Below, piece by piece: positions 1-64,000 of a DNA stretch of 64,000 nucleotides (positions are counted from its first letter, which is position 1; each line of letters opens with the position of its first letter). Under the pieces are notes generated by a model that was given only the letters and a program-made list of their open reading frames with translations, ran no database searches and was not told the origin of the DNA. The DNA is from Amycolatopsis sp. 195334CR (GTDB lineage: Bacteria > Actinomycetota > Actinomycetes > Mycobacteriales > Pseudonocardiaceae): the NCBI RefSeq assembly GCF_017309385.1, contig NZ_JAFJMJ010000002.1, positions 62,001 to 126,000 of the forward strand, read 5' to 3'. A program made the position numbers and the translations under genes.

Positions 1-895
1 CCGCGCTGGAGCAGTCGCTGGCCAGCGGCCCGCAGAACACGTTGTCCTGTTCGCCCATGGCCACCAGCACCGGCACGGTGATCCGCCTGCTGTAGGGCAG
101 CACCAAGCCGATCAGCACGGCGTCGACGATCTCACCGGGCGCGATCAGGTCCTTGGTCGCTTCGTCCACCCCGATGGCCTGCTGGTCGAACGGCCCGGGG
201 GTGTGGAAAGCGCTGTACCGCATGCCCGGCAGCGTGGTCAGGTACCCCGCGTCCAGTCCGACCACTTTGGACATCTTCTCGTCCAGCACCGCCGGGCTCA
301 GCGCGGCCAGCGTCGGTGTCACCGTCAGCGGGGCGACCCGGTGGGTGAACCCGGTGATCACCACGCCGTCCACGTCGCGGAAGGTGGCTGCCTCGATGAT
401 CGCGGTGCCCGAGCCGAGCGAGTGCCCGACGAGAACGATCTTGTCGAACCGGGGCCCCAGTGCGCCCGTCCGCATCGCCTTGATGGCGTGGTGCACCGCG
501 TTGGCCTGGGCGCTCGCGGTCAGCAGTTGGCTCAGCGGCTTGGAACTGCGCCCCGAGCCGATCCGGTCCACCGCCAGGGTGGCGTACCCGGCGTGGTTCA
601 CCGCCTTGCGGAACGACCGGGATTCCGGCAGGCCGGGCGGGTCGTAGTAGGCCGAGTTGTACGTGCCGCCGGGCACCAGCACGTGCAGGGTGCGGCTGCC
701 GCCCGGCGGGACGCACAGCCTGCCGTACATGGTCTGGTCGTTGAGCCCGAGCAGTGGGGTGGCCACCAGCGACACCGGGATGGTCAGGTCCTGGCAGGCC
801 GCTTCGGCGGTGGACGCCTGTGCCGGGGTGAGCACCGTGCCGGCGCACAGCAGGGCCACCGCCACGGCGGCCACCCGGCGCGAGATCGAACGCAC
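1..895 (-). CDS. Secreted alpha/beta hydrolase (3' end outside window)
   Basis: A serine esterase/lipase-type hydrolase, probably exported. Reading from a GTG at 895, the first ~33 residues form a signal peptide: an Arg-rich start, a hydrophobic run, then Ala-rich cleavage sites. The nucleophile elbow GHSLGSG places the catalytic Ser at about residue 159. It is preceded by an oxyanion-type HVLVPGG segment near residue 71 and a strand ending VDRIGSG near 110. About 298 residues are visible. The frame stays open to the window edge, so the catalytic His is probably off-window. It lies 29 nt downstream of the P450 on the same strand and may be co-transcribed with it. Substrate cannot be inferred. 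Confidence 0.85.
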   Translation of the reverse strand, partial: MRSISRRVAAVAVALLCAGTVLTPAQASTAEAACQDLTIPVSLVATPLLGLNDQTMYGRLCVPPGGSRTLHVLVPGGTYNSAYYDPPGLPESRSFRKAVNHAGYATLAVDRIGSGRSSKPLSQLLTASAQANAVHHAIKAMRTGALGPRFDKIVLVGHSLGSGTAIIEAATFRDVDGVVITGFTHRVAPLTVTPTLAALSPAVLDEKMSKVVGLDAGYLTTLPGMRYSAFHTPGPFDQQAIGVDEATKDLIAPGEIVDAVLIGLVLPYSRRITVPVLVAMGEQDNVFCGPLASDCSSA

Positions 896-924
896 TGAAT
901 TCTCCGTATTCCGTTGTGGGACAA

Positions 925-2232
925 CTAGTTCCGCGGACGCACGGTCATCGGCAGGCCGCGGGGGCAGGCGATCGTGGTGTAACGCACGCGGACCGGGCCC
1001 GCCGGTTCGAGGTGCCACCGCGCGAAGATCGTGGCCAGGCCGATGACCACCTCGGCGCGGGCGAACAGGTGGCCGATGCACTGCCGCATCCCGTTGCCGA
1101 ACGGGATGAACACCCCCGGCGGCAACGTCCGCACCCGATCGGTGGTCCAGCGGTCCGGGTCGAACACCTCCGGGCGCTCCCAGTAGCGAAGATCGGTGTG
1201 CAGGGCGAGCGGGCTGAACATCACCTCGTCGCCGGGCCGCAACCGCACCGGCCCGAGGTCGATCTCCTGCTCGGTCCGGCGCATCAGGATCCACAGCGCG
1301 TACCGCCGCAGCACCTCGCTGACCACCTGCCGGGTGTAGGCCAGCGCGGGCAGGTCGTCGAAGGTCACCGGGCGCCCGCCCAGCACGCGGTCCACCTCGG
1401 CCCGCACCCGGTCCGCCACGCCGGGGTGGCGCCCCAGTTCGTGGCAGGCCCAGGCCAGCATCAGCGCGGTGGTCTCGGTACCCGCGCTGAGCAGGGTCAC
1501 CACCTCGTCGTGCACCTGCTCGCGCGTCATCCGCTCCCCGGTCTCGGCGTCTTCGGCCAGCAGCAGCGTGGACAGCAGGTCACCGTGGTCGGTGTCGGCG
1601 TCGCGGTCCGCCATCAGCTCGTCGACCACCGCCTTCATCCGCATGACGGCCTGGTCGAAGCGGCGGTTGACCGGCAGCTTCTCCGCGAAACCGGGGGAGA
1701 GCACCCGGTACATGCCCAGCCGGATGATCAGCGGGATCGAGCGGCGGGCCTCGCGGATGGCCTCCTCGCCCAGTTCGGTGCCGAACAGCGTCTCGCCCAC
1801 GTTGGTCATGGCCAGCGCCTGCATGTCCTCGTCGATCCGGCGCACCTCGCCCGGCCGCCAGGACTCGGCCAGCGCGGTGGTCGCCCGGACCCAGATCTCG
1901 GCGTAGCGGCGCAGGTGCCGCTGGTCGAAGGCGGGCAGCATCAGCCTGCGCTGCCTGCGGTGGAACGGCCCGTCGGACAGGGCCAGGCCGTTGCCCGCGT
2001 ACGGGCGGAATTTGCGGAACATGATCCCGCTGCCGAAGTGCGAACCGTCCGTCACCAGAACGCGGTGAATGATTTCCGGATTGGTCAGGAAATAGGTCGG
2101 TAATGGCCCCAGGAACAGCTTGACCACGTCGCCGTGCGCACGCAGTCCGGCGGTGAAAGTGGTGGGACGGCGGACCAGTGCGGGGGTGTGTCCCAGCACG
2201 GGCCACCGGCCGGGGGTCACCCGGACGGGCAA
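925..2232 (-). CDS. Cytochrome P450
   Basis: A 435-residue soluble bacterial P450 that would need a ferredoxin and reductase, neither encoded nearby. The I-helix oxygen-binding motif AGTETT is at 250-255, the K-helix EVLR (ExxR) at 306-309, and the heme loop FGNGMRQCIG at 378-387 with Cys385 as iron ligand. The overall style, including the C-terminal ACPRGLPMTVRPR, resembles pentalenene-oxygenase-type P450s of terpenoid pathways, but no terpene cyclase lies in the window. The start is TTG at 2232, chosen because a perfect AAGGAG lies 5 nt upstream on the minus strand. It reads toward the truncated hydrolase and is divergent from the methyltransferase at 2396. Confidence 0.93.
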   Translation of the reverse strand: MPVRVTPGRWPVLGHTPALVRRPTTFTAGLRAHGDVVKLFLGPLPTYFLTNPEIIHRVLVTDGSHFGSGIMFRKFRPYAGNGLALSDGPFHRRQRRLMLPAFDQRHLRRYAEIWVRATTALAESWRPGEVRRIDEDMQALAMTNVGETLFGTELGEEAIREARRSIPLIIRLGMYRVLSPGFAEKLPVNRRFDQAVMRMKAVVDELMADRDADTDHGDLLSTLLLAEDAETGERMTREQVHDEVVTLLSAGTETTALMLAWACHELGRHPGVADRVRAEVDRVLGGRPVTFDDLPALAYTRQVVSEVLRRYALWILMRRTEQEIDLGPVRLRPGDEVMFSPLALHTDLRYWERPEVFDPDRWTTDRVRTLPPGVFIPFGNGMRQCIGHLFARAEVVIGLATIFARWHLEPAGPVRVRYTTIACPRGLPMTVRPRN

Positions 2233-2395
2233 GGGAACTCCTTGGCAGCGGCGGGAATCGGGAAGGCCGCTACGTTACGAGCCATTCGGCCGCACCGACA
2301 GCACCCGATTGGGTACAACCCCGCCACGATTGATGGGTAAGTTTTTGTCGCTGGAGTGAGTATGCTGTGCACCCTCCCGAGCGATGAGGTGCGCG

Positions 2396-3211
2396 ATGGT
2401 GGGTACGCGGGACTGGGTCCCGGCCGGAGTGGACACGAGTTCACCGAATGTCGCCCGGATCTACGATTACTGGCTCGGCGGCAGCCACAACTTCGAAACG
2501 GACCGCGCCACCGCGGACCACCTCGAGCGGACCCTGCCCTGGATCCGGCAGTCGGTGCGGCTCAACCGCGCCTTCCTCCGCCGCGCGGTGCGCTTCATGC
2601 TCGCGCGGGGCGTCCGCCAGTTCCTCGATCTGGGCGCGGGCATTCCCACCGTGGGCAACGTGCACGAGATCGCCCAGCGGGAATGCCCCGAAGCCAGGGT
2701 GGTCTACGTCGACAAGGAGGCGGTGGCGATCGCGCACAGCGAGCTGCTGCTGACCGGCAACGACCGCACCGCGGTCCTGCACGCGGACGTGCGCGACGTG
2801 GCCGGGGTGCTGGACAGCCCGGAGGTGCGGCGGCTGATCGACTTCACCGAGCCGGTGGGCCTGCTGTGCCTGCTGCTGCTGCACTGGATCCCGGACGGGG
2901 ACGACCCCGCCGGGCTGGTGCGCGCCTACCAGGAACCCTTGGCACCGGGCAGTTTGCTCGCCTTCACGCACATCAACTCCGACGCGCACCAGGAGTCGTT
3001 CTCGGCGGCCAGCGACCAGATGGCCGCGCGGCGCGGCGAGGTGCCGCACACCCGTTCCCACGACCAGATCCTCGGCCTGCTGGGAAAGCTGACGCTGGTC
3101 GAGCCGGGCCTGGTGGGCTGTGGCAGCTGGCGGCCCGCCGGGCCCACCGACATCGCCGAGGACCCGGTGTGGAACGAGCTGATCTACGCCGGCGTGGCGC
3201 GGAAGTCCTGA
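2396..3211 (+). CDS. SAM-dependent methyltransferase, DUF574 (Methyltransf_19) type
   Basis: A 271-residue member of the actinobacterial SAM-methyltransferase family formerly called DUF574. The family-typical opening YDYWLGGSHNF is at residues 23-33, and the SAM-binding glycine motif FLDLGAGIPT at about 76-85. The substrate of this family is generally unknown. ATG 2396 was preferred over the in-frame ATG at 2384 because GAGG sits 5 nt upstream of it. It ends 4 nt before the GTG of the PAS-GGDEF-EAL protein, so the two are almost certainly one operon. Paired DUF574/second-messenger-type genes suggest a signalling or developmental role, which is inference. Confidence 0.85.
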   Translation: MVGTRDWVPAGVDTSSPNVARIYDYWLGGSHNFETDRATADHLERTLPWIRQSVRLNRAFLRRAVRFMLARGVRQFLDLGAGIPTVGNVHEIAQRECPEARVVYVDKEAVAIAHSELLLTGNDRTAVLHADVRDVAGVLDSPEVRRLIDFTEPVGLLCLLLLHWIPDGDDPAGLVRAYQEPLAPGSLLAFTHINSDAHQESFSAASDQMAARRGEVPHTRSHDQILGLLGKLTLVEPGLVGCGSWRPAGPTDIAEDPVWNELIYAGVARKS

Positions 3212-3215
3212 GCCG

Positions 3216-5414
3216 GTGACCGAACCCAGCAGACGGACGGCCCCCGAGCCGTCCGAAGACGGGCGCCGCGAGCGCGGCCTGCTCGCGCGCAAGTGGGCCT
3301 ACCTGCTGGGCGGGATCGGTTACGTGCCGCTGGAGCACGCCAGCTTCGAGACCGAGCTGGCCGCGCTGCTGGACGTCCTGTGCGCCGAGGTGCACCGGGG
3401 CGAGCCGGATCGCACCGGTTCGCTGGAGGCCGCGGGCGCCCGGCTGGTCGAGCTGAACTGCGCGGGCGGGCAGGCGCTCACCGTCACCATGGGCATCCTC
3501 GGCAAGGGCCTGCTCACGCTGCCCGAGTTCCAGCCCGCCTGGGAGTTCGCCGAACGCGTGGTGGGCGTGCTCGGCGCGCTGGCCGCGAGCGTGGTGGTGG
3601 CCGTGCAGGGTGCCACCCTGGCCCAGCAGGAGAACCTGAAGCTGTCCCTGCTCAAGGCCGTGCGGGAGGCCAAGTACGAGCTGCGGACCGCGGAGGCGCG
3701 GTTCGACGAGGTCGCCACCTCCTCGGCCAGCGGCATCCTGGTCGCCGACCTCGACGGCACGCTGGTCACGGTGAACGCCGCGGCGGGCGCGATGCTCGGG
3801 CGCGCCCCGGACGAGCTGACCGGGACCGACCTGTTCGAGCTGGTGCACCCCGACTACGCGCCGGTGCTGCGGGAGGACTACCGCACGCTGCTGGCGGGTG
3901 AGGTCGAGCGGATCAAGCAGTCCCAGCGGCTGCTGCACCGCGACGGCGAGCCGGTGTCGGTGACGTTGACCGCCTCGCTGCTGCGCGGCACCGGGGACGA
4001 GCCCAGCCACTTCGTCACCGTGGTCGAGGACGGCACCGAACTGTTGCTGCTGCAGAACGAACTCAACCGGCAGGCCCTGCACGACGTGCTCACCGGCCTG
4101 CCCAACCGGCAGTGCTTCGGCACGCGGATGGAGGCCGCGCTGGGCCGGGCCGACCCGGAGCTGGGCGTGACGCTCCTGCGGTTGGAGCTGGATACTTTCG
4201 CGGTGGTGCGCAACGGTCTCGGCGAGCGCGCGGCCGAGCAACTGCTGATCGCCTTGGCGCAACGGCTGAAGTCCGTAATGGCCGGCGAAAAGGCGCTCCT
4301 GGCCCGATTCGGCGAGGCGGAGTTCGCGGTGCTGGTGGAGAACACGCCGGATACCCCGGACCCGGTGAGCCTGGTGCACGAGCTGCGCCGGGAACTGGCC
4401 GAACCGGCCTTTGTGGACGGTCACGGGCTGGGTCTGTCGGTCAGCCTCGGCGTGGTCAACCGGCCCGCCCAGCACCACGAGGCCGCCGAGCTGCTGCGCG
4501 AATCCCACCAGGCACTGCGCCGGGCCAAGGCGGGCGGGCACGGGCAGTGGGAGCTGTCGCACCCCGAGCAGAACCGGCTGGACCGCACGGCCGACGCGCT
4601 GGCCGCGGGCATGCCGGGCGCCTTCGAGCACGGGGACGTGCAGGCGCGGTTCCGGCCGCTGGTGCGGCTGGCCGACGGTGCGGTGCACGGGGTGGAGGTG
4701 CTGCTCGGCTGGGAGCCGCCCGAGGTGGGCGCGTTGTCCGACGAGCGCTGCCGCCGGTTGGCCGAGACCACCGGGCTGATGCTGCCGCTGGGCGAGTGGT
4801 TGCTCCGGACCGGCTGCCGGCAGGTGGGCTGGTGGCGGCAGCGGCTGGACCGCGACCTGCGGTTGCTGGTCGGGCTGAGCCCGCACCAGGCAGCCGACTC
4901 GGACCTGCTCACCCGGGTGGTCGGCGTGCTGGAGGAGACGCGCTTCCCGGCCGGGCGGCTGCTGGTCGAGGTGCCCGTGCGGGCACTGGCCACCGACCTC
5001 GGCGAGGCCAGGGACAACCTGCGGGCGCTGGCCGACCTGGGGGTGCGGCCGGTGCTCAGCGCCTGCGGGCTGGGCGACGGCGCGCTGGCCGTGGTGACCG
5101 ACCTGCCGGTGCACGGCGTGCGGCTCGACGGCGGGCTGCTGGACGACGCCGCGCCGGACTCACCGGTGGCCGAGCTGCTGCGGGAGTTGCCGGGCCTGGC
5201 GCACCGGGCCGGCGCGGAGGTGATTGTGGACGGTCTGGCCACCGCCGACCGGGCGCGGTTCTGGCTGGATGCCGGAGCCGAGCTGGCACTGGGTGAGCAC
5301 TGCGGCGCGCCTTGCCGCCCGGACGAACTGACCGCCACCCTCGGCGAAACCGGTCGGCGGACACCGTCGGCTTCGCCGCGCGTGGAACATCCACGGGCAG
5401 ACGAGCCACAGTAG
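3216..5414 (+). CDS. PAS-GGDEF-EAL protein with degenerate catalytic motifs
   Basis: A 732-residue cytoplasmic multidomain protein of the c-di-GMP family. A helical N-terminal domain (~20-145) is followed by a coiled linker (145-165), a PAS domain (~165-275), a GGDEF-like domain (~285-445) and an EAL-like domain (~465-715). The synthase signature is replaced: RFGEAEF at 364-370 instead of the GGDEF loop. The phosphodiesterase is also eroded: EVL at 494-496 for EAL, SACG at 615-618 where DDFG is expected, and VDG near 671 for the usual EG. Both enzyme activities are therefore probably lost, so a nucleotide-sensing or scaffold role is more likely. It starts with GTG, 4 nt after the methyltransferase stop. 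Confidence 0.9.
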   Translation: MTEPSRRTAPEPSEDGRRERGLLARKWAYLLGGIGYVPLEHASFETELAALLDVLCAEVHRGEPDRTGSLEAAGARLVELNCAGGQALTVTMGILGKGLLTLPEFQPAWEFAERVVGVLGALAASVVVAVQGATLAQQENLKLSLLKAVREAKYELRTAEARFDEVATSSASGILVADLDGTLVTVNAAAGAMLGRAPDELTGTDLFELVHPDYAPVLREDYRTLLAGEVERIKQSQRLLHRDGEPVSVTLTASLLRGTGDEPSHFVTVVEDGTELLLLQNELNRQALHDVLTGLPNRQCFGTRMEAALGRADPELGVTLLRLELDTFAVVRNGLGERAAEQLLIALAQRLKSVMAGEKALLARFGEAEFAVLVENTPDTPDPVSLVHELRRELAEPAFVDGHGLGLSVSLGVVNRPAQHHEAAELLRESHQALRRAKAGGHGQWELSHPEQNRLDRTADALAAGMPGAFEHGDVQARFRPLVRLADGAVHGVEVLLGWEPPEVGALSDERCRRLAETTGLMLPLGEWLLRTGCRQVGWWRQRLDRDLRLLVGLSPHQAADSDLLTRVVGVLEETRFPAGRLLVEVPVRALATDLGEARDNLRALADLGVRPVLSACGLGDGALAVVTDLPVHGVRLDGGLLDDAAPDSPVAELLRELPGLAHRAGAEVIVDGLATADRARFWLDAGAELALGEHCGAPCRPDELTATLGETGRRTPSASPRVEHPRADEPQ

Positions 5415-5433
5415 GGCGGCCGACGAGATCACC

Positions 5434-5465
5434 GCCCGAGACACGACCGGGTGCGTGTCTCGGGC
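5434..5465. terminator. Bidirectional hairpin terminator
   Basis: The arms GCCCGAGACACG (5434-5445) and CGTGTCTCGGGC (5454-5465) pair perfectly over 12 bp around an 8-nt loop. They lie between the convergent GGDEF-EAL gene and the serine hydrolase. There is no U-tract, as is usual in high-GC actinomycetes. Confidence 0.7.
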
Positions 5466-5476
5466 CCGGTGCGCTG

Positions 5477-6580
5477 TCAGGAAACATCTTCGCAGAAGAC
5501 GGTTTTGATGAGCGTGTCCAGCGCGGCGGGGAACACCCCGGCCGGGTCGGTGTCGCCGGTGGTCAGGGTGGCGGTCAGGGTCCTGGTGGCGTCGGGCGTG
5601 CTGATCATCAGTGCCCCGTAGCCCCCGGGAGCGCCGCCGTTGTGGTGGACGATGGTGCCGCCGTCACCCAGGTCCTGCACCCACAAACCCAGGCCGAGCC
5701 CGAACTTCCCGTGCGGCGTGCGCATTTCGGCCAGCAGCGGGGCGGGCAGGAGCTCTCCGCCCAGCAGCGCGGAGATGAAGGTGCTGAGGTCCTCGGCGGT
5801 CGAGATCAGGTCACCGGCACCGGCCAGCAGGGACGGGTTCTGGCGGCTGACGTCGACCACCTTCGACTCCCCGCCGTCCTCGTACCGGTAGTAACCGCGG
5901 GCGTGCGGCCCGGGCAGGTCCGGCGAGGTGGCCGAAACCACGGTGCCCGACAGGCCGAGCGGCCCCAGGATCCGCTGCTGCGCCTGTTCGGCGTAGGACT
6001 GGCCGGTGAGCTTCTCGATCAGCAGCAGGGCCAGGGTGTAGTTGGTGTTGGAGTAGCTCTGATCCGTTCCCGGCTCGAACCGCGCCGGCTTGGCCAGCGC
6101 GAACCGCACCAGTTCCTCGGGCCGGTAGGTGTGGAACCGGTTGTCCACCCACTCCCGGCCCATCGACGGCAGCCCCATTTCGAAGGTTCCGTCGGGGCCG
6201 AGTTCGCCGGTGTAGTTGTACAGCCCGCTGGTGTGCCGCAGCAGCATCCGCACGGTGATCCGGGCGTCCAGCCCGAGTTCGGGCAGGTGGTCGGCCACCG
6301 GGGTGTCCAGCCCGATCCGGCCCTCCGCCACCAGTTGCAGCACCAGGGTCGCGGTGAAGGTCTTGGCGACGCTGCCCGCCCAGGCCTGCCCACCGGCCGG
6401 CGGCGGGGTGGTCCCGCCCAGTTCGGCGACCCCGGCTCGGCCGGTCCAGTCGCCGTGCTCGTCGTGCACGCGCAGTTCCATCGCGGCGAAACCGGCGTCG
6501 ACGAACGCCTGCACGGCCTGCTGCAACTCGGGCCGGTCCTGCCCGGTGGCGACCGGTGCGGGTGTGGCGATCTTCTGCAT
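5477..6580 (-). CDS. Serine hydrolase, beta-lactamase/DD-peptidase fold
   Basis: A 367-residue member of the class C beta-lactamase/D-Ala-D-Ala carboxypeptidase/esterase family. SVAK at 70-73 supplies the SxxK nucleophile, YSN at 176-178 the second catalytic element, and HHNGG at 312-316 the KTG-equivalent. I start at ATG 6580 because CAGGAG lies ideally upstream; the longer frame has no ribosome site. No signal peptide is visible from this start, so unlike classical penicillin-binding proteins it may be intracellular and act as an esterase or amidase. It is followed downstream by the hairpin at 5434-5465. Substrate unknown. Confidence 0.88.
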   Translation of the reverse strand: MQKIATPAPVATGQDRPELQQAVQAFVDAGFAAMELRVHDEHGDWTGRAGVAELGGTTPPPAGGQAWAGSVAKTFTATLVLQLVAEGRIGLDTPVADHLPELGLDARITVRMLLRHTSGLYNYTGELGPDGTFEMGLPSMGREWVDNRFHTYRPEELVRFALAKPARFEPGTDQSYSNTNYTLALLLIEKLTGQSYAEQAQQRILGPLGLSGTVVSATSPDLPGPHARGYYRYEDGGESKVVDVSRQNPSLLAGAGDLISTAEDLSTFISALLGGELLPAPLLAEMRTPHGKFGLGLGLWVQDLGDGGTIVHHNGGAPGGYGALMISTPDATRTLTATLTTGDTDPAGVFPAALDTLIKTVFCEDVS

Positions 6581-6691
6581 CTTGCTCTCCTGGGGTTTCG
6601 GTGTCTCGGAGTGGTTGATGACCACGATCGCCCGCACTCCTGACACCGGACCGCCACCGGCCTGACACGACCCCGCCACCGAACGCGGTGG

Positions 6692-7588
6692 TCAGCACTT
6701 CATCTGGTCCGGGATCGGGGCGGCGGGGTCGAAGTATTCGAAGGAAGCGTTCGCCGCGTCGGCGGTTCCCGGCGTCCGGCCGCTGTAGGCAGGCGCCAGC
6801 CGGCCCCGTACCGCCTGCGAGCAGGCGCTGAAGTGGAAGAACCCCTGGCCGCGCACGGCGTCGATGCCGCGGTTGCCGGCGCCCCAGGTGCGGCCGTCGC
6901 GGTAGAGGAACTCGTTGTCCATGCGGACGGCGGAGACCGTGTCGATCGGCTGGGTGGCCCGGCGGGGGTCGTCGACGTCGAAGGCGTACGCGTACACCAT
7001 GTTGGTCCGGATGAGCAGTTCGCCCTTCTGGGCGCCGGGTTCGGCCCAGATCGTGCCGGTGATCTTCGGCCCGCCGGGCAGGAGGCGGAACTCGGGGGCG
7101 ATCTTGGTGGCGTAGGACGGCATGGCCGCCGGGTTGTCCCGCAGCTGGTTCCGCAGCACGTCACGCAGGTTGGTGCTGAGCGTGGCGTAGACGGGTTCCA
7201 TCTCGTCCCCGGTCAGCACCGCGCGGTTCACCCGCGAGGCGACGAGGTATTCCTTCACCTTGCCCAGGGCCGTGCCCACCTGCTCGGCCGTGAAACCGCC
7301 GATCGCTTCCGGCTCCGGCAGGTCGATGCCTGCCTCGCCCTCGGCCCAGTCGTGCGCCGGGGTGCCGAGGTAGGGCCGGGCCTTGTCCTGCGACCAGGTC
7401 GGCGGGGCGGGGGCGGCCCGGTCGGCCGCGGCCTTCGGCTCGGGGTCGACCGGCGTGAGGTAGATGGCCAGGCCCACCGCGGCGGTCATCAGCAACGCCG
7501 CCAGCAGCACGATCAAGCCCGTCTGGCCCGGCGGTCTCGGCGGGTCGTTGTCCGGCAAGGTGTTCTCGCCGTACTGCGCACTCTGCAT
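6692..7588 (-). CDS. Membrane-anchored extracytoplasmic protein, unknown function
   Basis: A protein of about 298 residues with a short Gly/Pro-rich cytoplasmic tail, one transmembrane helix at about 24-44, a Pro/Ala linker, and a ~240-residue Ala-rich soluble domain ending in PIPDQMKC. I recognise no catalytic motif; conserved-looking stretches include WAEPGAQKGELLIRTN and the two late cysteines. ATG 7588 is preferred because AGGGGG precedes it; an in-frame GTG at 7648 adds 20 residues but has no ribosome site. The gene is divergent from the molybdenum hydroxylase and shares with it a region carrying two identical-core palindromes. Confidence 0.75.
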   Translation of the reverse strand: MQSAQYGENTLPDNDPPRPPGQTGLIVLLAALLMTAAVGLAIYLTPVDPEPKAAADRAAPAPPTWSQDKARPYLGTPAHDWAEGEAGIDLPEPEAIGGFTAEQVGTALGKVKEYLVASRVNRAVLTGDEMEPVYATLSTNLRDVLRNQLRDNPAAMPSYATKIAPEFRLLPGGPKITGTIWAEPGAQKGELLIRTNMVYAYAFDVDDPRRATQPIDTVSAVRMDNEFLYRDGRTWGAGNRGIDAVRGQGFFHFSACSQAVRGRLAPAYSGRTPGTADAANASFEYFDPAAPIPDQMKC

Positions 7589-7658
7589 TTGTCCCCCTGC
7601 GTCGAGTTCGGCCTCTTGATCGGCGCCCGGGGGAAGTTCGTTAGCCACCGCGATTTGC

Positions 7659-7697
7659 TCAGCCTGCTGAATGGTCTACGATTGCTCAGCAGGCTGA
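7659..7697. promoter_or_regulatory. Twin palindromic operators TCAGC-NN-GCTGA
   Basis: TCAGCCTGCTGA (7659-7670) and TCAGCAGGCTGA (7686-7697) share a perfect 5-2-5 dyad and lie 27 bp apart, start to start. They sit between the anchored protein and the oxidoreductase small subunit. The two sites are also mirror images, with flanking ATTTG, giving an ~18-bp outer inverted repeat. The cognate regulator is not adjacent. Confidence 0.6.
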
Positions 7698-7728
7698 ACA
7701 AATGGGCTGATCGAGTCGGGAGGCGTGT

Positions 7729-8193
7729 GTGCCGGTACATCGGTTGCGGGTCAACGGAGTGGACCGCGAGGTCGAGGTGCCCGCGGAAACCCCGCTGCTC
7801 TGGGTGCTGCGTGACGAGCTGGGCCTGACCGGGCCCAAGTACGGTTGCGGTATCGGCGCCTGCGGTGCCTGTGTGTCCCTTGTGGACGGTCAGGCCGAGC
7901 GGATCTGCGTGCTGCCGGTCGGTGAGCTCGGCGATCGGGCGGTGACCACCATCGAAGGGCTGGACGACCACCCGGTGCAGCGCGCGTGGATCGACTGCGA
8001 CGTGGCGCAGTGCGGTTACTGCCAGGCCGGGCAGATCATGAGCACCGTGGCGTTGCTGCGGGAACGGCCCGAGCCGAGCGATCACGACATCGACGAGGCC
8101 CTCCGCGACAACGTGTGCCGGTGCGGTACCTATCCGCGGATCCGGCGCGCGGTGCACGCGGCGGCCGAACTGGCCCGTGAGGAGAAGCCGTGA
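7729..8193 (+). CDS. [2Fe-2S] small subunit of molybdenum hydroxylase (IorA/CoxS type)
   Basis: The 154-residue electron-transfer subunit of a xanthine-oxidase-family enzyme. The N-terminal plant-ferredoxin domain binds one cluster through Cys40, 45, 48 and 60 (CGIGACGAC then C). The helical C-terminal domain binds the second through Cys95, 98, 130 and 132 (CGYC and CRC). The start is GTG 7729 with GGGAGG upstream. It overlaps the large subunit by 4 nt (GTGA), which ensures 1:1 translation. As in isoquinoline 1-oxidoreductase-type enzymes, no FAD subunit accompanies it. Confidence 0.93.
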
Positions 8194-10229
8194 TAAGCAG
8201 GCGTGGATTCCTGATCTCCTCCGGTGTCGCGGCTCTGGTGGTGGCCGTTCCGTTGCGCGGCAACGCCTCGGAGGCCGAGTTCGCACCGAACGTCCACGTC
8301 CGGATCACCGCCGGCGGGCGGATCGTCGTCACGGTGCCGCGCCCGGACACCGGACAGGGCGTGCGCACCGTGGTCCTGTTGCTCGCGGCCGAGGAGCTCT
8401 GCACCCGGCCGCGGGAACTCGAACTGGAGCAGGCACCCGGCGACACCGCCCGGTACGGAAACCAGCTGGTCGCCAATTCCCTGTCCGTGCGCCAGCTCTT
8501 CGAACCGGTGCGCACTGCCGCGGCCACCGCCCGCTGCCTGCTCATCGCCGCGGCAGCCCGGCGTTGGCAGGTGGCGCCGGAGCAATGCCGGGCGAGGGAC
8601 GGGTTCGTCGAGCACCCGCGGCATGGCCGTCTGTCCTTCGGGGAACTCGCCGCCGAAGCCGCCGCGCTCGACCCGGCGACCGTGCCGGTGTCGCTGATCC
8701 CCGAACCCCAGTGGCGCTTCCTGGGCAAGGAGAACGGCCGGGCGGACGCGGCGGATATCGTCGGCGGGCGCGCGGGGTTCGGGATCGATGTGCGGGAGCC
8801 GGACGCGCTGGTCGCCGTCGTGCGACGCCCGGACTGGCTCGGCGCGGTGGTCGCCAGCGTCGACGACACCGCCGCACGTGGGGTCGCCGGCGTGGTGGAC
8901 GTGGTGCCGTTGCCCGCGGACCGGGGGATGCAGGGCGGCGTCGCGGTGGTGGCCGAGTCGACCGCCGCCGCGCTCGCGGGCCGCGCCGCGCTGAAGGTGG
9001 AGTGGAGCGGTGGCACACCCGAGGCGGACAGCAGGCAGTGGCTGGCCGACCTGGCTTCGGCGGTGCCCGAACCACCCGCCGCGCCGGGGCCGGTGGGGCT
9101 CGACCTGACCTACCGGCTGCCGATGCTGGCCCACGCACCCATGGAACCGTTGAACGCGACCGCGTTCTTCGAGGCGGGTGGCCGCCTCGTCGTGCGCGTG
9201 CCGACGCAGGACCCGGGCGGCCTCCGCGACCTGCTGGCGCGGGTGCTGCAGCTGGACCCGGCTCTGGTCAGCGTGTTGCCGACGCTGGCCGGTGGCGCGT
9301 TCGGCAGGCGCTTCGAGATCGACTTCGTGCTCGAAGCCGTCACCTGCGCTCGTGCCGCCGGGCGGCCGGTCAAGGTCCTGTGGACCCGCGACGACGACAT
9401 GCGGCACGACTCCTACCGGCCGATGTCGGTGCACCGGCTGACCGCGGTGCTCGCGCGGAACGGGGAGCCGCGGTGGCGGTCCCACAGCGTGGCCACCTGG
9501 CCGCTGACCACGGTGCCCGCGTTCAACAATCCCGAGATCGTGCTGGCCAGCGGGGATCACTTCCCGTACCGGATTTCCGGCAAGCCGACGGTCGCGCTGC
9601 GGCCGGCACCGCTGCGGACGGGGTTCTGGCGGTCGGTTTACGCCGGGCAGTTCGTGTTCGCCGAAGAATGCTTTCTCGCCGCGGCGGGCCACCGCGCCGG
9701 TTTGGACCAGGTGGACTTGCGTCGCAGGCTTTTGCCCGCCAATTCGCGGCTGCGCAAGGTTCTCGACGAAGCCGCCCGCCGCGCGCCGCGGCGACCGGGC
9801 AGGGGGCGTGGTGTTGCGTGCCATGAGGACTACGAATCCGCCATCGCCATAGTCGCCGACGTGGAGCCGGGTGCCGATTCACCGCGCGTCACCCGGGTGA
9901 CGGCCGCCGTCGACGTCGGTACCGCGCTGCACCCGTCGGGCGTCCGGGCCCAAGTAGAAGGCGGCGTGATCGACGCGATGTCCACGGTGTTCGGCGCGCA
10001 GATCACCGTGCGGGAGGGGCGGGTAACGCAGTCCTCCTTCGCCGATTATCCCTGGGCGCGCATCGACCAGGTACCCGAAATCGACGTGACGATCGTTCCC
10101 TCGGGCCTGCCACCCGGCGGCTTGGGCGAGCTGGCCTACCCGCCGGCTGCGGCCGCCATCGCCTCCGCGGTCGCAGCGATGACGGGAACACCGATCACGG
10201 GTCTCCCCGCCCTCGATGAGACCGGGTGA
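8190..10229 (+). CDS. Molybdopterin-binding large subunit, IorB/aldehyde-oxidase type, Tat-exported
   Basis: A 679-residue catalytic subunit that hydroxylates an aldehyde or N-heterocycle using a molybdopterin cytosine dinucleotide cofactor (family knowledge). The N-terminus SRRGFL followed by a hydrophobic stretch is a twin-arginine signal, so the folded heterodimer would be exported with the small subunit riding along. [11 protein letters not shown] is the family motif in the middle. [10 protein letters not shown] near the C-terminus supplies the catalytic Glu at about 647. It is a little shorter than typical IorB proteins. GTG start at 8190 inside the small-subunit stop, with GAGGAG upstream. 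No cofactor-maturation (XdhC/MobA-like) gene is nearby. Confidence 0.92.
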
Positions 10230-10290
10230 CGGTGCTTCTTGCTCCGTACGCATGACTCGCCAAGGTATCCTTCACGCGGAGGAGATACCC

Positions 10291-10646
10291 GTGACTTCTG
10301 GCGACCGTCGGCACGACGCGCTCAGTTCCGAAACGTTCGCCGGTGCACTGATTTCCTTCTGTGCGCACGGGACGCTCGTCTTCGAAGGGGAGGACAGCGA
10401 AGCGAGCCACCCGAGTTTCTGACGGGTCTGGTGCGTCGCCTTGAAGTAGAGCTGGAAGCCGCTTCATTCCGGCTTTTCGACTTGGATGAGATGGCGTCGC
10501 CGTAGCCGAGGTTGATTCCCCGCTGTGTGCGGCGACAGTGGAACGATTCGGCGGAACTTGCCGCCGGTTTTCAGACTGAGGCAGGGCGTACGGGTGAAGT
10601 GCCGCTTGGTATTTTCGTCCTGCGCAGTCCGCGCGCTGACTGGTGA
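10291..10646 (+). pseudogene. Decayed small gene (frameshift and in-frame stop)
   Basis: A strong ribosome site GGAGGAGA lies 5 nt before GTG 10291, which opens a protein-like frame (ALSSETFAGALISFCAHG) that stops at 10422. A second frame then looks coding (FLTGLVRRLEVELEAASF), is interrupted by TAG at 10503-10505, and resumes to a plausible C-terminus (EVPLGIFVLRSPRADW) ending at TGA 10644-10646, 9 nt before the next start. Together they would give a protein of about 118 residues, the size of the downstream gene. A sequencing error cannot be excluded. Function not recognised. Confidence 0.4.
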
Positions 10647-10655
10647 GGTGAATCC

Positions 10656-11006
10656 GTGAGTTTCGACCTGGCCTTCTGGTACGAAGAAGTTCCATCCACC
10701 GTTGACCAGGCGGTGCGCATCTACCTCCGGCTCGTGGACGGCGAGCCCGGTGTCCTGTCAAGTTCCCCGCAGGTCGAAGCGTTCTTCGAAGACCTCGTCG
10801 CCATCTTCGGGGACCTTGACGAGAAAACGATGGACTACTCCCCGTGGACGGCTCCTTTGGAGGCAGGCCACGGGGAAGGGGTGCTCGTGTGCATCGCGTG
10901 GTCGCGGTGCCAGGAGATGACGCCGCTCCTGGTCGGCCTGGCGCACGAGCACGACGTCACGGTGTTCGACCCGCAGGACCGCAACGTGTGGTCTCCTCCC
11001 CGCTGA
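10656..11006 (+). CDS. Small acidic protein, unknown function
   Basis: 116 residues, soluble, acidic, with no signal peptide or membrane segment. GTG start at 10656 with GAGGTG 5 nt upstream. Its size, composition and alternating strand/helix pattern resemble small antitoxin or immunity-type proteins, but I recognise no family and make no functional call. It lies directly behind the decayed gene at 10291-10646, as if the pair were once an operon. The DasR/CebR-like operators of the downstream protease begin about 95 nt after its stop. Confidence 0.65.
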   Translation: MSFDLAFWYEEVPSTVDQAVRIYLRLVDGEPGVLSSSPQVEAFFEDLVAIFGDLDEKTMDYSPWTAPLEAGHGEGVLVCIAWSRCQEMTPLLVGLAHEHDVTVFDPQDRNVWSPPR

Positions 11007-11100
11007 CGGACGCCTGGCCGCCGCCGGTGGCTCTGGCGTGCGCGGGGCGCGGACCGCGCGGTCACCGGTTCCGCGGATTGTTGGCCGTTTTCGGACAGGA

Positions 11101-11116
11101 ACTGGTCTAGACCTAG
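11101..11116. promoter_or_regulatory. DasR-type operator (dre-like)
   Basis: ACTGGTCTAGACCTAG matches 13 of 16 positions of the Streptomyces dre consensus (ACTGGTCTAGACCAGT, from memory), including the whole palindromic core TGGTCTAGACC. It is ~70 nt upstream of the secreted protease start, where a GlcNAc-responsive GntR-family repressor would act. Confidence 0.65.
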
Positions 11117-11120
11117 ACGC

Positions 11121-11134
11121 TGGGCGCGCTCCCA
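11121..11134. promoter_or_regulatory. CebR-like operator beside the dre site
   Basis: TGGGCGCGCTCCCA differs at one position from the CebR/CelR cellobiose operator TGGGAGCGCTCCCA. It begins 5 bp after the DasR-type site and 53 nt before the protease ATG. Confidence 0.5.
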
Positions 11135-11186
11135 CACACACTCGGTTCCGCACGTGCTGCTCCCGTCCCCGCCTCGAGGAGTTCTG

Positions 11187-12302
11187 ATGCGTCGAAGAAA
11201 CCTGCTCTCCCTCACCGCGACGGCCTGCCTGGTGCTGTCCGCCGTCACCGCCGGGACCGCCGCCGCGGCGCCGGCTGCCTCGCCCGGGCTCGTCTCGGCG
11301 ATGCAACGCGATTTCGGCCTGACGGCCGATCAGGCCCGCACCCGGATGGCCGACGAAGCCACCGCGAGCCGCGTGCTGCCGGTGGCGCAGGCGGCCGCCG
11401 GGGCCGCGTTCGGCGGCGCCTGGTTCGACCCCGACCGCGGCAAGCTGGTCGTCGGGGTCACCGATGCCGCCGCGGCGGACGCGGTGGAGAACACCGGCGC
11501 GGTCACCACGCCCGTCGCCGTCAGCGCCGCGGAACTGGACGCCGTCAAGGCCGCCATCGACGCCGAGAAGGCGCCGGCCGAGGTCAGCGGCTGGCGTGCC
11601 GACCCCCGCGCGGGCAGCGTGGTCATCACCGTCCAAAGTGGAGCATCCAGCCCCGAGCTGACCGCGTTCCTGGACAGGGCGCGCCAGGCCGGCCCGGTCA
11701 CCGTGGAGACCGGCCCGAAGCCGGTCAGCTTCGCGGCCGGCACGGTCGGCGGCGATCCCTTCTACATCAACGGGAACGTCCGCTGCTCGATCGGCTTCTC
11801 GGTGCACGGCGGCTTCGTCACCGCCGGGCACTGCGGTGGCGTCGGCAGCTCGGTCACCGGCTGGGACGGCTCGGCGATGGGCAGCTTCAAGGGCTCCTCC
11901 TTCCCCGGCGACGACCTCGCCTACGTCGGCATCGGCCACGGCTGGTGGACCGCCCCGGTGGTGCTCGGCTGGGGCACGGTCAGCGACGCGCTGGTCCGCG
12001 GCTCCTGGGTGGCCCCGCCCGGCACCTCGGTCTGCCGCTCCGGCTCGACCACGCACTGGCACTGCGGCACCGTGCTCGCGCACAACACGACGGTGAACTA
12101 CGCCCAGGGCGCGGTGCACCAGATGACCAAGACCAGCGTCTGCGCCCAGCCGGGTGACTCCGGCGGCTCGTTCATCACCGGCGACCAGGCGCAGGGCGTG
12201 ACCTCCGGCGGCTGGGGCAACTGCAGCTCCGGCGGCGAGACCTGGTTCCAGCCGGTCAACGAGATCCTGCAGCGGTACGGGTTGTCCCTGGTGACGGCCT
12301 GA
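11187..12302 (+). CDS. Secreted chymotrypsin-like protease with propeptide (streptogrisin/alpha-lytic, S1 family)
   Basis: A 371-residue preproprotease. The signal peptide (~1-29) ends at AAAAPA. An alpha-lytic-protease-type prodomain spans ~30-190 and acts as intramolecular chaperone in this family. The mature enzyme starts near residue 188. Catalytic residues are His215 (TAGHC), Asp243 (GDDLAYV) and Ser325 (PGDSGGS). Cysteines at ~200/216, 283/293 and 319/347 can form the three family disulfides. ATG 11187 follows CGAGGAG; an upstream in-frame ATG lacks a ribosome site. Two operator-like palindromes upstream suggest control by GlcNAc and cellobiose signals. A strong terminator follows. Confidence 0.93.
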   Translation: MRRRNLLSLTATACLVLSAVTAGTAAAAPAASPGLVSAMQRDFGLTADQARTRMADEATASRVLPVAQAAAGAAFGGAWFDPDRGKLVVGVTDAAAADAVENTGAVTTPVAVSAAELDAVKAAIDAEKAPAEVSGWRADPRAGSVVITVQSGASSPELTAFLDRARQAGPVTVETGPKPVSFAAGTVGGDPFYINGNVRCSIGFSVHGGFVTAGHCGGVGSSVTGWDGSAMGSFKGSSFPGDDLAYVGIGHGWWTAPVVLGWGTVSDALVRGSWVAPPGTSVCRSGSTTHWHCGTVLAHNTTVNYAQGAVHQMTKTSVCAQPGDSGGSFITGDQAQGVTSGGWGNCSSGGETWFQPVNEILQRYGLSLVTA

Positions 12303-12312
12303 CGGACGAAAA

Positions 12313-12340
12313 CCCGCCCCACCGGCGACGGTGGGGCGGG
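12313..12340 (+). terminator. Strong GC hairpin terminator
   Basis: CCCGCCCCACCG (12313-12324) and CGGTGGGGCGGG (12329-12340) form a perfect 12-bp stem with a GCGA tetraloop, 10 nt after the protease stop. Confidence 0.85.
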
Positions 12341-12350
12341 GCCGTCCTAG

Positions 12351-12356
12351 TAAGGT
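12351..12356 (+). promoter_or_regulatory. Probable -10 (TAAGGT) giving a leaderless mRNA
   Basis: TAAGGT fits the actinobacterial TANNNT -10 and lies 5 nt before GTG 12362, so transcription should begin at or next to the start codon. No ribosome site is present, consistent with leaderless translation. Confidence 0.45.
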
Positions 12357-12361
12357 CATCC

Positions 12362-12979
12362 GTGATGATGACGCAGCCGCTGGCTCGAGTGGTTCCGGAA
12401 CCGGTCCTGACCGGTGGCAAGGTGCGCCTGCGCGCCATCACCCCCGCCGACCGGCGCACGCTGACCGGGTTCGACCGCGAGTCCGCCGCCCGCGGTGCGA
12501 TCGGCCGCTACCAGCACTGGGCCGCCCACCGCACCGGCGACGACCTCCAGTTCGCCATCGAAACCCTCTACAGCGGCCTGCTCGTCGGCTCCATCTCGGC
12601 GATCCCCGACGTGGACGGCCGCGTCGGCCGGTTCAGCTACGGCGTCGGCATCGGCGACTCCTACCGCCGCTGCGGGTACGCCGCCGACGCGATCACCGCG
12701 CTGCTGTCCCACATGTTCTTCGAGCGCGGCTACCGCAAGTGCGTGGTCGGCATCTACGGCGGCAACGTGCCCTCGCTGTCGCTGCACGGGGTGCTCGGCT
12801 TCCGCGAGGAACGCCGCATCCGCGACACCGAACTGCACCTGAGCGGGGTCAAGTACCTGGTCAGGATGGCCATCACCGCCCCGGAGTTCGCCGCCTACCG
12901 CCGCCCGGCCGAGCCGCAGCGCGGACGGCACGCGCGCACCCGCCGCGGCCGCCACTGGCTGCACGACAAGTCGGCCTAA
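12362..12979 (+). CDS. GNAT-family N-acetyltransferase (RimJ-like)
   Basis: A 205-residue acetyl-CoA-dependent acyltransferase. RLRAITPADR opens the GNAT fold near residue 22, and YRRCGYAADAI (~100) is the acetyl-CoA pyrophosphate-binding motif (Q/RxxGxG/A variant). The segment GNVPSLSLHGVLGF (~137-150) is the typical N-x-x-S…GF motif of RimJ/L-like enzymes. The C-terminal ~30 residues are Arg-rich and poorly conserved-looking. It could start at GTG 12362 or the ATGs at 12365/12368. It overlaps the PucR gene by 4 nt, tail to tail. Substrate unknown. Confidence 0.88.
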   Translation: MMMTQPLARVVPEPVLTGGKVRLRAITPADRRTLTGFDRESAARGAIGRYQHWAAHRTGDDLQFAIETLYSGLLVGSISAIPDVDGRVGRFSYGVGIGDSYRRCGYAADAITALLSHMFFERGYRKCVVGIYGGNVPSLSLHGVLGFREERRIRDTELHLSGVKYLVRMAITAPEFAAYRRPAEPQRGRHARTRRGRHWLHDKSA

Positions 12980-14190
12980 CCCCGCCACCGCAGCACTTCC
13001 AGCGCGGCGGCCACGCTGATCGCGTTCTCCGCCAGCGGCCGGGGGAGCAGCCCGTCCGCGCGGGCGAGGCGGCGCAGCACGGTGTTGCGGTGGGTGTACA
13101 GCCGTTCCGCGGTGCGGCTGGTGTTGCCCAGCTCCCGCACGTAGGTCAGCACGGTCTCCCGCGTCTCGGCGTCGGCGGTGAGCAGGTCGCCCAGCGTGTC
13201 CGCGAGGAATTCGCCCGCCTGCTCGGGCTGCCCGGTGAGCAGCGCGGCGAGCTGCACGTCGGGGTAACGGGCGAACTGCAGCGGTGAGGTGAGCCGGTCC
13301 AGCATCCGCTGCGTGGTGACGGCGTCGAGGTGGCTGCGGCGGAACCCGTCGACGTCGGTACCCGGACGGCCGAGCGCGACCCTGGCTTCCGGGTAGCCGG
13401 CCAGGTCGGCGGTGGCCGGTGCGGTGCCGACCGGCAGCCACACCCAGAGCGCGGCGGCCCCGGCCACCACGGTCAGCCGGTGGGTGGCGCCCGCCGCGCG
13501 CATGACCGCCTCGGCGGCCGCCTCCAGCTGGTCCGAGGCCGCGCCCGACGCGCTCCAGATGATCGCGGCGGTGTGCCGTCCGGTCAGGCCGTAACCGAGC
13601 TGGACCTCGGCGCGGGCCCGGCTGATCGGCGCTCCCTCCAGCAACAGCGTGACCGTGGCCCGGCGCTCGGCGTGCGCGCCGCGGGTGAGCTCGGCGCGCT
13701 CGGTCTTCATCTGCTCGGTGACCGCGGCGACGGTGTCGTCGATGAAGGTGGCGATGGACAACGCGGAGACGTTGAGCAGTTCCCGCAAGCGCACCGGGTC
13801 GTCGGTCAGCTCGAAGCAGATGTCCATCCAGCGGCGCCAGGCCACGCCCTGCGCCGTGCGGTAGGCCTCCAGCGCGCTCTCGTCGAGCCCGCGCCGGACC
13901 AGGTCACGGGCGGATTCGAGGAGTTCGGGCGCGGTGTTCGCGGGCACCCGCCTGCCCGGGTGCGAGACGTTCGCCGCGGCCCAGTGCCGCAGGTTCGCCA
14001 GATTGGCCCGGCGGGTGGCCGCGGCGAGCACCGGGTCCTCGGCGACCGGCCGCATCCGCTGCCCGCCGAGCGAGGCCGCATGCAGTTCCTCCAGCCAGTC
14101 CGGCCGCAGGTCCAGCACGATTTCGGCACCACGCCGGAACAGCTGGCGACCCGGGGCGGACAACCGCGGCCAGGCAGCAGTTTGCACCAT
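12976..14190 (-). CDS. PucR/CdaR-type transcriptional regulator
   Basis: A 404-residue regulator. The N-terminal two-thirds carries a GGDEF-like RsbRD_N/CdaR-type central fold. The C-terminal PucR helix-turn-helix (~345-390) contains the diagnostic stretch [23 protein letters not shown] 14190 is chosen because the extra upstream codons run back into the divergent gene's start. It is divergent from the BVMO-type monooxygenase across 64 bp and is the natural candidate to control it. Such regulators often respond to small metabolites that are substrates of the neighbouring enzyme (inference). Confidence 0.88.
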
Positions 14191-14254
14191 CAACGCAGCA
14201 TGCTGGTGCGTGTTGCACTGGCGCAAGACCCCGGCGCCAGCGCAGAGTAGGCAG

Positions 14255-15733
14255 ATGACCACCTCGCAGCCCGAGCACCTCGACGTCCTCGTGGTCGGCG
14301 CCGGGATCTCCGGCATCGGGGCCGGCCGCTACCTCAAGGCCGAGCACCCGGCGAAGAGCTTCGCCATCCTGGAGGCCCGCGCGGCCTCGGGCGGCACCTG
14401 GGACCTGTTCCGCTACCCCGGCATCCGCTCGGACTCCGATCTGCACACCTTCGGCTACGAGTTCAAGCCGTGGCGGGACGAGCAGTCCATCGCCGACGCG
14501 CCGCGGATCCTGGCGTACCTGCGCGAGACCATCGCCGAAAACGGCCTGGACGCGCACATCCGCTACCACCACCGCCTGGTCGGCGCCGCGTGGTCCAGCG
14601 AGACGGCCCGGTGGACGGTCGAGGTCGAGCGCACCGACACCGGGGAGCGGCTGCGGCTCAGCGCGAACTGGTTGTTCGCCGCCGGGGGTTACTACCGCTA
14701 CGACGAGGGCTTCACCCCGCGGTTCGAGGGCCGCGAGCGGTTCGAAGGCACGATCGTGCACCCGCAGCACTGGCCCGAGGACCTCGACTACGCGGGCAAG
14801 CGCGTCCTGGTCATCGGCAGCGGCGCCACCGCGGTCACCCTGGTGCCCGCGATGGCCGGGACCGCCGAGCACGTGACCATGCTGCAGCGCACGCCGACCT
14901 ACGTGATGCCGGTGCCGCGCGAGGACAAGCTGGCCAACCTCGCGCGCAAGGTGCTCGGCGAGGAGCGCGGGTACGCGTTGTCCCGCCGCAAGAACATCGC
15001 CAAGCAGCTCGCGGTGTGGAAGTTCTGCCAGCGCTTCCCGAAGACGGCCCGGCGGCTGATCCGCTGGGTCAACACCAAGCAGCTGCCCGCCGGCTATCCG
15101 GTCGACGAGCACTTCAACCCGCCCTACGACCCGTGGGACCAGCGGCTGTGCGCGGTGCCGAACGGCGACCTGTTCCGCGAGATCCGCCGGGGCACGGCTT
15201 CGGTGGTGACCGACCGGATCAGCACCTTCACCGAACGCGGGGTGCTGCTGGAATCCGGCAGGGAGCTGGAGGCCGACCTCATCGTCACCGCCACCGGGCT
15301 GAACGTGCAGGCCTTCGGCGGGGTCGGGCTGACCGTGGACGGCCGGCCGGTGGAGCTGTCGGAAACGCTGGCGTACAAGGGCATGATGCTGTCCGGGGTG
15401 CCGAACTTCGCCTTCGCCATCGGGTACACGAACTCCTCGTGGACGCTCAAGGTCGGGCTGCTGTGCGAGCACTTCTGCCGCTTGCTGTCCTATATGGACG
15501 AACACGGGTACGACACCTGCCGCCCGGAACCCGCCGACCCGTCGATGCCGACGCGGCCGCTGCTGGACTTCGCCGCCGGCTACGTCCAGCGCGCGGTGGA
15601 CCAGCTGCCGCGCCAGGGCGACCGGATGCCGTGGCTGATGTCGATGAGCTACCACGCCGACGTCAAGCTGCTGCGCGCGGACAGCGTGGTCGATCCGGAG
15701 CTGCGGTTCTCCCGCGCCGACGTGCTCGTCTGA
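14255..15733 (+). CDS. Flavin monooxygenase, Baeyer-Villiger type I (EtaA/EthA-like)
   Basis: A 492-residue NADPH-dependent FAD monooxygenase inserting oxygen next to ketones or at sulfur. The FAD-binding GAGISG is at 15-20. The Baeyer-Villiger fingerprint is [12 protein letters not shown] (163-174), matching FxGxxxHxxxWP. The NADPH-binding Rossmann motif GSGATA is at 188-193. Length and the [10 protein letters not shown] region match the mycobacterial EthA group that activates ethionamide. In mycobacteria ethA is controlled by a divergent TetR; here a PucR regulator takes that position. ATG 14255 has no strong ribosome site and may be leaderless. Confidence 0.92.
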
Positions 15734-15764
15734 CTCCGCGGAGCATCGTCTCCACCGGCGAAAG

Positions 15765-15803
15765 CCCTGGCCTTCGCCGGATCGGGCGGGGCGAAGGCCA
15801 GGG
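15765..15803. terminator. Bidirectional hairpin terminator
   Basis: CCCTGGCCTTCGCC (15765-15778) pairs perfectly with GGCGAAGGCCAGGG (15790-15803) around an 11-nt loop. It lies between the convergent monooxygenase and trypsin genes. Confidence 0.8.
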
Positions 15804-15820
15804 GCTCCCGGTGGTCGTTG

Positions 15821-16480
15821 CTACACCCCGGAAGTGTTCCGGATCCAGGTCCGGTTCGCGGAGATGCTGGTGTGCGTGGAGGTGTCCACCTTGTTGCCGG
15901 CGATGTGCACCCCGACCTGACGGCCGCCGACGAAGACCGGGCCGCCGGAGTCGCCGCCGTTGGTCAGGCCGTTGCCGCGGTACGCGCGGATCAGCCCGTT
16001 GCTGACGCTGATCACGTCCATCTGGGCGACCTTGAGGTTGCGCTGCAGCACGCCGTCCTCGTTGTAGCCCCAGCCGTAGACCTGTTCGCTGTCCCCGACC
16101 GAGACCGAGGTGCCGAGCGCGGCGTAGGTGGTGCTGATCGACCGGTCCAGTCTGAGCAGCGCGATGTCGGCGCCGCTGGACGGGGTGTGGATGGCGGACA
16201 CCGCCGCGTAGGTGCCCGCCTGGTGGTCCACGTTGCCCACCTTCACCGAGTAGGTCGCGCCGGGTTCGTCGATGCAGTGCTGGGCGGTGAGCACCCAGGT
16301 GGCGCTGATGATCGAGCCGGAGCACCACTGCTGGCCGTTCTGCTGGACCATCGCGGCCCACGGCCCCGACTTGGCGTACTCGCCGTCGATGATGGGGGCG
16401 GCGCCGGCCGCCGGCGTGACCGCCGCCAGTCCGGCGGTGGCGAGCAGGGCGGTGAACAGGCCTCGGATGCGCGTCTTCAC
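15821..16480 (-). CDS. Secreted trypsin-like serine protease (S1)
   Basis: 219 residues with a signal peptide to about residue 27 (AAGAAP), a short activation region IIDGEYAKSGPW, and a compact trypsin domain. Catalytic residues are His68 (TAQHC), Asp105 (ADIALL) and Ser178 (NGGDSGGP). Only two cysteines (53 and 69) are present after the signal, giving one possible disulfide rather than the usual three, which is unusual for an exported S1 protease. GTG start at 16480 with GGAAGG upstream. No propeptide of the alpha-lytic type is present, unlike the protease at 11187. Its promoter lies in the 134 bp after the LysR gene. Confidence 0.9.
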   Translation of the reverse strand: MKTRIRGLFTALLATAGLAAVTPAAGAAPIIDGEYAKSGPWAAMVQQNGQQWCSGSIISATWVLTAQHCIDEPGATYSVKVGNVDHQAGTYAAVSAIHTPSSGADIALLRLDRSISTTYAALGTSVSVGDSEQVYGWGYNEDGVLQRNLKVAQMDVISVSNGLIRAYRGNGLTNGGDSGGPVFVGGRQVGVHIAGNKVDTSTHTSISANRTWIRNTSGV

Positions 16481-16614
16481 AGGGGTTGCCTTCCACTACG
16501 GGGAAACACAGGGGGAGAAAAGGCAGCGCCCAGGGGTCGCCCAGGCCCGTTCCGGTACCGGTTTTCCCATGCTAGGCAGAACGGGGCAGCGGGTAACAGC
16601 GACTAAAGCAGGGT

Positions 16615-17556
16615 CTACTGTGGAGCGCCCGCCAGTACCGGCTCGGCGGGCGGCAGCCACTGGGTGGCCGGGTCGAACGGGGTCACCCGGTCGGCGATGT
16701 GCTCGACCAGCGCCGGGAGCGCCGGATGGCGGTTGCGCCGGTGCCACAGCATCGACCACGGGTAGAGCGGCGTCGGGTCGACCACCGGGATCTGCACGAT
16801 CCCGGCGTGCCACGGCACGCGCATGCGTTCCCCGCCGAAGGTGTAGCGGTCGCGGGAGGCGGCGAGCTCGTCGAGCATGTGGTCCAGGCCGAAGTGCGGG
16901 CCCGCGGTCTGGATGCGGAGCTCGAACTCCCGCTGGAGGTGGGTGTAGTAGTCGGCCCATTCGCTGCCCGGTTCGTTGCCGGGCATCCAGGTGATCGAGT
17001 CGGCGAGCTCGGCCATCCGCACGCGGCGGCGCCCGGCCAGCGGGTGCTTGCGCCCGGCCAGCACGTGGTGCGGTTCGAGGTAGGCGGGCTGGTGCGCGAG
17101 CGCCGGGTCGAGCTCGCCGGTGACCCTGGCGAAGGCCACGTCGATCGCGCCGCCGAGCAGGGCGGGCTGGGCCTCCCGCAGCCCGCGCGAGGTGACGATG
17201 TCGATCTTGACCTCGGGCTGGGCCTCGTGGAAGACGCGGATCAGCTCGGTCGGGGCGAGCCGGGTGCCCGCGACGTCCACCCGCAGCGGCCGGTCGCGCT
17301 CGCGCACCGACCGCACCGCCTGGTCGGCCAGCGCGACCAGGGCGCGGGCGTCGGGCAGGAAGGCGGCGCCCTCGTCGGTGAGGTCGGTGCCGGTGCGGGC
17401 GCGGTGGAACAGCGTGGTGCCCAGGCCCGCTTCGAGCTTGGCGATCCGCTTCGAGGTCGCCTGCTGGGTCAGGCCGAGCCGGTCGGCGGCGTCGCCGAAG
17501 TGCCGTTCGTCGGCGACGGCGACAAAGGCCCGGACCGCACCGAGGTCCAGTTCCAT
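16615..17556 (-). CDS. LysR-family transcriptional regulator
   Basis: A 313-residue LTTR. The N-terminal winged HTH (~1-60) contains FVAVADERHFGDAADRLG and TQQATSKRIAKLE, and a two-lobed effector-binding domain fills ~90-300. It begins 10 nt after the MBL-fold gene on the same strand, so the two probably form an operon. The target is not certain: the MBL gene is also next to a second, divergent LysR at 18498. The DNA-binding helix differs (QQATSKRI versus QPPLSRAI), so the two regulators should recognise different sites. Confidence 0.9.
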   Translation of the reverse strand: MELDLGAVRAFVAVADERHFGDAADRLGLTQQATSKRIAKLEAGLGTTLFHRARTGTDLTDEGAAFLPDARALVALADQAVRSVRERDRPLRVDVAGTRLAPTELIRVFHEAQPEVKIDIVTSRGLREAQPALLGGAIDVAFARVTGELDPALAHQPAYLEPHHVLAGRKHPLAGRRRVRMAELADSITWMPGNEPGSEWADYYTHLQREFELRIQTAGPHFGLDHMLDELAASRDRYTFGGERMRVPWHAGIVQIPVVDPTPLYPWSMLWHRRNRHPALPALVEHIADRVTPFDPATQWLPPAEPVLAGAPQ

Positions 17557-17566
17557 GCCGCCGAGC

Positions 17567-18415
17567 CTAACCGTGTTCGGCGGTGAAGCAGGCGACGGCC
17601 GGGTCGATCCACTCGCGGCCCCGCCACTCCGGACGGCGGGCGATCACCGACGCGCGCACCTCGTCGAGGACGTCGTCCGCGCCCGCGTCGAGTCGGCGCC
17701 AGGTTTCGTCCCGCAGCACGTGCAGGTAGTCGCGGACCTCGGTGAGCAGCTCCCGGCCGCCGAGATCGCCGTGACCGGGCACCACCTGCACCGGTGCCTC
17801 CTCGATCAGCCGCTCCACCACGGTGATCCAGCGCGTGCCGGAGACGTCGGTGTCGTGCGGCGGGAACCACGGGAAGATGGCGAACTGCCCGGTTTCGACC
17901 AGGTCGCCGGTGAACATCGTGTCCGCGTCCGGCACGGTGACCACCTGGTCGCCGGCGCTGTGCGCGCGGCCCGTCGCCCGCAGCCGGACCTCGCGGCCGC
18001 CCAGGTCGAGGGTGTGGCTCTCCTCGTAGACCAGGTCCGGCACCGGGATCTCCACGTCCTCGAGCTGCTCGGCGATCGCCGGGCCGAGACCGCGGAACAT
18101 CTCCAGGTACCCGAGGCCCTTCTGCGCCAGGTCGACGGCCTGGGCGCGGTTGACCAGGTAGGTGGCGCGCCCGCGGAACACCTGCGCGCCGAACGCGTGT
18201 TCCGGGTGGAAATGCGTGGTGGTCAGGAAAAGCTCACGCCCGCGGGCGAAGCCGGTGGCGAATTCGAGCACCGGTTCGGCGTTGCGCGGGCCCATCCCGG
18301 TGTCCACCACGAGCACCGCGTCCCGGCCGCCGATGATCCCGATGTTCGGCACGAGGTCGGTGTTCTGGTTCGGGAGCACCACCAGTTCGGTGGCGATCTC
18401 CTGTTGTGCTGTCAT
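17567..18415 (-). CDS. MBL-fold metallo-hydrolase
   Basis: A 282-residue metallo-beta-lactamase-fold protein. The metal motif reads HFHPEH at 68-73, so the usual HxHxDH aspartate is a glutamate. Further ligands are plausible in GRAHSAGD (~150), TGDLV (~170) and the late GHGD (~220). Family members hydrolyse thioesters, lactones, phosphodiesters or other small molecules; substrate unknown. The ATG at 18415 gives the first sensible N-terminus; the longer frame would run into the divergent LysR gene. It is flanked by a co-directional and a divergent LysR gene and shares an intergenic palindrome with the latter. Confidence 0.85.
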   Translation of the reverse strand: MTAQQEIATELVVLPNQNTDLVPNIGIIGGRDAVLVVDTGMGPRNAEPVLEFATGFARGRELFLTTTHFHPEHAFGAQVFRGRATYLVNRAQAVDLAQKGLGYLEMFRGLGPAIAEQLEDVEIPVPDLVYEESHTLDLGGREVRLRATGRAHSAGDQVVTVPDADTMFTGDLVETGQFAIFPWFPPHDTDVSGTRWITVVERLIEEAPVQVVPGHGDLGGRELLTEVRDYLHVLRDETWRRLDAGADDVLDEVRASVIARRPEWRGREWIDPAVACFTAEHG

Positions 18416-18459
18416 GCCACCAGTCCAGCCGTGCCGGGGCGCGTGCGTCCAAGTCCGGT

Positions 18460-18478
18460 CCGGTATCCGCGATACCGG
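18460..18478. promoter_or_regulatory. LysR-type operator, perfect inverted repeat
   Basis: CCGGTATC-CGC-GATACCGG is an 8-3-8 perfect palindrome containing a T-N11-A LysR box. It lies in the 82-bp divergent gap between the MBL gene and the LysR gene at 18498. A TATCGT -10 (18484-18489) follows directly and would place transcription of lysR at or just before its ATG. Confidence 0.65.
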
Positions 18479-18497
18479 CGCAGTATCGTCACCGGTC

Positions 18498-19334
18498 ATG
18501 GACCTGCGGACGCTGCGGTACTTCGTGACGGTGGCCGAGGAGCGGCACTTCGGCCGCGCCGCCGCGCGCCTGCACATGACCCAGCCACCGCTGAGCCGGG
18601 CGATCCGCGGCCTGGAAACCGATCTCGGCGTGACGCTGTTCGACCGGTCGGCGCAGGGCGTTTCGCTCACCGCGGCCGGTACCGAGCTGCTGGCCGAGGC
18701 ACGGCAGTTGCTCGACCACGCCGATCAGGTGCGCGAGCGCGTGACGGCCGCGTCCACCCTGGTCGTCGGCACGCTCGCGGACAGCGCGGAGCAACTGGGC
18801 TCGCGGCTCGTGGCCACCTTCCGCGCGCGGCACCCGAAGGTCGGGGTCCGGGTGCGGGAGAGCGACTTCAGCGATCCCACCTGCGGACTCCGAAGTGGAC
18901 TCGTCGACGTCGCGCTGACCCGCGGGCCGTTCGAGGACAACGGGATCAGCACGCACACACTCCGCGAGGACCCGGTGTCGGCGCTCCTGCGCGCCGACGA
19001 TCCGTTGGCAGCACGGGAATCCCTGCGACTGCGTGAGCTCGCCGACCGGCCGTGGTTCCGGCTCGCCGACGTCACCGATCCGGTCTGGGCCGCCTACTGG
19101 AGCGGTGGCGAGGAGCGCGGGGGACCGAAGGTGCGCACGGCGCAGGAGTGCTTCCAGGCGGTCCGGTGGAACGGGTCGGTCGGCCTGATGCCGGGTGGTT
19201 CGCCGTTGCCGGACGGGCTGGTCGCGGTGCCGCTGACCGATCTGCCGCCGTGCCCGCTGGTGATCGCGTGGCCGTCGAAGGAGCCGGACGCGCTCGCCCG
19301 CTCGTTCGTCCGCACCGCGTTGGCCGTGGCTTGA
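18498..19334 (+). CDS. LysR-family transcriptional regulator
   Basis: A 278-residue LTTR. The HTH (~1-60) holds TVAEERHFGRAAARLH and TQPPLSRAIRGLE, followed by a linker helix and a substrate-binding domain from about 85. ATG 18498 fits the family N-terminus MDLRTLRYF; there is no ribosome site but a -10 8 nt upstream, suggesting a leaderless mRNA. It is divergent from the MBL-fold hydrolase, and the palindrome at 18460-18478 is its likely autoregulatory and activation site. Its stop codon overlaps the -35 element of the MFS gene promoter. Confidence 0.92.
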   Translation: MDLRTLRYFVTVAEERHFGRAAARLHMTQPPLSRAIRGLETDLGVTLFDRSAQGVSLTAAGTELLAEARQLLDHADQVRERVTAASTLVVGTLADSAEQLGSRLVATFRARHPKVGVRVRESDFSDPTCGLRSGLVDVALTRGPFEDNGISTHTLREDPVSALLRADDPLAARESLRLRELADRPWFRLADVTDPVWAAYWSGGEERGGPKVRTAQECFQAVRWNGSVGLMPGGSPLPDGLVAVPLTDLPPCPLVIAWPSKEPDALARSFVRTALAVA

Positions 19335-19361
19335 CCTCCAGTGCACTCCAGGTCCTAGCTT
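19331..19361 (+). promoter_or_regulatory. MerR-type promoter with 19-bp spacer, leaderless
   Basis: TTGACC (19331-19336) and TAGCTT (19356-19361) are separated by 19 bp instead of ~17. The spacer holds the dyad ACCT-CC-AGTG/CACT-CC-AGGT. Over-long spacers with a central dyad are the hallmark of MerR/SoxR-activated promoters. The -10 ends 7 nt before the ATG at 19369, so the transcript should be leaderless. Confidence 0.6.
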
Positions 19362-19368
19362 CGGGTGC

Positions 19369-20550
19369 ATGACCGAGACGACCGTCGCCACGCGGCGCAC
19401 GCCCAGCCCGCTGCTGGCGACCCTGCTCGGGGTCAGCACCATGACGATCATGGCCAGCGCCACCATCACCCCGGCGCTGCCCGGGATGGAACGTCATTTC
19501 GCCGGGACCCCGCACGCCGAGGTGCTGGTGCGCCTCGTGCTCACCCTGCCGGGCCTGGCGATCATGCTGGCCGCGCCGGTGCTCGGCCACGTCGGCCTGC
19601 GGCTCGGCCGGGTGCGCGTGCTGGCCGGGGGCCTGGTGCTCTACACCGTCGGCGGCGGATCCGGTCTGTTCCTCGACTCCCTGCCCGCGCTGCTCGCCGG
19701 CCGGGTGCTGCTCGGGGTGGGCATCGCGGCGATCATGACCACCGCGACGGCGTTGCTCGCCGATCACCACCCGTCCTCGCAGCACGGCCGGGTGCTCGGC
19801 CTGCAGGGCGCGGCGATGGGCTTCGGCGGGGTGGTCGCGATGCTGCTCGGCGGGGCGCTGGCGGAGCTGAGCTGGCGCGGGCCGTTCGCGGTGTACCTGC
19901 TGGCCGTGCCGGTGTTCTTCCTGGTCGTGCGCAACGTGCCGGAGGCACCGGTGGTGGTGCGTGAGGCCGGGGAGCCGACCGGTTCGCCGTGGACCGCGCG
20001 GCTGCTCGGGTTGTACCTGCTGACCTTCCTCAGCATCACCGCGTTCTACACGATCCCGACGCAGGCGCCGTTCTGGCTGGCCGAACTGGGCGGGGCGGGG
20101 CCGGTGGTGACCGGCGCGATGATCGCCGGGGTGAACCTGGTGATGACCGCGATCGGGCTGAACTACGGCAGGCTGCGCGCGCGGTGGGACTTCCGCGTGC
20201 TGGCGGTGGTGATGTTCGCCGCCTACGCCGTGGGCCTGGTGCTGATCGGCACCGCCGCGAACCTGTGGACCGCGGCGGCGGGCATGCTGGTCGTCGGGCT
20301 CGGGGTCGGCCTGAGCAACCCGACGCTGAACGGCTGGGCCGTCGCCTCGGTCGAACCCGGCGCACGGACGCGGGCGCTCGGCCTGCTCACCTCGGTGCTG
20401 TTCCTCGGCCAGTTCGCCTCGCCGCTGATCGCGCAGCCGATCGTCGGGGGAGCGGGCCTGGGCGCCACCTTCCTCCTGGGCGGGGGGCTGGCCGTGCTGG
20501 TCGCGCTCGTGCTCGCCGGAATGGCCCTCACCAGGCGCGCGCGCAGCTGA
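19369..20550 (+). CDS. MFS transporter, 12 TM drug-efflux type
   Basis: A 393-residue inner-membrane major-facilitator protein with about 12 hydrophobic segments and a short cytoplasmic centre near 200. GHVGLRLGRVRVL (~72-84) corresponds to the conserved loop 2-3 motif A of the family. Such proteins of the Bcr/CmlA-like group usually export toxic small molecules by proton antiport. Expression from a MerR-like promoter (19331-19361) fits induction by a drug or redox signal. No MerR gene is in the window, so the activator would act in trans. A long hairpin terminator follows. Confidence 0.9.
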   Translation: MTETTVATRRTPSPLLATLLGVSTMTIMASATITPALPGMERHFAGTPHAEVLVRLVLTLPGLAIMLAAPVLGHVGLRLGRVRVLAGGLVLYTVGGGSGLFLDSLPALLAGRVLLGVGIAAIMTTATALLADHHPSSQHGRVLGLQGAAMGFGGVVAMLLGGALAELSWRGPFAVYLLAVPVFFLVVRNVPEAPVVVREAGEPTGSPWTARLLGLYLLTFLSITAFYTIPTQAPFWLAELGGAGPVVTGAMIAGVNLVMTAIGLNYGRLRARWDFRVLAVVMFAAYAVGLVLIGTAANLWTAAAGMLVVGLGVGLSNPTLNGWAVASVEPGARTRALGLLTSVLFLGQFASPLIAQPIVGGAGLGATFLLGGGLAVLVALVLAGMALTRRARS

Positions 20551-20566
20551 CTCCGCCATTCGGCCG

Positions 20567-20611
20567 AATTCCGCATCTTGACTATCCACAATGGATACAA
20601 GATGCGGAATT
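20567..20611 (+). terminator. Long hairpin terminator
   Basis: AATTCCGCATCTTG (20567-20580) pairs perfectly with CAAGATGCGGAATT (20598-20611). Inside, TATCCA/TGGATA adds 6 bp with a 3-nt loop and a 2-nt bulge. It ends in a short T-run and lies after the MFS gene. Confidence 0.75.
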
Positions 20612-20651
20612 TCTGGTGGTTGGACCATTCGAGCGTGCACTCCCCGGCGGG

Positions 20652-22839
<2,188 letters not shown>

Positions 22840-22843
<4 letters not shown>

Positions 22844-23919
22844 CGGGTGCTCCTTCCGAGCCTGCCCGCCGCCGGGCGCAGGGGAACGTCGAGTGCGTCG
22901 TAGAGACCGGGTTCGGTGCCGGTGAGCCAGTCGATCGCGTTGACCAGCCTGCCGACCGCGGTCGCGTTGCCACCGGCGGAGCGGTTCTCGCCCTCGTCGC
23001 TGGCTTCCACGGTGACCTCGATCCGCGGCCGGCCTTCGATGATCACGCGGTGCGCGCCGGACGGGTTCGGCGGCTGCGGCCAGTCCGGGGCGCAGGACGG
23101 GTGGATGCGGGTGACGTGCTCGATCACGATCCGCGGTTCCCCGCCGACGATCCCCTGCACCTCGAACCGCACCGCGCCCTGCGTGCCCGCCTCGAACTCG
23201 CCCATGGTCCGGGTGCCCACGGTGGTCTCGAGTGGACGGCGGTCCAGCGTTTCGCGGATCTCCTCGACCTCGGCGCCGAGCGCCCTGGCGATCAGCCGCA
23301 CCTGCCCGCCCCACACCATGGTCGGCACCGACGGCGCGAGCATCGGCGGCTGGTAGTCCATCGGCTGCCCCATGCCGACCAGGTACCGGACCGAATCCGG
23401 CTGCTCGTAGGTGGAGTAATCGAAGATCTCCTGGCAGCGCACGGCGTCCACAGTGGTGCCGAGGCCGCTGAGCAGCGCGGGCAGCACGTCGTTGCCCCAG
23501 CCGGGATCCACCCCGGAGACGAACAGCGAGCCGCCGCCGTCGTTGATCGCGGCCAGTACCGGTTCGCGCAGCTCCGCCGGGGCGTTGAGCTGGTCGTACA
23601 GCGGGTAGAGGGCGGGCGTGACCACCACCGCGCCCGCCCGGATCGCGTCGGTGATGTCCTTGAGCGCTTCGTCGGGGCGGATGTCGCCGGAGGCCGCGTA
23701 CACCACCGCGCGGGGTTTGGCGGCCAGCACGGCGGCCGGGTCGCCGGTGGCCCGCACGCCCAGCTCGTGGTCCAGACCAGCCAGCTCACCCGCGTCGCGG
23801 CCGAGCTTGTCCGGGTTGTGCACGAGCACGGCGGCCAGGTCGAGCGACGGGTGGGCGGTGACCGCACGGATGGCCGCGCGGCCGATGTTGCCTGTGCCCC
23901 AGACAACTGTGGGAATCAT
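22840..23919 (-). CDS. NAD(P)-dependent reductase, DapB-N-like fold
   Basis: A 359-residue oxidoreductase of the group often annotated as dihydrodipicolinate reductase-like in mycobacteria. The Rossmann motif GTGNIGRAAI is at 8-17, and VVYAASGDI (~73) and VSGVDPGWGND (~134-144) are conserved-looking features. It is far longer than true DapB and lacks its C-terminal signature, so it is not a lysine biosynthesis enzyme. Family relatives include 2,4-diaminopentanoate and amine dehydrogenases. It is coupled by a 4-nt overlap to the AhpD-like gene downstream and is divergent from the glucanase. Substrate unknown; a lipid or steroid-linked carbonyl is possible only by neighbourhood. Confidence 0.8.
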
Positions 23920-24124
23920 GTCCAGGAGGTTAACGAAGATATCCGGGGTTGCCTAGCTGCCGACGGGTGCGGTGCGCCCGGTGACGTTGACACCTAACGT
24001 GGAACGTGTGATCCTGGGAAGGCTCTCCCTGTATCCGGAAGTGCACGGTCCCCGCCATTAACACGCCTTCCGGTGCATTCTATTTCGCTCCTGTGGATAT
24101 TCCTGTTCTAGGAGGAGAATGCGC

Positions 24125-25309
24125 ATGTCCGTACCAAGAAAGCTGCTGGCGCTGTGCGCCGCGCTGGCCACCGCGGCCGGGCTGGCCTCGGTGCCGTCCG
24201 CGGCCGCGGCGGTACCGGCCACCATCCCGCTGACCATCAAGAACACCTCGGGTCGCGGTGAGCCGGTCTACGTCTACAACCTGGGCACCGAGCTCAGCAC
24301 CGGCCGCCAGGGCTGGGCCGACGCGAACGGCACCTTCCACCCGTGGCCGGCCGGTGGCAACCCGCCGACCCCGGCGCCGGACGCCTCGATCCCGGGCCCG
24401 GCCAACGGCGGTTCGATCACCGTCCGGCTGCCGAAGTTCTCCGGCCGGGTCTATTTCTCCTACGGCCAGAAACTGGTGTTCAAACTGACCACCGGCGGGC
24501 TGGTGCAGCCCGCGGTGCAGAATCCGAGCGACCCGAACCGGAACATTCTGTTCAACTGGACCGAGTACACGCTCAACGACGCGGGAATCTGGATCAACAG
24601 CACCCAGGTCGACATGTTCTCCGCGCCGTACTCGGTCGGCGTGCAATTGTCGGGTGGGGCGCAGAAAACCACCGGGCGGTTGAAGGCCGGTGGCTACAAC
24701 GGTTTCTTCTCCGCGTTGAAGGCGCAGCCGGGCGGCTGGGGCAACCTGGTCCAGACCAAGCCGGACGGCAGCGTGCTGCGTGCGCTCTCGCCGGGCCACG
24801 GCGTCGGGTCCGGGGTGCTGAACGCGGGCATCATGGACGACTACATCAATCGCGTGTGGTCCAAGTACGCGTCGTCCACTTTGACCGTCACGCCGTTCGC
24901 GAACCAGCCGGGTACCAAGTACTTCGGCCGCGTCTCCGGGAACACGATGAACTTCACCAACTCGGCGGGCGCGGTGGTCACCTCCTTCCAGAAGCCGGAC
25001 TCCGACAGCGTCTTCGGCTGCTACAAACTGCTCGACGCGCCGAACGACCTGGTGCGCGGGCCGATTTCGCGCACCCTGTGCGCCGGATACAACCGGTCCA
25101 CGCTGCTGAGCAACCCGAACCAGCCGGACGCCGGCTCGGGCGGCTTCTACCAGGACTCGGTGACCAACCACTATTCCCGCCTGATCCACGAGCGGATGGT
25201 GGACGGCAAGGCCTACGGCTTCGCCTTCGATGACGTCGGCGCCCACGAATCACTGGTGCACGACGGGAATCCGGCGCAGGCGAGCATCACGCTGGATCCG
25301 TTCAACTAG
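24125..25309 (+). CDS. Secreted beta-1,3-glucanase, GH64 (laminaripentaose-producing type)
   Basis: A 394-residue exported glycoside hydrolase that cuts beta-1,3-glucan of fungal or algal walls. The signal peptide ends near residue 29 (SAAAAV). Glu147 (NWTEYT) and Asp163 (STQVDMFSAPYS) are spaced by 16, exactly as the catalytic Glu/Asp pair of the GH64 laminaripentaose-producing glucanase. The mature part is a single GH64 domain with no carbohydrate-binding module. Two ATGs (24119 and 24125) are in frame; 24125 is preferred because GGAGGAG then lies 7 nt upstream rather than 1. It ends before a long palindromic terminator. Confidence 0.93.
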   Translation: MSVPRKLLALCAALATAAGLASVPSAAAAVPATIPLTIKNTSGRGEPVYVYNLGTELSTGRQGWADANGTFHPWPAGGNPPTPAPDASIPGPANGGSITVRLPKFSGRVYFSYGQKLVFKLTTGGLVQPAVQNPSDPNRNILFNWTEYTLNDAGIWINSTQVDMFSAPYSVGVQLSGGAQKTTGRLKAGGYNGFFSALKAQPGGWGNLVQTKPDGSVLRALSPGHGVGSGVLNAGIMDDYINRVWSKYASSTLTVTPFANQPGTKYFGRVSGNTMNFTNSAGAVVTSFQKPDSDSVFGCYKLLDAPNDLVRGPISRTLCAGYNRSTLLSNPNQPDAGSGGFYQDSVTNHYSRLIHERMVDGKAYGFAFDDVGAHESLVHDGNPAQASITLDPFN

Positions 25310-25399
25310 CGCTCCACGCGCCAACCCCGGCGGCCCGGAGGAACGGGCCCACGTGGACCGGGGTGTGCGCACGGTGGCTGCTGGGCCAATCGCTGGAGT

Positions 25400-25452
25400 G
25401 TCACGAATGTGGTTGTCGAGACGCTGGACGTCTCGACAGCCACATTCGTGAC
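25400..25452. terminator. Long palindrome, bidirectional terminator
   Basis: Two 24-bp arms (25400-25423 and 25429-25452) pair with a single G-T mismatch around a 5-nt loop. The arm core is CACGAATGTGG. It lies between the convergent glucanase and the small gene at 25458. Length and near-perfection suggest a dispersed repeat family rather than a chance hairpin. Confidence 0.75.
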
Positions 25453-25457
25453 ATCGG

Positions 25458-25904
25458 CTAGACGGGTTCGAGGAGGGCGGAGAGGCGGGCGATGCGGTTG
25501 TCCGCGCCGAATTCGACGTGGAGGTAGTGGTTGTTCACGCGGAAGCGGTCGAAGTTCGGGCCGCTGCGTTCCGGCGGGCCCAGCAGCGCACCGACCTCGG
25601 CGCGGCTCGCGGTGGGGGACAGGCCGTCGACCAGTGCGTCCGGGCGCGGGTACAAGCCGTACGTGCCGTCCTGGCTGTCCTGCTGCGTCCGCACCATGGC
25701 CGAGACCAGCACGTCGTTCTCGAACAGGAGGTCGGTGCCCGCCGGCTTGAAGGTGAAGTAGGTCGACTTCTCGCCGTCGAAGTCGAACTCCTCGACCTGC
25801 AGGCCGGGGCCCACGAGCGCGATCGCTTCGAGGATCCGGCTGTCGCCCTGGCGGTAGCCCAGCACACCCAGCAACACGGCCATTTCGCCGGTGACGGTAG
25901 TCAT
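25458..25904 (-). CDS. Small cytoplasmic protein, unknown function
   Basis: 148 residues with no signal peptide or membrane segment. Recognisable internal features are GYRQGDSRILEA near the N-terminus, an FDFDGEKSTYFTFKPAG stretch in the middle, and SRAEVGALLGPPERSG followed by HYLHVEFG near the end. These alternate strands and helices like immunity or SMI1-like small proteins, but no family is claimed. ATG 25904 has GAGGAAGG upstream; the longer frame lacks a ribosome site. It is the last of a minus-strand series after the SnoaL-like gene, 28 nt downstream of it. Confidence 0.7.
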   Translation of the reverse strand: MTTVTGEMAVLLGVLGYRQGDSRILEAIALVGPGLQVEEFDFDGEKSTYFTFKPAGTDLLFENDVLVSAMVRTQQDSQDGTYGLYPRPDALVDGLSPTASRAEVGALLGPPERSGPNFDRFRVNNHYLHVEFGADNRIARLSALLEPV

Positions 25905-25932
25905 CTGCCCTTCCTCGCGCAGCATGCGCACC

Positions 25933-26265
25933 CTAGACCTGGTGGACGTGCCACTCCGCGACCAGGTTGTCCGCGGTGAGGACGGCGGTCCACCGCGCCG
26001 GGCCCTGGAGGTCGGGGTGGCCGGGGCAGATCGAGTGCCCGGTGATCGAGATCCGCGCGCCGTCGGTGGTCACCGACTCGAAGACGTTGCGGTACTCCGG
26101 GAACGCCACGAAGAACCCGGACCACGCCTCCAGGCAGGCCCGCTTGCCGGCGACCACGTTGCCGTCGGTGTCGACGAAGCGGTGGTCGTCGCTCATCAGG
26201 CGGCCGAGTCCGGTCAGGTCGTGGGCGTTGATCCGCGCGTTGAACTGCTCGGCGACGGTTTCCAT
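25933..26265 (-). CDS. SnoaL-like/NTF2-fold protein
   Basis: 110 residues with the NTF2-like cone fold: an N-terminal helix FNARINAHDLTGLGRLM, then HRFVDTDGNVVAGK, and the strand-rich half ending in TADNLVAEWHVHQV. This family includes polyketide cyclases, ketosteroid isomerases and epoxide hydrolases, but also many proteins of unknown role. The His-Val-His tail does not identify one. It starts 5 nt after the HxlR regulator stop and is likely in its operon. The region has no polyketide genes, so a stress or detoxification role is more likely than cyclisation. Confidence 0.82.
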   Translation of the reverse strand: METVAEQFNARINAHDLTGLGRLMSDDHRFVDTDGNVVAGKRACLEAWSGFFVAFPEYRNVFESVTTDGARISITGHSICPGHPDLQGPARWTAVLTADNLVAEWHVHQV

Positions 26266-26270
26266 GCCCC

Positions 26271-26723
26271 TCACGCTAGGCCCGGCCCCGGCAGCACGTC
26301 GAGATCGGTCGCCCGCATCGGCTCCCCGCAGTCGGCGCAGCGCAGCTCGACGTGGCTGATCCGGCCGCACGCGTGGTGCCGGTAGAGCACCGGCGGCCCC
26401 GCCTCGCCGGCCAGCCAGCGATCACCCCAGCGCACCATCACCAGCAGCAGGTCGCACAGCTCGGTCCCGCGTTCGGTGAGCACGTACTCGTGCCGCGGCG
26501 GGCGGTCCGAGTACCGCCGCCGCGTCAGCACGTCCTGCTCGGCCAGCCACTTCAGGCGTTCGGTGAGCACCTTGCGCGAGATGCCCAGCGACTCCTGCAG
26601 CTGGTCGAACCGGTTGATGCCGACGTAGACGTTCCGCAGGATCAGCGGGGACCACGGCTCGCCGATCACGTCCATCGTCCTGGCGATCGAGCACGCCATC
26701 TCACCGAAGCGGGTGCGTTGCAT
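26271..26723 (-). CDS. HxlR-family transcriptional regulator with zinc-ribbon-like tail
   Basis: A 150-residue MarR-like winged-helix regulator. CSIARTMDVIGEPWSPLILRN near the N-terminus is the family signature, with Cys11 well placed for thiol or aldehyde sensing. RFDQLQESLGISRKVLTERLKWL is the DNA-binding helix region. The C-terminus carries a Cys/His cluster (HHACG…CADCG, ~117-133) that could bind zinc. It is divergent from DUF899 across a 91-bp gap with two identical dyads, and is followed by the SnoaL-like gene in the same operon. Redox or electrophile sensing is inference. Confidence 0.9.
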   Translation of the reverse strand: MQRTRFGEMACSIARTMDVIGEPWSPLILRNVYVGINRFDQLQESLGISRKVLTERLKWLAEQDVLTRRRYSDRPPRHEYVLTERGTELCDLLLVMVRWGDRWLAGEAGPPVLYRHHACGRISHVELRCADCGEPMRATDLDVLPGPGLA

Positions 26724-26744
26724 GGGCGCAGTCTAGCCGGGAGG

Positions 26745-26791
26745 GTTCCTTCAGGGAACTAAGTGCGTTACGGTCAGTTCCGTCAGGGAAC
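26745..26791. promoter_or_regulatory. Paired HxlR operators GTTCC-N5-GGAAC
   Basis: GTTCC-TTCAG-GGAAC (26745-26759) and GTTCC-GTCAG-GGAAC (26777-26791) are two near-identical dyads 32 bp apart (three helical turns). They lie in the gap between hxlR and the divergent DUF899 gene, one near each gene. Confidence 0.7.
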
Positions 26792-26814
26792 TCAAACACG
26801 GATGGAGCAGTGCG

Positions 26815-27468
26815 ATGAACCGGCCGCAGGTGGTTTCCCCGGAGGAATGGCAGGTCGCCAGGGACGCGCTCCTGGTCAAGGAGAAGGAGCACACGCGCGC
26901 ACTGGACGCGCTGGCCGCCGAGCGCCGCAGGCTGCCGATGGTCCGCCTCGACCCCGGCTACCGGTTCACCGCGCCGGACGGCGCGGAGGTCGGCCTGGCC
27001 GGGCTCTTCGACGGCAAGCGGCAGCTGGTCGTCTACCACTTCATGCTCCGGCAGGGGCAGGACCACCTGTGCGAAGGGTGCTGCTCGTTCACCGACAACC
27101 TCGCCGACCAGGACCACCTCAACGCCCGCGACACCCGGCTGATCCTGCTCTGCCGCGCCCCGCAGGCGGAGATCGCGCCGGTCCGCGAGCGCATGGGCTG
27201 GACCGTGCCCTGGTACTCCAGCCACGGCAGCACCTTCGAGGACGACCTCGGCCTCACCGGCGGTTTCGGCCTGAGCGTGCTCCTGCGCGACGGCGACGAG
27301 TTCTTCCGGACCTACTTCACCACCTCGCGCGGTGTCGACCGGCTGCGGATGGACTTCAACCTGCTCGACCTGACCCCGTACGGGCGCCAGGAGACCTGGG
27401 AGGACTCACCGGCAGGCTGGCCGCAGGACCCGGCCATGTCCTGGCTGCGCCTCCGCGACGAGTACTAG
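26815..27468 (+). CDS. DUF899 thioredoxin-fold protein
   Basis: A 217-residue member of DUF899, a thioredoxin/peroxiredoxin-like family common in actinomycetes. YHFMLRQGQDHLCEGCCSFTD (~79-99; longer motif abbreviated) contains the conserved Cys cluster CEGCC in the AhpC-like position. WTVPWYSSHGSTFEDDLG follows and is also family-typical. A thiol peroxidase or disulfide role is plausible but not demonstrated for the family. It is under the two HxlR dyads and divergent from hxlR, the usual arrangement for an HxlR target. It overlaps the convergent gene by 4 nt at the stop. Confidence 0.85.
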   Translation: MNRPQVVSPEEWQVARDALLVKEKEHTRALDALAAERRRLPMVRLDPGYRFTAPDGAEVGLAGLFDGKRQLVVYHFMLRQGQDHLCEGCCSFTDNLADQDHLNARDTRLILLCRAPQAEIAPVRERMGWTVPWYSSHGSTFEDDLGLTGGFGLSVLLRDGDEFFRTYFTTSRGVDRLRMDFNLLDLTPYGRQETWEDSPAGWPQDPAMSWLRLRDEY

Positions 27469-28025
27469 CGCAGCAGGTCCGGCCGCACCCGGCCGATCGC
27501 CTGGGTCAGCTCCTGCACCTTGGCGAAGCTCGGCAGCCTCAGCGCCACCTCCGGCGCGGGGACCGGCGGGCCCTTCACCATCGCCGCGTGGCGGGTGGCG
27601 AAGTGCGGGTCCACCGCGGTGAACACCACCAGCGGCAGCACCGGCTTCGAGTTCGGGTCCCGCTTGCCCGGCGGGCGCGGTTCCTGGCCGCGCACGGCAC
27701 GCAACTCCTCCCACGCGATCAGGTCGGACTTGCGACCGGCGCGCCACCACAGCCCGCGTTCGTCGACGGCGAAGCGGTAGTGGTGCGGGAAGGAGCCGAT
27801 CATGGCCATCACGCCGCCCAGCGCGAGCGAGCCGAAGAACAACGCCGCGACGGCCGGGGGAACGTCCTTGTACTTCGACGACGACGACGGGGACCCGATG
27901 TCGGGGAAGGCGGCGGCCATGCCGAAGAGGACGAACATGGCCAGCCCGCCGATGAACAACCACCGGCCGGACTGGTACTCGATCACGGGCGTTCCGGGCT
28001 GGGGGGACCAGGTTTGTTCGGACAC
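27465..28025 (-). CDS. Membrane protein with PH-like domain
   Basis: 186 residues with two transmembrane helices (about 22-42 and 60-80). After them comes a soluble domain reading YRFAVDERGLWWRAGRKSDLIAWEELRAV, which has the strand pattern of bacterial PH domains. A basic Pro-rich stretch lies near 120. The Ser-rich connector between the helices is likely outside. Such small membrane PH proteins are widespread in actinomycetes and have no known job. It overlaps the DUF899 stop by 4 nt, so transcription of both is convergent. Confidence 0.75.
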   Translation of the reverse strand: MSEQTWSPQPGTPVIEYQSGRWLFIGGLAMFVLFGMAAAFPDIGSPSSSSKYKDVPPAVAALFFGSLALGGVMAMIGSFPHHYRFAVDERGLWWRAGRKSDLIAWEELRAVRGQEPRPPGKRDPNSKPVLPLVVFTAVDPHFATRHAAMVKGPPVPAPEVALRLPSFAKVQELTQAIGRVRPDLLR

Positions 28026-28090
28026 GCCCGGCAGCGTAGCCGCCGCCTTCCGCGCGCGCTGCCGATCTCCGGATTCGGGTCGTCCCGGGT

Positions 28091-29020
28091 TCAGTCGAGG
28101 CCGTCGCGGTCGGCCCAGTCCAGCAGCGTGTCCACTGTGTACGCCACCTCGTCGATCTTCTCGTGCGGGTCACCCAGCTCGGCGAAGCGGCGGGACACCA
28201 CGCCGATGGTGCACTCCCTCGGTTCCACATCATCCACTTCGGACCAGGTGATCGGCGTGGAGACCACCGCCTCCGGCACCCCGCGCACCGAGTAGGCGCT
28301 GGCGATGGTGTGGTCGCGGGTGTTCTGGTTGTAGTCGACGAAGACCTTGCCCGGATCGCGGTCCTTGCGCCACCACTCGGTGGTCACGTCGTCCGGCGCG
28401 CGCCGCTCGACCTCCTTGGCGAAGGCCAGCGCCGCCCGCCGGACCTCCTGGAAGCCCCTGGCCGGTTCGACGCGCACGTAGATGTGCAGCCCGTCGCCGC
28501 CGGAGGTCTTCGGCCAGCCGACGATGCCGAGTTCGTCGAGCACCTCGTGCGCCACCCGGGCCACCCGGCGCACCCGCTCGAAGTCGCACTCCGGCATCGG
28601 GTCCAGGTCGATCCGCCACTCGTCCGGGCTTTCCGTGTCCGCGCGCCGGGAGTTCCACGGGTGGAACTCCACAGTGGACATCTGCACCGCCCAGATCACG
28701 CTGGCCAGCTCGGTCACGCACAGCTCGTCCGCGTGCCGGTTGTACCGGGGGAAGTGCACCCGCACCGTCTCCAGCCACGGCGGCGCCCCGTTCGGCACGC
28801 GCTTCTGGTGCACCTTCTCCCCGGCCACCCCGGACGGGAACCGGTGCAGCATGCACGGCCGCTCGCGCAGCGCGCGCACGATGCCGTCACCCACCGACAG
28901 GTAGTAGTTGACCAGGTCGAGCTTGGTCTCGCCCCGGGCCGGAAAGTAGACCCGGTCCGGGTTCGACACCCGCACCACGCGCGGGCCGACCTCGATCTCC
29001 ACCGCCGGTGACTTGCTCAT
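28091..29020 (-). CDS. Stand-alone LigD-type polymerase/primase domain
   Basis: A 309-residue archaeo-eukaryotic-primase-fold polymerase that fills and primes ends in bacterial NHEJ. The metal-binding pair is Asp138/Asp140 in RIDLDPMP. SGGDGLH (173-179) is the nucleotide-binding motif, and a third Asp lies in FVDYNQNTRDHTIAS. It is the polymerase domain alone, without the ligase or phosphoesterase domains of full LigD. Free PolDom genes often act with separate Ku and ligase genes, which are not in this window. The start ATG lies 31 bp after the YbaB-like gene stop, on the same strand. Confidence 0.93.
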   Translation of the reverse strand: MSKSPAVEIEVGPRVVRVSNPDRVYFPARGETKLDLVNYYLSVGDGIVRALRERPCMLHRFPSGVAGEKVHQKRVPNGAPPWLETVRVHFPRYNRHADELCVTELASVIWAVQMSTVEFHPWNSRRADTESPDEWRIDLDPMPECDFERVRRVARVAHEVLDELGIVGWPKTSGGDGLHIYVRVEPARGFQEVRRAALAFAKEVERRAPDDVTTEWWRKDRDPGKVFVDYNQNTRDHTIASAYSVRGVPEAVVSTPITWSEVDDVEPRECTIGVVSRRFAELGDPHEKIDEVAYTVDTLLDWADRDGLD

Positions 29021-29051
29021 GCGACGACGCTAACCCGGGAGGCCGCGCCCG

Positions 29052-29534
29052 TCACCAGGAAGGATCGAACCGGACGCCCTTCTCGTAGAACTCGTCGTCC
29101 GATTCGGGCTCGGCCCGCTTCTCCGGCTCACGCCACGAACCGGAGCGGTCGCGCCGCAGGTCCTTCTCCTTGGCACCGGCTTCGGGCGCGGTCGTGGCGG
29201 GCTCGAACTTGAGCCGCCAGCGCAGCCGGTCGGTCACGTACCCGGCGTTGCCCATCGGGGCGAGCAGTTCGGCGCTGCGCTTGGCCGACTCGCGCTGGGC
29301 CTGCGCGTAGGTGCGCAGGACCAGGTCCGCGAGCTGGTCCGGCGGCAGCTTCGCCGCCCCGGCGGACAGCGCCAGCCTGGTCATCACCCCGTCGGTGTTG
29401 ACCGACAGGCTGACCGTGCCGTCCGGTGAACCGCCCTCCACCGACAGCTCCTGCAGCGACTTGACGATCGCCGCCCGGTCCGCCTTCGCCGGTGCCTTCT
29501 GCGGCGGCTTCGGCGGCTTCGGCCGGTCGGTCAT
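29052..29534 (-). CDS. YbaB/EbfC-like protein, type VII-associated
   Basis: 160 residues. A Lys/Pro-rich start is followed by a YbaB/EbfC-like domain (~20-105): strands VSLSVNTDGVMTRLAL and a long helix DQLADLVLRTYAQAQRESAKR. The tail is acidic and disordered. YbaB-like proteins with this layout accompany ESX/WXG substrates in many actinomycetes, and here too it follows two such genes on the same strand. It is therefore more likely a secretion-associated factor than a nucleoid protein. 19 nt separate it from the upstream gene. Confidence 0.75.
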   Translation of the reverse strand: MTDRPKPPKPPQKAPAKADRAAIVKSLQELSVEGGSPDGTVSLSVNTDGVMTRLALSAGAAKLPPDQLADLVLRTYAQAQRESAKRSAELLAPMGNAGYVTDRLRWRLKFEPATTAPEAGAKEKDLRRDRSGSWREPEKRAEPESDDEFYEKGVRFDPSW

Positions 29535-29553
29535 GCGCGGTCCACCTCCCGCC

Positions 29554-30588
29554 TCAGGTTAGCGGAGCCGGGCTGCCCGCGGAGCTGTCCACCTTGCCGT
29601 CCGGGGCGATGTCCACGCCCGCGTCGCGCACGGTGCGCTCGCGGTCCTTGTCCAGCCGTTCGGTCTCGAAGTCGTCCGGGTTGAACGACGAACCGGGGCT
29701 GACGTCCGGCGGCGGCGGGATCGCGGGAAGGTCCTCGGCCTCGATGTCGATCTGCTTGGCCAGGTCGTCCATCGCCTCGATCATGCCGTCGCGGAGCTTG
29801 TCGGTGTTCTCGAAGAAGCTCCCGACCAGCTCGAAGATGCTGTCGCCGGTGATCTCCGCGGCGTTGGCGATGGTCGCGCTGATCGCCGAGCCCGCCACGT
29901 TGCCCGCGATGATCGCGCCCTTGGCGGTGGCCGAGAGCACCGCCGCGCCCGCGGCCGCGCCCGCCCCGGCGGTGGCCACGGTGAGCAGCCCGGCCACCGC
30001 GCCGGCGAAGGCCGCGCCGAGCACCTTGAGCCCGGCCGACTCGCTCTTGCGCTCCTGGTCCTCGCGGTACTTCTCGGCGACCGCCTTGAACGACTCGCCG
30101 AGCTTGCTCAGGTCACCCCTGGCCGAGGCGATCGCCTCGCGCGCGGCCACCACGTCGCTCTCCAGCACGGTGATCTTCGTGCCGACTCGGTCGAAGGTGT
30201 GGGCCAGGTTGTTGATGTAGGCCTTGACGTCGTTGGCCGCGTCCCCGCGCCAGTGCTCCAGCCGCTTCTCCGCCTGGTCCAGCTCCGACTTGGAGTTGTC
30301 GATCAGCGCCTTCCAGATCTTGTCCTGCTCGTTGATCAGCGCCTGCAGGCCGGATTCGGAGTCGCGCTCGATGTCGGCGGCGGAGAACTCGCGGTAGACG
30401 CTCGCCACCTGCTTGCGCCAGTCCTCGACCTGCTCCTCCGGCATCCACAGCTCGGTCCAGCGCAGGATGTCGAGCGCGTCGAGCGCGTCGTTGGCACCGT
30501 CGAGCAGATCGGCGCTGATGCCCTCGAGGTGGGCGTCGCGGTTGTTCTCGTAGGAGGTGGTCTCCACCGCGCCGAAGTAGTCGTCCAC
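29554..30588 (-). CDS. WXG100/LXG-like type VII secretion substrate
   Basis: A 344-residue helical protein. Residues ~1-190 are long amphipathic helices with a WxG turn (HWRGDAAND, ~112) as in WXG100 proteins. At ~185-255 an Ala/Gly-rich hydrophobic stretch could span membranes or glide through them. The C-terminal ~60 residues are Pro/Asp-rich and disordered, without a recognisable toxin domain. It is one gene of a three-gene set: the small WXG-like partner upstream (7-nt gap) and the YbaB-like gene downstream. The ESX core machinery is not nearby. Confidence 0.75.
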   Translation of the reverse strand: MDDYFGAVETTSYENNRDAHLEGISADLLDGANDALDALDILRWTELWMPEEQVEDWRKQVASVYREFSAADIERDSESGLQALINEQDKIWKALIDNSKSELDQAEKRLEHWRGDAANDVKAYINNLAHTFDRVGTKITVLESDVVAAREAIASARGDLSKLGESFKAVAEKYREDQERKSESAGLKVLGAAFAGAVAGLLTVATAGAGAAAGAAVLSATAKGAIIAGNVAGSAISATIANAAEITGDSIFELVGSFFENTDKLRDGMIEAMDDLAKQIDIEAEDLPAIPPPPDVSPGSSFNPDDFETERLDKDRERTVRDAGVDIAPDGKVDSSAGSPAPLT

Positions 30589-30595
30589 GCCCGCC

Positions 30596-30982
30596 TCAGC
30601 TTTCGTCCAGCACGGCGGCGGCGCGCTGCAGCCGGGTGCGCGAGTCTTCGTCGGCCCGCTCGTACAGCTCGGCGACGGTGGTCAGGGCGCGGCTCGAGTC
30701 CAGCGTGCTCTGGTGCAGTTCGGCGAGCATCTTCTCGACCTTGGCGCGGTGGTTCTCGTAGGCGCGGGCCACCGCCTGCATGCCCAGCGAGTGCCCGAAG
30801 GCGTTGTCCACCGGGATCAGGCCGGAGATGTCGAAGATGCTCTCCCGGGGCGGGGCCACCGGGACGTCCTGCTGGTGCTCGCTGTCCCTGGCGGCGCCGG
30901 CCGCGTCAGCCGCGGCCGCCAGGTGGGCACTGGACGCACGGAGGTCGTCCAGGTCCGTCTCGAATCCGATCATGGCGTGCAT
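30596..30982 (-). CDS. Small WXG-like partner protein
   Basis: 128 residues from ATG 30982 (a second in-frame ATG at 30973 is also possible). It is almost all helical: FETDLDDLRASSAHLAAAAD is an early amphipathic helix, and ENHRAKVEKMLAELHQSTLD with ALTTVAELYERADEDSRTRL form the late ones, like an ESX-secreted partner. It lacks a strict WxG. The next gene starts 7 nt after its stop, and the pair probably heterodimerises as EsxA/EsxB-type partners do (inference). No ribosome site precedes either start. Confidence 0.7.
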   Translation of the reverse strand: MHAMIGFETDLDDLRASSAHLAAAADAAGAARDSEHQQDVPVAPPRESIFDISGLIPVDNAFGHSLGMQAVARAYENHRAKVEKMLAELHQSTLDSSRALTTVAELYERADEDSRTRLQRAAAVLDES

Positions 30983-31001
30983 ACAAGCACCGGCAACCCG
31001 G

Positions 31002-31027
31002 CTCAACCCGGGAAAATCCGGGTTGAG
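31002..31027 (-). terminator. Hairpin between asnB and the type VII module
   Basis: CTCAACCCGG (31002-31011) and CCGGGTTGAG (31018-31027) form a perfect 10-bp stem with a 6-nt loop. It lies 20 nt past the asnB stop in its direction of transcription and ~20 nt upstream of the WXG-like gene, so it is probably the asnB terminator. Confidence 0.55.
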
Positions 31028-31047
31028 TGGGATAGCTCACCGATCGA

Positions 31048-32556
31048 TCAGGTGGTCGCGAACAAACCCAGGGTCGACCCGGGACGAATGCCATCGAGCT
31101 CCTTGCGCCAAATGGCGTAGAAGCCGGCCTCCTCTTTGGACCGGAGCTCGACGCCGTCGGCGTCGGCGACCTCCGGGGCCGCGTGCACCGCTTGCTCCAG
31201 CACGTCCTTCGCGCCCGAGCCGTCGCCGAACTGTTCCTTGCCGCGCCGCAGGATCTCCTCCGGCAGCCAGCCTTCGAAGGCGTCGCGGAGCAGTTTCTTG
31301 GCCTCGCGCCCGGGAGCGAGCATCTTGTGCTCCGGCGGGATGGACAGCGCCAGCCCGATCACGTCGCGGTCGAGGAAGGGCACCCGCGCCTCCATGCCGA
31401 AGGCCATCGTGGTGCGGTCGCAGCGCTGGAGGTTCAGGTGGTGCAGTTCGTTGACCGTGCGCACCAGTTCGGCCTGCAGCGCGTCGGGATTGGTGAACGG
31501 TTCCTCGTGGTAGTAGTCGTACCCGGCGAACAGCTCGTCGGCGCCTTCCCCGGTGAGCACGGCGTGCACGCGCTTCGAGGCGTACTCGGCGAGCAGCAGG
31601 TTCGGCACCGCGCTGCGCACCAGCGACGGGTCGAAGTGCTCGATCGCGCGCACCGCCTTGGGCAGCGCGGCCACCGCGTCCTCGGCGGTCATCACGATCT
31701 CGTGGTGCTCGGTGCCGAGGTGGTCGGCGACCACCCTGGCGGCGGCCAGGTCGGAGCTGCCGGGCGCGCCGATGGCGAAGGTGGGCAGCGGCTGGTGGTG
31801 GCGCAGCGCGTACTCGGCGGCGACCGCGGCCACGATCGCCGAGTCGAGCCCGCCGGAGAGGAACACGCCGATGCCGACGTCGCTCATCATCCGGTTCTCC
31901 ACCGCGGTGACCACCGTCTCGCGCACCGACTTGAGCAGGTCCTCGCCCCACACACCGGGCTCTTCGGCGCGGTGCGCGGGCCGGAGCACGGCGGGCACCG
32001 CGTCGGCGAAGCGCACCAGCCCGCCGGCCGGACTCCAGCAGCAGCCCGGCGGGAAGCTCTCCACCAGCGGGCGGTCGGCCTCGTCGAACGCACGCAGCTC
32101 GCTGGCGAACAGCGTCACGTCGGGCCTGCGCACCCAGTACAGCGGCTTCACGCCCACCGCGTCGCGGGCGACGAGGAACTCCTCGTCGTCGGTCATGAAC
32201 GCGAGCGCGAACATGCCGCGCAGCCGGGCCAGCCCGGCCGGGCCGTCCACGATCAGCGCGTGCAGCGCGGCCTCGCTGTCCGAGCCGGTTTCGAACAGCT
32301 CGTGGCCGAGGTCCTCGCGGATGTGCCGGTGGTTGTAGATCTCGCCGTTGGCCACCAGGTGGGTGGTGCCACCGGAATCGCTCATCGGCTGGGCGCCGCC
32401 GTCGACGTCCATAATGGACAATCGTTGGTGGCCGAGCCAGATCCGGCCCCGGTGGATCTCCCCGGTGTCGTCCGGACCTCGATGTTTGATGCGGGAGAGC
32501 ATCTCCCGGCAGAGTTGGGTATCGACTTCACCGACCGCAGCGACAATTCCGCACAC
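31048..32556 (-). CDS. asnB: Asparagine synthetase, glutamine-hydrolysing
   Basis: A 502-residue enzyme making asparagine from aspartate with glutamine and ATP. The start must be the GTG at 32556, because processing then exposes the nucleophile Cys2 of the class II glutaminase domain (VCGIVAAVG). A GGGAGG site precedes it; the longer frame would bury the Cys. RGPDD (26-30) and NGEIYN (70-75) are glutaminase motifs. SGGLDS at 234-239 is the ATP-pyrophosphatase loop of the synthetase domain. The domain order is canonical and the length is near that of E. coli AsnB. It may be co-transcribed with the membrane protein 31 nt upstream. Confidence 0.95.
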   Translation of the reverse strand: MCGIVAAVGEVDTQLCREMLSRIKHRGPDDTGEIHRGRIWLGHQRLSIMDVDGGAQPMSDSGGTTHLVANGEIYNHRHIREDLGHELFETGSDSEAALHALIVDGPAGLARLRGMFALAFMTDDEEFLVARDAVGVKPLYWVRRPDVTLFASELRAFDEADRPLVESFPPGCCWSPAGGLVRFADAVPAVLRPAHRAEEPGVWGEDLLKSVRETVVTAVENRMMSDVGIGVFLSGGLDSAIVAAVAAEYALRHHQPLPTFAIGAPGSSDLAAARVVADHLGTEHHEIVMTAEDAVAALPKAVRAIEHFDPSLVRSAVPNLLLAEYASKRVHAVLTGEGADELFAGYDYYHEEPFTNPDALQAELVRTVNELHHLNLQRCDRTTMAFGMEARVPFLDRDVIGLALSIPPEHKMLAPGREAKKLLRDAFEGWLPEEILRRGKEQFGDGSGAKDVLEQAVHAAPEVADADGVELRSKEEAGFYAIWRKELDGIRPGSTLGLFATT

Positions 32557-32587
32557 CGTGCTGTACCTCCCGGGTCGGCAGCCAAGT

Positions 32588-33151
32588 CTAATTGGCAGTT
32601 GGTGAATTCGCCGGGTCCGACCGGGTCGGACGTGACGCAACGTACAAACTCCCGGCGAGCAGGGTCAGCCCCGAGAGCACCCCGCTGACGATCGGCGTCC
32701 AGGCGACCGCCGAGGTCAGGGCCATGATCAACCCGGCAAGCCCGTAGGCGGTGAGCAGGTAGGCCGGGACCAGGATGCTGCGCTGCCGCCAGAGGGAAGC
32801 GAACGGGATGAAGTGGATGCCGACCACGAAGGCGACCCAGGCGACTCCGGTCTGTGGTGGTGCGTCGAGCAGGCGGAGCACCGCCGACCCCGCGGCGAAC
32901 AGCACCAGCTCGCCGACGACCACGAGCCAGTACTTGACGCCGAACCAGCTCGCGCCCCGGTCCGCGGGCGAGGGCGGGGCGGCCACTCCGCGCCGGAGGG
33001 CCACCACGGCCATGATCAGGTAGGAGGCCAGCGCGAGACCGGCCAGTGCGCGGACGATCAGACCGAACGTAGGATTGAGCGGTTCGTTGGCGTTCACCAT
33101 GACGAACACGGTCCCGAAAACGGCGGCGATGAGCCCGCCCAGAATTGGCAT
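32588..33151 (-). CDS. Integral membrane protein, unknown function
   Basis: A 187-residue membrane protein with about six hydrophobic segments: 1-20, 28-53, 70-92, 103-118, 127-145 and 148-168. A basic loop follows the second. Nothing catalytic is visible. It resembles the small multi-spanning proteins common in actinomycetes. It precedes asnB by 31 nt on the same strand, so co-expression is possible although no functional link is evident. It is divergent from the small membrane protein at 33238. Confidence 0.78.
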   Translation of the reverse strand: MPILGGLIAAVFGTVFVMVNANEPLNPTFGLIVRALAGLALASYLIMAVVALRRGVAAPPSPADRGASWFGVKYWLVVVGELVLFAAGSAVLRLLDAPPQTGVAWVAFVVGIHFIPFASLWRQRSILVPAYLLTAYGLAGLIMALTSAVAWTPIVSGVLSGLTLLAGSLYVASRPTRSDPANSPTAN

Positions 33152-33237
33152 GGCGCGACGGTACTCGGCGGCCCGGGGGCAAGTTAGGGTGAACGCCCAG
33201 TGACGCCTTTCGACGGGGAAGGCGAAGGGAGACGGCC

Positions 33238-33597
33238 ATGGCAGGGAGTCCGAAGTTCGGGCGGATCGACCCCCTCTGCTGGGTGGTCGTCGTCCCCATG
33301 GTGGCCGTTTCGGTCGTTTTGATCGTGTTTGTCGGGCTTACCGACGTCGGTATCGGCCTGGCCGTGCTCGCGGTGTTACTGCTCGTGTTCGATTCGTGGT
33401 CCAACCGCCCCCGCCCGGAGCTGGAGGACGACGATCGAGGGCGCCCGGCGCCGCGCACCCCGCCCCCGGCCAACCGCCAGCGCCCGGCGCAGCAGCGCCA
33501 GCGCTCGCCCCAGCAGCGTCAGCCGCAGCAACGCCAGGGGCAGCAGCGGGCCCAGCGCCCGCAACAGCGCCCCCAGCGCCGCGACGTCCGGCGGTAG
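33238..33597 (+). CDS. Small membrane protein with Gln/Arg/Pro-rich tail
   Basis: 119 residues. Two closely spaced transmembrane helices (about 14-32 and 36-52) are followed by an acidic patch ELEDDD and a low-complexity basic tail of Gln, Arg and Pro repeats (QQRQR-like units) to the end. The tail is likely cytoplasmic and could bind nucleic acid or acidic lipid; this is inference. ATG 33238 has AAGGGAG upstream. It precedes the T7SS-signal gene by 130 nt. Confidence 0.72.
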   Translation: MAGSPKFGRIDPLCWVVVVPMVAVSVVLIVFVGLTDVGIGLAVLAVLLLVFDSWSNRPRPELEDDDRGRPAPRTPPPANRQRPAQQRQRSPQQRQPQQRQGQQRAQRPQQRPQRRDVRR

Positions 33598-33727
33598 CGG
33601 CGCACCTTCGTCGACGAGCTGATCTGCCCCTTGGCGGGCAGAATCGACGGCGTGCAGAGCAAGCTGACCCAGGCCACGCGCGACCATGTCGGCACAGAGG
33701 GTGACGACATGCCCAGAGGACTACCCG

Positions 33728-34516
33728 ATGGGGATTGACTACCGGGGTCTCGGCTTCGACCCCACCCCAGGCAACCCGGACGCGATATCGGCCGCCGCCG
33801 AACGCTGCGTTCGCGAGGCAAGCCACCCGCCCTCGCCCGGCGCCATCACCCGGTCGTCCGGCCATCGGCTGGCTGCCCCTGCCGCGGGTTGGCCCGGTGA
33901 TGGCGCCGGATCGTCCGGCGAGCGACGGGCCCCTGCCCCGGGGTGGGCTGGAGTGTCCGCTGCGCAGCTCACCGCACCCGAACCGGGCTGGTCGGGCGGG
34001 GCCACCGCCAAGGCGTTGCGGTCGACCGCCACCATCCTCGACGAATGGGCGGCCACCCTCCGCGCCAACCGCCGCCGTGCGGAGCAGCTGGACCAGCGCG
34101 CCCTCCGCCTCAAGCGCGCCCTCCTCACCGCCTCCGACGAGGTCGACACCGCGACGGTGACCGCCCAGTTCAGCACCGCGCCCGGCGTGGAGGCCGACCG
34201 CCGCGCAGCCATGGCACGCCACGAACAGCTCACCCGCGAACTGGAACGCGTACTGGAATCCGCCCACCTGCTCGAGCGCGACCACCTCGCCGAGGCCGAA
34301 CGCATCGCCGGACGACTGCGCACTGTGGACGGTGACCACACCGAGGCCACCGCCAGGATCCCCGACCGGGCCGAGTTGTTCACCGAACTGGGTGACGCGC
34401 TGGACGCGCAGTCCGCGGTCGCCGCCGCGCTGGCCGCCGCGGTGCTGCGCCCGTCGCCGGGTGGGGCCGTGCCGGAGTTCGCCGCCGGGACGTTCGCCGC
34501 GGCACTCGCCCGATGA
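33728..34516 (+). CDS. Putative type VII-secreted protein (T7SS signal domain)
   Basis: 262 residues opening with GIDYRGLGFDPTPGNPDAI, the style of the actinobacterial T7SS-signal domain that begins polymorphic secreted proteins. From ~35 to 95 there is a Pro/Gly/Trp-rich stretch with repeated PGWxG-type turns where the family normally has a helix; the helical bundle resumes at ~95-215. The C-terminal portion is Ala-rich with no toxin domain visible. ATG 33728 follows GAGGA; the longer frame has no ribosome site. It overlaps the next gene by 4 nt (ATGA), so both are made together. Confidence 0.7.
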   Translation: MGIDYRGLGFDPTPGNPDAISAAAERCVREASHPPSPGAITRSSGHRLAAPAAGWPGDGAGSSGERRAPAPGWAGVSAAQLTAPEPGWSGGATAKALRSTATILDEWAATLRANRRRAEQLDQRALRLKRALLTASDEVDTATVTAQFSTAPGVEADRRAAMARHEQLTRELERVLESAHLLERDHLAEAERIAGRLRTVDGDHTEATARIPDRAELFTELGDALDAQSAVAAALAAAVLRPSPGGAVPEFAAGTFAAALAR

Positions 34517-35259
34517 AGCTGGGCTCGGTCCCCGGGATCACCTCGGTGTCCCTGCGCTCGCTCGAGCAGACCACCGCCGAGTTGCGCAAGCTGATCGCCC
34601 GCCTGCGGAAGCCCGATCCCGCGCTGGAGGCAGCCGCGGTGCAGGCCGCCGAGCTGGCGCACGAGTACGCCGCCGCGGTGCGGGCCGCCATGCGGGCGCA
34701 TGAGCGCGCTGCCGTGGTGCGGGTCGCTGAGGTGGCGCAAGAGCGGGCTGCCGTGGTGCAGGCCGCTGAGGTGGCGCATGAGCAGGCTGCCGTGGTGCGG
34801 GCCGCTGAGGTGGCGCAAGAGCGGGCTGCCGTGGTGCGGGCCGCCATGCGGGCGCATGAGCAGGCTGCCGTGGTGCGGGCCGCCGAGGTGGCGCACGAGC
34901 AAGCCGCCGTGCTGCTCGCGCTGGTCGAGCACCCCGCCGCCGATCCGGGCCTCCTGGTCGGCGGGGTCGTCCCGGCGCCCACGGCAAACGCCGCCGAGCT
35001 GCGGTGCTTTCTCGCCGACGCGGGCGGCCCCGGCATCCGCGAGGTCACCCAGGCCGAGACGGCCCGCGGCTACCCGGTGGTGCTCACCGAGCGCATCCTG
35101 CCCGGCGGCGCCCAGCTGCAGGCCGTGGTGCTCGACCGCGCCGGCGCGCGAGCCGCGCTGTTCACCCTGCATTCCCCGTCCGGGCGCGGCTGGACCGACC
35201 TCGCCGCGGTGGCCGGCCGCTTGGTCACCAGCGTGGATTTCACCGCGCGCGTTCCCTGA
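34513..35259 (+). CDS. Repeat protein coupled to the T7SS substrate, unknown function
   Basis: 248 residues in three parts. Residues 1-44 form a helical start. Residues 45-135 are seven 13-residue repeats of type AAEVAHEQAAVVR, predicted as one long amphipathic helix. The globular C-terminal part (~150-248) includes ARGYPVVLTERI and a strand-rich tail SGRGWTDLAAVAGRLV. The repeats are encoded by near-identical 39-bp units. The domain is not recognised. Translation is coupled to the upstream T7SS-signal protein by ATGA, so it may be its partner, chaperone or cognate immunity protein (inference). Confidence 0.7.
   Translation: MKLGSVPGITSVSLRSLEQTTAELRKLIARLRKPDPALEAAAVQAAELAHEYAAAVRAAMRAHERAAVVRVAEVAQERAAVVQAAEVAHEQAAVVRAAEVAQERAAVVRAAMRAHEQAAVVRAAEVAHEQAAVLLALVEHPAADPGLLVGGVVPAPTANAAELRCFLADAGGPGIREVTQAETARGYPVVLTERILPGGAQLQAVVLDRAGARAALFTLHSPSGRGWTDLAAVAGRLVTSVDFTARVP
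34645..34917 (+). repeat. 39-bp coding tandem repeat, 7 units
   Basis: Seven consecutive 39-bp units, in frame, encode 13-residue repeats. Units alternate between AAEVAHEQ/AAEVAQER and AAMRAHEQ types, and DNA identity is high enough to show recent unit duplication, as in a minisatellite. Confidence 0.85.
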
Positions 35260-35265
35260 CCTCGG

Positions 35266-35338
35266 GCTCATTTTTGACACGGGTGCGGCAACCGTAATAC
35301 GGCGTATTACGCTACCGACACCCGTGTCAAAAACGAGC
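35266..35338. terminator. Cruciform-like palindrome, bidirectional terminator
   Basis: The 20-bp outer arms (35266-35285 and 35319-35338, one mismatch) contain TTTTTGACACGGGTG and its complement. An inner 8-bp stem CGTAATAC/GTATTACG has loop GGC. The AT-rich core stands out from its surroundings. It lies between the convergent repeat-protein gene and the ROK repressor. Confidence 0.75.
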
Positions 35339-35342
35339 GCGG

Positions 35343-36473
35343 TCAGGCCGAGGGCGCGGCGATGATGCCGCGGATCACCGAGGCGGCCGCACCCCGGACG
35401 GCCGCCCCCGTTCCCAGCGGCGAGCGCACCAGATCCACCGGCGACCAGGCCGAGCTGGCCACCCGCCGGTCCAGTTCGGCCAGTAGGGGTTCGCGCAACC
35501 ACGGCTCCAGCCGGGCGTAGGTACCGCCGAGCACCACGGCGGGCACGTCCACCAGGTTGACCACAGTGGACAGTCCGATGCCGAGCCAGCGCGCGGCTTC
35601 CCGCACCGCGGCCACGGCGGTGCCGGTCCCAGCCTCCAACTGGGCGATCAGTTCGTCGACCGACGCGGTTTCGGACAGGCGCAGGATTTCCTCCTGTCCC
35701 GCCATCCGCTCCAGGCAGCCGTTCGCGCCGCACGAGCACGGGGGTCCCTGCGGATCCACCGGCAGGTGGCCGATTTCCCCGCCCAGCCCGCGCACGCCTT
35801 CGAACAACGACCGGCCGAGCACCAGACCGGCGCCGATGCCGATCTCCCCGGAGACGTGCACGAAGTCCGGCAGGCCCGAACCGTGCCAGAGTTCGGCGAG
35901 CGCGGCGAAGTTCGCCTCGTTCCCGACCGAGAAGGTGCCGCCGAGCTTCGCGGGCAGGTCGACGTCGTGCCAGCCGAGGTTGGGGGCCAGGCGCACCACG
36001 CCGGTGGTCGACTCGACCAGGCCCGGCACCGCGATGCCCACGCCACCCACCGGCACGCCCAGCGCGTCGGCCTCCTTGCGCGCCGAGGCCAGGAATTCCT
36101 TGGTACGGCGGAAAACTCGCGGGGTGCGGTTGTCGGCGAAGCGGACCCGCTCGGCCCGCACCGCGCCGGTCAGGTCGACCAGGCAGTAGGCCAGGTAGTC
36201 CACGCCGATCTCCACGCCGAGCCCGTGCGGACCCGCGGGGGACAGGGAGACCACGGTTCCGCGTCGGCCCGGCCCGTCGCGCTGCTCGGGGGCGCCCTCG
36301 GCGACCAGTCCGGCGGCGATCAGCGCGTCCACCACGCTGGACACCGTCGCCTTGGTCAGACCGGTGGCCGCGGCCAGTCCCGCGCGGGAAACCCCGGGGC
36401 CGTCGGCGATCGCGCGCAGCACGAGCGCGGAGTTGTGCTGGCGCACGGTGTGCTGTCCGGCGGGCCCGATCAT
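35343..36473 (-). CDS. xylR: ROK-family repressor (XylR-like)
   Basis: A 376-residue ROK repressor. The N-terminal winged HTH (~10-65) contains [24 protein letters not shown]. The sugar-kinase-like ROK domain contains the zinc motif GHLPVDPQG…[10 protein letters not shown] (~240-265). The sugar site is present but catalytic kinase activity is absent in this subgroup. It is divergent from xylose isomerase, with one palindrome in front of each gene, which makes it very likely the xylose-responsive repressor of xylA. The gene symbol follows that inference. Confidence 0.88.
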
Positions 36474-36485
36474 CGGGCGATTGTA

Positions 36486-36506
36486 TTCGTTCGATGGCTG
36501 AACGAA
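36486..36506. promoter_or_regulatory. Operator TTCGTTC-N7-GAACGAA upstream of the ROK gene
   Basis: A perfect 7-7-7 inverted repeat 13 bp upstream of the ROK repressor ATG. It probably serves for autoregulation. Confidence 0.6.
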
Positions 36507-36510
36507 AGCC

Positions 36511-36556
36511 TTGACCCGGCCGAGCCCACGCGGATAAGTTCAGGCATCAAACTTAT
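36511..36556 (+). promoter_or_regulatory. xylA promoter with palindromic operator
   Basis: TTGACC (36511-36516) is followed after 17-18 bp by ATAAGTT. That heptamer is the left arm of the palindrome ATAAGTT-CAGGCATCA-AACTTAT (36534-36556). The repressor site therefore sits on the -10, 14 nt before xylA. Confidence 0.65.
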
Positions 36557-36569
36557 TCATGGAGGCGTG

Positions 36570-37739
36570 ATGACGCAGGCACCGACGCGCGAGGACAAGT
36601 TCAGCTTCGGGCTGTGGACGGTGGGCTGGCCGGCGAACGACATGTTCGGCCCGGCCAGCCGGGCGCCGCTGGACGCGGTGGAGGCCGTGCACCGCCTGTC
36701 CGACCTCGGGGCCTGGGGCATCACCTTCCACGACGACGACCTGATCCCGTTCGGCTCGGCCGACGACGAGCGCGACCGGCGGATCAAGCGGTTCCAGGCG
36801 GCGCTGGCCGAGACCGGCATGGTGGTTCCCACGGTCACCACCAACCTGTTCAGCCACCCCGTCTTCAAGGACGGCGCGCTGACCAGCAACGACCGCTCGG
36901 TCCGGCGGTTCGCGCTGCGCAAGGTCATGCGCAACATGGAGCTGGCCGCCGAGCTGGGGGCGTCCACCTACGTGCTCTGGGGCGGCCGCGAAGGCTCCGA
37001 GACCGAAGCCGCCAAGGACGTCAAGGCGGCGATGGACCGGTACCGCGAAGGCGTGGATTTCCTCGCGCAGTACGTGCTCGACCAGAACCTCGGCCTGCGG
37101 CTGGCGCTCGAGCCGAAGCCGAACGAGCCGCGGGGTGACATCCTGCTGCCCACCATCGGCCACGCGCTGGCGTTCATCTCCACCCTGCAGAACCACGAGA
37201 TCGTCGGCGTCAACCCGGAGGTCGGCCACGAGCAGATGGCCGGGCTGAACGTGGTGCACGGCTTCGGGCAGGCGCTGTGGCAGGGCAAGCTGTTCCACAT
37301 CGACCTCAACGGCCAGCGCGGCCCCCGGTTCGACCAGGACCTGGTCTTCGGCCACGGTGACGTGCTGCCCTCGTTCTTCCTGGTCGACCTGCTCGAACAC
37401 GGCGGCTACGACGGCCCCCGCCACTTCGACTACAAGCCGCTGCGCACGGAGAACATGGACGGGGTGTGGGAGAGCGCCGCGGCGAACATGCGCAGCTACC
37501 TCATCTTCGCCGAGCGTTCGCGTGCCTTCCGCGCCGATCCCGAGGTGCAGGAGGCGCTGGCCGCCTCGCTGGTGCCGGAGCTGGCCGTGCCCACGCTGAA
37601 CGATGGCGAAACCGCCGCCGACCTGCTCGCCGACCGGTCATCCTTCGAGGACTTCGACGCGGACAAGGCGGCCGAGCGGAACTACGGCTTCGTCCGGCTC
37701 GCCCAGCTCGCGCTCGACCATCTCACCGGAGCGCGCTGA
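36570..37739 (+). CDS. xylA: Xylose isomerase
   Basis: A 389-residue TIM-barrel enzyme interconverting xylose and xylulose. Catalytic His54 and Asp57 lie in ITFHDDD, and metal/substrate residues Glu181 and Lys183 in [25 protein letters not shown] and RFDQDLVFG supply the other metal ligands. It is a short (class I) actinobacterial isomerase. ATG 36570 has GGAGG at ideal spacing. No xylulokinase gene follows; the next ORF is an APH-like kinase of a different fold. Xylose is thus isomerised here but must be phosphorylated by an enzyme encoded elsewhere. Confidence 0.96.
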
Positions 37740-37748
37740 CCGCTCACG

Positions 37749-37754
37749 TAGGGT
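37749..37754 (+). promoter_or_regulatory. Probable -10 (TAGGGT) for a leaderless mRNA
   Basis: TAGGGT lies 6 nt before the ATG at 37761. It fits TANNNT and would start transcription at the ATG itself. Confidence 0.5.
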
Positions 37755-37760
37755 AGGCGG

Positions 37761-38696
37761 ATGCTCTCACCCGAGGATCTCGCCGCCCGTACCGAACGAG
37801 CGACCCGCGCCGCGGCCGACGCGGCGCGGGAACTCGGCGTGGTGGTCACCGAGCCCAGGGTCATCTACGACGTGTTCTCCGTCGTGGTGGTCCTCGACCC
37901 TTCACCGGTGATCGCCAGGGTGCCGACCGTGCTGCCGCGGTCGGTCACGCCGGAGCAGCAGAAGTCCTTCCAGCGCAACGAACTCGACGTCACCCGGTGG
38001 CTGGCCGGGCGCGGCGAGCCGACCGTGGTGCCGAGTCCGCTGGTGCCCGCCGAGCCGGTGCAGCGCGACGGGTTCGGCATCACCTTCTGGGAGCTGATCG
38101 AAGGCGTCACCGAGCCCGAACTGGAGACCGGCCCGCGGTTCGCGCTCACCGCGCGGCTGCACTCGGTGCTCCGCGAGTACCCCGGCGATCCGGGGTTCCT
38201 GGCGATGATGGACGGCTTCCTCGACGACGCGCTGGAGCAGCTGGACGGCCGCGCCGACCTGCTGCCGCCCGAGGACCTGGACCGGGCGCGCCGGGAGTGG
38301 GCGGTGTTCGCCCCGCTGCTCGCCTCGGAGGAGGCCTTCCTGGCCGAGTTCCCGGACGCCGACCTGCAGGTGGTGCACGGTGACGCGCCGTACTACAACC
38401 TGATCGAGACACCCGGCCGGGTGTACTTCTCGGACTTCGAGCACGTCACCCGCGGGCCGGTCGAATGGGACCTCGCCGCGATCGGGGACGAGGGCGTCGC
38501 CGCCTACGACGCCGAAGCCGCCAAGTTCGGCCTGCGACCGGTCGACCCGCGGTTGCTGCGGGTCATGGAAGCCCTGCGCAACCTGCAGATCGTCGGCTGC
38601 CTGCCGATGGTGCCGGAGCTGCCGCTGCTGGCCGACGGGCTCAAACCGGTGATCGAGCACTGGCGGTCCACCGAGTTCGCCGGCGGGCTCGGCTGA
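37761..38696 (+). CDS. Aminoglycoside-phosphotransferase-fold kinase
   Basis: A 311-residue protein-kinase-like small-molecule kinase of the APH family. The catalytic loop is HGD at 206-208 (VVHGDAPYYN) with Asn213, and the metal-binding Asp225 is in FSDFE. It differs from known resistance enzymes, and most family members in soil actinomycetes phosphorylate unknown metabolites. The leaderless start leaves it with its own promoter, independent of xylA, 21 nt downstream of that gene. It is not the missing xylulokinase, which has a different fold. Confidence 0.87.
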   Translation: MLSPEDLAARTERATRAAADAARELGVVVTEPRVIYDVFSVVVVLDPSPVIARVPTVLPRSVTPEQQKSFQRNELDVTRWLAGRGEPTVVPSPLVPAEPVQRDGFGITFWELIEGVTEPELETGPRFALTARLHSVLREYPGDPGFLAMMDGFLDDALEQLDGRADLLPPEDLDRARREWAVFAPLLASEEAFLAEFPDADLQVVHGDAPYYNLIETPGRVYFSDFEHVTRGPVEWDLAAIGDEGVAAYDAEAAKFGLRPVDPRLLRVMEALRNLQIVGCLPMVPELPLLADGLKPVIEHWRSTEFAGGLG

Positions 38697-38732
38697 CCGT
38701 TCCGTTCAAGACCGGCGCGCGACACTCGGAGC

Positions 38733-39587
38733 ATGACCACCACCTCCGAATTCATCGCCACCCGGGCCAGGCTGCTCGACCGGCGCCGGTACGAACTGCT
38801 CTTCGAAGGCGGCTCGGCGGACGTGGCACTGGCCGCGCTGGCCGGCTACCGCAATCCGGACGGCGGCTACGGTTCCGGCCTGGAGCCCGACCTGCGGTCG
38901 CGGACCAGCCAGCCGGTGAGCGCGCTGCACGCCTTCGAAGTGTTCGAGGAGACCGGATCCGCGCCCGAGGCGCACGGCCTGTGCGACTGGCTCGACTCGA
39001 TCACCCTGGCCGACGGCGGGTTGCCGTTCGCCCTGCCGCTCGACGATCCGGCGGGCTGCGCGCCGTTCTTCCTCTCCGCCGATCCCACCGAGTCCTCTTT
39101 GCACATGACCGCCATGCTCGCCGGGATCGCACACCGCGTCGCGCGGCACGACCCGAAACTGCGCGAGCACCCCTGGCTCACCACCGCGACGGAGTACTCG
39201 CTGCGGCGGATCCGGGAGCTCGACGGCGCCGGGCACGCGCTGGAATTCCGGTACTCGCTGCAGTTCCTCGCGGCGATCTCGGCGGAGGACGAGCTGAAGC
39301 GGCTCGGCGCCTTCATCCCGGCCACCGGCTCGCTGGCGGTCGAAGGCGGTACCGAGGGCGAGGCGATGCGCCCGCTCGACTTCGCGCCGGAACCCGGGCC
39401 GCTGCGGCAGTTCTTCCCGGCCGAGGTGATCGAGGCGGAACTCGACGAGCTCGAAGCGTCGCGGTTGCCGGACGGTGGCTGGGCGGTCGACTGGAACAGC
39501 TTCTCCACGGCGGGCACCCACGAATGGTTCGGCTGGGCGACCGTCCGGGCGGCCAAGATCCTGCGGGCCAACGGGCGCGGAAAATAG
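38733..39587 (+). CDS. Alpha/alpha-toroid (prenyltransferase-like repeat) protein
   Basis: 284 residues with helical-barrel repeats. NPDGGYGSGLEPDL (~46-59) and LPDGGWAVDWN (~245-255) resemble the QW or PD-GG repeat motifs of the squalene cyclase/prenyltransferase superfamily. The catalytic DXDD of cyclases is not present, so it is likely a non-enzymatic or distant relative. It is widespread in actinomycetes as a hypothetical protein. It follows the kinase by 36 nt in the same direction and may be expressed with it. Confidence 0.72.
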   Translation: MTTTSEFIATRARLLDRRRYELLFEGGSADVALAALAGYRNPDGGYGSGLEPDLRSRTSQPVSALHAFEVFEETGSAPEAHGLCDWLDSITLADGGLPFALPLDDPAGCAPFFLSADPTESSLHMTAMLAGIAHRVARHDPKLREHPWLTTATEYSLRRIRELDGAGHALEFRYSLQFLAAISAEDELKRLGAFIPATGSLAVEGGTEGEAMRPLDFAPEPGPLRQFFPAEVIEAELDELEASRLPDGGWAVDWNSFSTAGTHEWFGWATVRAAKILRANGRGK

Positions 39588-39624
39588 GTTTCGCCACCGC
39601 GGCGGCGGGTGCCACGGTGGCCCG

Positions 39625-40737
39625 ATGACCGATCGCACGTTGATCAACTTCTTCTACGCGCATCCGATCGGGCACGCGGTGGAGGCGCTGTACTACGCGA
39701 ACGGCCATCACGCGGCGCGGCCGGACCGGGAGATCGCGGTGGTGCTCAACGCGACCACCGCGGTGGAGTTCGCCGACTACTGCCCGTTCGTCTCGGCGAA
39801 GTACGCGATGGATCATTCCTTTGTGGACCCCGACCCCGACTCCGCGGCCCGGCTGGCGGCGCTGCCGCGCGAATGGGACCACGTGATCGAGGATTCCCGG
39901 CGGTACCAGGACTTCCAGCTGCAGATGTTCCCTGGCATGCGCGACTACTACGCCGCGGCCGACGAACACCTGATCGCGCGCACGAAGCGCACCTTCGTCG
40001 GCGACCGGCGGGTCGGGTACCTGCCCCGGCAGCACCTGCGCTTCGAACTCCCCGAGGCGGTGCGCCGCGAGCGACGGCCCCGGATCGCGGTGCTGCCGAG
40101 CGGATCGAGCGAGCCGGAGCTGTACCCGTCGGCCGGTTCGTGGCTGCTGATCCTGGACGCGCTGGCCGAGGCGCATCCCGAGGCGGAGATCGTGCTGCTC
40201 GGCAAGACCCGGTACGACGGGCGGACCACCTCGGGCTTCGGGGAGCGCGGCCTTCGGGAACTGCTCGCGCACCGGTCGAACCCGGTGAACGCGGTCGATG
40301 TCCCGCTGGTCGAACAACTGGCCCTGGTCCAAGCGAGTGATGTTTTCGTCTCGCCGCATACCGGGTTCGGCATGGCCGTGCTGGCCGTTGGCACGCCGTG
40401 GCTGACGATCTCCGGCGGACGCTGGTTCGAGTACTTCTTCACCGGGGTCCCGTTCCGTTCGGTCATCCCGGACACCGGGCGTTTTCCCAGCTACAGCCAG
40501 TTCGACCCGGCCGTGGTGACCGAGGACGACGAGGGCCCGCGGACCCCGTCGATGAGCCGGGCCCGCATCGAAGGCGACCTCGATCGCATCGTCGGCGCGG
40601 CCGGGGAACTGATCCGCGGCGAGGTGGGGTACGAGCAGGCCCTGCGCGAGTACTTCCCGGCGTTGCTCGCCGCGCACGGCGGGGACGCTTCGGGACTCTG
40701 GTCCATCGATGGCGTACACCTGGACTACCTCGGTTAG
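39625..40737 (+). CDS. GT-B-fold glycosyltransferase-like protein (GT9-like)
   Basis: 370 residues. The C-terminal half has the features of the ADP-heptose/GT9 family: PSGSSEPELYPSAGSW (~153-168), AEIVLLGK (~190), and the late ASDVFVSPHTGFGMAVLAVGTP, which is the nucleotide-sugar-binding loop. The N-terminal domain (~1-130) is a Rossmann-type GT-B domain with family-unlike insertions. The acceptor is unknown. It ends in its own C-terminal helix, VHLDYLG, 13 nt before the CebR-box promoter of the next gene. Confidence 0.72.
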   Translation: MTDRTLINFFYAHPIGHAVEALYYANGHHAARPDREIAVVLNATTAVEFADYCPFVSAKYAMDHSFVDPDPDSAARLAALPREWDHVIEDSRRYQDFQLQMFPGMRDYYAAADEHLIARTKRTFVGDRRVGYLPRQHLRFELPEAVRRERRPRIAVLPSGSSEPELYPSAGSWLLILDALAEAHPEAEIVLLGKTRYDGRTTSGFGERGLRELLAHRSNPVNAVDVPLVEQLALVQASDVFVSPHTGFGMAVLAVGTPWLTISGGRWFEYFFTGVPFRSVIPDTGRFPSYSQFDPAVVTEDDEGPRTPSMSRARIEGDLDRIVGAAGELIRGEVGYEQALREYFPALLAAHGGDASGLWSIDGVHLDYLG

Positions 40738-40749
40738 CATGCCGGAGGC

Positions 40750-40765
40750 TTGGGAGCGCTCCCAA
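40750..40765. promoter_or_regulatory. CebR operator upstream of the beta-helix gene
   Basis: A perfect 16-bp palindrome whose 14-bp core TGGGAGCGCTCCCA (40751-40764) is the exact CebR/CelR consensus. It is 30 nt before the ATG of the secreted beta-helix protein, overlapping its expected promoter. Confidence 0.85.
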
Positions 40766-40794
40766 TCCTCCATCCCTGCAGACGAGGAGCGACG

Positions 40795-41937
40795 ATGCGT
40801 TCGTCATTCGGGAAAGCGCTTTCAGTACTCGCCCTGCTCGCCGCGCTGATCCCCGCCGTACCCGCTTCCGCCGCCGGTCCGCTGGCCGACTGCGGCACCG
40901 GGTCGTTCCACGCGGAGGCGGTGAACAACGGCGGCACCTGGACCGTCCGGAACGGCGGCAACACCGTCTACACCGGCACGAGCCTGCTTTCGGCGTTGCA
41001 GTCGGCGGCGGGCAGCCTCACCGCCGGGCGCACGTGGAAGGAACGGATCGTGGTCCGCGGTTCGGGCTCGATGAGCGCGGGCAGCCGGTTCTCCGTGCCC
41101 AGCTACACCGTGCTGGACGTGTGCGGCACGATCAACGTGACCGGGTCCGGTTCCGGCGACCAGGCCCCGGTCTACGCGAGGAACGCGCGTGACATCGAGG
41201 TCCAGCACCTGAACCTGACCGGTTCGCCGCTCTACGGCATCTTCCTGCGGAACGTCGAGAACGTGATCCTCGGCCAGCTCGACCTCCGGCTGTCCGGCGG
41301 GCTCGGCGTGCGCATCGACAACCGCGGCGACACCTCGCGCTGGACCAGGAACGTGCGCATCGACTACGTCTACGTCCAGGGGTCGAGCACGCACGGCGTG
41401 GAGACCTACGGCGTGGACGGGCTCACCGTCGGCACCGTGGTCGCGCGGAACACCGGCGGTTCCGGCCTGCTGCTCAACGAAACCATCAACGCGACGGTGA
41501 CCAAGGTGGACGGCAGCGGCGCGGGCACCGGCACCGGGTACGCGGCGTTCCGCACGGCGAACCGCAACGGCCGCATCGGCAACTCCTACCCGGTCAACAT
41601 CCGCGTCGGCGAGGTGATCGCGCGCGGTGGCGGGCGCGGCGTCTTCTGCGTGTCGGAGAGCGGCGGCATGGTGATCGACCGGCTGGACATCGCGCAGACC
41701 GGCAGCAACGCGATCCTGCTGGAGAACTGCTACAACGTGAACCTGGCGGCGCAGAGCGGAAAGGTGGCCGGCCCCGGCGACATCCGGCTCGCCTCGCGCA
41801 CGGAGTTCCCGGTGACCTCGGACGTCACGGTGCGGAACCTGACCGTGACGAACTCCGCGATCACCGAGAACCCGTGTGGCACCAACACGAACTTCGTGAA
41901 CAACACGCTGGTGAACAGTCCGCAGAACGTCTGCTAA
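40795..41937 (+). CDS. Secreted right-handed beta-helix protein (polysaccharide lyase-like)
   Basis: A 380-residue exported protein with a signal peptide to about residue 27 (ASAAGP). The rest is a parallel beta-helix recognisable from repeated short strands and Asn ladders: NITVRN/NARDIEV-type turns, ENVILGQLDLRLSGG, GVDGLTVGTVVARN and NVNLAAQS. This architecture is shared with pectate lyases and other polysaccharide-processing enzymes. I see no certain catalytic residues of one family. The exact CebR box, ~30 nt upstream, implies induction by cello-oligosaccharides, i.e. plant wall degradation. ATG 40795 has GACGAGGAG upstream. It is convergent, by 4 nt, with the SGNH esterase. Confidence 0.85.
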   Translation: MRSSFGKALSVLALLAALIPAVPASAAGPLADCGTGSFHAEAVNNGGTWTVRNGGNTVYTGTSLLSALQSAAGSLTAGRTWKERIVVRGSGSMSAGSRFSVPSYTVLDVCGTINVTGSGSGDQAPVYARNARDIEVQHLNLTGSPLYGIFLRNVENVILGQLDLRLSGGLGVRIDNRGDTSRWTRNVRIDYVYVQGSSTHGVETYGVDGLTVGTVVARNTGGSGLLLNETINATVTKVDGSGAGTGTGYAAFRTANRNGRIGNSYPVNIRVGEVIARGGGRGVFCVSESGGMVIDRLDIAQTGSNAILLENCYNVNLAAQSGKVAGPGDIRLASRTEFPVTSDVTVRNLTVTNSAITENPCGTNTNFVNNTLVNSPQNVC

Positions 41938-42623
41938 CCGAGCGCTGCGGTCACTGCCGGGTACCAGCGGCTTTCGATCTTCTGGATGCCGCTGGTTCCG
42001 TTCGGGTGCACCCCGTCGTAGGTGTCGGTGGCCGGGTTGAAGCCGGTCCACTGGTCGACCACGGTGATCGGGGAGCGCGTGGTGCTGTTCGCCTGCGCCC
42101 ACCCGGGGATCGCGGCGTTCAGGTCGATCACGCGTTGCGCGCAGGCACCGCAGTTGGCCGGTGCCATCGGGATGATCTTCGCGACGAGCAGCTCGGTGTC
42201 CGGGTTGTTCGCGCGCATCTGGCCGAGCAGCTTGCTGAACGCGCCGAGAATGGCCGACGGGCTCTGGTTGTTCCAGACGTCGTTGGTGCCCAGGTGCATC
42301 AGCACGATGTCCGGATCGGTGGCGGCCAGCCAGCCCGGCAGCAGGTTCTGGTTGGCGATGCCGGTGGCGAGATAACCGCCGTGGCCCTCGTTCTCGCCGT
42401 CGTAGGAGAAACCGCAGCCCTGGGCGGGCAGCGTGCCGACGAAGTCGACGGCGGTGTGGCCGGTCTGCTGGAGGTGCTGCCAGAGCAGCGCGCGCCAGCA
42501 GCCCGGCGAACCGGTGATCGAGTCGCCGAGCGGCATGATGCGGGCGGGGGCCTGCGCGGTGGCGGTCACCGGGAACAGGAGCGCGGTGAGCAGGGCGATC
42601 AGGGCGAGCAGGGAGCGGTGCAT
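41934..42623 (-). CDS. Secreted SGNH esterase, CE3-like (acetylxylan esterase type)
   Basis: 229 residues with a signal peptide to about 23 (TATAQA). The SGNH blocks are clear: MPLGDSITGSPGCWR (block I, Ser34 region), NEGHGGYL (block II Gly), LHLGTNDVWNN-type block III (MHLGTND), and DGVHPNGTSG (block V Asp/His). The pattern is that of the carbohydrate esterase 3 acetylxylan esterases of cellulosomal and actinomycete systems. Four Cys can form two disulfides. ATG 42623 has GGAGG upstream. A one-mismatch CebR box 16 nt upstream shows it belongs to the same regulon as the convergent beta-helix gene, with which it overlaps at the stops. Confidence 0.9.
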   Translation of the reverse strand: MHRSLLALIALLTALLFPVTATAQAPARIMPLGDSITGSPGCWRALLWQHLQQTGHTAVDFVGTLPAQGCGFSYDGENEGHGGYLATGIANQNLLPGWLAATDPDIVLMHLGTNDVWNNQSPSAILGAFSKLLGQMRANNPDTELLVAKIIPMAPANCGACAQRVIDLNAAIPGWAQANSTTRSPITVVDQWTGFNPATDTYDGVHPNGTSGIQKIESRWYPAVTAALG

Positions 42624-42638
42624 CGGACCTCCAGGGGC

Positions 42639-42652
42639 CGGGAGCGCTCCCA
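42639..42652. promoter_or_regulatory. CebR operator upstream of the SGNH esterase
   Basis: CGGGAGCGCTCCCA (TGGGAGCGCTCCCG on the minus strand) matches 13 of 14 positions of the CebR consensus with an intact GGGAGCGCTCCC palindrome. It lies 16 nt before the esterase ATG. Confidence 0.8.
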
Positions 42653-42657
42653 GTAGG

Positions 42658-43068
42658 TTAACGCCGCGGCTCTGGCTTGACCAGCGTCCAACCGAAGGCC
42701 AGGCAGGCCGCGGCGAACAGGACGATCGGCGGCACGGGCAGCAACCACGCCGACAAGCCCAGTGCGACGAGCGACGCGACCAGGGCGAGCCCGGCCAGCT
42801 TCCGGGTGACCTCCGGCACGAGCAGGCACAGCGCCCCGGCGAAGAGGAGTGCCACGCCCATCACGAGCGACATGCCCAGGTCGAGGTCGGCCAGGCTGCG
42901 CTTCAGTCCGAGCAGTTCGATCCCGTGCTCGCGCATCGCCGCCATCGCGCGACTCGACTCCGGCGTTTCGGGCCGGGAAGCCACCAGTGCCGCCGTCGCC
43001 AGGTGACCGGCACCGGTCGCGATCCACGCCCAGGCTCCCACGCGGAACCACTTCGTTCGTTCATACAC
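42658..43068 (-). CDS. Small membrane protein under TetR control
   Basis: A 136-residue membrane protein with about four hydrophobic segments (13-30, 58-78, 83-103 and 107-127). Nothing enzymatic is visible; the N-terminus reads YERTKWFRVGAWAWIATG. The GTG start at 43068 sits within the first operator and has a -10 only 8 nt away, so it is expressed without a leader. The TetR gene lies directly upstream on the same strand, and the two operators between them make this gene the obvious target of that regulator. A role in envelope stress is possible only by analogy. Confidence 0.75.
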   Translation of the reverse strand: MYERTKWFRVGAWAWIATGAGHLATAALVASRPETPESSRAMAAMREHGIELLGLKRSLADLDLGMSLVMGVALLFAGALCLLVPEVTRKLAGLALVASLVALGLSAWLLPVPPIVLFAAACLAFGWTLVKPEPRR

Positions 43069-43104
43069 AGGTGTATGTTCTATCCATACAGTTGTGTATG
43101 TCAA
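43063..43104 (-). promoter_or_regulatory. TetR operator pair and leaderless promoter
   Basis: ATACACAGGTGTAT (43063-43076; 6-2-6 dyad) and ATACAGTTGTGTAT (43086-43099) are 23 bp apart. On the minus strand TTGACA (43104-43099) and TAGAAC (43082-43077) give a 16-bp-spaced promoter that ends 8 nt before GTG 43068. The operators therefore cover the -35/-10 spacer and the start codon. Confidence 0.7.
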
Positions 43105-43679
43105 CGAAGATCAAGGGTCAGTTGCTCGATGAAGTGCTTGAGCCCCGCCCGGCCGCGGGCACCGTCCACAGTGACCTCCGGGACCACGTCGCCGGCCGCC
43201 CGCCGCAGGTCCGACCAGCCCAGGTAGGCCGAGTAGGCGAAGACCGCCTGCCGCCGCGCGACGGCGGGGGTCAGGCCCAGCTCGCCGTAGAGCGAAGCCA
43301 GGTAGGAGATCCGCCGGTCGATCACCCGCTTCAGCACCGGGGCCACGGCCGGGTGCGCGGCCTGTGCCATCAACGCCGGTTCCAGCCCGGCGATCACCTC
43401 GGTGCCCAGCGCCGCCAGGAAACCGGCGCGCAGCTTCTCCCTCGGGTCGTCGAGCTGCGCCAGGTCGGTGATCAGCGCGGCCGTGGTCCGCTCTTCCCAC
43501 GCCTCCATCGCCGCCACGAGCAACGCCGAACGGTCCTTGAAGTGCCAGTAGAAGCTGCCGCGGGTGATGCCGAGCTCCCCGGCGAGCGCGTCGACGGAGA
43601 CGGCGGCCACGCCACCGTTGGCCAGTGCGCGCAGGGCCGCCGTCGTCCAGTCGTCGCGGGTCAGTCGTCCTCTCGCCAT
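43101..43679 (-). CDS. TetR-family transcriptional regulator
   Basis: 192 residues. The N-terminal HTH (~8-52) contains LAGELGITRGSFYWHFKDRSALL, the family recognition helix, and the all-helical ligand-binding domain follows. ATG 43679 is the sensible start; the 13-residue longer frame runs into the convergent esterase gene. It ends 33 nt before the GTG start of the small membrane protein, with paired operators between. It most likely represses that gene and is not itself divergent from a target. Confidence 0.88.
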   Translation of the reverse strand: MARGRLTRDDWTTAALRALANGGVAAVSVDALAGELGITRGSFYWHFKDRSALLVAAMEAWEERTTAALITDLAQLDDPREKLRAGFLAALGTEVIAGLEPALMAQAAHPAVAPVLKRVIDRRISYLASLYGELGLTPAVARRQAVFAYSAYLGWSDLRRAAGDVVPEVTVDGARGRAGLKHFIEQLTLDLR

Positions 43680-43695
43680 GGTCCGAACAGTAGTG

Positions 43696-44625
43696 TCAGC
43701 CGATTCCCCAGAACGCACTGATCCGCGCCGCCGCGCAGAGGTTCACGTCGAGGAGGTACGCGCCGGCGGTCCCGCACGGCGGGTCGACCGGCTGGCCGTG
43801 CCCCATGCCGGTGATCGAGTACGTCTCGACCACGGCCCGGCCGCCGCCGTCGCGGTAGACCGCGTGCGGGTAGCCCGCCACCGAGCCGGTTTCGCTCGGG
43901 GTGGTGGAGATCCCGTGCACGTTCGTCCATTGGTCGCCCAACTCGCGCTGGTTCGCCGCGGCGACCGTGTAGTCGGCCGTGCCCTGCCAGAGGCTGACCA
44001 CCGGCCACGGGCCCTGGTGCCCGCTCGCCGCGCGGACGCTGTCACCCCACGCCGCGGGCGTCTTGTCCTTGCCGGGGTTCATGCAGGAGAACGCGTCCAC
44101 CATGGTGGTGGCGCAGCCCTGGGGGAGTCCGGCGACCACGGCCCCGCCGGCGAACACGTCCGGATAGGCCGCGAGCAGCACCGAGGTCATGCCGCCACCG
44201 GCGGACAACCCGGTCGCGTACGCCTGGGTGCCACCGGTGTCGGCCTGCGTGCGCCGGACCATCTGCGCGATCGACTCGGCCTCACCCGAGCCGCGGGTGA
44301 CGTCCCCGGACTGGAACCAGTTGAAGCACTTGTTGAGGTTGTTGCCTGACTGCTGTTCCGGCAGGACCAGGCTGAACCGGCCGCTGTCGGCCAGCGCGCG
44401 CCAGCCGGTTTGCTCCCCGTAGGCGGGCGCGTTCTGCGTACACCCGTGCATGGCGACCACGACGGGTCGTCCGGCGGGTAGTCCGTCCGGTACGTACCGG
44501 AACATCTTGAGTGCCCCGGGATTGCTCCCGAAGCCGGTCACTTCCACGATGTTCGCCGCCGAAGCCGGGGTGGTTCCCGTCAGCAGCGCTGCCAGCAGGG
44601 TCAAGGCGATCGTCAGCGTTCGCAT
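43696..44625 (-). CDS. Secreted PHB depolymerase/LpqC-family esterase
   Basis: 309 residues with a signal peptide to about 23 (PASAAN). VVAMHGCTQNA (~55) contains the oxyanion His-Gly, and ATGLSAGGG is the Gly-x-Ser-x-Gly nucleophile motif. The terminal GMGHGQPVDPPCG carries the catalytic His and a late disulfide. The family hydrolyses poly(3-hydroxybutyrate) or aryl/feruloyl esters; without a substrate-binding domain the latter is as likely. It is divergent from a second secreted hydrolase at 44744, suggesting two-step extracellular ester degradation. The intergenic region of ~118 bp holds both promoters. Confidence 0.87.
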   Translation of the reverse strand: MRTLTIALTLLAALLTGTTPASAANIVEVTGFGSNPGALKMFRYVPDGLPAGRPVVVAMHGCTQNAPAYGEQTGWRALADSGRFSLVLPEQQSGNNLNKCFNWFQSGDVTRGSGEAESIAQMVRRTQADTGGTQAYATGLSAGGGMTSVLLAAYPDVFAGGAVVAGLPQGCATTMVDAFSCMNPGKDKTPAAWGDSVRAASGHQGPWPVVSLWQGTADYTVAAANQRELGDQWTNVHGISTTPSETGSVAGYPHAVYRDGGGRAVVETYSITGMGHGQPVDPPCGTAGAYLLDVNLCAAARISAFWGIG

Positions 44626-44743
44626 CTTTTCCACGGTATGCAGCGGCATCCGGTGAACCGACGGTCTGGTGCACACAATCGGGCCGGGCACTGTGTGGGC
44701 CGCCGACATGGTCGTGCCGCGCCGCGCGGCCTACGTTCACCGG

Positions 44744-46045
44744 ATGCTGTCGAAACTCGCGCTGGCCGGCGCCCTCCTGGCCACGGTACTGCTACCCAGC
44801 ACCGCCGGGGCGACGGTGCCCGGCACCGCTGGGGCGGCGGGTGGCTGCATGGCGCCGTGGGTGCCGGGCGCGGCGAAGCAGGTCAGCGCCTGCCTCGCCG
44901 ACCTCACCACCGCCGGCACCGTCGAGTCGGGACACACCGTGCCCACCGACTGGGCCGGGCTCACCTCGGCCGGGCTGCCAAGGCCGGGCGCGGTGCCGGG
45001 CGTCCAGATCGACGGCTACTTCCCGGATTCCTCCACCACGAACAACCACCACGGCTGGGCGCACGACGCGCAGTTCGTGCTGCGGTTGCCGGTGCGGTGG
45101 AACGGCGGGCTGGTGATCGCCGGTTCGCCGGGCAACCGCGCGCAGTACGCCAACGACCGCGCGATCGCCGACCACGTGCTGGCCGCCGGGTACGCCTACG
45201 CCGCCACCGACAAGGGCAACACCGGCCTGGAGTTCTTCACCGACGGCGTCCGGCCGGGCGACGCCGTGGCGGAGTGGAACCACCGGGTGACCCAGCTGAC
45301 CGTCGCGGCGAAGGCGGCGGTGGCGCAGCGGTACGGCCGGTTTCCACAAAGGACGTTGATGGCGGGCATCTCCAACGGTGGTTACCTGGTGCGGTGGCAA
45401 CTGGAGAACCGGGCGTGGCTCTACGACGGCGGGGTGGACTGGGAGGGCACGCTCTGGACCGGTGAAGGCCCGAACCTGTTCACCTTCCTGCCCGCCGCGG
45501 TGCGCAATTACCCGGCCTATTCCGCGGGTTCGGCCGAGGCGCGGCAAGCCATTATCGACGCCGGTTTCCCGGCTGGTTCGGAATTTCTCTGGCCCTATCA
45601 CGATCAGGTCTACTGGGGGCTGACCCAGCGCATCTACCGCACGGAATTCGACCCGGAATACGGCGGCGCGGACGCCGATTACGACTACGCGGGGCGGCCG
45701 AGGGCGGTGCACCGGGCGGTGGAACGGGTGGCGCTGACCGGGCGGATCGGCAAGCCGCTGATCACCCTGCACGGCACGCTGGACGCCCTGCTGCCGATCA
45801 GCCGGGACTCCGACGTCTACGCCGGGATGACCGAGGGGCGGCCGCACCGCTACTACCGCATCACCGACGGCACCCACGCCGATGCCCTGTACGACGTGTA
45901 CCCGGAGCGCCTGCGGCCGATCGGGCCGTGCTTCCTGCGCGCCTTCGAGACGATGGGGAAGTGGCTCGACGGCCACCGGCCGCCGCCTTCGAAGACGGTG
46001 CCGCGCCCCGAAGGCATCGACCCAGCCACCACCTGCGAGTTGTAA
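44744..46045 (+). CDS. Secreted alpha/beta hydrolase, tannase/3HB-oligomer-esterase-like
   Basis: 433 residues with a signal peptide to about 22. The hydrolase core begins VIAGSPGNR (~125, oxyanion) and has MAGISNGGYLVRWQL with nucleophile Ser. Later motifs are VDWEGTLW, TLHGTLDALLPI (catalytic Asp) and ITDGTHADALY (catalytic His, ~403). The general style is that of the larger secreted aromatic/oligomer esterases. It is divergent from the PHB-depolymerase-like gene, so a depolymerase/oligomer-hydrolase pair is a reasonable hypothesis. Exact substrate unknown. After the stop lies a GC-rich ~270-bp stretch. Confidence 0.8.
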   Translation: MLSKLALAGALLATVLLPSTAGATVPGTAGAAGGCMAPWVPGAAKQVSACLADLTTAGTVESGHTVPTDWAGLTSAGLPRPGAVPGVQIDGYFPDSSTTNNHHGWAHDAQFVLRLPVRWNGGLVIAGSPGNRAQYANDRAIADHVLAAGYAYAATDKGNTGLEFFTDGVRPGDAVAEWNHRVTQLTVAAKAAVAQRYGRFPQRTLMAGISNGGYLVRWQLENRAWLYDGGVDWEGTLWTGEGPNLFTFLPAAVRNYPAYSAGSAEARQAIIDAGFPAGSEFLWPYHDQVYWGLTQRIYRTEFDPEYGGADADYDYAGRPRAVHRAVERVALTGRIGKPLITLHGTLDALLPISRDSDVYAGMTEGRPHRYYRITDGTHADALYDVYPERLRPIGPCFLRAFETMGKWLDGHRPPPSKTVPRPEGIDPATTCEL

Positions 46046-46319
46046 CCCCCGGCGGCGCGGCGACCCGGCGGCGGGTGGTTGGGTGGCCTGGGACCAGGCC
46101 CGATCGGGCCGACTGCTGGCCTGCGACCTGTGCCCGGGCAGCCACGGGTCACCCGCGAGCGATGGCCGGGAACAACTCGGCGGCCGCCGGATACCAGTGA
46201 GCAGGGCGACCCGGCGGCTACCGAACACCGGCGAGCGGGCTCTACCTGGTGGCTGCCGCACCCACGAGCAGGCTCTGCGTGGTGGCTACCAGGCCCCCCG
46301 ACATCGGCGAACCGCGGCC
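46046..46319. repeat. GC-rich intergenic stretch with palindromes and imperfect repeats
   Basis: No convincing gene is seen. GGCCTGG-GA-CCAGGCC hybridises as a 7-bp hairpin (46085-46100) and abuts the perfect palindrome GGCCCGATCGGGCC (46097-46110), a likely terminator. Further on, GAGCGGGCTCTACCTGGTGG and GAGCAGGCTCTGCGTGGTGG are imperfect direct repeats ~39 bp apart (46228-46290). Confidence 0.5.
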
Positions 46320-46772
46320 CTACCCGGCGGCGACGGCCTCCTCCAGCCCCTTCACCGCGAGCCGGTCGGCGCGTTCGTTTTCCGGGTGGCCCGCGTGTCC
46401 CTTGACCCAGTGCCACTCCACCTGGTGCCGCGCCGCGGCCTGCTCCAGGCGCTGCCACAGGTCGGCGTTCTTCACCGGCGTCTTCCCCGACGTCTGCCAC
46501 CCGTTGGTCTTCCAGCGCGGCAGCCACGACGTGATCCCGTTGCGAACATACGTGCTGTCGGTGTACAGCCGGACCTCGACCGGGCGCTTGAGGCTCTCCA
46601 GCGCCTGGATCGGCGCGGTCAGCTCCATCCGGTTGTTCGTCGTCTCGGCGACCTGACCGCCGTAGAGCTCCTTCTCGTGCGTGCCGTACCGCAGGACCGC
46701 GCCCCAGCCACCCGGACCGGGATTGCCGCTGCACGCACCGTCGGTGTAGATCTCCACGATCCGCTCTGTCAC
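46320..46772 (-). CDS. rnhA: Ribonuclease HI
   Basis: A 150-residue enzyme that cleaves the RNA strand of RNA-DNA hybrids. The four-acid metal site is complete: Asp11 ([16 protein letters not shown]), Glu50 (NRMELTAP), Asp72 (YTDSTYV) and Asp136 (NERADRLA). His126 lies in the flexible KGHAGHPEN loop. Length and motifs match the stand-alone E. coli-type RNase HI, with no N-terminal hybrid-binding domain or C-terminal fusion. It is the most housekeeping-like gene in this part of the window. Confidence 0.97.
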
Positions 46773-46822
46773 GCCGGTACCCTACCTCCCCCGATCGAGT
46801 AGGCCCGGTTCGACCTATCGAG

Positions 46823-47695
46823 ATGTGGAAAAGGCCAAAACTCTGTGCTTTTCTCGAACAGAACGCACACCGGAACAAACCCCGACAGGACTGGTGGATC
46901 GTTTTGTCCGAATATCACTGGATACCCCACGGCCGGGAAATCGACGGGCTGAGATCCTCGATCAGCGGTATTCGCGCGGAGGTCACCGGCCACCGGATCT
47001 ACCGCCTGCTGCGCGACCGCACCGACGTGACCACCTTCATGGCGCACCACGTCTTCGCGGTCTGGGACTTCATGTCACTGCTCAAAGCCCTGCAGGGCAG
47101 GCTGACCTGCGTGCGCGTGCCGTGGATCCCCCGCGACGCACCGCTGAGCGCGCGGCTGATCAACGAAATCGTGCTGGTCGAAGAAAGTGACGCGGTCGAA
47201 TCCGGGTTCACCAGCCATTTCGAGCTGTACCGCCAGTCGATGGCGGCGGCCGGGGCGGACACCGCGCCGATCGACGAGTTCCTCGGTCTGCTGCGCAGCG
47301 GCATCCCGGTCCCGCGGGCCTTGGTCACCGCGGGTGTGCCGGACGCCGCCGCGGAGTTCGTGCGCACCACCTGGTCGCTGATCAGCGAGGGCACCGTGCA
47401 CCAGCAGGCGGCGGCCTTCGCCTTCGGCCGCGAGGACCTCGTCCCGGCGATGTTCGCCCAGGTCGCCGCCGAGGAGGAGCGGCTGGCGCTGTTCCGCCTC
47501 TACCTCGAACGCCACGTCGGCGCCGACGGGGAGCGACACGGCCCGACGGCCCTGCACATGCTCACCGAGCTGTGCGGTGCCGACGAGCTGAAGTGGCGGG
47601 AATGCCTCGACACCGTGCACGAGGTGCTGCGGGCGAGGCTGGCCCTGTGGGACGGCATCTGCGCGGCGCTCGACCGGCGCCTCGCACCCACCTGA
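46823..47695 (+). CDS. DUF3050 heme-oxygenase-like fold protein
   Basis: An all-helical DUF3050 protein (290 residues from ATG 46823; about 263 from the TTG at 46904, which has a GGTGG site and better matches the family N-terminus). [19 protein letters not shown] (~73-91) is the family hallmark. With late acidic and His residues ([14 protein letters not shown] and [13 protein letters not shown]) it forms a candidate di-iron site in a heme-oxygenase-like bundle. The function is not established. It is not linked to an obvious pathway. A strong hairpin follows its stop. Confidence 0.82.
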
Positions 47696-47700
47696 TCGAC

Positions 47701-47731
47701 GGGTGCGCGGGGCCGCCGACCCCGCGCACCC
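47701..47731. terminator. Perfect 12-bp hairpin, bidirectional terminator
   Basis: GGGTGCGCGGGG (47701-47712) and CCCCGCGCACCC (47720-47731) pair perfectly with a 7-nt loop. They lie between the convergent DUF3050 gene and the acyl-CoA-synthetase-like gene. Confidence 0.8.
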
Positions 47732-47768
47732 GGAAAGGCCGTTCACCCGAAGGTGGGAACGCCCTGCG

Positions 47769-49343
47769 TCAGGTCCACCGTCCGGTGCCCGGGGTCTCGG
47801 CGCAGCCGGTGAGCATGGTCAGCAACGCGAGCCGCCGGACCTGCCCGGTGCCGGTGCGCGGGATCTCCTCCCAGGTCAGCACGCGCGGCGGCTGGAGCTC
47901 GGGCAGGTCGTGCACCGCGCCGGTCCACTCCGCCGCGTCGACGCGGCCGGTCTCGGTGACCACCACCGGCAGCGGGTCCTTGCCGGGCATGGCCAGCACC
48001 AGGCATTCGAGCACGCCGGGCAGCCGGTCCTCCAGCACGTCCTCCAACTCCAGGCAGCTCAGCCCGGGCGTGGTGTCCACCTCGCGGTCGAGCAGCAGCA
48101 CCCGGCCGTCGCGCCGGTGCACCGCGAGGTCGCCGGTGTTCCACCAGCCGGCGTCGTGCTTCTCCTGCCAGCGCTGGTTTTCCCCGACGTAACCGAGGCA
48201 GCGCGCGGGCGTCCGGGTGAGCGCCAGCCCGGCCCGCCCGCGCGGCAACGGTTCGAAGGTGCCCGGATCGACCACCTTCAGCCGGGTGCGGAGCGGGATC
48301 GCCCGGCCGAGGTCGCGGGTGGCCGGTTGCCGTTCGCGGCGCACGGCCAGCGATTTCCGGGTGAGGAAGCGGACGGTGATCGGCCCGGTCTCGGTCTGCC
48401 CCCAACCCTGGATCCACAGTGGACGACGCCGCCGGGAGGCGTGCAGGTAGTCCCGGACCACCGGCGGGTGCATCGCGTCGTAGGTGCTCAGGAACACCCG
48501 CACGTCGCGGAACGGATTGTCCAAACGGGACAGCAACGGCCGGAACCGGGCGAACGCGGCGGGCAGTGCCTCGACGAAGGTCGGCGGATACCGGCGGAGC
48601 AGCACGTCCGCGGCGTCGGGGTGCTGTCCGGACAGGATCACGATCCGGGCCGGGGCGCGGCAGAACACGCCGGCCGTCCAGCAGAAGGTGCGGCCGTGCG
48701 CGTAGGAACTGGCGTTGGCGACCGTGTCGTCGCGGCGGATGCCGACCGCGGGCAGCCGGACGGCTTCCAACCCGGCGAGCTTGCGGACGATCGTCGAGGT
48801 CGAGTGCACCACGAGCTTCGGCAGCCCGGTGGTGCCCGAGGTGTGGTTGATCACCAGTGGCGCGTGCTCGTCCGGGCGGCGTGGTGGCGGCGGGCGGTGC
48901 CCGCGCACCCGGTCGACGTGGATCGCGCCGGGTTCCGGAGTGTCCAAAGTGATCACCCGGGAGGCGAAGGCCACGCCGAGCGCGGCGTGCTCGGCGGTGG
49001 TCACCAGCACCGCGGGCTTCAACCGCCGCAGCAGTTCCGCCAGCCATTCGGGTGGCAGGTGCGCGGAAAGCTGCGCCGGGACCGCGCCGAGCCGGATCGC
49101 CGCGCAGGCGATCAGGTCGTAGTCCCAGTGGTTCGGCTTGAGCACCGCGACCCGGTCACCGGCCCGGGTGCCCGCCGCGGCCAGCCAGCCCGACACTTCG
49201 GCCACCAGCGCGGCGAGTTCTCCCGCGCCGTAGTCGATCCCGCCGTCCGGCGCGATGTCGAAAGGACGGTCGAGCCGTACGCGGGTGGCGTAGCCCCGAT
49301 CGGCGCACTCGTCGAACAGCACGCCCATGTCGTACGGCCTCAT
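47769..49343 (-). CDS. Acyl-CoA-synthetase-like protein with altered A10 motif
   Basis: A 524-residue member of the adenylate-forming (ANL) family, the third gene of the minus-strand operon. HTSGTTGLPK at 167-176 is the P-loop-like A3 motif, GWGQTE (~324) the A5 motif, and GWWNTGDL (~406) A7. At the C-terminus the catalytic A10 lysine, normally in RTGxGKxxR, is a glutamine: RTGTGQVRR with Gln501. Loss of this Lys usually destroys adenylation, so it may do only the thioester half reaction, bind acyl-adenylate, or work with altered chemistry. It overlaps the flavin oxidoreductase by 4 nt (ATGA). Confidence 0.87.
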   Translation of the reverse strand: MRPYDMGVLFDECADRGYATRVRLDRPFDIAPDGGIDYGAGELAALVAEVSGWLAAAGTRAGDRVAVLKPNHWDYDLIACAAIRLGAVPAQLSAHLPPEWLAELLRRLKPAVLVTTAEHAALGVAFASRVITLDTPEPGAIHVDRVRGHRPPPPRRPDEHAPLVINHTSGTTGLPKLVVHSTSTIVRKLAGLEAVRLPAVGIRRDDTVANASSYAHGRTFCWTAGVFCRAPARIVILSGQHPDAADVLLRRYPPTFVEALPAAFARFRPLLSRLDNPFRDVRVFLSTYDAMHPPVVRDYLHASRRRRPLWIQGWGQTETGPITVRFLTRKSLAVRRERQPATRDLGRAIPLRTRLKVVDPGTFEPLPRGRAGLALTRTPARCLGYVGENQRWQEKHDAGWWNTGDLAVHRRDGRVLLLDREVDTTPGLSCLELEDVLEDRLPGVLECLVLAMPGKDPLPVVVTETGRVDAAEWTGAVHDLPELQPPRVLTWEEIPRTGTGQVRRLALLTMLTGCAETPGTGRWT

Positions 49344-50662
49344 ACCGTCTCCTTCACGCCGGCGCGGCAGTGGTGCAGCACCCTCGACGCGGCCAGCGCC
49401 CCGGCGCGGATCGCGCCTTCGCTGCTGGGGTGCAAGGAGATCCAGTCACCCGCGTAGTCGACCGGGCCGACCGGCCGCGCCTCGAAACCGGCACGCAGGG
49501 CCAGTGCCGCCGGGGTCGCCTCGGGCAGGCCGTGGCGGAACCGGTGGATCAGGGGTTCGCCGGTGGCCACGCCCAGGCCGGGCAGGAACCGTTCGCCGGC
49601 CCCGAGCAGGCGCGGCACGATATCGCCCTCCGGAGCATCGATCAGTTCGGCGGCCACTGGGGGAGCGGCGTGCAGGCTCACCAGGCCGCGTCCGTCCGGT
49701 GCCCGGGATCCGTGCCTCTCGTGGTCCACGACGACGCCGGACAACACGGATTCCTCGGCGGCCGGGGTGAGCAACGCGTGCAGCGGGCGGTTCGCCTTCA
49801 GCGCGAGCGGCCGGTCCAGCAGGCAACTGAGCTTGAGCATCGGGGTGAACGAGCACGCGGCGAGGTACGGTTCGGCGGCCGGATCGGGGTTGGCGTGCAG
49901 TGCCGCCGCGACGGGCGCGGGTACGCACAGCACCGCCGCCCGCGCGTGGAAGGTGCCTGCCGCGGTGGTCACCCTGGCGTGGGAGCCGTCGGCGACCACC
50001 TCGTCCACCGGATGATCCGTTTCGACGTCCAGTTGGGCGGCCAGGTGTCGCGCGAGGGTGTCCATGCCGTCGGTGCAGGTGCGCCACGTCGTAGACATGC
50101 CAGCTGAACCGGTCGCCAGCAGCAGGCAGGCCATCGGGGCGATAGCGGAGTTTTCCGGCCGCCAGCCGAAGAAGTGCGCGCCGAGTGGCTGCGCCAGGTA
50201 GTCGTGCAGATCGCGGTGGAGACGCTCGGTGAACTCGGTGACCGTGGCCGAACCGAGCGGTGTCCCTTCTGGACGGTCCGTGTCGTAGTCACGTCTTTGT
50301 CTTCTGGCGCGCAGGAGCAACCGCGTCAGTTGCCAGCGCGCGCGGAGCGACAGCGCGGAGAGGGCGGGCTGGGCACGGCCGTCGCGCCAGATGCCCGTCG
50401 AACTCCGGATCGCGGGAACGTCCGCGATCGGCAAACCCGTGCGGCGCAGGAGTTCCCAGGTGGCGCGGTAACCCTCGGTGGAGATCTGCTCGGTGCCGGT
50501 GTCGATGGTGTAGCCCTGGTGGCGGATGGTCGCCATCCGCCCGCCGACCTGCCCGGACGCCTCGAACACCCGGACCGAGAGCCCGGCCCGCCGCAGTTCG
50601 TGCGCCACGGTCAGCCCGGCGATGCCCGCGCCCACCACCGCCACGTCCGGCGTGCCGCTCAC
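49340..50662 (-). CDS. FAD-dependent amine-oxidase/protoporphyrinogen-oxidase-like enzyme
   Basis: 440 residues. The FAD dinucleotide-binding motif AVVGAGIAGLTVAHEL (~8-23) is followed by FEASGQVGGRMAT (~33-45), which is the GG motif of the amine oxidase/CrtI family. GTEQISTEGY and a late HRFRHGLPEATP segment are family-like, and a DWISLHPSSEGAIRAG tail closes the flavin domain. This group includes desaturases and amine and protoporphyrinogen oxidases; substrate unknown. GTG start 50662 overlaps the UbiA-like stop by 4 nt (GTGA) and its own stop overlaps the synthetase ATG, so the three are translated in a chain. Confidence 0.85.
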   Translation of the reverse strand: MSGTPDVAVVGAGIAGLTVAHELRRAGLSVRVFEASGQVGGRMATIRHQGYTIDTGTEQISTEGYRATWELLRRTGLPIADVPAIRSSTGIWRDGRAQPALSALSLRARWQLTRLLLRARRQRRDYDTDRPEGTPLGSATVTEFTERLHRDLHDYLAQPLGAHFFGWRPENSAIAPMACLLLATGSAGMSTTWRTCTDGMDTLARHLAAQLDVETDHPVDEVVADGSHARVTTAAGTFHARAAVLCVPAPVAAALHANPDPAAEPYLAACSFTPMLKLSCLLDRPLALKANRPLHALLTPAAEESVLSGVVVDHERHGSRAPDGRGLVSLHAAPPVAAELIDAPEGDIVPRLLGAGERFLPGLGVATGEPLIHRFRHGLPEATPAALALRAGFEARPVGPVDYAGDWISLHPSSEGAIRAGALAASRVLHHCRAGVKETV

Positions 50663-51474
50663 CCGAGCGCCAGCACGAGCAGGTTCGACAACACCATGAG
50701 CAGCGCGGAAAGCCGGTGCGCGCGCAAGCCCAGTGCTCGCGCGGTCTCGAGGTCGCCCGTCCGGAAGCGGTGGTACTGCAGGGCGCGCAACGCGGTCGCC
50801 GGTGCCATCGCCACCACGAACCACCACGGCGCGGCACCGAGCAGCGAGCCGATCGCGCCGGCCAGGAACTCCGCCGGGGCGAGCACCGCGACGAGCCGCG
50901 TGTTCGGTGAACCCGTGGCGTAACCGCGGGCCAGCAGGGTGCCGAGGCCGAAGACCACCGCCTGCACCACGACGAACGGGTGCAGCGTGCCGGTGGCCAG
51001 CGCGTAGGGCGCCAGCACCACCACGCCGCCGAGCACGGCGACCAACGGCTCCGGGAGCCCGGGTTCGACCACGGCGGGGGTGGCGGTCAGTGCGATCAGC
51101 ACGATCGTCCACACTGGACTGAACGGGCTGATCAGGACGGCCGTGGTCCACAGCAGCACGCCCGCGAACGCCGCACCCCAGCCGAACCACCGCACCTCCG
51201 ACGAGGTCAGCGCGAAGGGCGGCCGGTGCTCGCCGGGGTCGTGGCCGAAGGAGGCCAGCAGGCAGCTCCCACCGGCGGTGAAGCACAGCAGCATGGCGAA
51301 AACGCTGACGCTGAACTGCGCCGTCGTGCCCAGGAGCGCGGTGAACACCACGAACGGGCTCAGGTAAGTGGCGAAGGTGCCGAGCCTCGCGAGCCGGAGG
51401 CAACTGCGGACCTTGCTCTCGCGGATCGGTTCCGCCCGCCATTGGGCGAGCAGCCGGTCCTGGCTCCTGGTCAT
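50659..51474 (-). CDS. UbiA-superfamily-like membrane protein with degenerate aspartate motifs
   Basis: A 271-residue protein of ~8 hydrophobic segments with the helix spacing of UbiA prenyltransferases. The position of the first Asp-rich motif reads ASFGHDPGEHRPPFALTS, with a single Asp rather than NDxxDxxxD. The second motif position is GYATGSPNTRLVAVLAP, with no Asp. Mg-diphosphate binding as in normal UbiA enzymes is therefore doubtful; another lipid role or altered prenyl binding is possible. It heads the minus-strand operon, reading away from the 296-bp shared control region. Confidence 0.55.
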   Translation of the reverse strand: MTRSQDRLLAQWRAEPIRESKVRSCLRLARLGTFATYLSPFVVFTALLGTTAQFSVSVFAMLLCFTAGGSCLLASFGHDPGEHRPPFALTSSEVRWFGWGAAFAGVLLWTTAVLISPFSPVWTIVLIALTATPAVVEPGLPEPLVAVLGGVVVLAPYALATGTLHPFVVVQAVVFGLGTLLARGYATGSPNTRLVAVLAPAEFLAGAIGSLLGAAPWWFVVAMAPATALRALQYHRFRTGDLETARALGLRAHRLSALLMVLSNLLVLALG

Positions 51475-51770
51475 CGTGTCCCCCGGGCGGCCGCGGTATT
51501 CGGATTGCGCCGATCGAGCGACATTCCGGCCGGCCGGGTTCTTCTGGAAAAGTGCAGCTCGGCAAGGGTTTCCGCCCGATCGTCGACCATCACGCTCCGC
51601 TGCACTGTCACGTACCGAAAGTAGCTGAGCGGCTTGGTGGCGAAAAGGGAGGAATGGTAACCGGGCCGGTTTTCACTCTTTGCGGTCAGTTTTCCACCAC
51701 GGTTCTCGACGGTGGAGGGAGCCGCGGCGGATATTACGACGGACAGCCTTCCCCGAACGAGACGAGAATC
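51475..51770. promoter_or_regulatory. Shared divergent control region of the two operons
   Basis: 296 bp with no convincing gene, between the UbiA-like and Gfo/Idh start codons. It is AT-richer in patches (GAAAAGGGAGGAATGGTAAC, GGTTTTCACTCTTTGCGG) than its surroundings, consistent with promoters in both directions. The clear inverted-repeat operators seen elsewhere in this window are absent. Confidence 0.5.
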
Positions 51771-52775
51771 ATGCTGCAAACGCTGGTGCTCGGGCTGGGC
51801 CGGGCCGGCGCCGCGCGGCACCTCCCGGCGCTCACCCGGATCACCGAAGCCGGGTTGCCGGGAGTGTTCGCCGATCACCCGATCGTTGCCCACGACCCCC
51901 GGCCGGTGGAACTGCCGCACCTGCCCCGGGTCCGGGTCACCGGTGACCTCGGCGAGGCGATGGCGCTGGTGGACCCCGGATCGGCGGTCGCTCACCTGTG
52001 CACCCCGCCGGGTTCGCGGCTCACCCTGCTGGAAGAACTGGTGCGCAACGGGTTCCGCCGGTTCGTGGTGGAGAAACCGCTCGGTGCCGGGCGCCGCGAG
52101 CTCGACCGGATCGGCGTGGTGCGCCGCCGGTACGGCCTGGAGATCGCGGTGGTGGCGCCGTGGCTGGCGGCCGGGCTCACCGAACGGCTGGCGAAACTGG
52201 CGCGTTCCGGCGAGTTCGGCGCGCTGCGCCTGGTGACGGTGAACCAGCACCAGCCCCGGTTCCACCGCTCGCTCACCACTTCGGAGCACACGAACGCGTG
52301 CGAGGTCGAGCTGCCGGACGCGGTGCCGGTGGCGCTGCGGCTGGCCGGGCCCGCCGAGCTGGTCGACGCGGAGTGGTCCGACATGACCTGCGGCGAGCGG
52401 GAGATCCCGCGGCTCGGCGGCGCTTCGCTGACCCTGCGGCACGACGGCGGGGTGCTGACCAGGCTGCGGTCGGACCTGACCTCGCCGATCCACGAGCGCA
52501 GCATCTCGCTCAGCCTCGACCACGGCATCGTCACCGGGCACTACCCGCTCAGCGCCGAGGACGACCACGCGCAGCTGGAAGTGGTGTCGCCGCACCGGAG
52601 CGACCGGGAGGTGTTCCGCGACGACGCGCTGACCGCGTTCTTCCTGCGCACCTACCGGGCTTTCCGCGCCGGGAAGCCGGTGGGGATCGACCTGCACGAA
52701 CGGGCCGCGCGGTTGCTGATCGAGGCGAAGGAGCGGTGCGCGCGACGCGGGCTGGTGGCGTCGCATGCGCCGTGA
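51771..52775 (+). CDS. Gfo/Idh/MocA-family oxidoreductase
   Basis: 334 residues. The N-terminal Rossmann domain starts TLVLGLGRAGAARHLPAL, and the signature lysine segment VEKPLGAGRREL (~102) is the EKP motif typical of the family. The C-terminal domain is an alpha/beta dimerisation and substrate domain. Members oxidise or reduce sugars, inositols, cyclitols and related polyols with NAD(P). ATG 51771 has a GACGAG site; the upstream frame lacks one. It overlaps the TIM-barrel gene by 11 nt, opening the plus-strand operon. Confidence 0.82.
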   Translation: MLQTLVLGLGRAGAARHLPALTRITEAGLPGVFADHPIVAHDPRPVELPHLPRVRVTGDLGEAMALVDPGSAVAHLCTPPGSRLTLLEELVRNGFRRFVVEKPLGAGRRELDRIGVVRRRYGLEIAVVAPWLAAGLTERLAKLARSGEFGALRLVTVNQHQPRFHRSLTTSEHTNACEVELPDAVPVALRLAGPAELVDAEWSDMTCGEREIPRLGGASLTLRHDGGVLTRLRSDLTSPIHERSISLSLDHGIVTGHYPLSAEDDHAQLEVVSPHRSDREVFRDDALTAFFLRTYRAFRAGKPVGIDLHERAARLLIEAKERCARRGLVASHAP

Positions 52776-53601
52776 ACTGTCGTTCGCCGGGATCGGCGAC
52801 GAGGCGGGCGCGAGACTCCAGGCCCAGGTCACCGCGATCCGGCGGCTGGGCTGGCGGCAGCTGGAGCTGCGCAGCGTGGACGGCCGGGCGATCGCCGACC
52901 TGGGCCTGGACGGGCTCCGGCGGGTCGAGAAGGCGATCCGCGACGCCGGGGTGGAGGTGGTCTGCCTCGACTCGCGGATCGGCAACTGGGCGCGGCCGAT
53001 CACCGTGCCGTTCGCCCGTGAACTGTACGAACTCGACGAGCTGATCGACTGGTGCCTGGCGCTGGACACCCGGTTCATCCGGATCATGTCCTACCCGAAC
53101 ACCGAACTGCCCGAGGGCGAGTGGCGCGCCAGGGTGCTCGACCGGGTGCGGCGGCTGGCCGAGCGCGCCGCCGAGGTGGATGTGGTGCTGCTGCACGAGA
53201 ACTGCTCCGGCTGGGCCGGGGCCGATGCCGAACGCGCCCTCGAACTGGTCACCACCGTCGGCAACCTGCGGCTGCTGTACAACACGGGCAACGGCGTCGT
53301 GCACGGGTACTCGGGGCACGATCTGCTCGCGGAGGTCGTGGACCACGTCGAGCACGTGCACGTCAAGGACGCGGTGGTGGTCGACGGGGTGGCGCGGTTC
53401 TGCCTGCCCGGGCAGGGCGAGGCGCGGGTGGCCGACTCGCTGCGGTTGCTGCTGGCGCACGGGTACCGGGGCGCGTTCTCGCTCGAACCGCAGCTGAACG
53501 TGGTGCCACGGCAGGGAAAGGTGGTCGGCGACACGGCGGCCGACGCGTTCGTCTCGGCCGGGCGGGCGCTGGAACGGCTGGGCGTGGAGATCCCGCGGTG
53601 A
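52765..53601 (+). CDS. TIM-barrel sugar-phosphate isomerase/epimerase-type protein
   Basis: 278 residues of the xylose-isomerase-like/AP-endonuclease-2 TIM-barrel superfamily. LRSVDGR and VEVVCLDSRI begin early barrel strands. HENCSGW (~136-142), LLYNTGNG (~170) and HVHVKDAVV (~195) supply the metal-binding Glu/Asn/His set of this superfamily, and LEPQ (~236) a later Glu. Members isomerise or epimerise keto-sugars, inososes or hydroxypyruvate-type substrates. It overlaps both neighbours, 11 nt upstream and 4 nt downstream (GTGA), which argues for a stoichiometric pathway with the dehydrogenase before it. Confidence 0.82.
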   Translation: MRRELSFAGIGDEAGARLQAQVTAIRRLGWRQLELRSVDGRAIADLGLDGLRRVEKAIRDAGVEVVCLDSRIGNWARPITVPFARELYELDELIDWCLALDTRFIRIMSYPNTELPEGEWRARVLDRVRRLAERAAEVDVVLLHENCSGWAGADAERALELVTTVGNLRLLYNTGNGVVHGYSGHDLLAEVVDHVEHVHVKDAVVVDGVARFCLPGQGEARVADSLRLLLAHGYRGAFSLEPQLNVVPRQGKVVGDTAADAFVSAGRALERLGVEIPR

Positions 53602-54311
53602 GCGGGTTGCTGCTCGCTTCCGACCACGACCTGCTGCTGCGGCTGCTGCGCACACCGACGACCAGCCCGCTCGAAGCCGGCGGGCCCACGCAGTTGTGGC
53701 AGGCGCAGACCGCCTACGCGGAGGCGGCGCGGGCCGTCGGCTTCCGGACGGCCCGGCACGACTGCGCGCGGCCGGCGGACGTGCTGCGCGACGATGTGCC
53801 CGCCGTCGTCCGTGCCGCGGCGGGGACGCCCGGCTTTCTGGCCGGGCAGCCGAGTTTGGTGCTGCGACTGGGGCGGGCGCTGCCGTTCGGCGCGACGATC
53901 ATGGTCAACGTCCACCTGGACACGGCTGCCGGGCCGGAGCCGGTGGCGTTCGACGGCAGCCGGTTCACCGGGCGGGGCGCGGTCGACGCGAAGGGGCCGG
54001 CAGTGGCGTTGCTGGCCGGGGTGCGCCAGGCGCTCCAGCTGAGCCCGGCGGTCGGGCGGGACGTCGGGGTGGTGCTGCAGGTGGTGCCCGGTGCGGGCGG
54101 GGGTGCGCTGGGCCGGATCGGGACGCGGCGCCTGATCGACGCGGGATTTCACGGGAGGCTCAACGTTTTCTGCGCGCCCACCGGACTCCGTTACGTGACC
54201 AGCGCACCGGCCGAGATGACCGCCCGCGTCCGCGCGGACGCCGAGCACGACGCCTCGGTGTTGCTGGGATTCCTGGCGCAGCACTTCGCGGCGGCGCTCG
54301 GTGCCGCGTGA
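53598..54311 (+). CDS. N-terminal half of a split, M20-peptidase-like protein
   Basis: A 237-residue protein like the N-terminal catalytic domain of the M20 metallopeptidase/deacylase family. VNVHLDT (~104-110) contains the metal His and Asp; GRGAVDAKGPAVALL (~125-139) matches the GRGAxDxKG element, with Asp130. The catalytic Glu-Glu element expected after VVLQ is replaced by VPGAGGGALG (~163-172). Without it, hydrolysis is doubtful; a binding or carrier role is possible. GTG start inside the TIM-barrel stop and GTGA overlap with the C-terminal half. Confidence 0.7.
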   Translation: MSGLLLASDHDLLLRLLRTPTTSPLEAGGPTQLWQAQTAYAEAARAVGFRTARHDCARPADVLRDDVPAVVRAAAGTPGFLAGQPSLVLRLGRALPFGATIMVNVHLDTAAGPEPVAFDGSRFTGRGAVDAKGPAVALLAGVRQALQLSPAVGRDVGVVLQVVPGAGGGALGRIGTRRLIDAGFHGRLNVFCAPTGLRYVTSAPAEMTARVRADAEHDASVLLGFLAQHFAAALGAA

Positions 54312-54766
54312 CCGGCCTGCGCACCGACCCGGACGGCGGTGGTGAGTTCCTGCTGACCCTGACGTACTCGTCGGCCGCGGAAGGCGCGGAGCTGGCGGGC
54401 GAGGTCGAACGCCTGTTCCGCGCGGGGCAGGATTCCTTCGGCGCCAAGTTCGGGCGCACGAACCCTGCCGAGAGCACGGACCTGGACTGGCCCAAGCGCG
54501 GCCTTCCCTGCCTCAACGGCGGTGACCGGTGGGCGGAGAACCTGCTGACCACGCACGCCGGCCTGACCTCGCAGCCCACCGCCCCCTGCTGCGACGCCAT
54601 CTGGATGGACGGGGTGCCCGGCGCCTTCACCGCGGTGCTGGGGCCGGGCACTCCCCGTACCCGCGGCGAGTACGTGGACCTCGCCGACCTGGACGCCTTC
54701 GCGGGAGCGGTCTCGCGCATCGTGCTTGCCTTCGCCCGGGTGCGGGCTCCCGCCCGGCGCGCCTGA
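54308..54766 (+). CDS. C-terminal half of the split M20-peptidase-like protein
   Basis: 152 residues starting with GTG inside the preceding stop (GTGA). YSSAAEGAELAGEVERL reads like the lid domain of M20 enzymes. The second half has CCDAIWMDGVPGAFTAVLGPG, EYVDLADLDAF and IVLAFARV, the C-terminal ligand-and-fold elements of that family, including the DA position. Together with the previous ORF it reconstitutes about 389 residues, normal for M20. The separate ORFs with intact overlap and clean codon use suggest a real two-subunit protein and not a sequencing error, although an in-frame fusion cannot be excluded. Confidence 0.65.
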   Translation: MTGLRTDPDGGGEFLLTLTYSSAAEGAELAGEVERLFRAGQDSFGAKFGRTNPAESTDLDWPKRGLPCLNGGDRWAENLLTTHAGLTSQPTAPCCDAIWMDGVPGAFTAVLGPGTPRTRGEYVDLADLDAFAGAVSRIVLAFARVRAPARRA

Positions 54767-54775
54767 GGCGGTCGC

Positions 54776-55303
54776 TCAGCCCAGTAGCGGGAGGTCCAGC
54801 CTGCCGAAGTGGAAGTCGCGGACGGCGGCGAGGAGTTCCGCGGTGGAGAGCAGGCCGTCTCCCGAGGAGTCGATCCGGGCGAAGGCGGTGCGTGCCTCCT
54901 CCTGCTCTACGCCGAGGGCGCCCAGCCAGATGGCGAACTCGTCACCGTCGATGTGGCCGTCGTGGTTGTCGTCGCACATGCCGATCACGCCGTCGACGAC
55001 GGGGCCCATCACGCGGTTGAAGGCGGCCTCGCCCTCCTCGAAGATGAGGCGCTCGGTCACCACGCGGAACTGCTCCCGCGTAAGCGAGTCACGCGCCCCT
55101 GCCTGGGAGGTGAGGTAGTCGAACAATCCGGTGAACGCGGCCATCAACGCCCTGGTCTCCGGTGACGCCTCGCCCTTGGCGAACGCCTCGGCGATCAGGT
55201 GCGCCTCTTCCCGGAAGTCGGCGAGTTCGAGGGCGCCGTCCCCGTTGGTGTCCCACTTCTCGAAACGCTGGGTGAGCCGATCCTGCGCGACAGCGGTCGT
55301 CAT
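54776..55303 (-). CDS. EF-hand calcium-binding protein (calerythrin/calsymin type)
   Basis: A 175-residue soluble four-EF-hand-like protein. Canonical calcium loops lie at 18-29 (DTNGDGALELAD), 111-122 (DDNHDGHIDGDE) and 145-156 (DSSGDGLLSTAE). A fourth, degenerate hand lies around 60-80, as in calerythrin. It probably acts as a calcium buffer or sensor in the cytoplasm. It is convergent with the M20-like operon, with only 9 nt between them. A hairpin lies upstream of its start. Confidence 0.93.
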   Translation of the reverse strand: MTTAVAQDRLTQRFEKWDTNGDGALELADFREEAHLIAEAFAKGEASPETRALMAAFTGLFDYLTSQAGARDSLTREQFRVVTERLIFEEGEAAFNRVMGPVVDGVIGMCDDNHDGHIDGDEFAIWLGALGVEQEEARTAFARIDSSGDGLLSTAELLAAVRDFHFGRLDLPLLG

Positions 55304-55343
55304 GGAAGCGTAACGTAGCAGCGACTCAGGGTGACGGTAAGAG

Positions 55344-55362
55344 GGTGAGCGGAAGGCTCACC
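55344..55362 (-). terminator. Hairpin between ARH and EF-hand genes
   Basis: GGTGAGC (55344-55350) and GCTCACC (55356-55362) form a 7-bp stem with a 5-nt loop in the 137-bp gap. It may terminate the upstream ADP-ribosylglycohydrolase transcript. Confidence 0.45.
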
Positions 55363-55440
55363 GGTGGGGTGAAGGACGGCATGCCCCGGTCACGGTGGGT
55401 TCGCTCGGCGGCGAGCGGATTCACCGGCGCGGAGGCAGCT

Positions 55441-56322
55441 TCACTGCTGCGGTACGGGGTTCGTGAACCAGGCGGGTAGCGGCTCGCACGAATTCCACCA
55501 GTCCAGCGGGATCACCCCGCTCCCACCCCGCGCGGCGATCACCCCGCCGACCATGGCGCACACCGTGTCGATGTCTTCGGCGACGCGTGCGGCTGTCCAC
55601 AGTGCACCGACGAAGTCGTCGAAGTGGTGGGCGGCCAGCCACAGGGCGAGCGGCACGGTGTCCGCGGCGCTCACCTCGCGTCCGTTGCCCAGTTCCCGCG
55701 CGACCTCGTCGGCCGGGCCGCCGTGCCCGGCGGCTGCCTCCAGCCGTCGGCGGACCTCGCTGCGGGGCAACCGCGCGGCCACCGCGTGCAGCAGGTCACC
55801 GCCTGAAAGCGTCGTGGTGCAAGCGAAAGCCGCCCCGAGGGCCACCGCAACCGCGCCGGTGACGCCTTCCGGGTGCGCGTGCGTCACCTCCGCCGAACGC
55901 GCGGCTTCGGCGGCCACGGTGTCCAGGTCCGGGCCGAACCAGGCGCCGAGCGGGGCCACCCGCATCGCGCCACCGTTGCCCCACGACCCGTTCCCGAACA
56001 CCGACGGCGCGACCTCCCGCCACGACTCGCCGCGCCGGTACCGCAGCAGCACCCGTTCGGCCCCCGACCCGTACCCCCGGTCGGGATCGAAGTGGTGCTG
56101 GAAGTGCCACGCCAGGTCGTCCTGGTCGATGCGGCCGTGCCGGGCCAGCACGGCGAAGACCGAGCAGGCCATCTCCGTGTCGTCGGTCCACGACCACGGC
56201 GCCCGCGGCAGCACGCGCCCCACGACGTCGGGGTGGTCGCCCGGCAGCACGATCTGCGCGCCGAACGCGTCACCGGCCTGCAGTCCGTACAGGCTGGCGT
56301 GGGCGGGGTGCTCCTCGGTCAT
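55441..56322 (-). CDS. ADP-ribosylglycohydrolase
   Basis: 293 residues of the DraG/ARH family, which removes ADP-ribose from proteins or small acceptors. GLQAGDAFGAQ near the N-terminus is the family opener. SWTDDTEMACS (~55-65) has the metal-binding Thr-Asp-Asp. VTHAHPEGVTGAVA supplies the His-Pro-Glu-Gly loop. EDIDTVCAMVGGVIAA (~250) contains the second metal-binding Asp-x-Asp-Thr motif. The start ATG 56322 follows from family length. It lies 19 nt past the MFS exporter stop on the same strand. Confidence 0.92.
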   Translation of the reverse strand: MTEEHPAHASLYGLQAGDAFGAQIVLPGDHPDVVGRVLPRAPWSWTDDTEMACSVFAVLARHGRIDQDDLAWHFQHHFDPDRGYGSGAERVLLRYRRGESWREVAPSVFGNGSWGNGGAMRVAPLGAWFGPDLDTVAAEAARSAEVTHAHPEGVTGAVAVALGAAFACTTTLSGGDLLHAVAARLPRSEVRRRLEAAAGHGGPADEVARELGNGREVSAADTVPLALWLAAHHFDDFVGALWTAARVAEDIDTVCAMVGGVIAARGGSGVIPLDWWNSCEPLPAWFTNPVPQQ

Positions 56323-56341
56323 GGCTGCGAATATGCCAAAT

Positions 56342-57637
56342 TCACCGGCCCGCGGTGTGCAGAACGGCCGCACTGGCCACGGTCAGCCCGGAAAGCAGGG
56401 CCAGCGCGCCGAACGCCCAGTCGGTGCCCGCCCCGGTGACCAGCACGGCCACCCCGGCCGCGCCGATCGCGCCGCCCGCCCGCTGCACGATGTTGACCAG
56501 CGTGGTCGCGTCGCCGAGGCGGTCGGCGGTGACCGAGGCGTAGGCGGCCGTCGTCGCGGGCAGCTGGGCCAGCGCCAGTCCGGCACCCCGCACCACCAGC
56601 AACCCCGTCAGCACCGGAATCGGCAGCGGCAACAGGACCGGCAATGTGGTCACCACCAGCAGGACGGCACCGGCGAGCGTGACCGGCCCCGCGCCGTGCC
56701 GATCGGTCAGCGCGCCGCCGAGGTACAGCGCGCCCGCGCTGCCCAGCCCCATCGCGAGCAGCTGCAGCCCGGTCGCCGTGCTGCCCAGGCCTACTTCCAG
56801 GTGCAGGAACAACGGCAGGAGCAGCAGGCCGCCGTACAGGTTCGCGCCGGTGAACCCGGTGGTGACGGTGGCCGCGGTGAACCGGCGATCGCGCAGCAGC
56901 CGCAGGTCGACGAGCGGCCGCGGGGTGCGCAGCGCGGTGCGGGTGAACGCGGCGATCAGCAGGCCGCCGAGCAGCAGCAACAGCACCGAGCGCGAAGTGG
57001 CGCCGTAGAGCAGCAGGGGTAGCCCGGTGCCCAGCAGCGCGAGCCCGATCCGATCGAGCGGACGGCCGTGGTCCCGATCGCCCGGCGGGACCAGCCCGCG
57101 GGCGGCGAGCAGCGCGAACACCCCGATCGGCAGGTTGATCCAGAACAACCACCGCCACGACGTCAAGTCCAGCAACAACCCGCCGAGCGCGGGTCCGATC
57201 GCCGGGCCGAGGCTGATCACCACCCCGAGCGCGCCCATCAGCCTGCCGAGCTGCTCCGGCCCGGCGACCGCGCCGAGCACCGCCTGCCCGGCGGGCACCA
57301 GCAACCCGGCGGCCAGGCCCTGCAGCACCCGCGCGGCGATCAACGCGAGCACACCGGGAGCGAGCGCGCACAACACCGAAGCCGCCACGAAAACCGCCAG
57401 CGCCACCGTCCACACGCGACCGTAACCGAAGCGGCCGCCCAGCCAGCCGGACGCGGGCAGTGAGACCGCCAGCGCGACGAGGTAGCCGGTGACGATCCAC
57501 TGCACCACCGGCAGCGTGCTGCCGAGATCGGCCCGCACGGCTTCGACGGCGAGGTTGACCAGGGTCGAGTCGAGCATCGCGAGCAGCGCGCCGAGCCCGG
57601 TGACGGCGGCGATCTTCCAGGTGCGCGACGGAATCAT
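56342..57637 (-). CDS. MFS drug exporter (DHA2/EmrB-like)
   Basis: A 431-residue inner-membrane transporter with about 13-14 hydrophobic segments. LAMLDSTLVNLAVEAVRADL at the N-terminus is the D1 motif of the EmrB/QacA group. GGRFGYGRVWTVAL (~67) is loop 2-3, and GLAAGLLVPAGQAVLGAV and GPAIGPALGGLLL carry the antiporter motif C. Substrates are multiple lipophilic compounds (family knowledge). It is divergent from a TetR gene whose operator fills the gap, the standard efflux arrangement. The transcript should be leaderless from ATG 57637. Confidence 0.93.
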   Translation of the reverse strand: MIPSRTWKIAAVTGLGALLAMLDSTLVNLAVEAVRADLGSTLPVVQWIVTGYLVALAVSLPASGWLGGRFGYGRVWTVALAVFVAASVLCALAPGVLALIAARVLQGLAAGLLVPAGQAVLGAVAGPEQLGRLMGALGVVISLGPAIGPALGGLLLDLTSWRWLFWINLPIGVFALLAARGLVPPGDRDHGRPLDRIGLALLGTGLPLLLYGATSRSVLLLLLGGLLIAAFTRTALRTPRPLVDLRLLRDRRFTAATVTTGFTGANLYGGLLLLPLFLHLEVGLGSTATGLQLLAMGLGSAGALYLGGALTDRHGAGPVTLAGAVLLVVTTLPVLLPLPIPVLTGLLVVRGAGLALAQLPATTAAYASVTADRLGDATTLVNIVQRAGGAIGAAGVAVLVTGAGTDWAFGALALLSGLTVASAAVLHTAGR

Positions 57638-57638
57638 G

Positions 57639-57668
57639 GTTTTTATCGTACCGTGGTACTATAAAAAC
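57639..57668. promoter_or_regulatory. 30-bp palindromic operator filling the MFS/TetR gap
   Basis: GTTTTTATCGTACC (57639-57652) and GGTACTATAAAAAC (57655-57668) are inverted repeats with one mismatch. TACTAT (57657-57662) lies 6 nt from the TetR GTG. On the minus strand TACGAT lies 7 nt from the MFS ATG. These TANNNT -10 elements lie in the repressor's own site and imply leaderless transcripts in both directions. Confidence 0.8.
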
Positions 57669-58241
57669 GTGCCGAAGCGAGTCGACCACGAGCAGCGGAA
57701 GCGGGAGTTCGCCGCCGCGCTGGTGCGCTGCGCCCGGGTCCGCGGCCTGCACGCGACCGGGTTCCGCGAGGTCGCGGCCGAGGCCGGGGTCTCGCTGAAC
57801 CTCGTGCAGTACTACTTCCCGACCAAGGAAAAGCTGCTCCAGGGCGGGCTGGTGTACGTGCGCGAGCGCATCACCGAACGGCTGCGGCGGCTGGACGACC
57901 CGGACCCCGAGCAGCGCGTCCGCGCGATCCTCACCGAACTGCTCCCGGCCGACGAGGAGAGCACCGACCTCTACTGCGTCCACGCCGCGTACGCCGCGCT
58001 CGCCCTCACCGATCCGGCGCTCGCCGCGCAACCGCACGCCGCCGGGCCGGACGAACTGCACCCCTTGCTCACCGAGTTGCTCGCCGAGGCCGGACTGGCC
58101 GAGCCGCAGCTGGTCGCCATCAACCTGCTCGGGCTGGCCACCGGCCTGTCCGCCTACGTCGTGTCCGGCTACCACCCGGTCGACACCGCCCGCGCGGCAC
58201 TGGCCGCGCAGCTCGATCTGGTCTTCGGCCAGTCGATCTGA
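57669..58241 (+). CDS. TetR-family repressor of the divergent MFS pump
   Basis: 190 residues. The N-terminal HTH (~20-65) contains FREVAAEAGVSLNLVQYYFPTKEKLL, a clear TetR recognition helix of the YcdC/AcrR-like group. The ligand-binding domain has the usual long helices. The GTG start abuts the end of the palindrome. Its likely function is repression of the DHA2 exporter and itself, relieved by the pump's substrates (inferred from the layout). Confidence 0.92.
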   Translation: MPKRVDHEQRKREFAAALVRCARVRGLHATGFREVAAEAGVSLNLVQYYFPTKEKLLQGGLVYVRERITERLRRLDDPDPEQRVRAILTELLPADEESTDLYCVHAAYAALALTDPALAAQPHAAGPDELHPLLTELLAEAGLAEPQLVAINLLGLATGLSAYVVSGYHPVDTARAALAAQLDLVFGQSI

Positions 58242-58308
58242 CAGATGCCGTCCGCCGCCGCGTCGGCCAAGCTGGACCGAGCAGGGCAAAACGGACAAGG
58301 AGGCGGAC

Positions 58309-59667
58309 ATGCCGGAGGACGGCAAACCGAAGCGGCGGCTCCGCCGGCGGCTCGGCTGGGTGGCGCTGGGCTTCGTGCTGGTGGTGGCGTTGCTGGTGGG
58401 GGTGGCGGCGTACGCGCTCGATCCCGGCGGCGATCCGCCCGACCCGGCGGGACTGGGCTCGAACCCGCAGGTCGCGGCGCCCGACGAGCAGACCATTCCG
58501 ACGGTCAACGCGGCCAACGTGATCGGCTGGCCCGACGACAAGGCACCGATCGCGCCGCCGGGGTTCACCGTCACCCGGTTCGCCGCCGGGCTGGACCACC
58601 CCCGTTGGCTCTACCAGCTGCCCAACGGTGACGTGCTCGCCGCCGAATCGGCGACCACACCGGCCAGTTCGCTGTTCGACTCGCTGTTCGACCTGGTGCG
58701 CGGCAACGACGGATCGCGCAAGCAGAGCGCGAACCGCATCACGTTGCTGCGCGACGCCGACGGCGACGGGACCGCCGAATTTCGCACGCCCTTCCTGGAG
58801 AACCTCAGCCAGCCGTTCGGCATGGCGCTGATCGGCGAATCGCTGTACGTGGGCAACACCGACAGCGTGTGGCGCTACCCCTACCGGAGCGGGGAAACCC
58901 GCGTCAGCGCCCCGGGGCAGAAGATCCTGGACCTGCCGGCGGGCGGGTACAACAACCACTGGACGCGCAACGTGGTCGCCGCGCCCGACGGTTCGAAGCT
59001 GTACATCACCGTCGGTTCCGGCAGCAACATCGCCGAAAACGGGCTGGACAACGAGATCCGGCGCGCGATGGTGCTGGAGGTCAACCCGGACGGCACCGGG
59101 GAGCGGGTGCTGGCCTCGGGCATGCGCAACCCGAACGGCCTCGACTTCGAACCGCAGACCGGTACATTGTGGACGGTGGTGAACGAACGGGACATGCTCG
59201 GCGACGACGCCCCGCCGGACTACTTCACCCGCGTGCGCGACGGCGATTTCTACGGCTGGCCGTGGAGTTACTGGGGCCAGCGGGTGGACGACCGGGTCGA
59301 ACCCCAGCGGCCGGACCTGGTGTCGGGCTCGCTCGTCCCGGACTACTCCCTCGGCGCGCACACCGCACCGCTCGGCCTGGGCTTCTACCGCGGCAGCACC
59401 TTCCCGGAACGCTTCCGCGGCGGGGCGTTCATCGGGGAGCACGGTTCGTGGAACCGCGGGCGCTCGGTGGGCTTCACGGTCAACTTCGTGCCGTTCCGCG
59501 ACGGCATGCCGAGCGGTCCGCCGGAGGACTTCCTCACCGGGTTCAAGCCGGACCCGGACAATGCGGACACCTACGGTCGCCCGGTCGGGGTGATCGGTAC
59601 CAAAACGGGCGAGCTGCTCGTCGCGGACGACGCCGGGAACACCGTGTGGCGCGTGGCGGCGGGATAG
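58309..59667 (+). CDS. Membrane-anchored sorbosone dehydrogenase-like (PQQ-type) protein
   Basis: 452 residues. A basic cytoplasmic tail, a transmembrane helix (~15-37) and an exported six-bladed beta-propeller. The propeller carries PPGFTVTRFAAGLDHPRWL, LLRDADGDGTAEFR, YNNHWTRNVVAAPDG, SGMRNPNGLDFEP and IGEHGSWNRGRSVGF, typical of the glucose/sorbosone dehydrogenase family. DGDGDG-like loops can bind calcium. Whether this member truly uses PQQ is unproven; many relatives act on cell-wall or polyol substrates. ATG 58309 has AAGGAGG upstream. Confidence 0.88.
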   Translation: MPEDGKPKRRLRRRLGWVALGFVLVVALLVGVAAYALDPGGDPPDPAGLGSNPQVAAPDEQTIPTVNAANVIGWPDDKAPIAPPGFTVTRFAAGLDHPRWLYQLPNGDVLAAESATTPASSLFDSLFDLVRGNDGSRKQSANRITLLRDADGDGTAEFRTPFLENLSQPFGMALIGESLYVGNTDSVWRYPYRSGETRVSAPGQKILDLPAGGYNNHWTRNVVAAPDGSKLYITVGSGSNIAENGLDNEIRRAMVLEVNPDGTGERVLASGMRNPNGLDFEPQTGTLWTVVNERDMLGDDAPPDYFTRVRDGDFYGWPWSYWGQRVDDRVEPQRPDLVSGSLVPDYSLGAHTAPLGLGFYRGSTFPERFRGGAFIGEHGSWNRGRSVGFTVNFVPFRDGMPSGPPEDFLTGFKPDPDNADTYGRPVGVIGTKTGELLVADDAGNTVWRVAAG

Positions 59668-59676
59668 CATGGCGGC

Positions 59677-60999
59677 ATGGACATCGATTCCGGCCTGCTC
59701 GCGCCGGTGTGGGCGGGTACCGGACTCGCGGAACTGGTCTCCGACGAGGCGTGGCTGCGGGCGATGCTCGACGTGGAGGTCGCGCTCGCGCGGGCGCAGG
59801 CCGAACTGGGCGTGATCCCCGCGGCCGCCGCCGAGCGCATCGCCGACGGCGCCCGGACGGGACGGTTCGATCTCGCCGCACTCGCCGAACAGGCCCGCGG
59901 TGCGGCGAATCCGGTGGTGGCGCTGGTGAAACAGCTCACCGAGGCGGCCGGTCCCGAAGCGGCGGAGTACGTGCACCGCGGCGGGACCAGCCAGGACATC
60001 TTCGACTCCGCGTCGATGCTGGTGGCCAAGCACGCGCTGGACGCGATCGAGGCCGACCTGCGCGCCACCGCCGGTGCACTGGCCGAACTCGCTTCCGCCC
60101 ACCGGGAAACCCCGATGGCCGGGCGGACGCTCACCCAGCACGCGGTGCCGATTTCGTTCGGCCTCAAGGCGGGGACGTGGTTGCAGCTCACCCTGGACGC
60201 GCTCGACCGCGTGCGGGCCGTGGTGCTCCCGGCGCAACTCGGTGGTGCGGCCGGAACCCTTGCCTCCTATGAGGAATACGCGGGACGGCCGAATGGACCC
60301 GAGTTGCTGGCGGCCTTCGCCCGGCAGCTCGGGCTGGCCGTGCCGGTACTGCCGTGGCACACCGCGCGCACGCCGATCGCCGACCTCGGGGCCGCACTGG
60401 CCTTCACCACCGGTGCGCTGGGCAAGCTGGCGGTCGACGTGCAAACGCTGTCCCGCACGGAAATCGGCGAGGTGACCGAACCAGCCGCCGAGGGGCGCGG
60501 GGTTTCCTCGGCCATGCCGCAGAAGCGCAATCCGGTGCTGGCCACCCTGCTGCTCTCGGCGGCGAAGCAGGTCCCGGCGCACGCGCTGGTCCTGGCGCAG
60601 AGCCTGGTCGCCGAGGACGAACGCGCCGGTGGTGGCTGGCACGCGGAATGGCAGCCGTTGCGCGAAAGCCTGCGGCTGACCGCCGGAGCCGCCCGCACCG
60701 CGGCGGAACTGACCGGTGGACTGGAAGTGCATCCCGGGCGGATGCGGGAAAACCTCGCACTGACCGGTCGCGGGATCGTCTCGGAACGGCTCACCATCGC
60801 ACTGGCGTCGACCATGGGCAAGGCCGCGGCGAAGGAACTACTGGCCCGGCTGAACCGCGAGGGTTCGCTGGCCGACGCCGAAGAACTGCGCGATCTGCCC
60901 GATCTCAGCGCGCCGGAGGAGTACCTTGGCGCTTCGGCCGCGCTGGTCGGCAGGGTGCTCGCGCGCGCGGAGGAAGTACTGCACACCAAGGGGGAATAG
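59677..60999 (+). CDS. Fumarase/aspartase-superfamily lyase, PcaB-like
   Basis: 440 residues of the superfamily that includes 3-carboxy-cis,cis-muconate cycloisomerase and adenylosuccinate lyase. HRGGTSQDIFDSA (~105-117), RTLTQHAVPISFGLKAG (~146-162) and the signature SSAMPQKRNPV (~281-291) with catalytic serine loop support this. The length and C-terminal part fit PcaB best. No other protocatechuate (pca) genes are nearby, so the reaction may be a different beta-elimination. It is followed, with 1-nt overlap, by an ABC exporter. Confidence 0.85.
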   Translation: MDIDSGLLAPVWAGTGLAELVSDEAWLRAMLDVEVALARAQAELGVIPAAAAERIADGARTGRFDLAALAEQARGAANPVVALVKQLTEAAGPEAAEYVHRGGTSQDIFDSASMLVAKHALDAIEADLRATAGALAELASAHRETPMAGRTLTQHAVPISFGLKAGTWLQLTLDALDRVRAVVLPAQLGGAAGTLASYEEYAGRPNGPELLAAFARQLGLAVPVLPWHTARTPIADLGAALAFTTGALGKLAVDVQTLSRTEIGEVTEPAAEGRGVSSAMPQKRNPVLATLLLSAAKQVPAHALVLAQSLVAEDERAGGGWHAEWQPLRESLRLTAGAARTAAELTGGLEVHPGRMRENLALTGRGIVSERLTIALASTMGKAAAKELLARLNREGSLADAEELRDLPDLSAPEEYLGASAALVGRVLARAEEVLHTKGE

Positions 61000-61769
61000 T
61001 GGCGGAAGACCCGGCCATGGGGTGGTACGGCCTGAGCAAGCGGTTCGGGCCGACGATCGCCGCGGACAACGTGAGCCTGGAGGTGCCGCGCGGCTCGTTC
61101 TTCGGGCTGGTGGGGCCGAACGGTGCGGGCAAGACGACCTCGCTGTCGATGGCGGTCGGCCTGCTGCGCCCGGACGCCGGTTCGGTGCGGATCTTCGGCA
61201 CCGACATGTGGCAGCAGCCCGACCAGGCCAAGGCGCTGGTCGGCGTGCTCCCGGACGGACTGTCCATTCCGGAACGGCTGACCGGCCGCGAACTGCTGAC
61301 CTACATGGGACAGCTGCGCGGCCTGGCCCCGGCGGCGGTGGCCGAGCGCACCCACGAACTGCTCGGCGTGCTGGAGCTGACCGACGCCGAGCGCACGCTG
61401 GTGATCGACTACTCGGCGGGCATGCGCAAGAAGATCGGCCTGGCGATGGCGCTGCTGCACGCACCGCGGCTGCTGGTGCTGGACGAGCCGTTCGAGGCGG
61501 TGGACCCGGTTTCCGCGGCCACCATCCGCACCATTCTCAACCGCTTCGTCGCCTCCGGTGGCGCGGTGGTGCTGTCCAGCCACGTGATGGCGCTGGTCGA
61601 GCAGTTGTGCAGCCACGTCGCGGTGATCACCAAGGGCCGCGTGGTGGCGGCGGGTTCGGCGGCCGAGGTGCGTGGTGAGGGCAGCCTGGAGGAGGCGTTC
61701 GTGCGGTTGGTCGGCGGGCGCACCGGCGGCGGGGAAGGACTGTCGTGGTTGGCGTCTTCGTCCGACTGA
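60999..61769 (+). CDS. ABC transporter ATP-binding protein
   Basis: 256 residues. The Walker A motif is GPNGAGKTT (~37-45), the Q-loop LPDGLS-like region ~85, the signature YSAGMRKKIGLA (~138-149), and Walker B LLVLDEPFEAVDP (~158-170). SSHVMAL (~195) is the H-loop. The group is the ABC-2/bacitracin-type exporter or unclassified drug exporter ATPase. The GTG 60999 overlaps the lyase stop by 1 nt, with GGGGGA upstream. The frame also overlaps the permease start, so three genes are coupled. Confidence 0.93.
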   Translation: MAEDPAMGWYGLSKRFGPTIAADNVSLEVPRGSFFGLVGPNGAGKTTSLSMAVGLLRPDAGSVRIFGTDMWQQPDQAKALVGVLPDGLSIPERLTGRELLTYMGQLRGLAPAAVAERTHELLGVLELTDAERTLVIDYSAGMRKKIGLAMALLHAPRLLVLDEPFEAVDPVSAATIRTILNRFVASGGAVVLSSHVMALVEQLCSHVAVITKGRVVAAGSAAEVRGEGSLEEAFVRLVGGRTGGGEGLSWLASSSD

Positions 61770-63319
61770 AGCTGCTGGTCCTGCGCAATTCGCTGCGGGG
61801 GACCCGGATCGTCGGCTGGGTGGTGGGCGGGCTGGTCGGCCTGGTGGTGGCGGTGAGCACGCTGCTGGTCGGGGTGGTGCCGTTCGACCGGCCGGAGACC
61901 TCGGTCGACCTGCTGGCCTCGATCTACGCGGTGTGGCTGATCGGCTGGGTGCTGGCCCCGGTGGCCACCGGCGGGGGTGACGAAACGCTGCGGCCCGAGC
62001 AGTTCGCGCTGCTGCCGCTGTCGAACCGGCGCCTGGCGGCCGGGCTGCTGGCGGCCAGCCTGGTCGGGGTGACCACGCTGGTCAGCCTGGTGGCGTTCAG
62101 CGGCCTGTACTTCTACGGCCTGCGCTTCGGCGCCGCCCCGGCGCTGGTCGGCCTGCTCTTCGCGCTCCTGCAGCTGCTGCTGGTGGTGCTGGTCTACCGG
62201 GTGGTGACGGCCGCGCTCGGCACGCTGCTGAGTTCCCGCAAGGGCAAGGAACTCGGCATCCTGCTGGTGGCGCTGACCGGGTTGTCCGGGGTGGGCCTCA
62301 ACTACGCGCTGAACAACGTGGGCCCGGCGATCATCGAGGGGCAGGCGCCCGGCCTGGTGGCCGTGACGCGGGCGCTGCCCTCGGGCTGGGGCGCGATCGC
62401 GGTGCACGCCTCCGCCGAGGGGTCCTGGGGAACGGTGCTCCTGCTGGTGGCCGGTCTGGTGGTGCTGATCGGGGTGCTGCTGGTGCTCTGGGGCGCGTTG
62501 CTGGCGAAGCGCGTGACCTCGCCGTCCTACCGCGGTGCGGCCAGGGTGCGCACGTCGGAGCGGGCGGTGTCGACGGCGGCGGTTTCGCCGGTGGGCGCGG
62601 TGGTGCGCAAGGAACTGCGCACCTGGTGGCGGGACGCCCGGCGGCGGGTGGCGTTGATGAGCACGCTGATCATGGGCGTGGTGATCTGCGTGGTGCCGTC
62701 GTTCTCCGGGGAATCGGGTACGCCACTGGCCATGCTGGGGTTGTTCGTCGCGGTGTTCGCCTGCCTCCAGGCGGGGAACCTGTACGGCTTCGACGGCAGC
62801 GCGTTGTGGCACACGCTGGTCACCCCCGGCGCGCCGCACGCCGACGTGCGCGGGCGGCAGTTCGCCTGGGCGTTGCTGGTGGCGCCGATCGCGGTCCTGC
62901 TCAGCCTGGTCACACCGGCGGTGAGCGGGCGCGCGGACCTGTACCCGTGGGTGCTCGGGTTGCTGCCCGCGGTGCTCGGTGCCGGGGCGGGAGCGGTGCT
63001 GCTGCAGTCGGTCTACGTGGCCTACCCGCTGCCCGACCCGCGCCGGAACTCGAGCCCGTGGACCTCGGGCGGGCGGCCGGGGTGCGCGCGGGTGCTGATG
63101 ATGCTGGCGATCACCCTGCTGCAGCTGGTGACGGCCCTGCCGGTGGTGGCGGTGGAACTGGCCGGTGAGCTGAACGAGGTGGAGGCGCTCCGCTGGGCCG
63201 GGGTGCCGGTCGGCCTGGTCACCGGGGGACTGGTGGCGTGGTGGTGGGGCCGGATCGCGACGCGGCGGCTCACCACACGCGGCCCGGAACTGCTGAACAC
63301 GGTGGCCAAGGAGATCTGA
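61745..63319 (+). CDS. ABC transporter permease, two fused halves
   Basis: A 524-residue membrane protein with about 12 transmembrane segments arranged as two similar halves (roughly 20-260 and 285-515) joined by a basic cytoplasmic region (KELRTWWRDARRRV, ~290). It partners with the adjacent ATPase as an exporter. The duplicated layout suggests the transporter works with two ATPase copies. The GTG start lies 25 nt inside the ATPase coding sequence. The substrate is unknown; linkage to the lyase and sorbosone-dehydrogenase-like genes may hint at an aromatic or polyol compound. Confidence 0.85.
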   Translation: MVGVFVRLKLLVLRNSLRGTRIVGWVVGGLVGLVVAVSTLLVGVVPFDRPETSVDLLASIYAVWLIGWVLAPVATGGGDETLRPEQFALLPLSNRRLAAGLLAASLVGVTTLVSLVAFSGLYFYGLRFGAAPALVGLLFALLQLLLVVLVYRVVTAALGTLLSSRKGKELGILLVALTGLSGVGLNYALNNVGPAIIEGQAPGLVAVTRALPSGWGAIAVHASAEGSWGTVLLLVAGLVVLIGVLLVLWGALLAKRVTSPSYRGAARVRTSERAVSTAAVSPVGAVVRKELRTWWRDARRRVALMSTLIMGVVICVVPSFSGESGTPLAMLGLFVAVFACLQAGNLYGFDGSALWHTLVTPGAPHADVRGRQFAWALLVAPIAVLLSLVTPAVSGRADLYPWVLGLLPAVLGAGAGAVLLQSVYVAYPLPDPRRNSSPWTSGGRPGCARVLMMLAITLLQLVTALPVVAVELAGELNEVEALRWAGVPVGLVTGGLVAWWWGRIATRRLTTRGPELLNTVAKEI

Positions 63320-63346
63320 GCGCCCGGCCATGACGGTCCACAGTGG

Positions 63347-63733
63347 TCAGTGGGTCCGCCGGGCCTGGACCCGCCGGTAGCTGTAACCGAGCAGGACCAG
63401 CAGCACGATGCCGGACAGGATCAGGCTGGTGCCGGTGCTCCACCCGGCCAGCGGCAGGCCGGGCACCAGCCCCCACACCACCCCGGCGCCGATCAGCGCC
63501 AGCCCGGCCAGCACCGAACCGGCGATCCGCAGCGGCGAGGACACGCTGTCCTCGGCGGCCTTCATCGCGCGGTCGCGCACCGGGTCGACGTAGCGTTCCA
63601 GCTTCGGGAACTCCGAGGCGAGGATGAGCAGGCCCGCCAGCACCAGCAGCAGGCCGGGCCCGGGCAGCACCAGCAGGACGATGCCGATCACCAGGATCAG
63701 CACCCCCGCCACGGTCAGCAGCACGCGCTTCAT
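63347..63733 (-). CDS. PGPGW-family transmembrane protein
   Basis: 128 residues with about four hydrophobic segments. LVLPGPGLLLVLAGLLILASEF (~25-46) contains the PGPG signature of this small actinobacterial family (TIGR02611-like), whose function is unknown. The next helices are separated by a polar segment PKLERYVDPVRDRAMKAAED. ATG 63733 is the sensible start; the longer frame lacks a ribosome site and runs through the upstream gene. It is convergent with the ABC permease. Confidence 0.85.
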   Translation of the reverse strand: MKRVLLTVAGVLILVIGIVLLVLPGPGLLLVLAGLLILASEFPKLERYVDPVRDRAMKAAEDSVSSPLRIAGSVLAGLALIGAGVVWGLVPGLPLAGWSTGTSLILSGIVLLVLLGYSYRRVQARRTH

Positions 63734-63743
63734 CGATCCCACG

Positions 63744-64000
63744 TTAACCGAGCGCGGGCGTCCCGGCCGGGCGAGCGGCGTACTCGGTGAACGTGCCGTC
63801 CACGGTGAATCCGAGCCGCCGGTAGACCGGTTCACCTTCGGCCGAGGCCTGCAGCACGATCGACGGGAACCCGGCCTCGACGGCCGTGCGCAGGGTCGCC
63901 AGCGTCATCGCGCCGCCGAAGCCGCGCCGCCGGTGGCTCGCCAGCGTGCTGATGTTGTAGATGCCCGCGACCCCGGCGTGCAGGAAGACCTCACCGGTGC
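63744..64000 (-). CDS. GNAT-family acetyltransferase, C-terminal part (truncated by window)
   Basis: About 85 residues are visible up to the TAA at 63744-63746; the 5' part lies beyond the window. [25 protein letters not shown] is motif A of GNAT enzymes (RxxGxG acetyl-CoA loop), and [13 protein letters not shown] is motif B with the typical YxxxGF. The substrate is unknown. It ends 10 nt before the PGPGW gene on the same strand. Confidence 0.88.

Follow-up and report, generated by a model that had tools for sequence, protein, structure and literature searches.

Does the pair of divergent operons found in a 64,000-nucleotide stretch of Amycolatopsis DNA (the window, meaning the whole stretch analysed) encode a complete biosynthetic pathway? 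An initial annotation proposed that its seven genes oxidise, isomerise, and prenylate or acylate a polyol. Our analysis favours a different reading (probability roughly 0.7), in which the locus is a reduced and altered, yet maintained, derivative of a conserved actinobacterial biosynthetic cluster, and not a complete pathway.

The locus and its parent cluster

All seven predicted open reading frames were confirmed as a minus-strand trio and a plus-strand quartet (Table 1). The 296-bp divergent gap is likewise present, as are the GTGA and ATGA overlaps joining the UbiA-like, FAD, and AMP-ligase genes, the 11-nt overlap between the Gfo and TIM genes, and the GTGA overlaps at the TIM/M20a and M20a/M20b joints. 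However, the unit extends beyond seven genes to include an eighth member, an EF-hand gene that is separated from the end of M20b by 9 nt and is read from the minus strand. The Gfo/Idh label for Gfo1, which has no Pfam match above the cut-off, is retained from the initial annotation and carries no profile test. Scanning the divergent region for promoters revealed no sigma-70-type site.

Among the relatives in Amycolatopsis, 18 of 20 fetched loci hold these genes in conserved order within a cluster of at least 14 genes. Listed in order, it includes a methyltransferase (MTa), an AMP-ligase, an FAD enzyme, UbiA, and two aminotransferases (AT1 and AT2). From the divergent Gfo/Idh gene onward, the cluster continues with a TIM barrel, an unsplit M20, Ldh2, a second Gfo/Idh (Gfo2), DUF6917, the EF-hand protein, and a UDP-sugar dehydrogenase. 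Beyond MTa, one relative carries a CoA-transferase III gene and a second AMP-ligase gene, and another carries an AMP-ligase gene. Co-occurrence in related genomes is borne out, with neighbours that are not scattered, but this larger cluster includes further genes besides the seven. No name or description of the parent cluster was found in the literature searched, partly as titles and abstract starts and partly through the best 10 of 19 and the best 10 of 34 matches. To this extent the locus does appear undescribed, although its status as a complete pathway is not supported. A search with the TIM barrel across 396 genomes of the phylum yielded four matches including the window's own, and the other three exhibit 34-37% identity.

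The EF-hand protein aligns with calerythrin (PDB 1nya) over residues 2-175 of 175 and, by this sequence match, is its orthologue. All 20 fetched Amycolatopsis loci carry the gene, and in other genera the cluster genes adjoin calerythrin in 19 of 20 fetched loci. In an S. erythraea-type genome, a second calerythrin gene adjoins a second copy of the cluster. DUF6917 is also held by 41 of the 46 calerythrin-containing genomes in the family, a distribution established with a protein query within the family and not with the phylum-wide PF21891 profile, which matched none of 396 genomes of the phylum and none of 14 controls. A structural model of DUF6917 (pLDDT 72) gave no convincing PDB match.

Table 1. 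Features of the locus, in window coordinates. L048 is a relative that shares the reduced locus; L049 and L050 are further loci used in the alignments.
Feature	Position	Strand	Evidence
AMP-binding acyl-CoA-synthetase-like protein (ACS), AMP-ligase	47769..49343	-	PF00501, E 3.6e-46
FAD-dependent oxidoreductase, amine-oxidase fold	49340..50662	-	PF01593, E 2.7e-37
UbiA-like membrane protein, both Asp-rich motifs missing	50659..51474	-	alignments with full-length relatives
Divergent region	51475..51770	none	alignment with L048, L049, L050
Gfo/Idh-like oxidoreductase (Gfo1)	51771..52775	+	residue comparison; no Pfam match
Xylose-isomerase-like TIM barrel	52765..53601	+	PF01261, E 4.9e-23
M20a, N-terminal piece of M20-like protein	53598..54311	+	frame ended by 7-nt deletion
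M20b, C-terminal piece of the same protein	54308..54766	+	restart at overlapping GTGA
Calerythrin orthologue (EF-hand)	54776..55303	-	PDB 1nya, E 1.7e-63
Scar of UDP-sugar dehydrogenase deletion	55304..55440	none	same junction in L048
Site of missing methyltransferase MTa	47696..47768	none	comparison with intact loci

Gene losses and altered active sites

Seven parent-cluster genes are absent from the locus both in the window and in L048, which we infer to be A. sp. YIM 10. These are MTa and the amino-sugar half of the cluster, composed of the two DegT aminotransferases, Ldh2, Gfo2, DUF6917, and the UDP-sugar dehydrogenase. Both aminotransferase genes are missing from the divergent region, of which the ~200 bp on the Gfo side align with the spacer between AT2 and Gfo in intact clusters (L048, L049, and L050 compared). 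Relocation of the missing genes was rejected for DUF6917, AT1, AT2, Ldh2, and UbiA, the genes covered by a genome-wide search of the two reduced genomes (G000 and G246). Neither genome holds an orthologue elsewhere of either aminotransferase, Ldh2, or a full UbiA, the gutted copy being the sole UbiA in each, and DUF6917 is found nowhere in either. The best other matches by score reached 38% (G000) and 36% (G246) for AT1, with others up to 42%, compared to 42% and 43% for AT2 and 37% and 33% for Ldh2. Orthologues between intact genomes reach 68-80% by score, and these genomes hold the same distant paralogues as well.

The window and L048 are set apart from L049 onward in the tree with 100% support. 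The deletion of the UDP-sugar dehydrogenase joins the equivalents of L049 positions ~15161 and ~16831 in both loci, and their alignment continues across the aminotransferase and MTa gaps. Because of this common junction and unbroken alignment, these three losses predate the split between the two. The second UbiA Asp motif also disappeared, and the TIM-barrel substitution described below also arose, before the split. For the losses of Ldh2-Gfo2-DUF6917 and of the first UbiA motif, a single ancestral event is only likely, because the deletion endpoints differ between the two loci.

UbiA prenyltransferases carry two Asp-rich Mg-diphosphate motifs. In the window, deletions near nt 51246/51247 and 50919/50920 remove both motifs and a third conserved loop is trimmed, all in frame. 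The five Asp residues checked are deleted in the window and L048, and among the intact loci they are present in 18 of 18 at three sites and in 17 of 18 at two, the exception being a broken copy (L063). When that copy is left out, 49 of the 100 columns that are invariant among the 17 unbroken intact copies are altered. The 257-aa UbiA-like protein of A. lurida has been gutted in the same way. Pfam gives no match for the window's protein at E <= 0.1, and its full-length relatives match PF01040. Its predicted structure is a helical bundle (pLDDT 79) with top PDB matches in the UbiA family (TM ~0.5, best E 7.5e-3); the alignment behind this model was one of UbiA relatives. Joining of a product to a prenyl chain, as initially proposed, is unlikely in the window because this protein lacks both Asp-rich motifs.

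The UbiA-like frame might be kept merely as a translation conduit if re-initiation at the FAD gene, coupled through GTGA, requires an open upstream frame. Consistent with this, the UbiA stop overlaps the FAD start through GTGA in the window and at the same place in L048, the deletions preserve the frame, and UbiA omega is relaxed (0.37 versus 0.17; NG86 0.86). However, omega = 1 is still rejected for this gene (2dlnL 21), and the model retains its helical bundle. M20 ends its operon, which puts it beyond this explanation, and apart from one of 7 nt its indels likewise preserve the frame. We regard a pure conduit role as doubtful.

This 7-nt deletion breaks a single M20 gene into the two pieces originally described as a split pair. 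In 19 Amycolatopsis loci and one Streptomyces locus (L019), a single uninterrupted frame covers this span, and a genuine two-subunit M20 was rejected on this basis. A one-base sequencing slip was also rejected given the size of the deletion and the substituted active-site residues. M20 metallopeptidases rely on metal ligands and an EE pair. The window protein loses both E residues of GEEGG, now GAGGG (nt 54093-54098), the E of CEPTG, now CAPTG, and the distal metal His, which is replaced in M20b, and it retains HLD, the bridging D, and the GHN-type H. Of the two roles initially suggested, that of binder fits better than that of deacylase.

AMP-ligases and acyl-CoA synthetases have a P-loop and a C-terminal catalytic Lys. 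In the window's ACS, Gln (residue 501, nt 47841-47843) replaces the conserved GTGK Lys and the P-loop Thr is retained; the Lys is intact in L048 and in 18 of 18 intact loci. Gfo/Idh/MocA oxidoreductases feature an EKP Lys and a conserved His. Gfo1 retains the former, and in the window alone Asp (nt 52317-52319) takes the place of His 183, L048 having His. Xylose-isomerase-like TIM barrels, which include sugar epimerases and isomerases, have four metal ligands (E, D, H, E); at the Asp position both the window and L048 have Asn (residue 173, nt 53281-53283), and the other three are kept. A profile of this protein matches UlaE, D-tagatose 3-epimerases, and IolI in the PDB at E 0.01 and gave no match at E 1e-9. 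In the FAD enzyme, 5 of 114 invariant columns are changed, and the sole residue checked, the dinucleotide-fold Gly, is unaltered.

Constraint on the retained genes

Maximum-likelihood omega on the two reduced branches (window and L048; n = 2 for reduced-locus DNA) is 0.073 for ACS, 0.108 for FAD, 0.136 for Gfo, 0.089 for TIM, 0.103 for M20a, 0.138 for M20b, and 0.082 for EF. Comparison with a single-omega model gave 2dlnL of up to 3.84, and omega = 1 is rejected for all of these (2dlnL 66-233). For ACS, FAD, Gfo, and TIM, NG86 omega is 0.18-0.30 versus ~1.5 under neutral simulation. Genes retained after the split thus carry a purifying signature. Omega by itself is no proof of maintenance, because the M20 value is low despite the break in the window. 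Across ACS, FAD, Gfo, TIM, and EF, the reduced pair exhibits 26 and 28 changed invariant columns, compared to four in L049, two in L050, and 36 in L053 (branch 0.39). Path length accounts for part of the excess in the reduced pair, which is also compatible with slow decay.

Plain decay would mean that deletions inactivated the cluster and that the remainder is drifting toward pseudogenes, with low omega reflecting a delay or arising as a side effect of constraints on expression. This explanation accommodates the surplus change at invariant columns, the M20 frameshift and lost metal residues, the relaxed UbiA, and the ACS Lys and Gfo His changes confined to the window, and a cluster copy in L054 has decayed independently. 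However, several losses are older than the split, yet later omega equals that of intact clusters. Moreover, ACS, FAD, Gfo, and TIM have no stops in either lineage (neutral probability ~0.0014, a product of four simulated values), and 12 of 13 indels between the window and L048 are in frame (P = 1.7e-5). We consider plain decay unlikely.

Similarity to known families suggests what was lost. The parent pathway would oxidise a UDP-sugar, which Gfo2 would 3-oxidise before transamination to an aminated sugar. Remodelling might then involve Gfo1, the TIM barrel, M20, and Ldh2, and a prenyl and/or acyl group could be attached via UbiA, the FAD enzyme, and the AMP-ligases, with calerythrin as a putative dedicated calcium-dependent partner. 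The remnant would have ceased to make the parent product, and its proteins might be kept for a different, simpler job that combines FAD oxidation with UbiA-, M20-, and TIM-like proteins that are non-catalytic and act in binding or regulation.

A more elaborate and quite improbable version is that the cluster, having lost its sugar-making half, has turned into a pseudoenzyme module, in which these three would persist as folded, non-catalytic binders of lipid and sugar. With a live FAD enzyme and calerythrin they would form a sensing or transport device recognising a product still made by neighbouring actinomycetes. Despite the tight coupling, shared divergent region, and conserved synteny, a complete seven-gene pathway was rejected as very improbable, given that these genes are only part of a cluster, that UbiA lacks its Asp motifs, and that key residues are altered in M20, TIM, ACS, and Gfo.

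Comparison with known systems

Ebo/Edb operons combine UbiA-like and xylose-isomerase-like TIM barrel genes with TatD-like, dehydroquinate-synthase-like, and phosphatase-like partners. The locus resembles them in combining a UbiA-like gene with a TIM barrel gene of this kind. However, a Pfam scan of 8 + 10 + 3 cluster proteins found no TatD, dehydroquinate-synthase, or alkaline-phosphatase-like family, and membership in this group was rejected for this reason.

Calerythrin is a long-known bacterial calcium-binding protein, and that of Saccharopolyspora erythraea matches the window's EF-hand protein along its whole length. It is described as the first true EF-hand protein from bacteria, and passages of two reports give it a role in buffering Ca2+, in part as a putative one (PMC10574481, PMC4053335); neither these passages nor the literature searched tie it to a gene cluster. 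In S. erythraea-type loci it adjoins the same cluster, and its regular position within this one cluster offers a testable pathway for calerythrin.

Intact clusters of Amycolatopsis, Saccharopolyspora, and Crossiella share genes, order, and strand with the window, and the two nearest relatives have them at the identical chromosomal site, with ACS, FAD, Gfo, and TIM 78-89% identical. The window differs in its missing genes and degenerate UbiA and M20. In the window and its sister, the cluster core is lost, most remaining genes are normally constrained, active sites are eroded, and frames are mostly kept. The pair offers a natural experiment on whether enzymes persist in binding or regulatory roles once their pathway is gone.

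WbpA, WbpB, and WbpE constitute a UDP-2,3-diamino-sugar pathway. The lost half resembles this type in its nucleotide-sugar dehydrogenase (TIGR03026, E 9.9e-119), in the match of Gfo2 to UDP-GlcNAc 3-dehydrogenase (NF040723, E 3e-16), and in the matches of the DegT enzymes to WbpE and QdtB among solved structures. However, Gfo2 scores higher with an oxidoreductase subfamily and inositol dehydrogenase, and its PDB matches are mixed; the top PDB match of both AT1 and AT2 is 2oga, named just 'Transaminase'. The parent cluster is further distinguished by its additional UbiA, FAD, AMP-ligase, M20, and DUF6917 genes.

The intact cluster in relatives

The initial annotation, which proposed a seven-gene pathway, described seven open reading frames, the overlaps between them and a divergent gap of 296 bp, and all of these are confirmed. 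A Pfam scan of the window proteins returned clear matches for the AMP-ligase ACS (PF00501), the amine-oxidase-fold oxidoreductase FAD (PF01593) and the xylose-isomerase-like barrel TIM (PF01261). The match for M20a, one of two pieces (M20a and M20b) of a single M20, was weak (E 0.0036, under the family cut-off), that for the Gfo/Idh-like protein Gfo1 was at chance level, and the UbiA-like protein and M20b matched no Pfam family.

When Gfo1 was used as a query against 80 Amycolatopsis genomes, 27 gave matches at E ≤ 0.001, including the window's own and 20 others with strong matches (E 1e-68 or better). Around each strong match, 18–19 kb were compared. The order in 18 of these 20 loci is MTa < ACS < FAD < UbiA < (MTb) < AT1 < AT2 <> Gfo1 > TIM > M20 > Ldh2 > Gfo2 > DUF6917, followed on the opposite strand by EF < UDPDH, where MTa and MTb are methyltransferases (MTb in 14 of the 18), AT1 and AT2 DegT aminotransferases, Gfo2 a second Gfo/Idh protein, EF a calerythrin orthologue and UDPDH a UDP-sugar dehydrogenase. 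One ordered locus, L063, has UbiA in two pieces. The exceptions are L048 (genome G246), which is reduced as the window is, and L054 (G265), which is the same cluster decayed independently. In L054, ACS, AT2, TIM and DUF6917 are fragmented, FAD, Gfo1 and calerythrin are full length, and neither UbiA nor M20 was found in the locus. A Streptomyces locus from a separate collection carries MTa, UDPDH, AT1, AT2, Gfo1, TIM, M20, Ldh2, Gfo2 and DUF6917, and lacks ACS, FAD, UbiA and EF in the stretch covered. The region past MTa contains an AMP-ligase in L143, and in L145 a second AMP-ligase together with a CoA-transferase III. The conserved block in the divergent region (table) is a candidate regulator site.

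Positions of individual features in the window and related loci
Feature	Locus	Position	Remark
DUF3050 (haem-oxygenase-like) gene	window	46823-47695	convergent with ACS
Conserved block in divergent region	window	51600-51770	common to reduced and intact loci; palindrome-like ACCGG/CCGGT core
UDPDH deletion junction	L049	about 15161 joined to about 16831	found in both window and L048
Low-complexity spacer between M20 and EF (~780 bp)	L048	5996-6774	reverse of window orientation

Losses in the window and L048

MTa, AT1, AT2, Ldh2, Gfo2, DUF6917 and UDPDH are missing from both reduced loci. In the intact clusters, the genes that the window lacks belong to the DegT aminotransferase, Ldh_2, Gfo/Idh, DUF6917, UDP-sugar dehydrogenase and methyltransferase families. 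The two reduced loci occupy the same chromosomal site as L049 and L050, the nearest intact relatives: one flank carries esterase, tannase-like and RNase H genes, the other an ADP-ribosylglycohydrolase gene. DUF3050 joins the esterase-side flank at the window, L048 and L049, with none seen beside L050; it also occurs in the left flank of the L142 cluster and, on the opposite side, near that of L053, and is a possible occasional cluster partner.

Because the UDPDH junction is the same in both reduced loci, and their DNA alignment is continuous over the MTa and aminotransferase gaps, these losses predate the window/L048 split. At a third gap, that of Ldh2, Gfo2 and DUF6917, only L048 has the spacer, and a single ancestral event there is no more than likely. 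The spacer consists of short CCCAGCGG-like repeats, which may have helped the deletions, and has short matches to the repeat-rich Ldh2-Gfo2 spacer of L049.

A search for relocated genes in the two genomes covered DUF6917, UbiA, AT1, AT2 and Ldh2. It found no DUF6917 and no UbiA of the cluster kind in the rest of either genome. The best other matches in the window's genome and G246 were 38% and 36% for AT1 (lower-scoring up to 42%), 42% and 43% for AT2, and 37% and 33% for Ldh2; such distant paralogues also occur in intact genomes, between which orthologues are 68–80% identical (DUF6917 77–91%).

Several of the remaining enzymes have altered active sites. Of the 100 UbiA columns that do not vary among 17 unbroken intact copies, 49 are changed in the window and 48 in L048. 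Both lack the second Asp motif (54 nt) and a loop (21 nt), and deletion endpoints at the first Asp motif differ (33 + 39 nt versus 120 nt). M20 changes 34 of 152 invariant columns in the window and 28 in L048. TIM changes the same 4 of 75 in both, including a metal-ligand Asp to Asn; the TIM ligands align with those of D-tagatose 3-epimerase. In the window alone, Gln replaces a Lys of ACS, Asp a His of Gfo, and AG the EE pair of M20. The altered residues have catalytic roles in their families.

Constraint on the remnant

The reduced loci nevertheless preserve their reading frames and the greater part of their sequence. Neutral simulation (60 runs per gene, composition as at the locus) gave mean NG86 omega of 1.48–1.57, and probabilities of no stop in either lineage of 0.067 (ACS), 0.167 (FAD), 0.367 (Gfo) and 0.35 (TIM).

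Pairwise NG86 omega between reduced and between intact loci
Gene	Window-L048	L049-L050
ACS	0.18	0.20
FAD	0.20	0.30
UbiA	0.86	0.31
Gfo	0.30	0.24
TIM	0.21	0.27
M20a	0.27	0.24
M20b	0.32	0.28
EF	0.17	0.36

In a four-taxon codon model, reduced-branch omega was 0.07–0.14 for every gene except UbiA (0.37 versus 0.17, 2dlnL 7.5), and the EF difference was borderline and in the opposite direction (2dlnL 3.84). Window-L048 indels measure 48, 3 and 3 nt in UbiA, 9, 9, 7, 9, 3, 9, 15 and 6 in M20, 9 in FAD and 6 in EF, so that 12 of 13 are multiples of three.

We consider it probable (roughly 0.7) that the remnant is maintained with an altered function, and rank this above slow decay, because genes were lost before the two lineages divided and the constraint dates from afterwards. 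Slow decay, which we judge unlikely, would account for the excess of changed invariant columns in ACS, FAD, Gfo, TIM and EF, of which the reduced loci have 26 and 28, versus 4 and 2 in L049 and L050 (189 and 217 versus 88 and 24 per unit path length); the long-branch intact loci L053 and L056 have 36 and 20. UbiA alone might serve as a translation conduit for FAD, but this is impossible for M20, the last gene of its own operon.

Calerythrin, DUF6917 and the parent chemistry

The window EF-hand protein aligns over its full length with calerythrin (1nya), which has been described as a Ca2+ buffer or putative buffer (PMC10574481, PMC4053335). Calerythrin (E ≤ 1e-30) occurs in 46 of 200 family genomes and DUF6917 (E ≤ 1e-15) in 45. 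Assuming that the same 200 were drawn for both, 41 have both, five calerythrin alone (the window's own among them), four DUF6917 alone and 150 neither; these genomes are related, and a Fisher value is no fair probability. With second copies in G687 and G714 excluded, and with one match paired to each locus in genomes that have two DUF6917 matches, 38 of 42 calerythrin loci lay ≤ 16 kb from DUF6917 (33 ≤ 3 kb) and four on other contigs. Cluster genes adjoin calerythrin in 19 of 20 selected loci of other genera (19 genomes), L137 being the exception. Two paralogous clusters, L123 and L124, occur in the S. erythraea-type genome G693, both accompanied by a calerythrin of their own (61% and 52% against the L051 query); coverage of the second copy ended at TIM, and L124 is rearranged in gene order.

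DUF6917 has 779 database proteins at E ≤ 1e-8 and M20 at least 763 at E ≤ 1e-20. Among the best 120 of the 779, all species-named ones are actinobacterial apart from one that bears the name Parasphingorhabdus pacifica, taxonomically an alphaproteobacterium. The cluster's M20 and DUF6917 are both filed under that name (P0060 and P0210) on contigs of equal length (203876), reflecting either a mislabelled genome or transfer between phyla. Aligned DUF6917 proteins share a near-invariant DACHFPNHYN stretch that suggests a metal site or enzyme, and none of the known folds compared matched.

The parent chemistry can be outlined tentatively. A UDP-sugar would be oxidised, 3-oxidised and transaminated, further redox and isomer steps would follow, and a prenyl or acyl group would be attached at the end. 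The early steps would proceed in the manner of WbpA/B/E.
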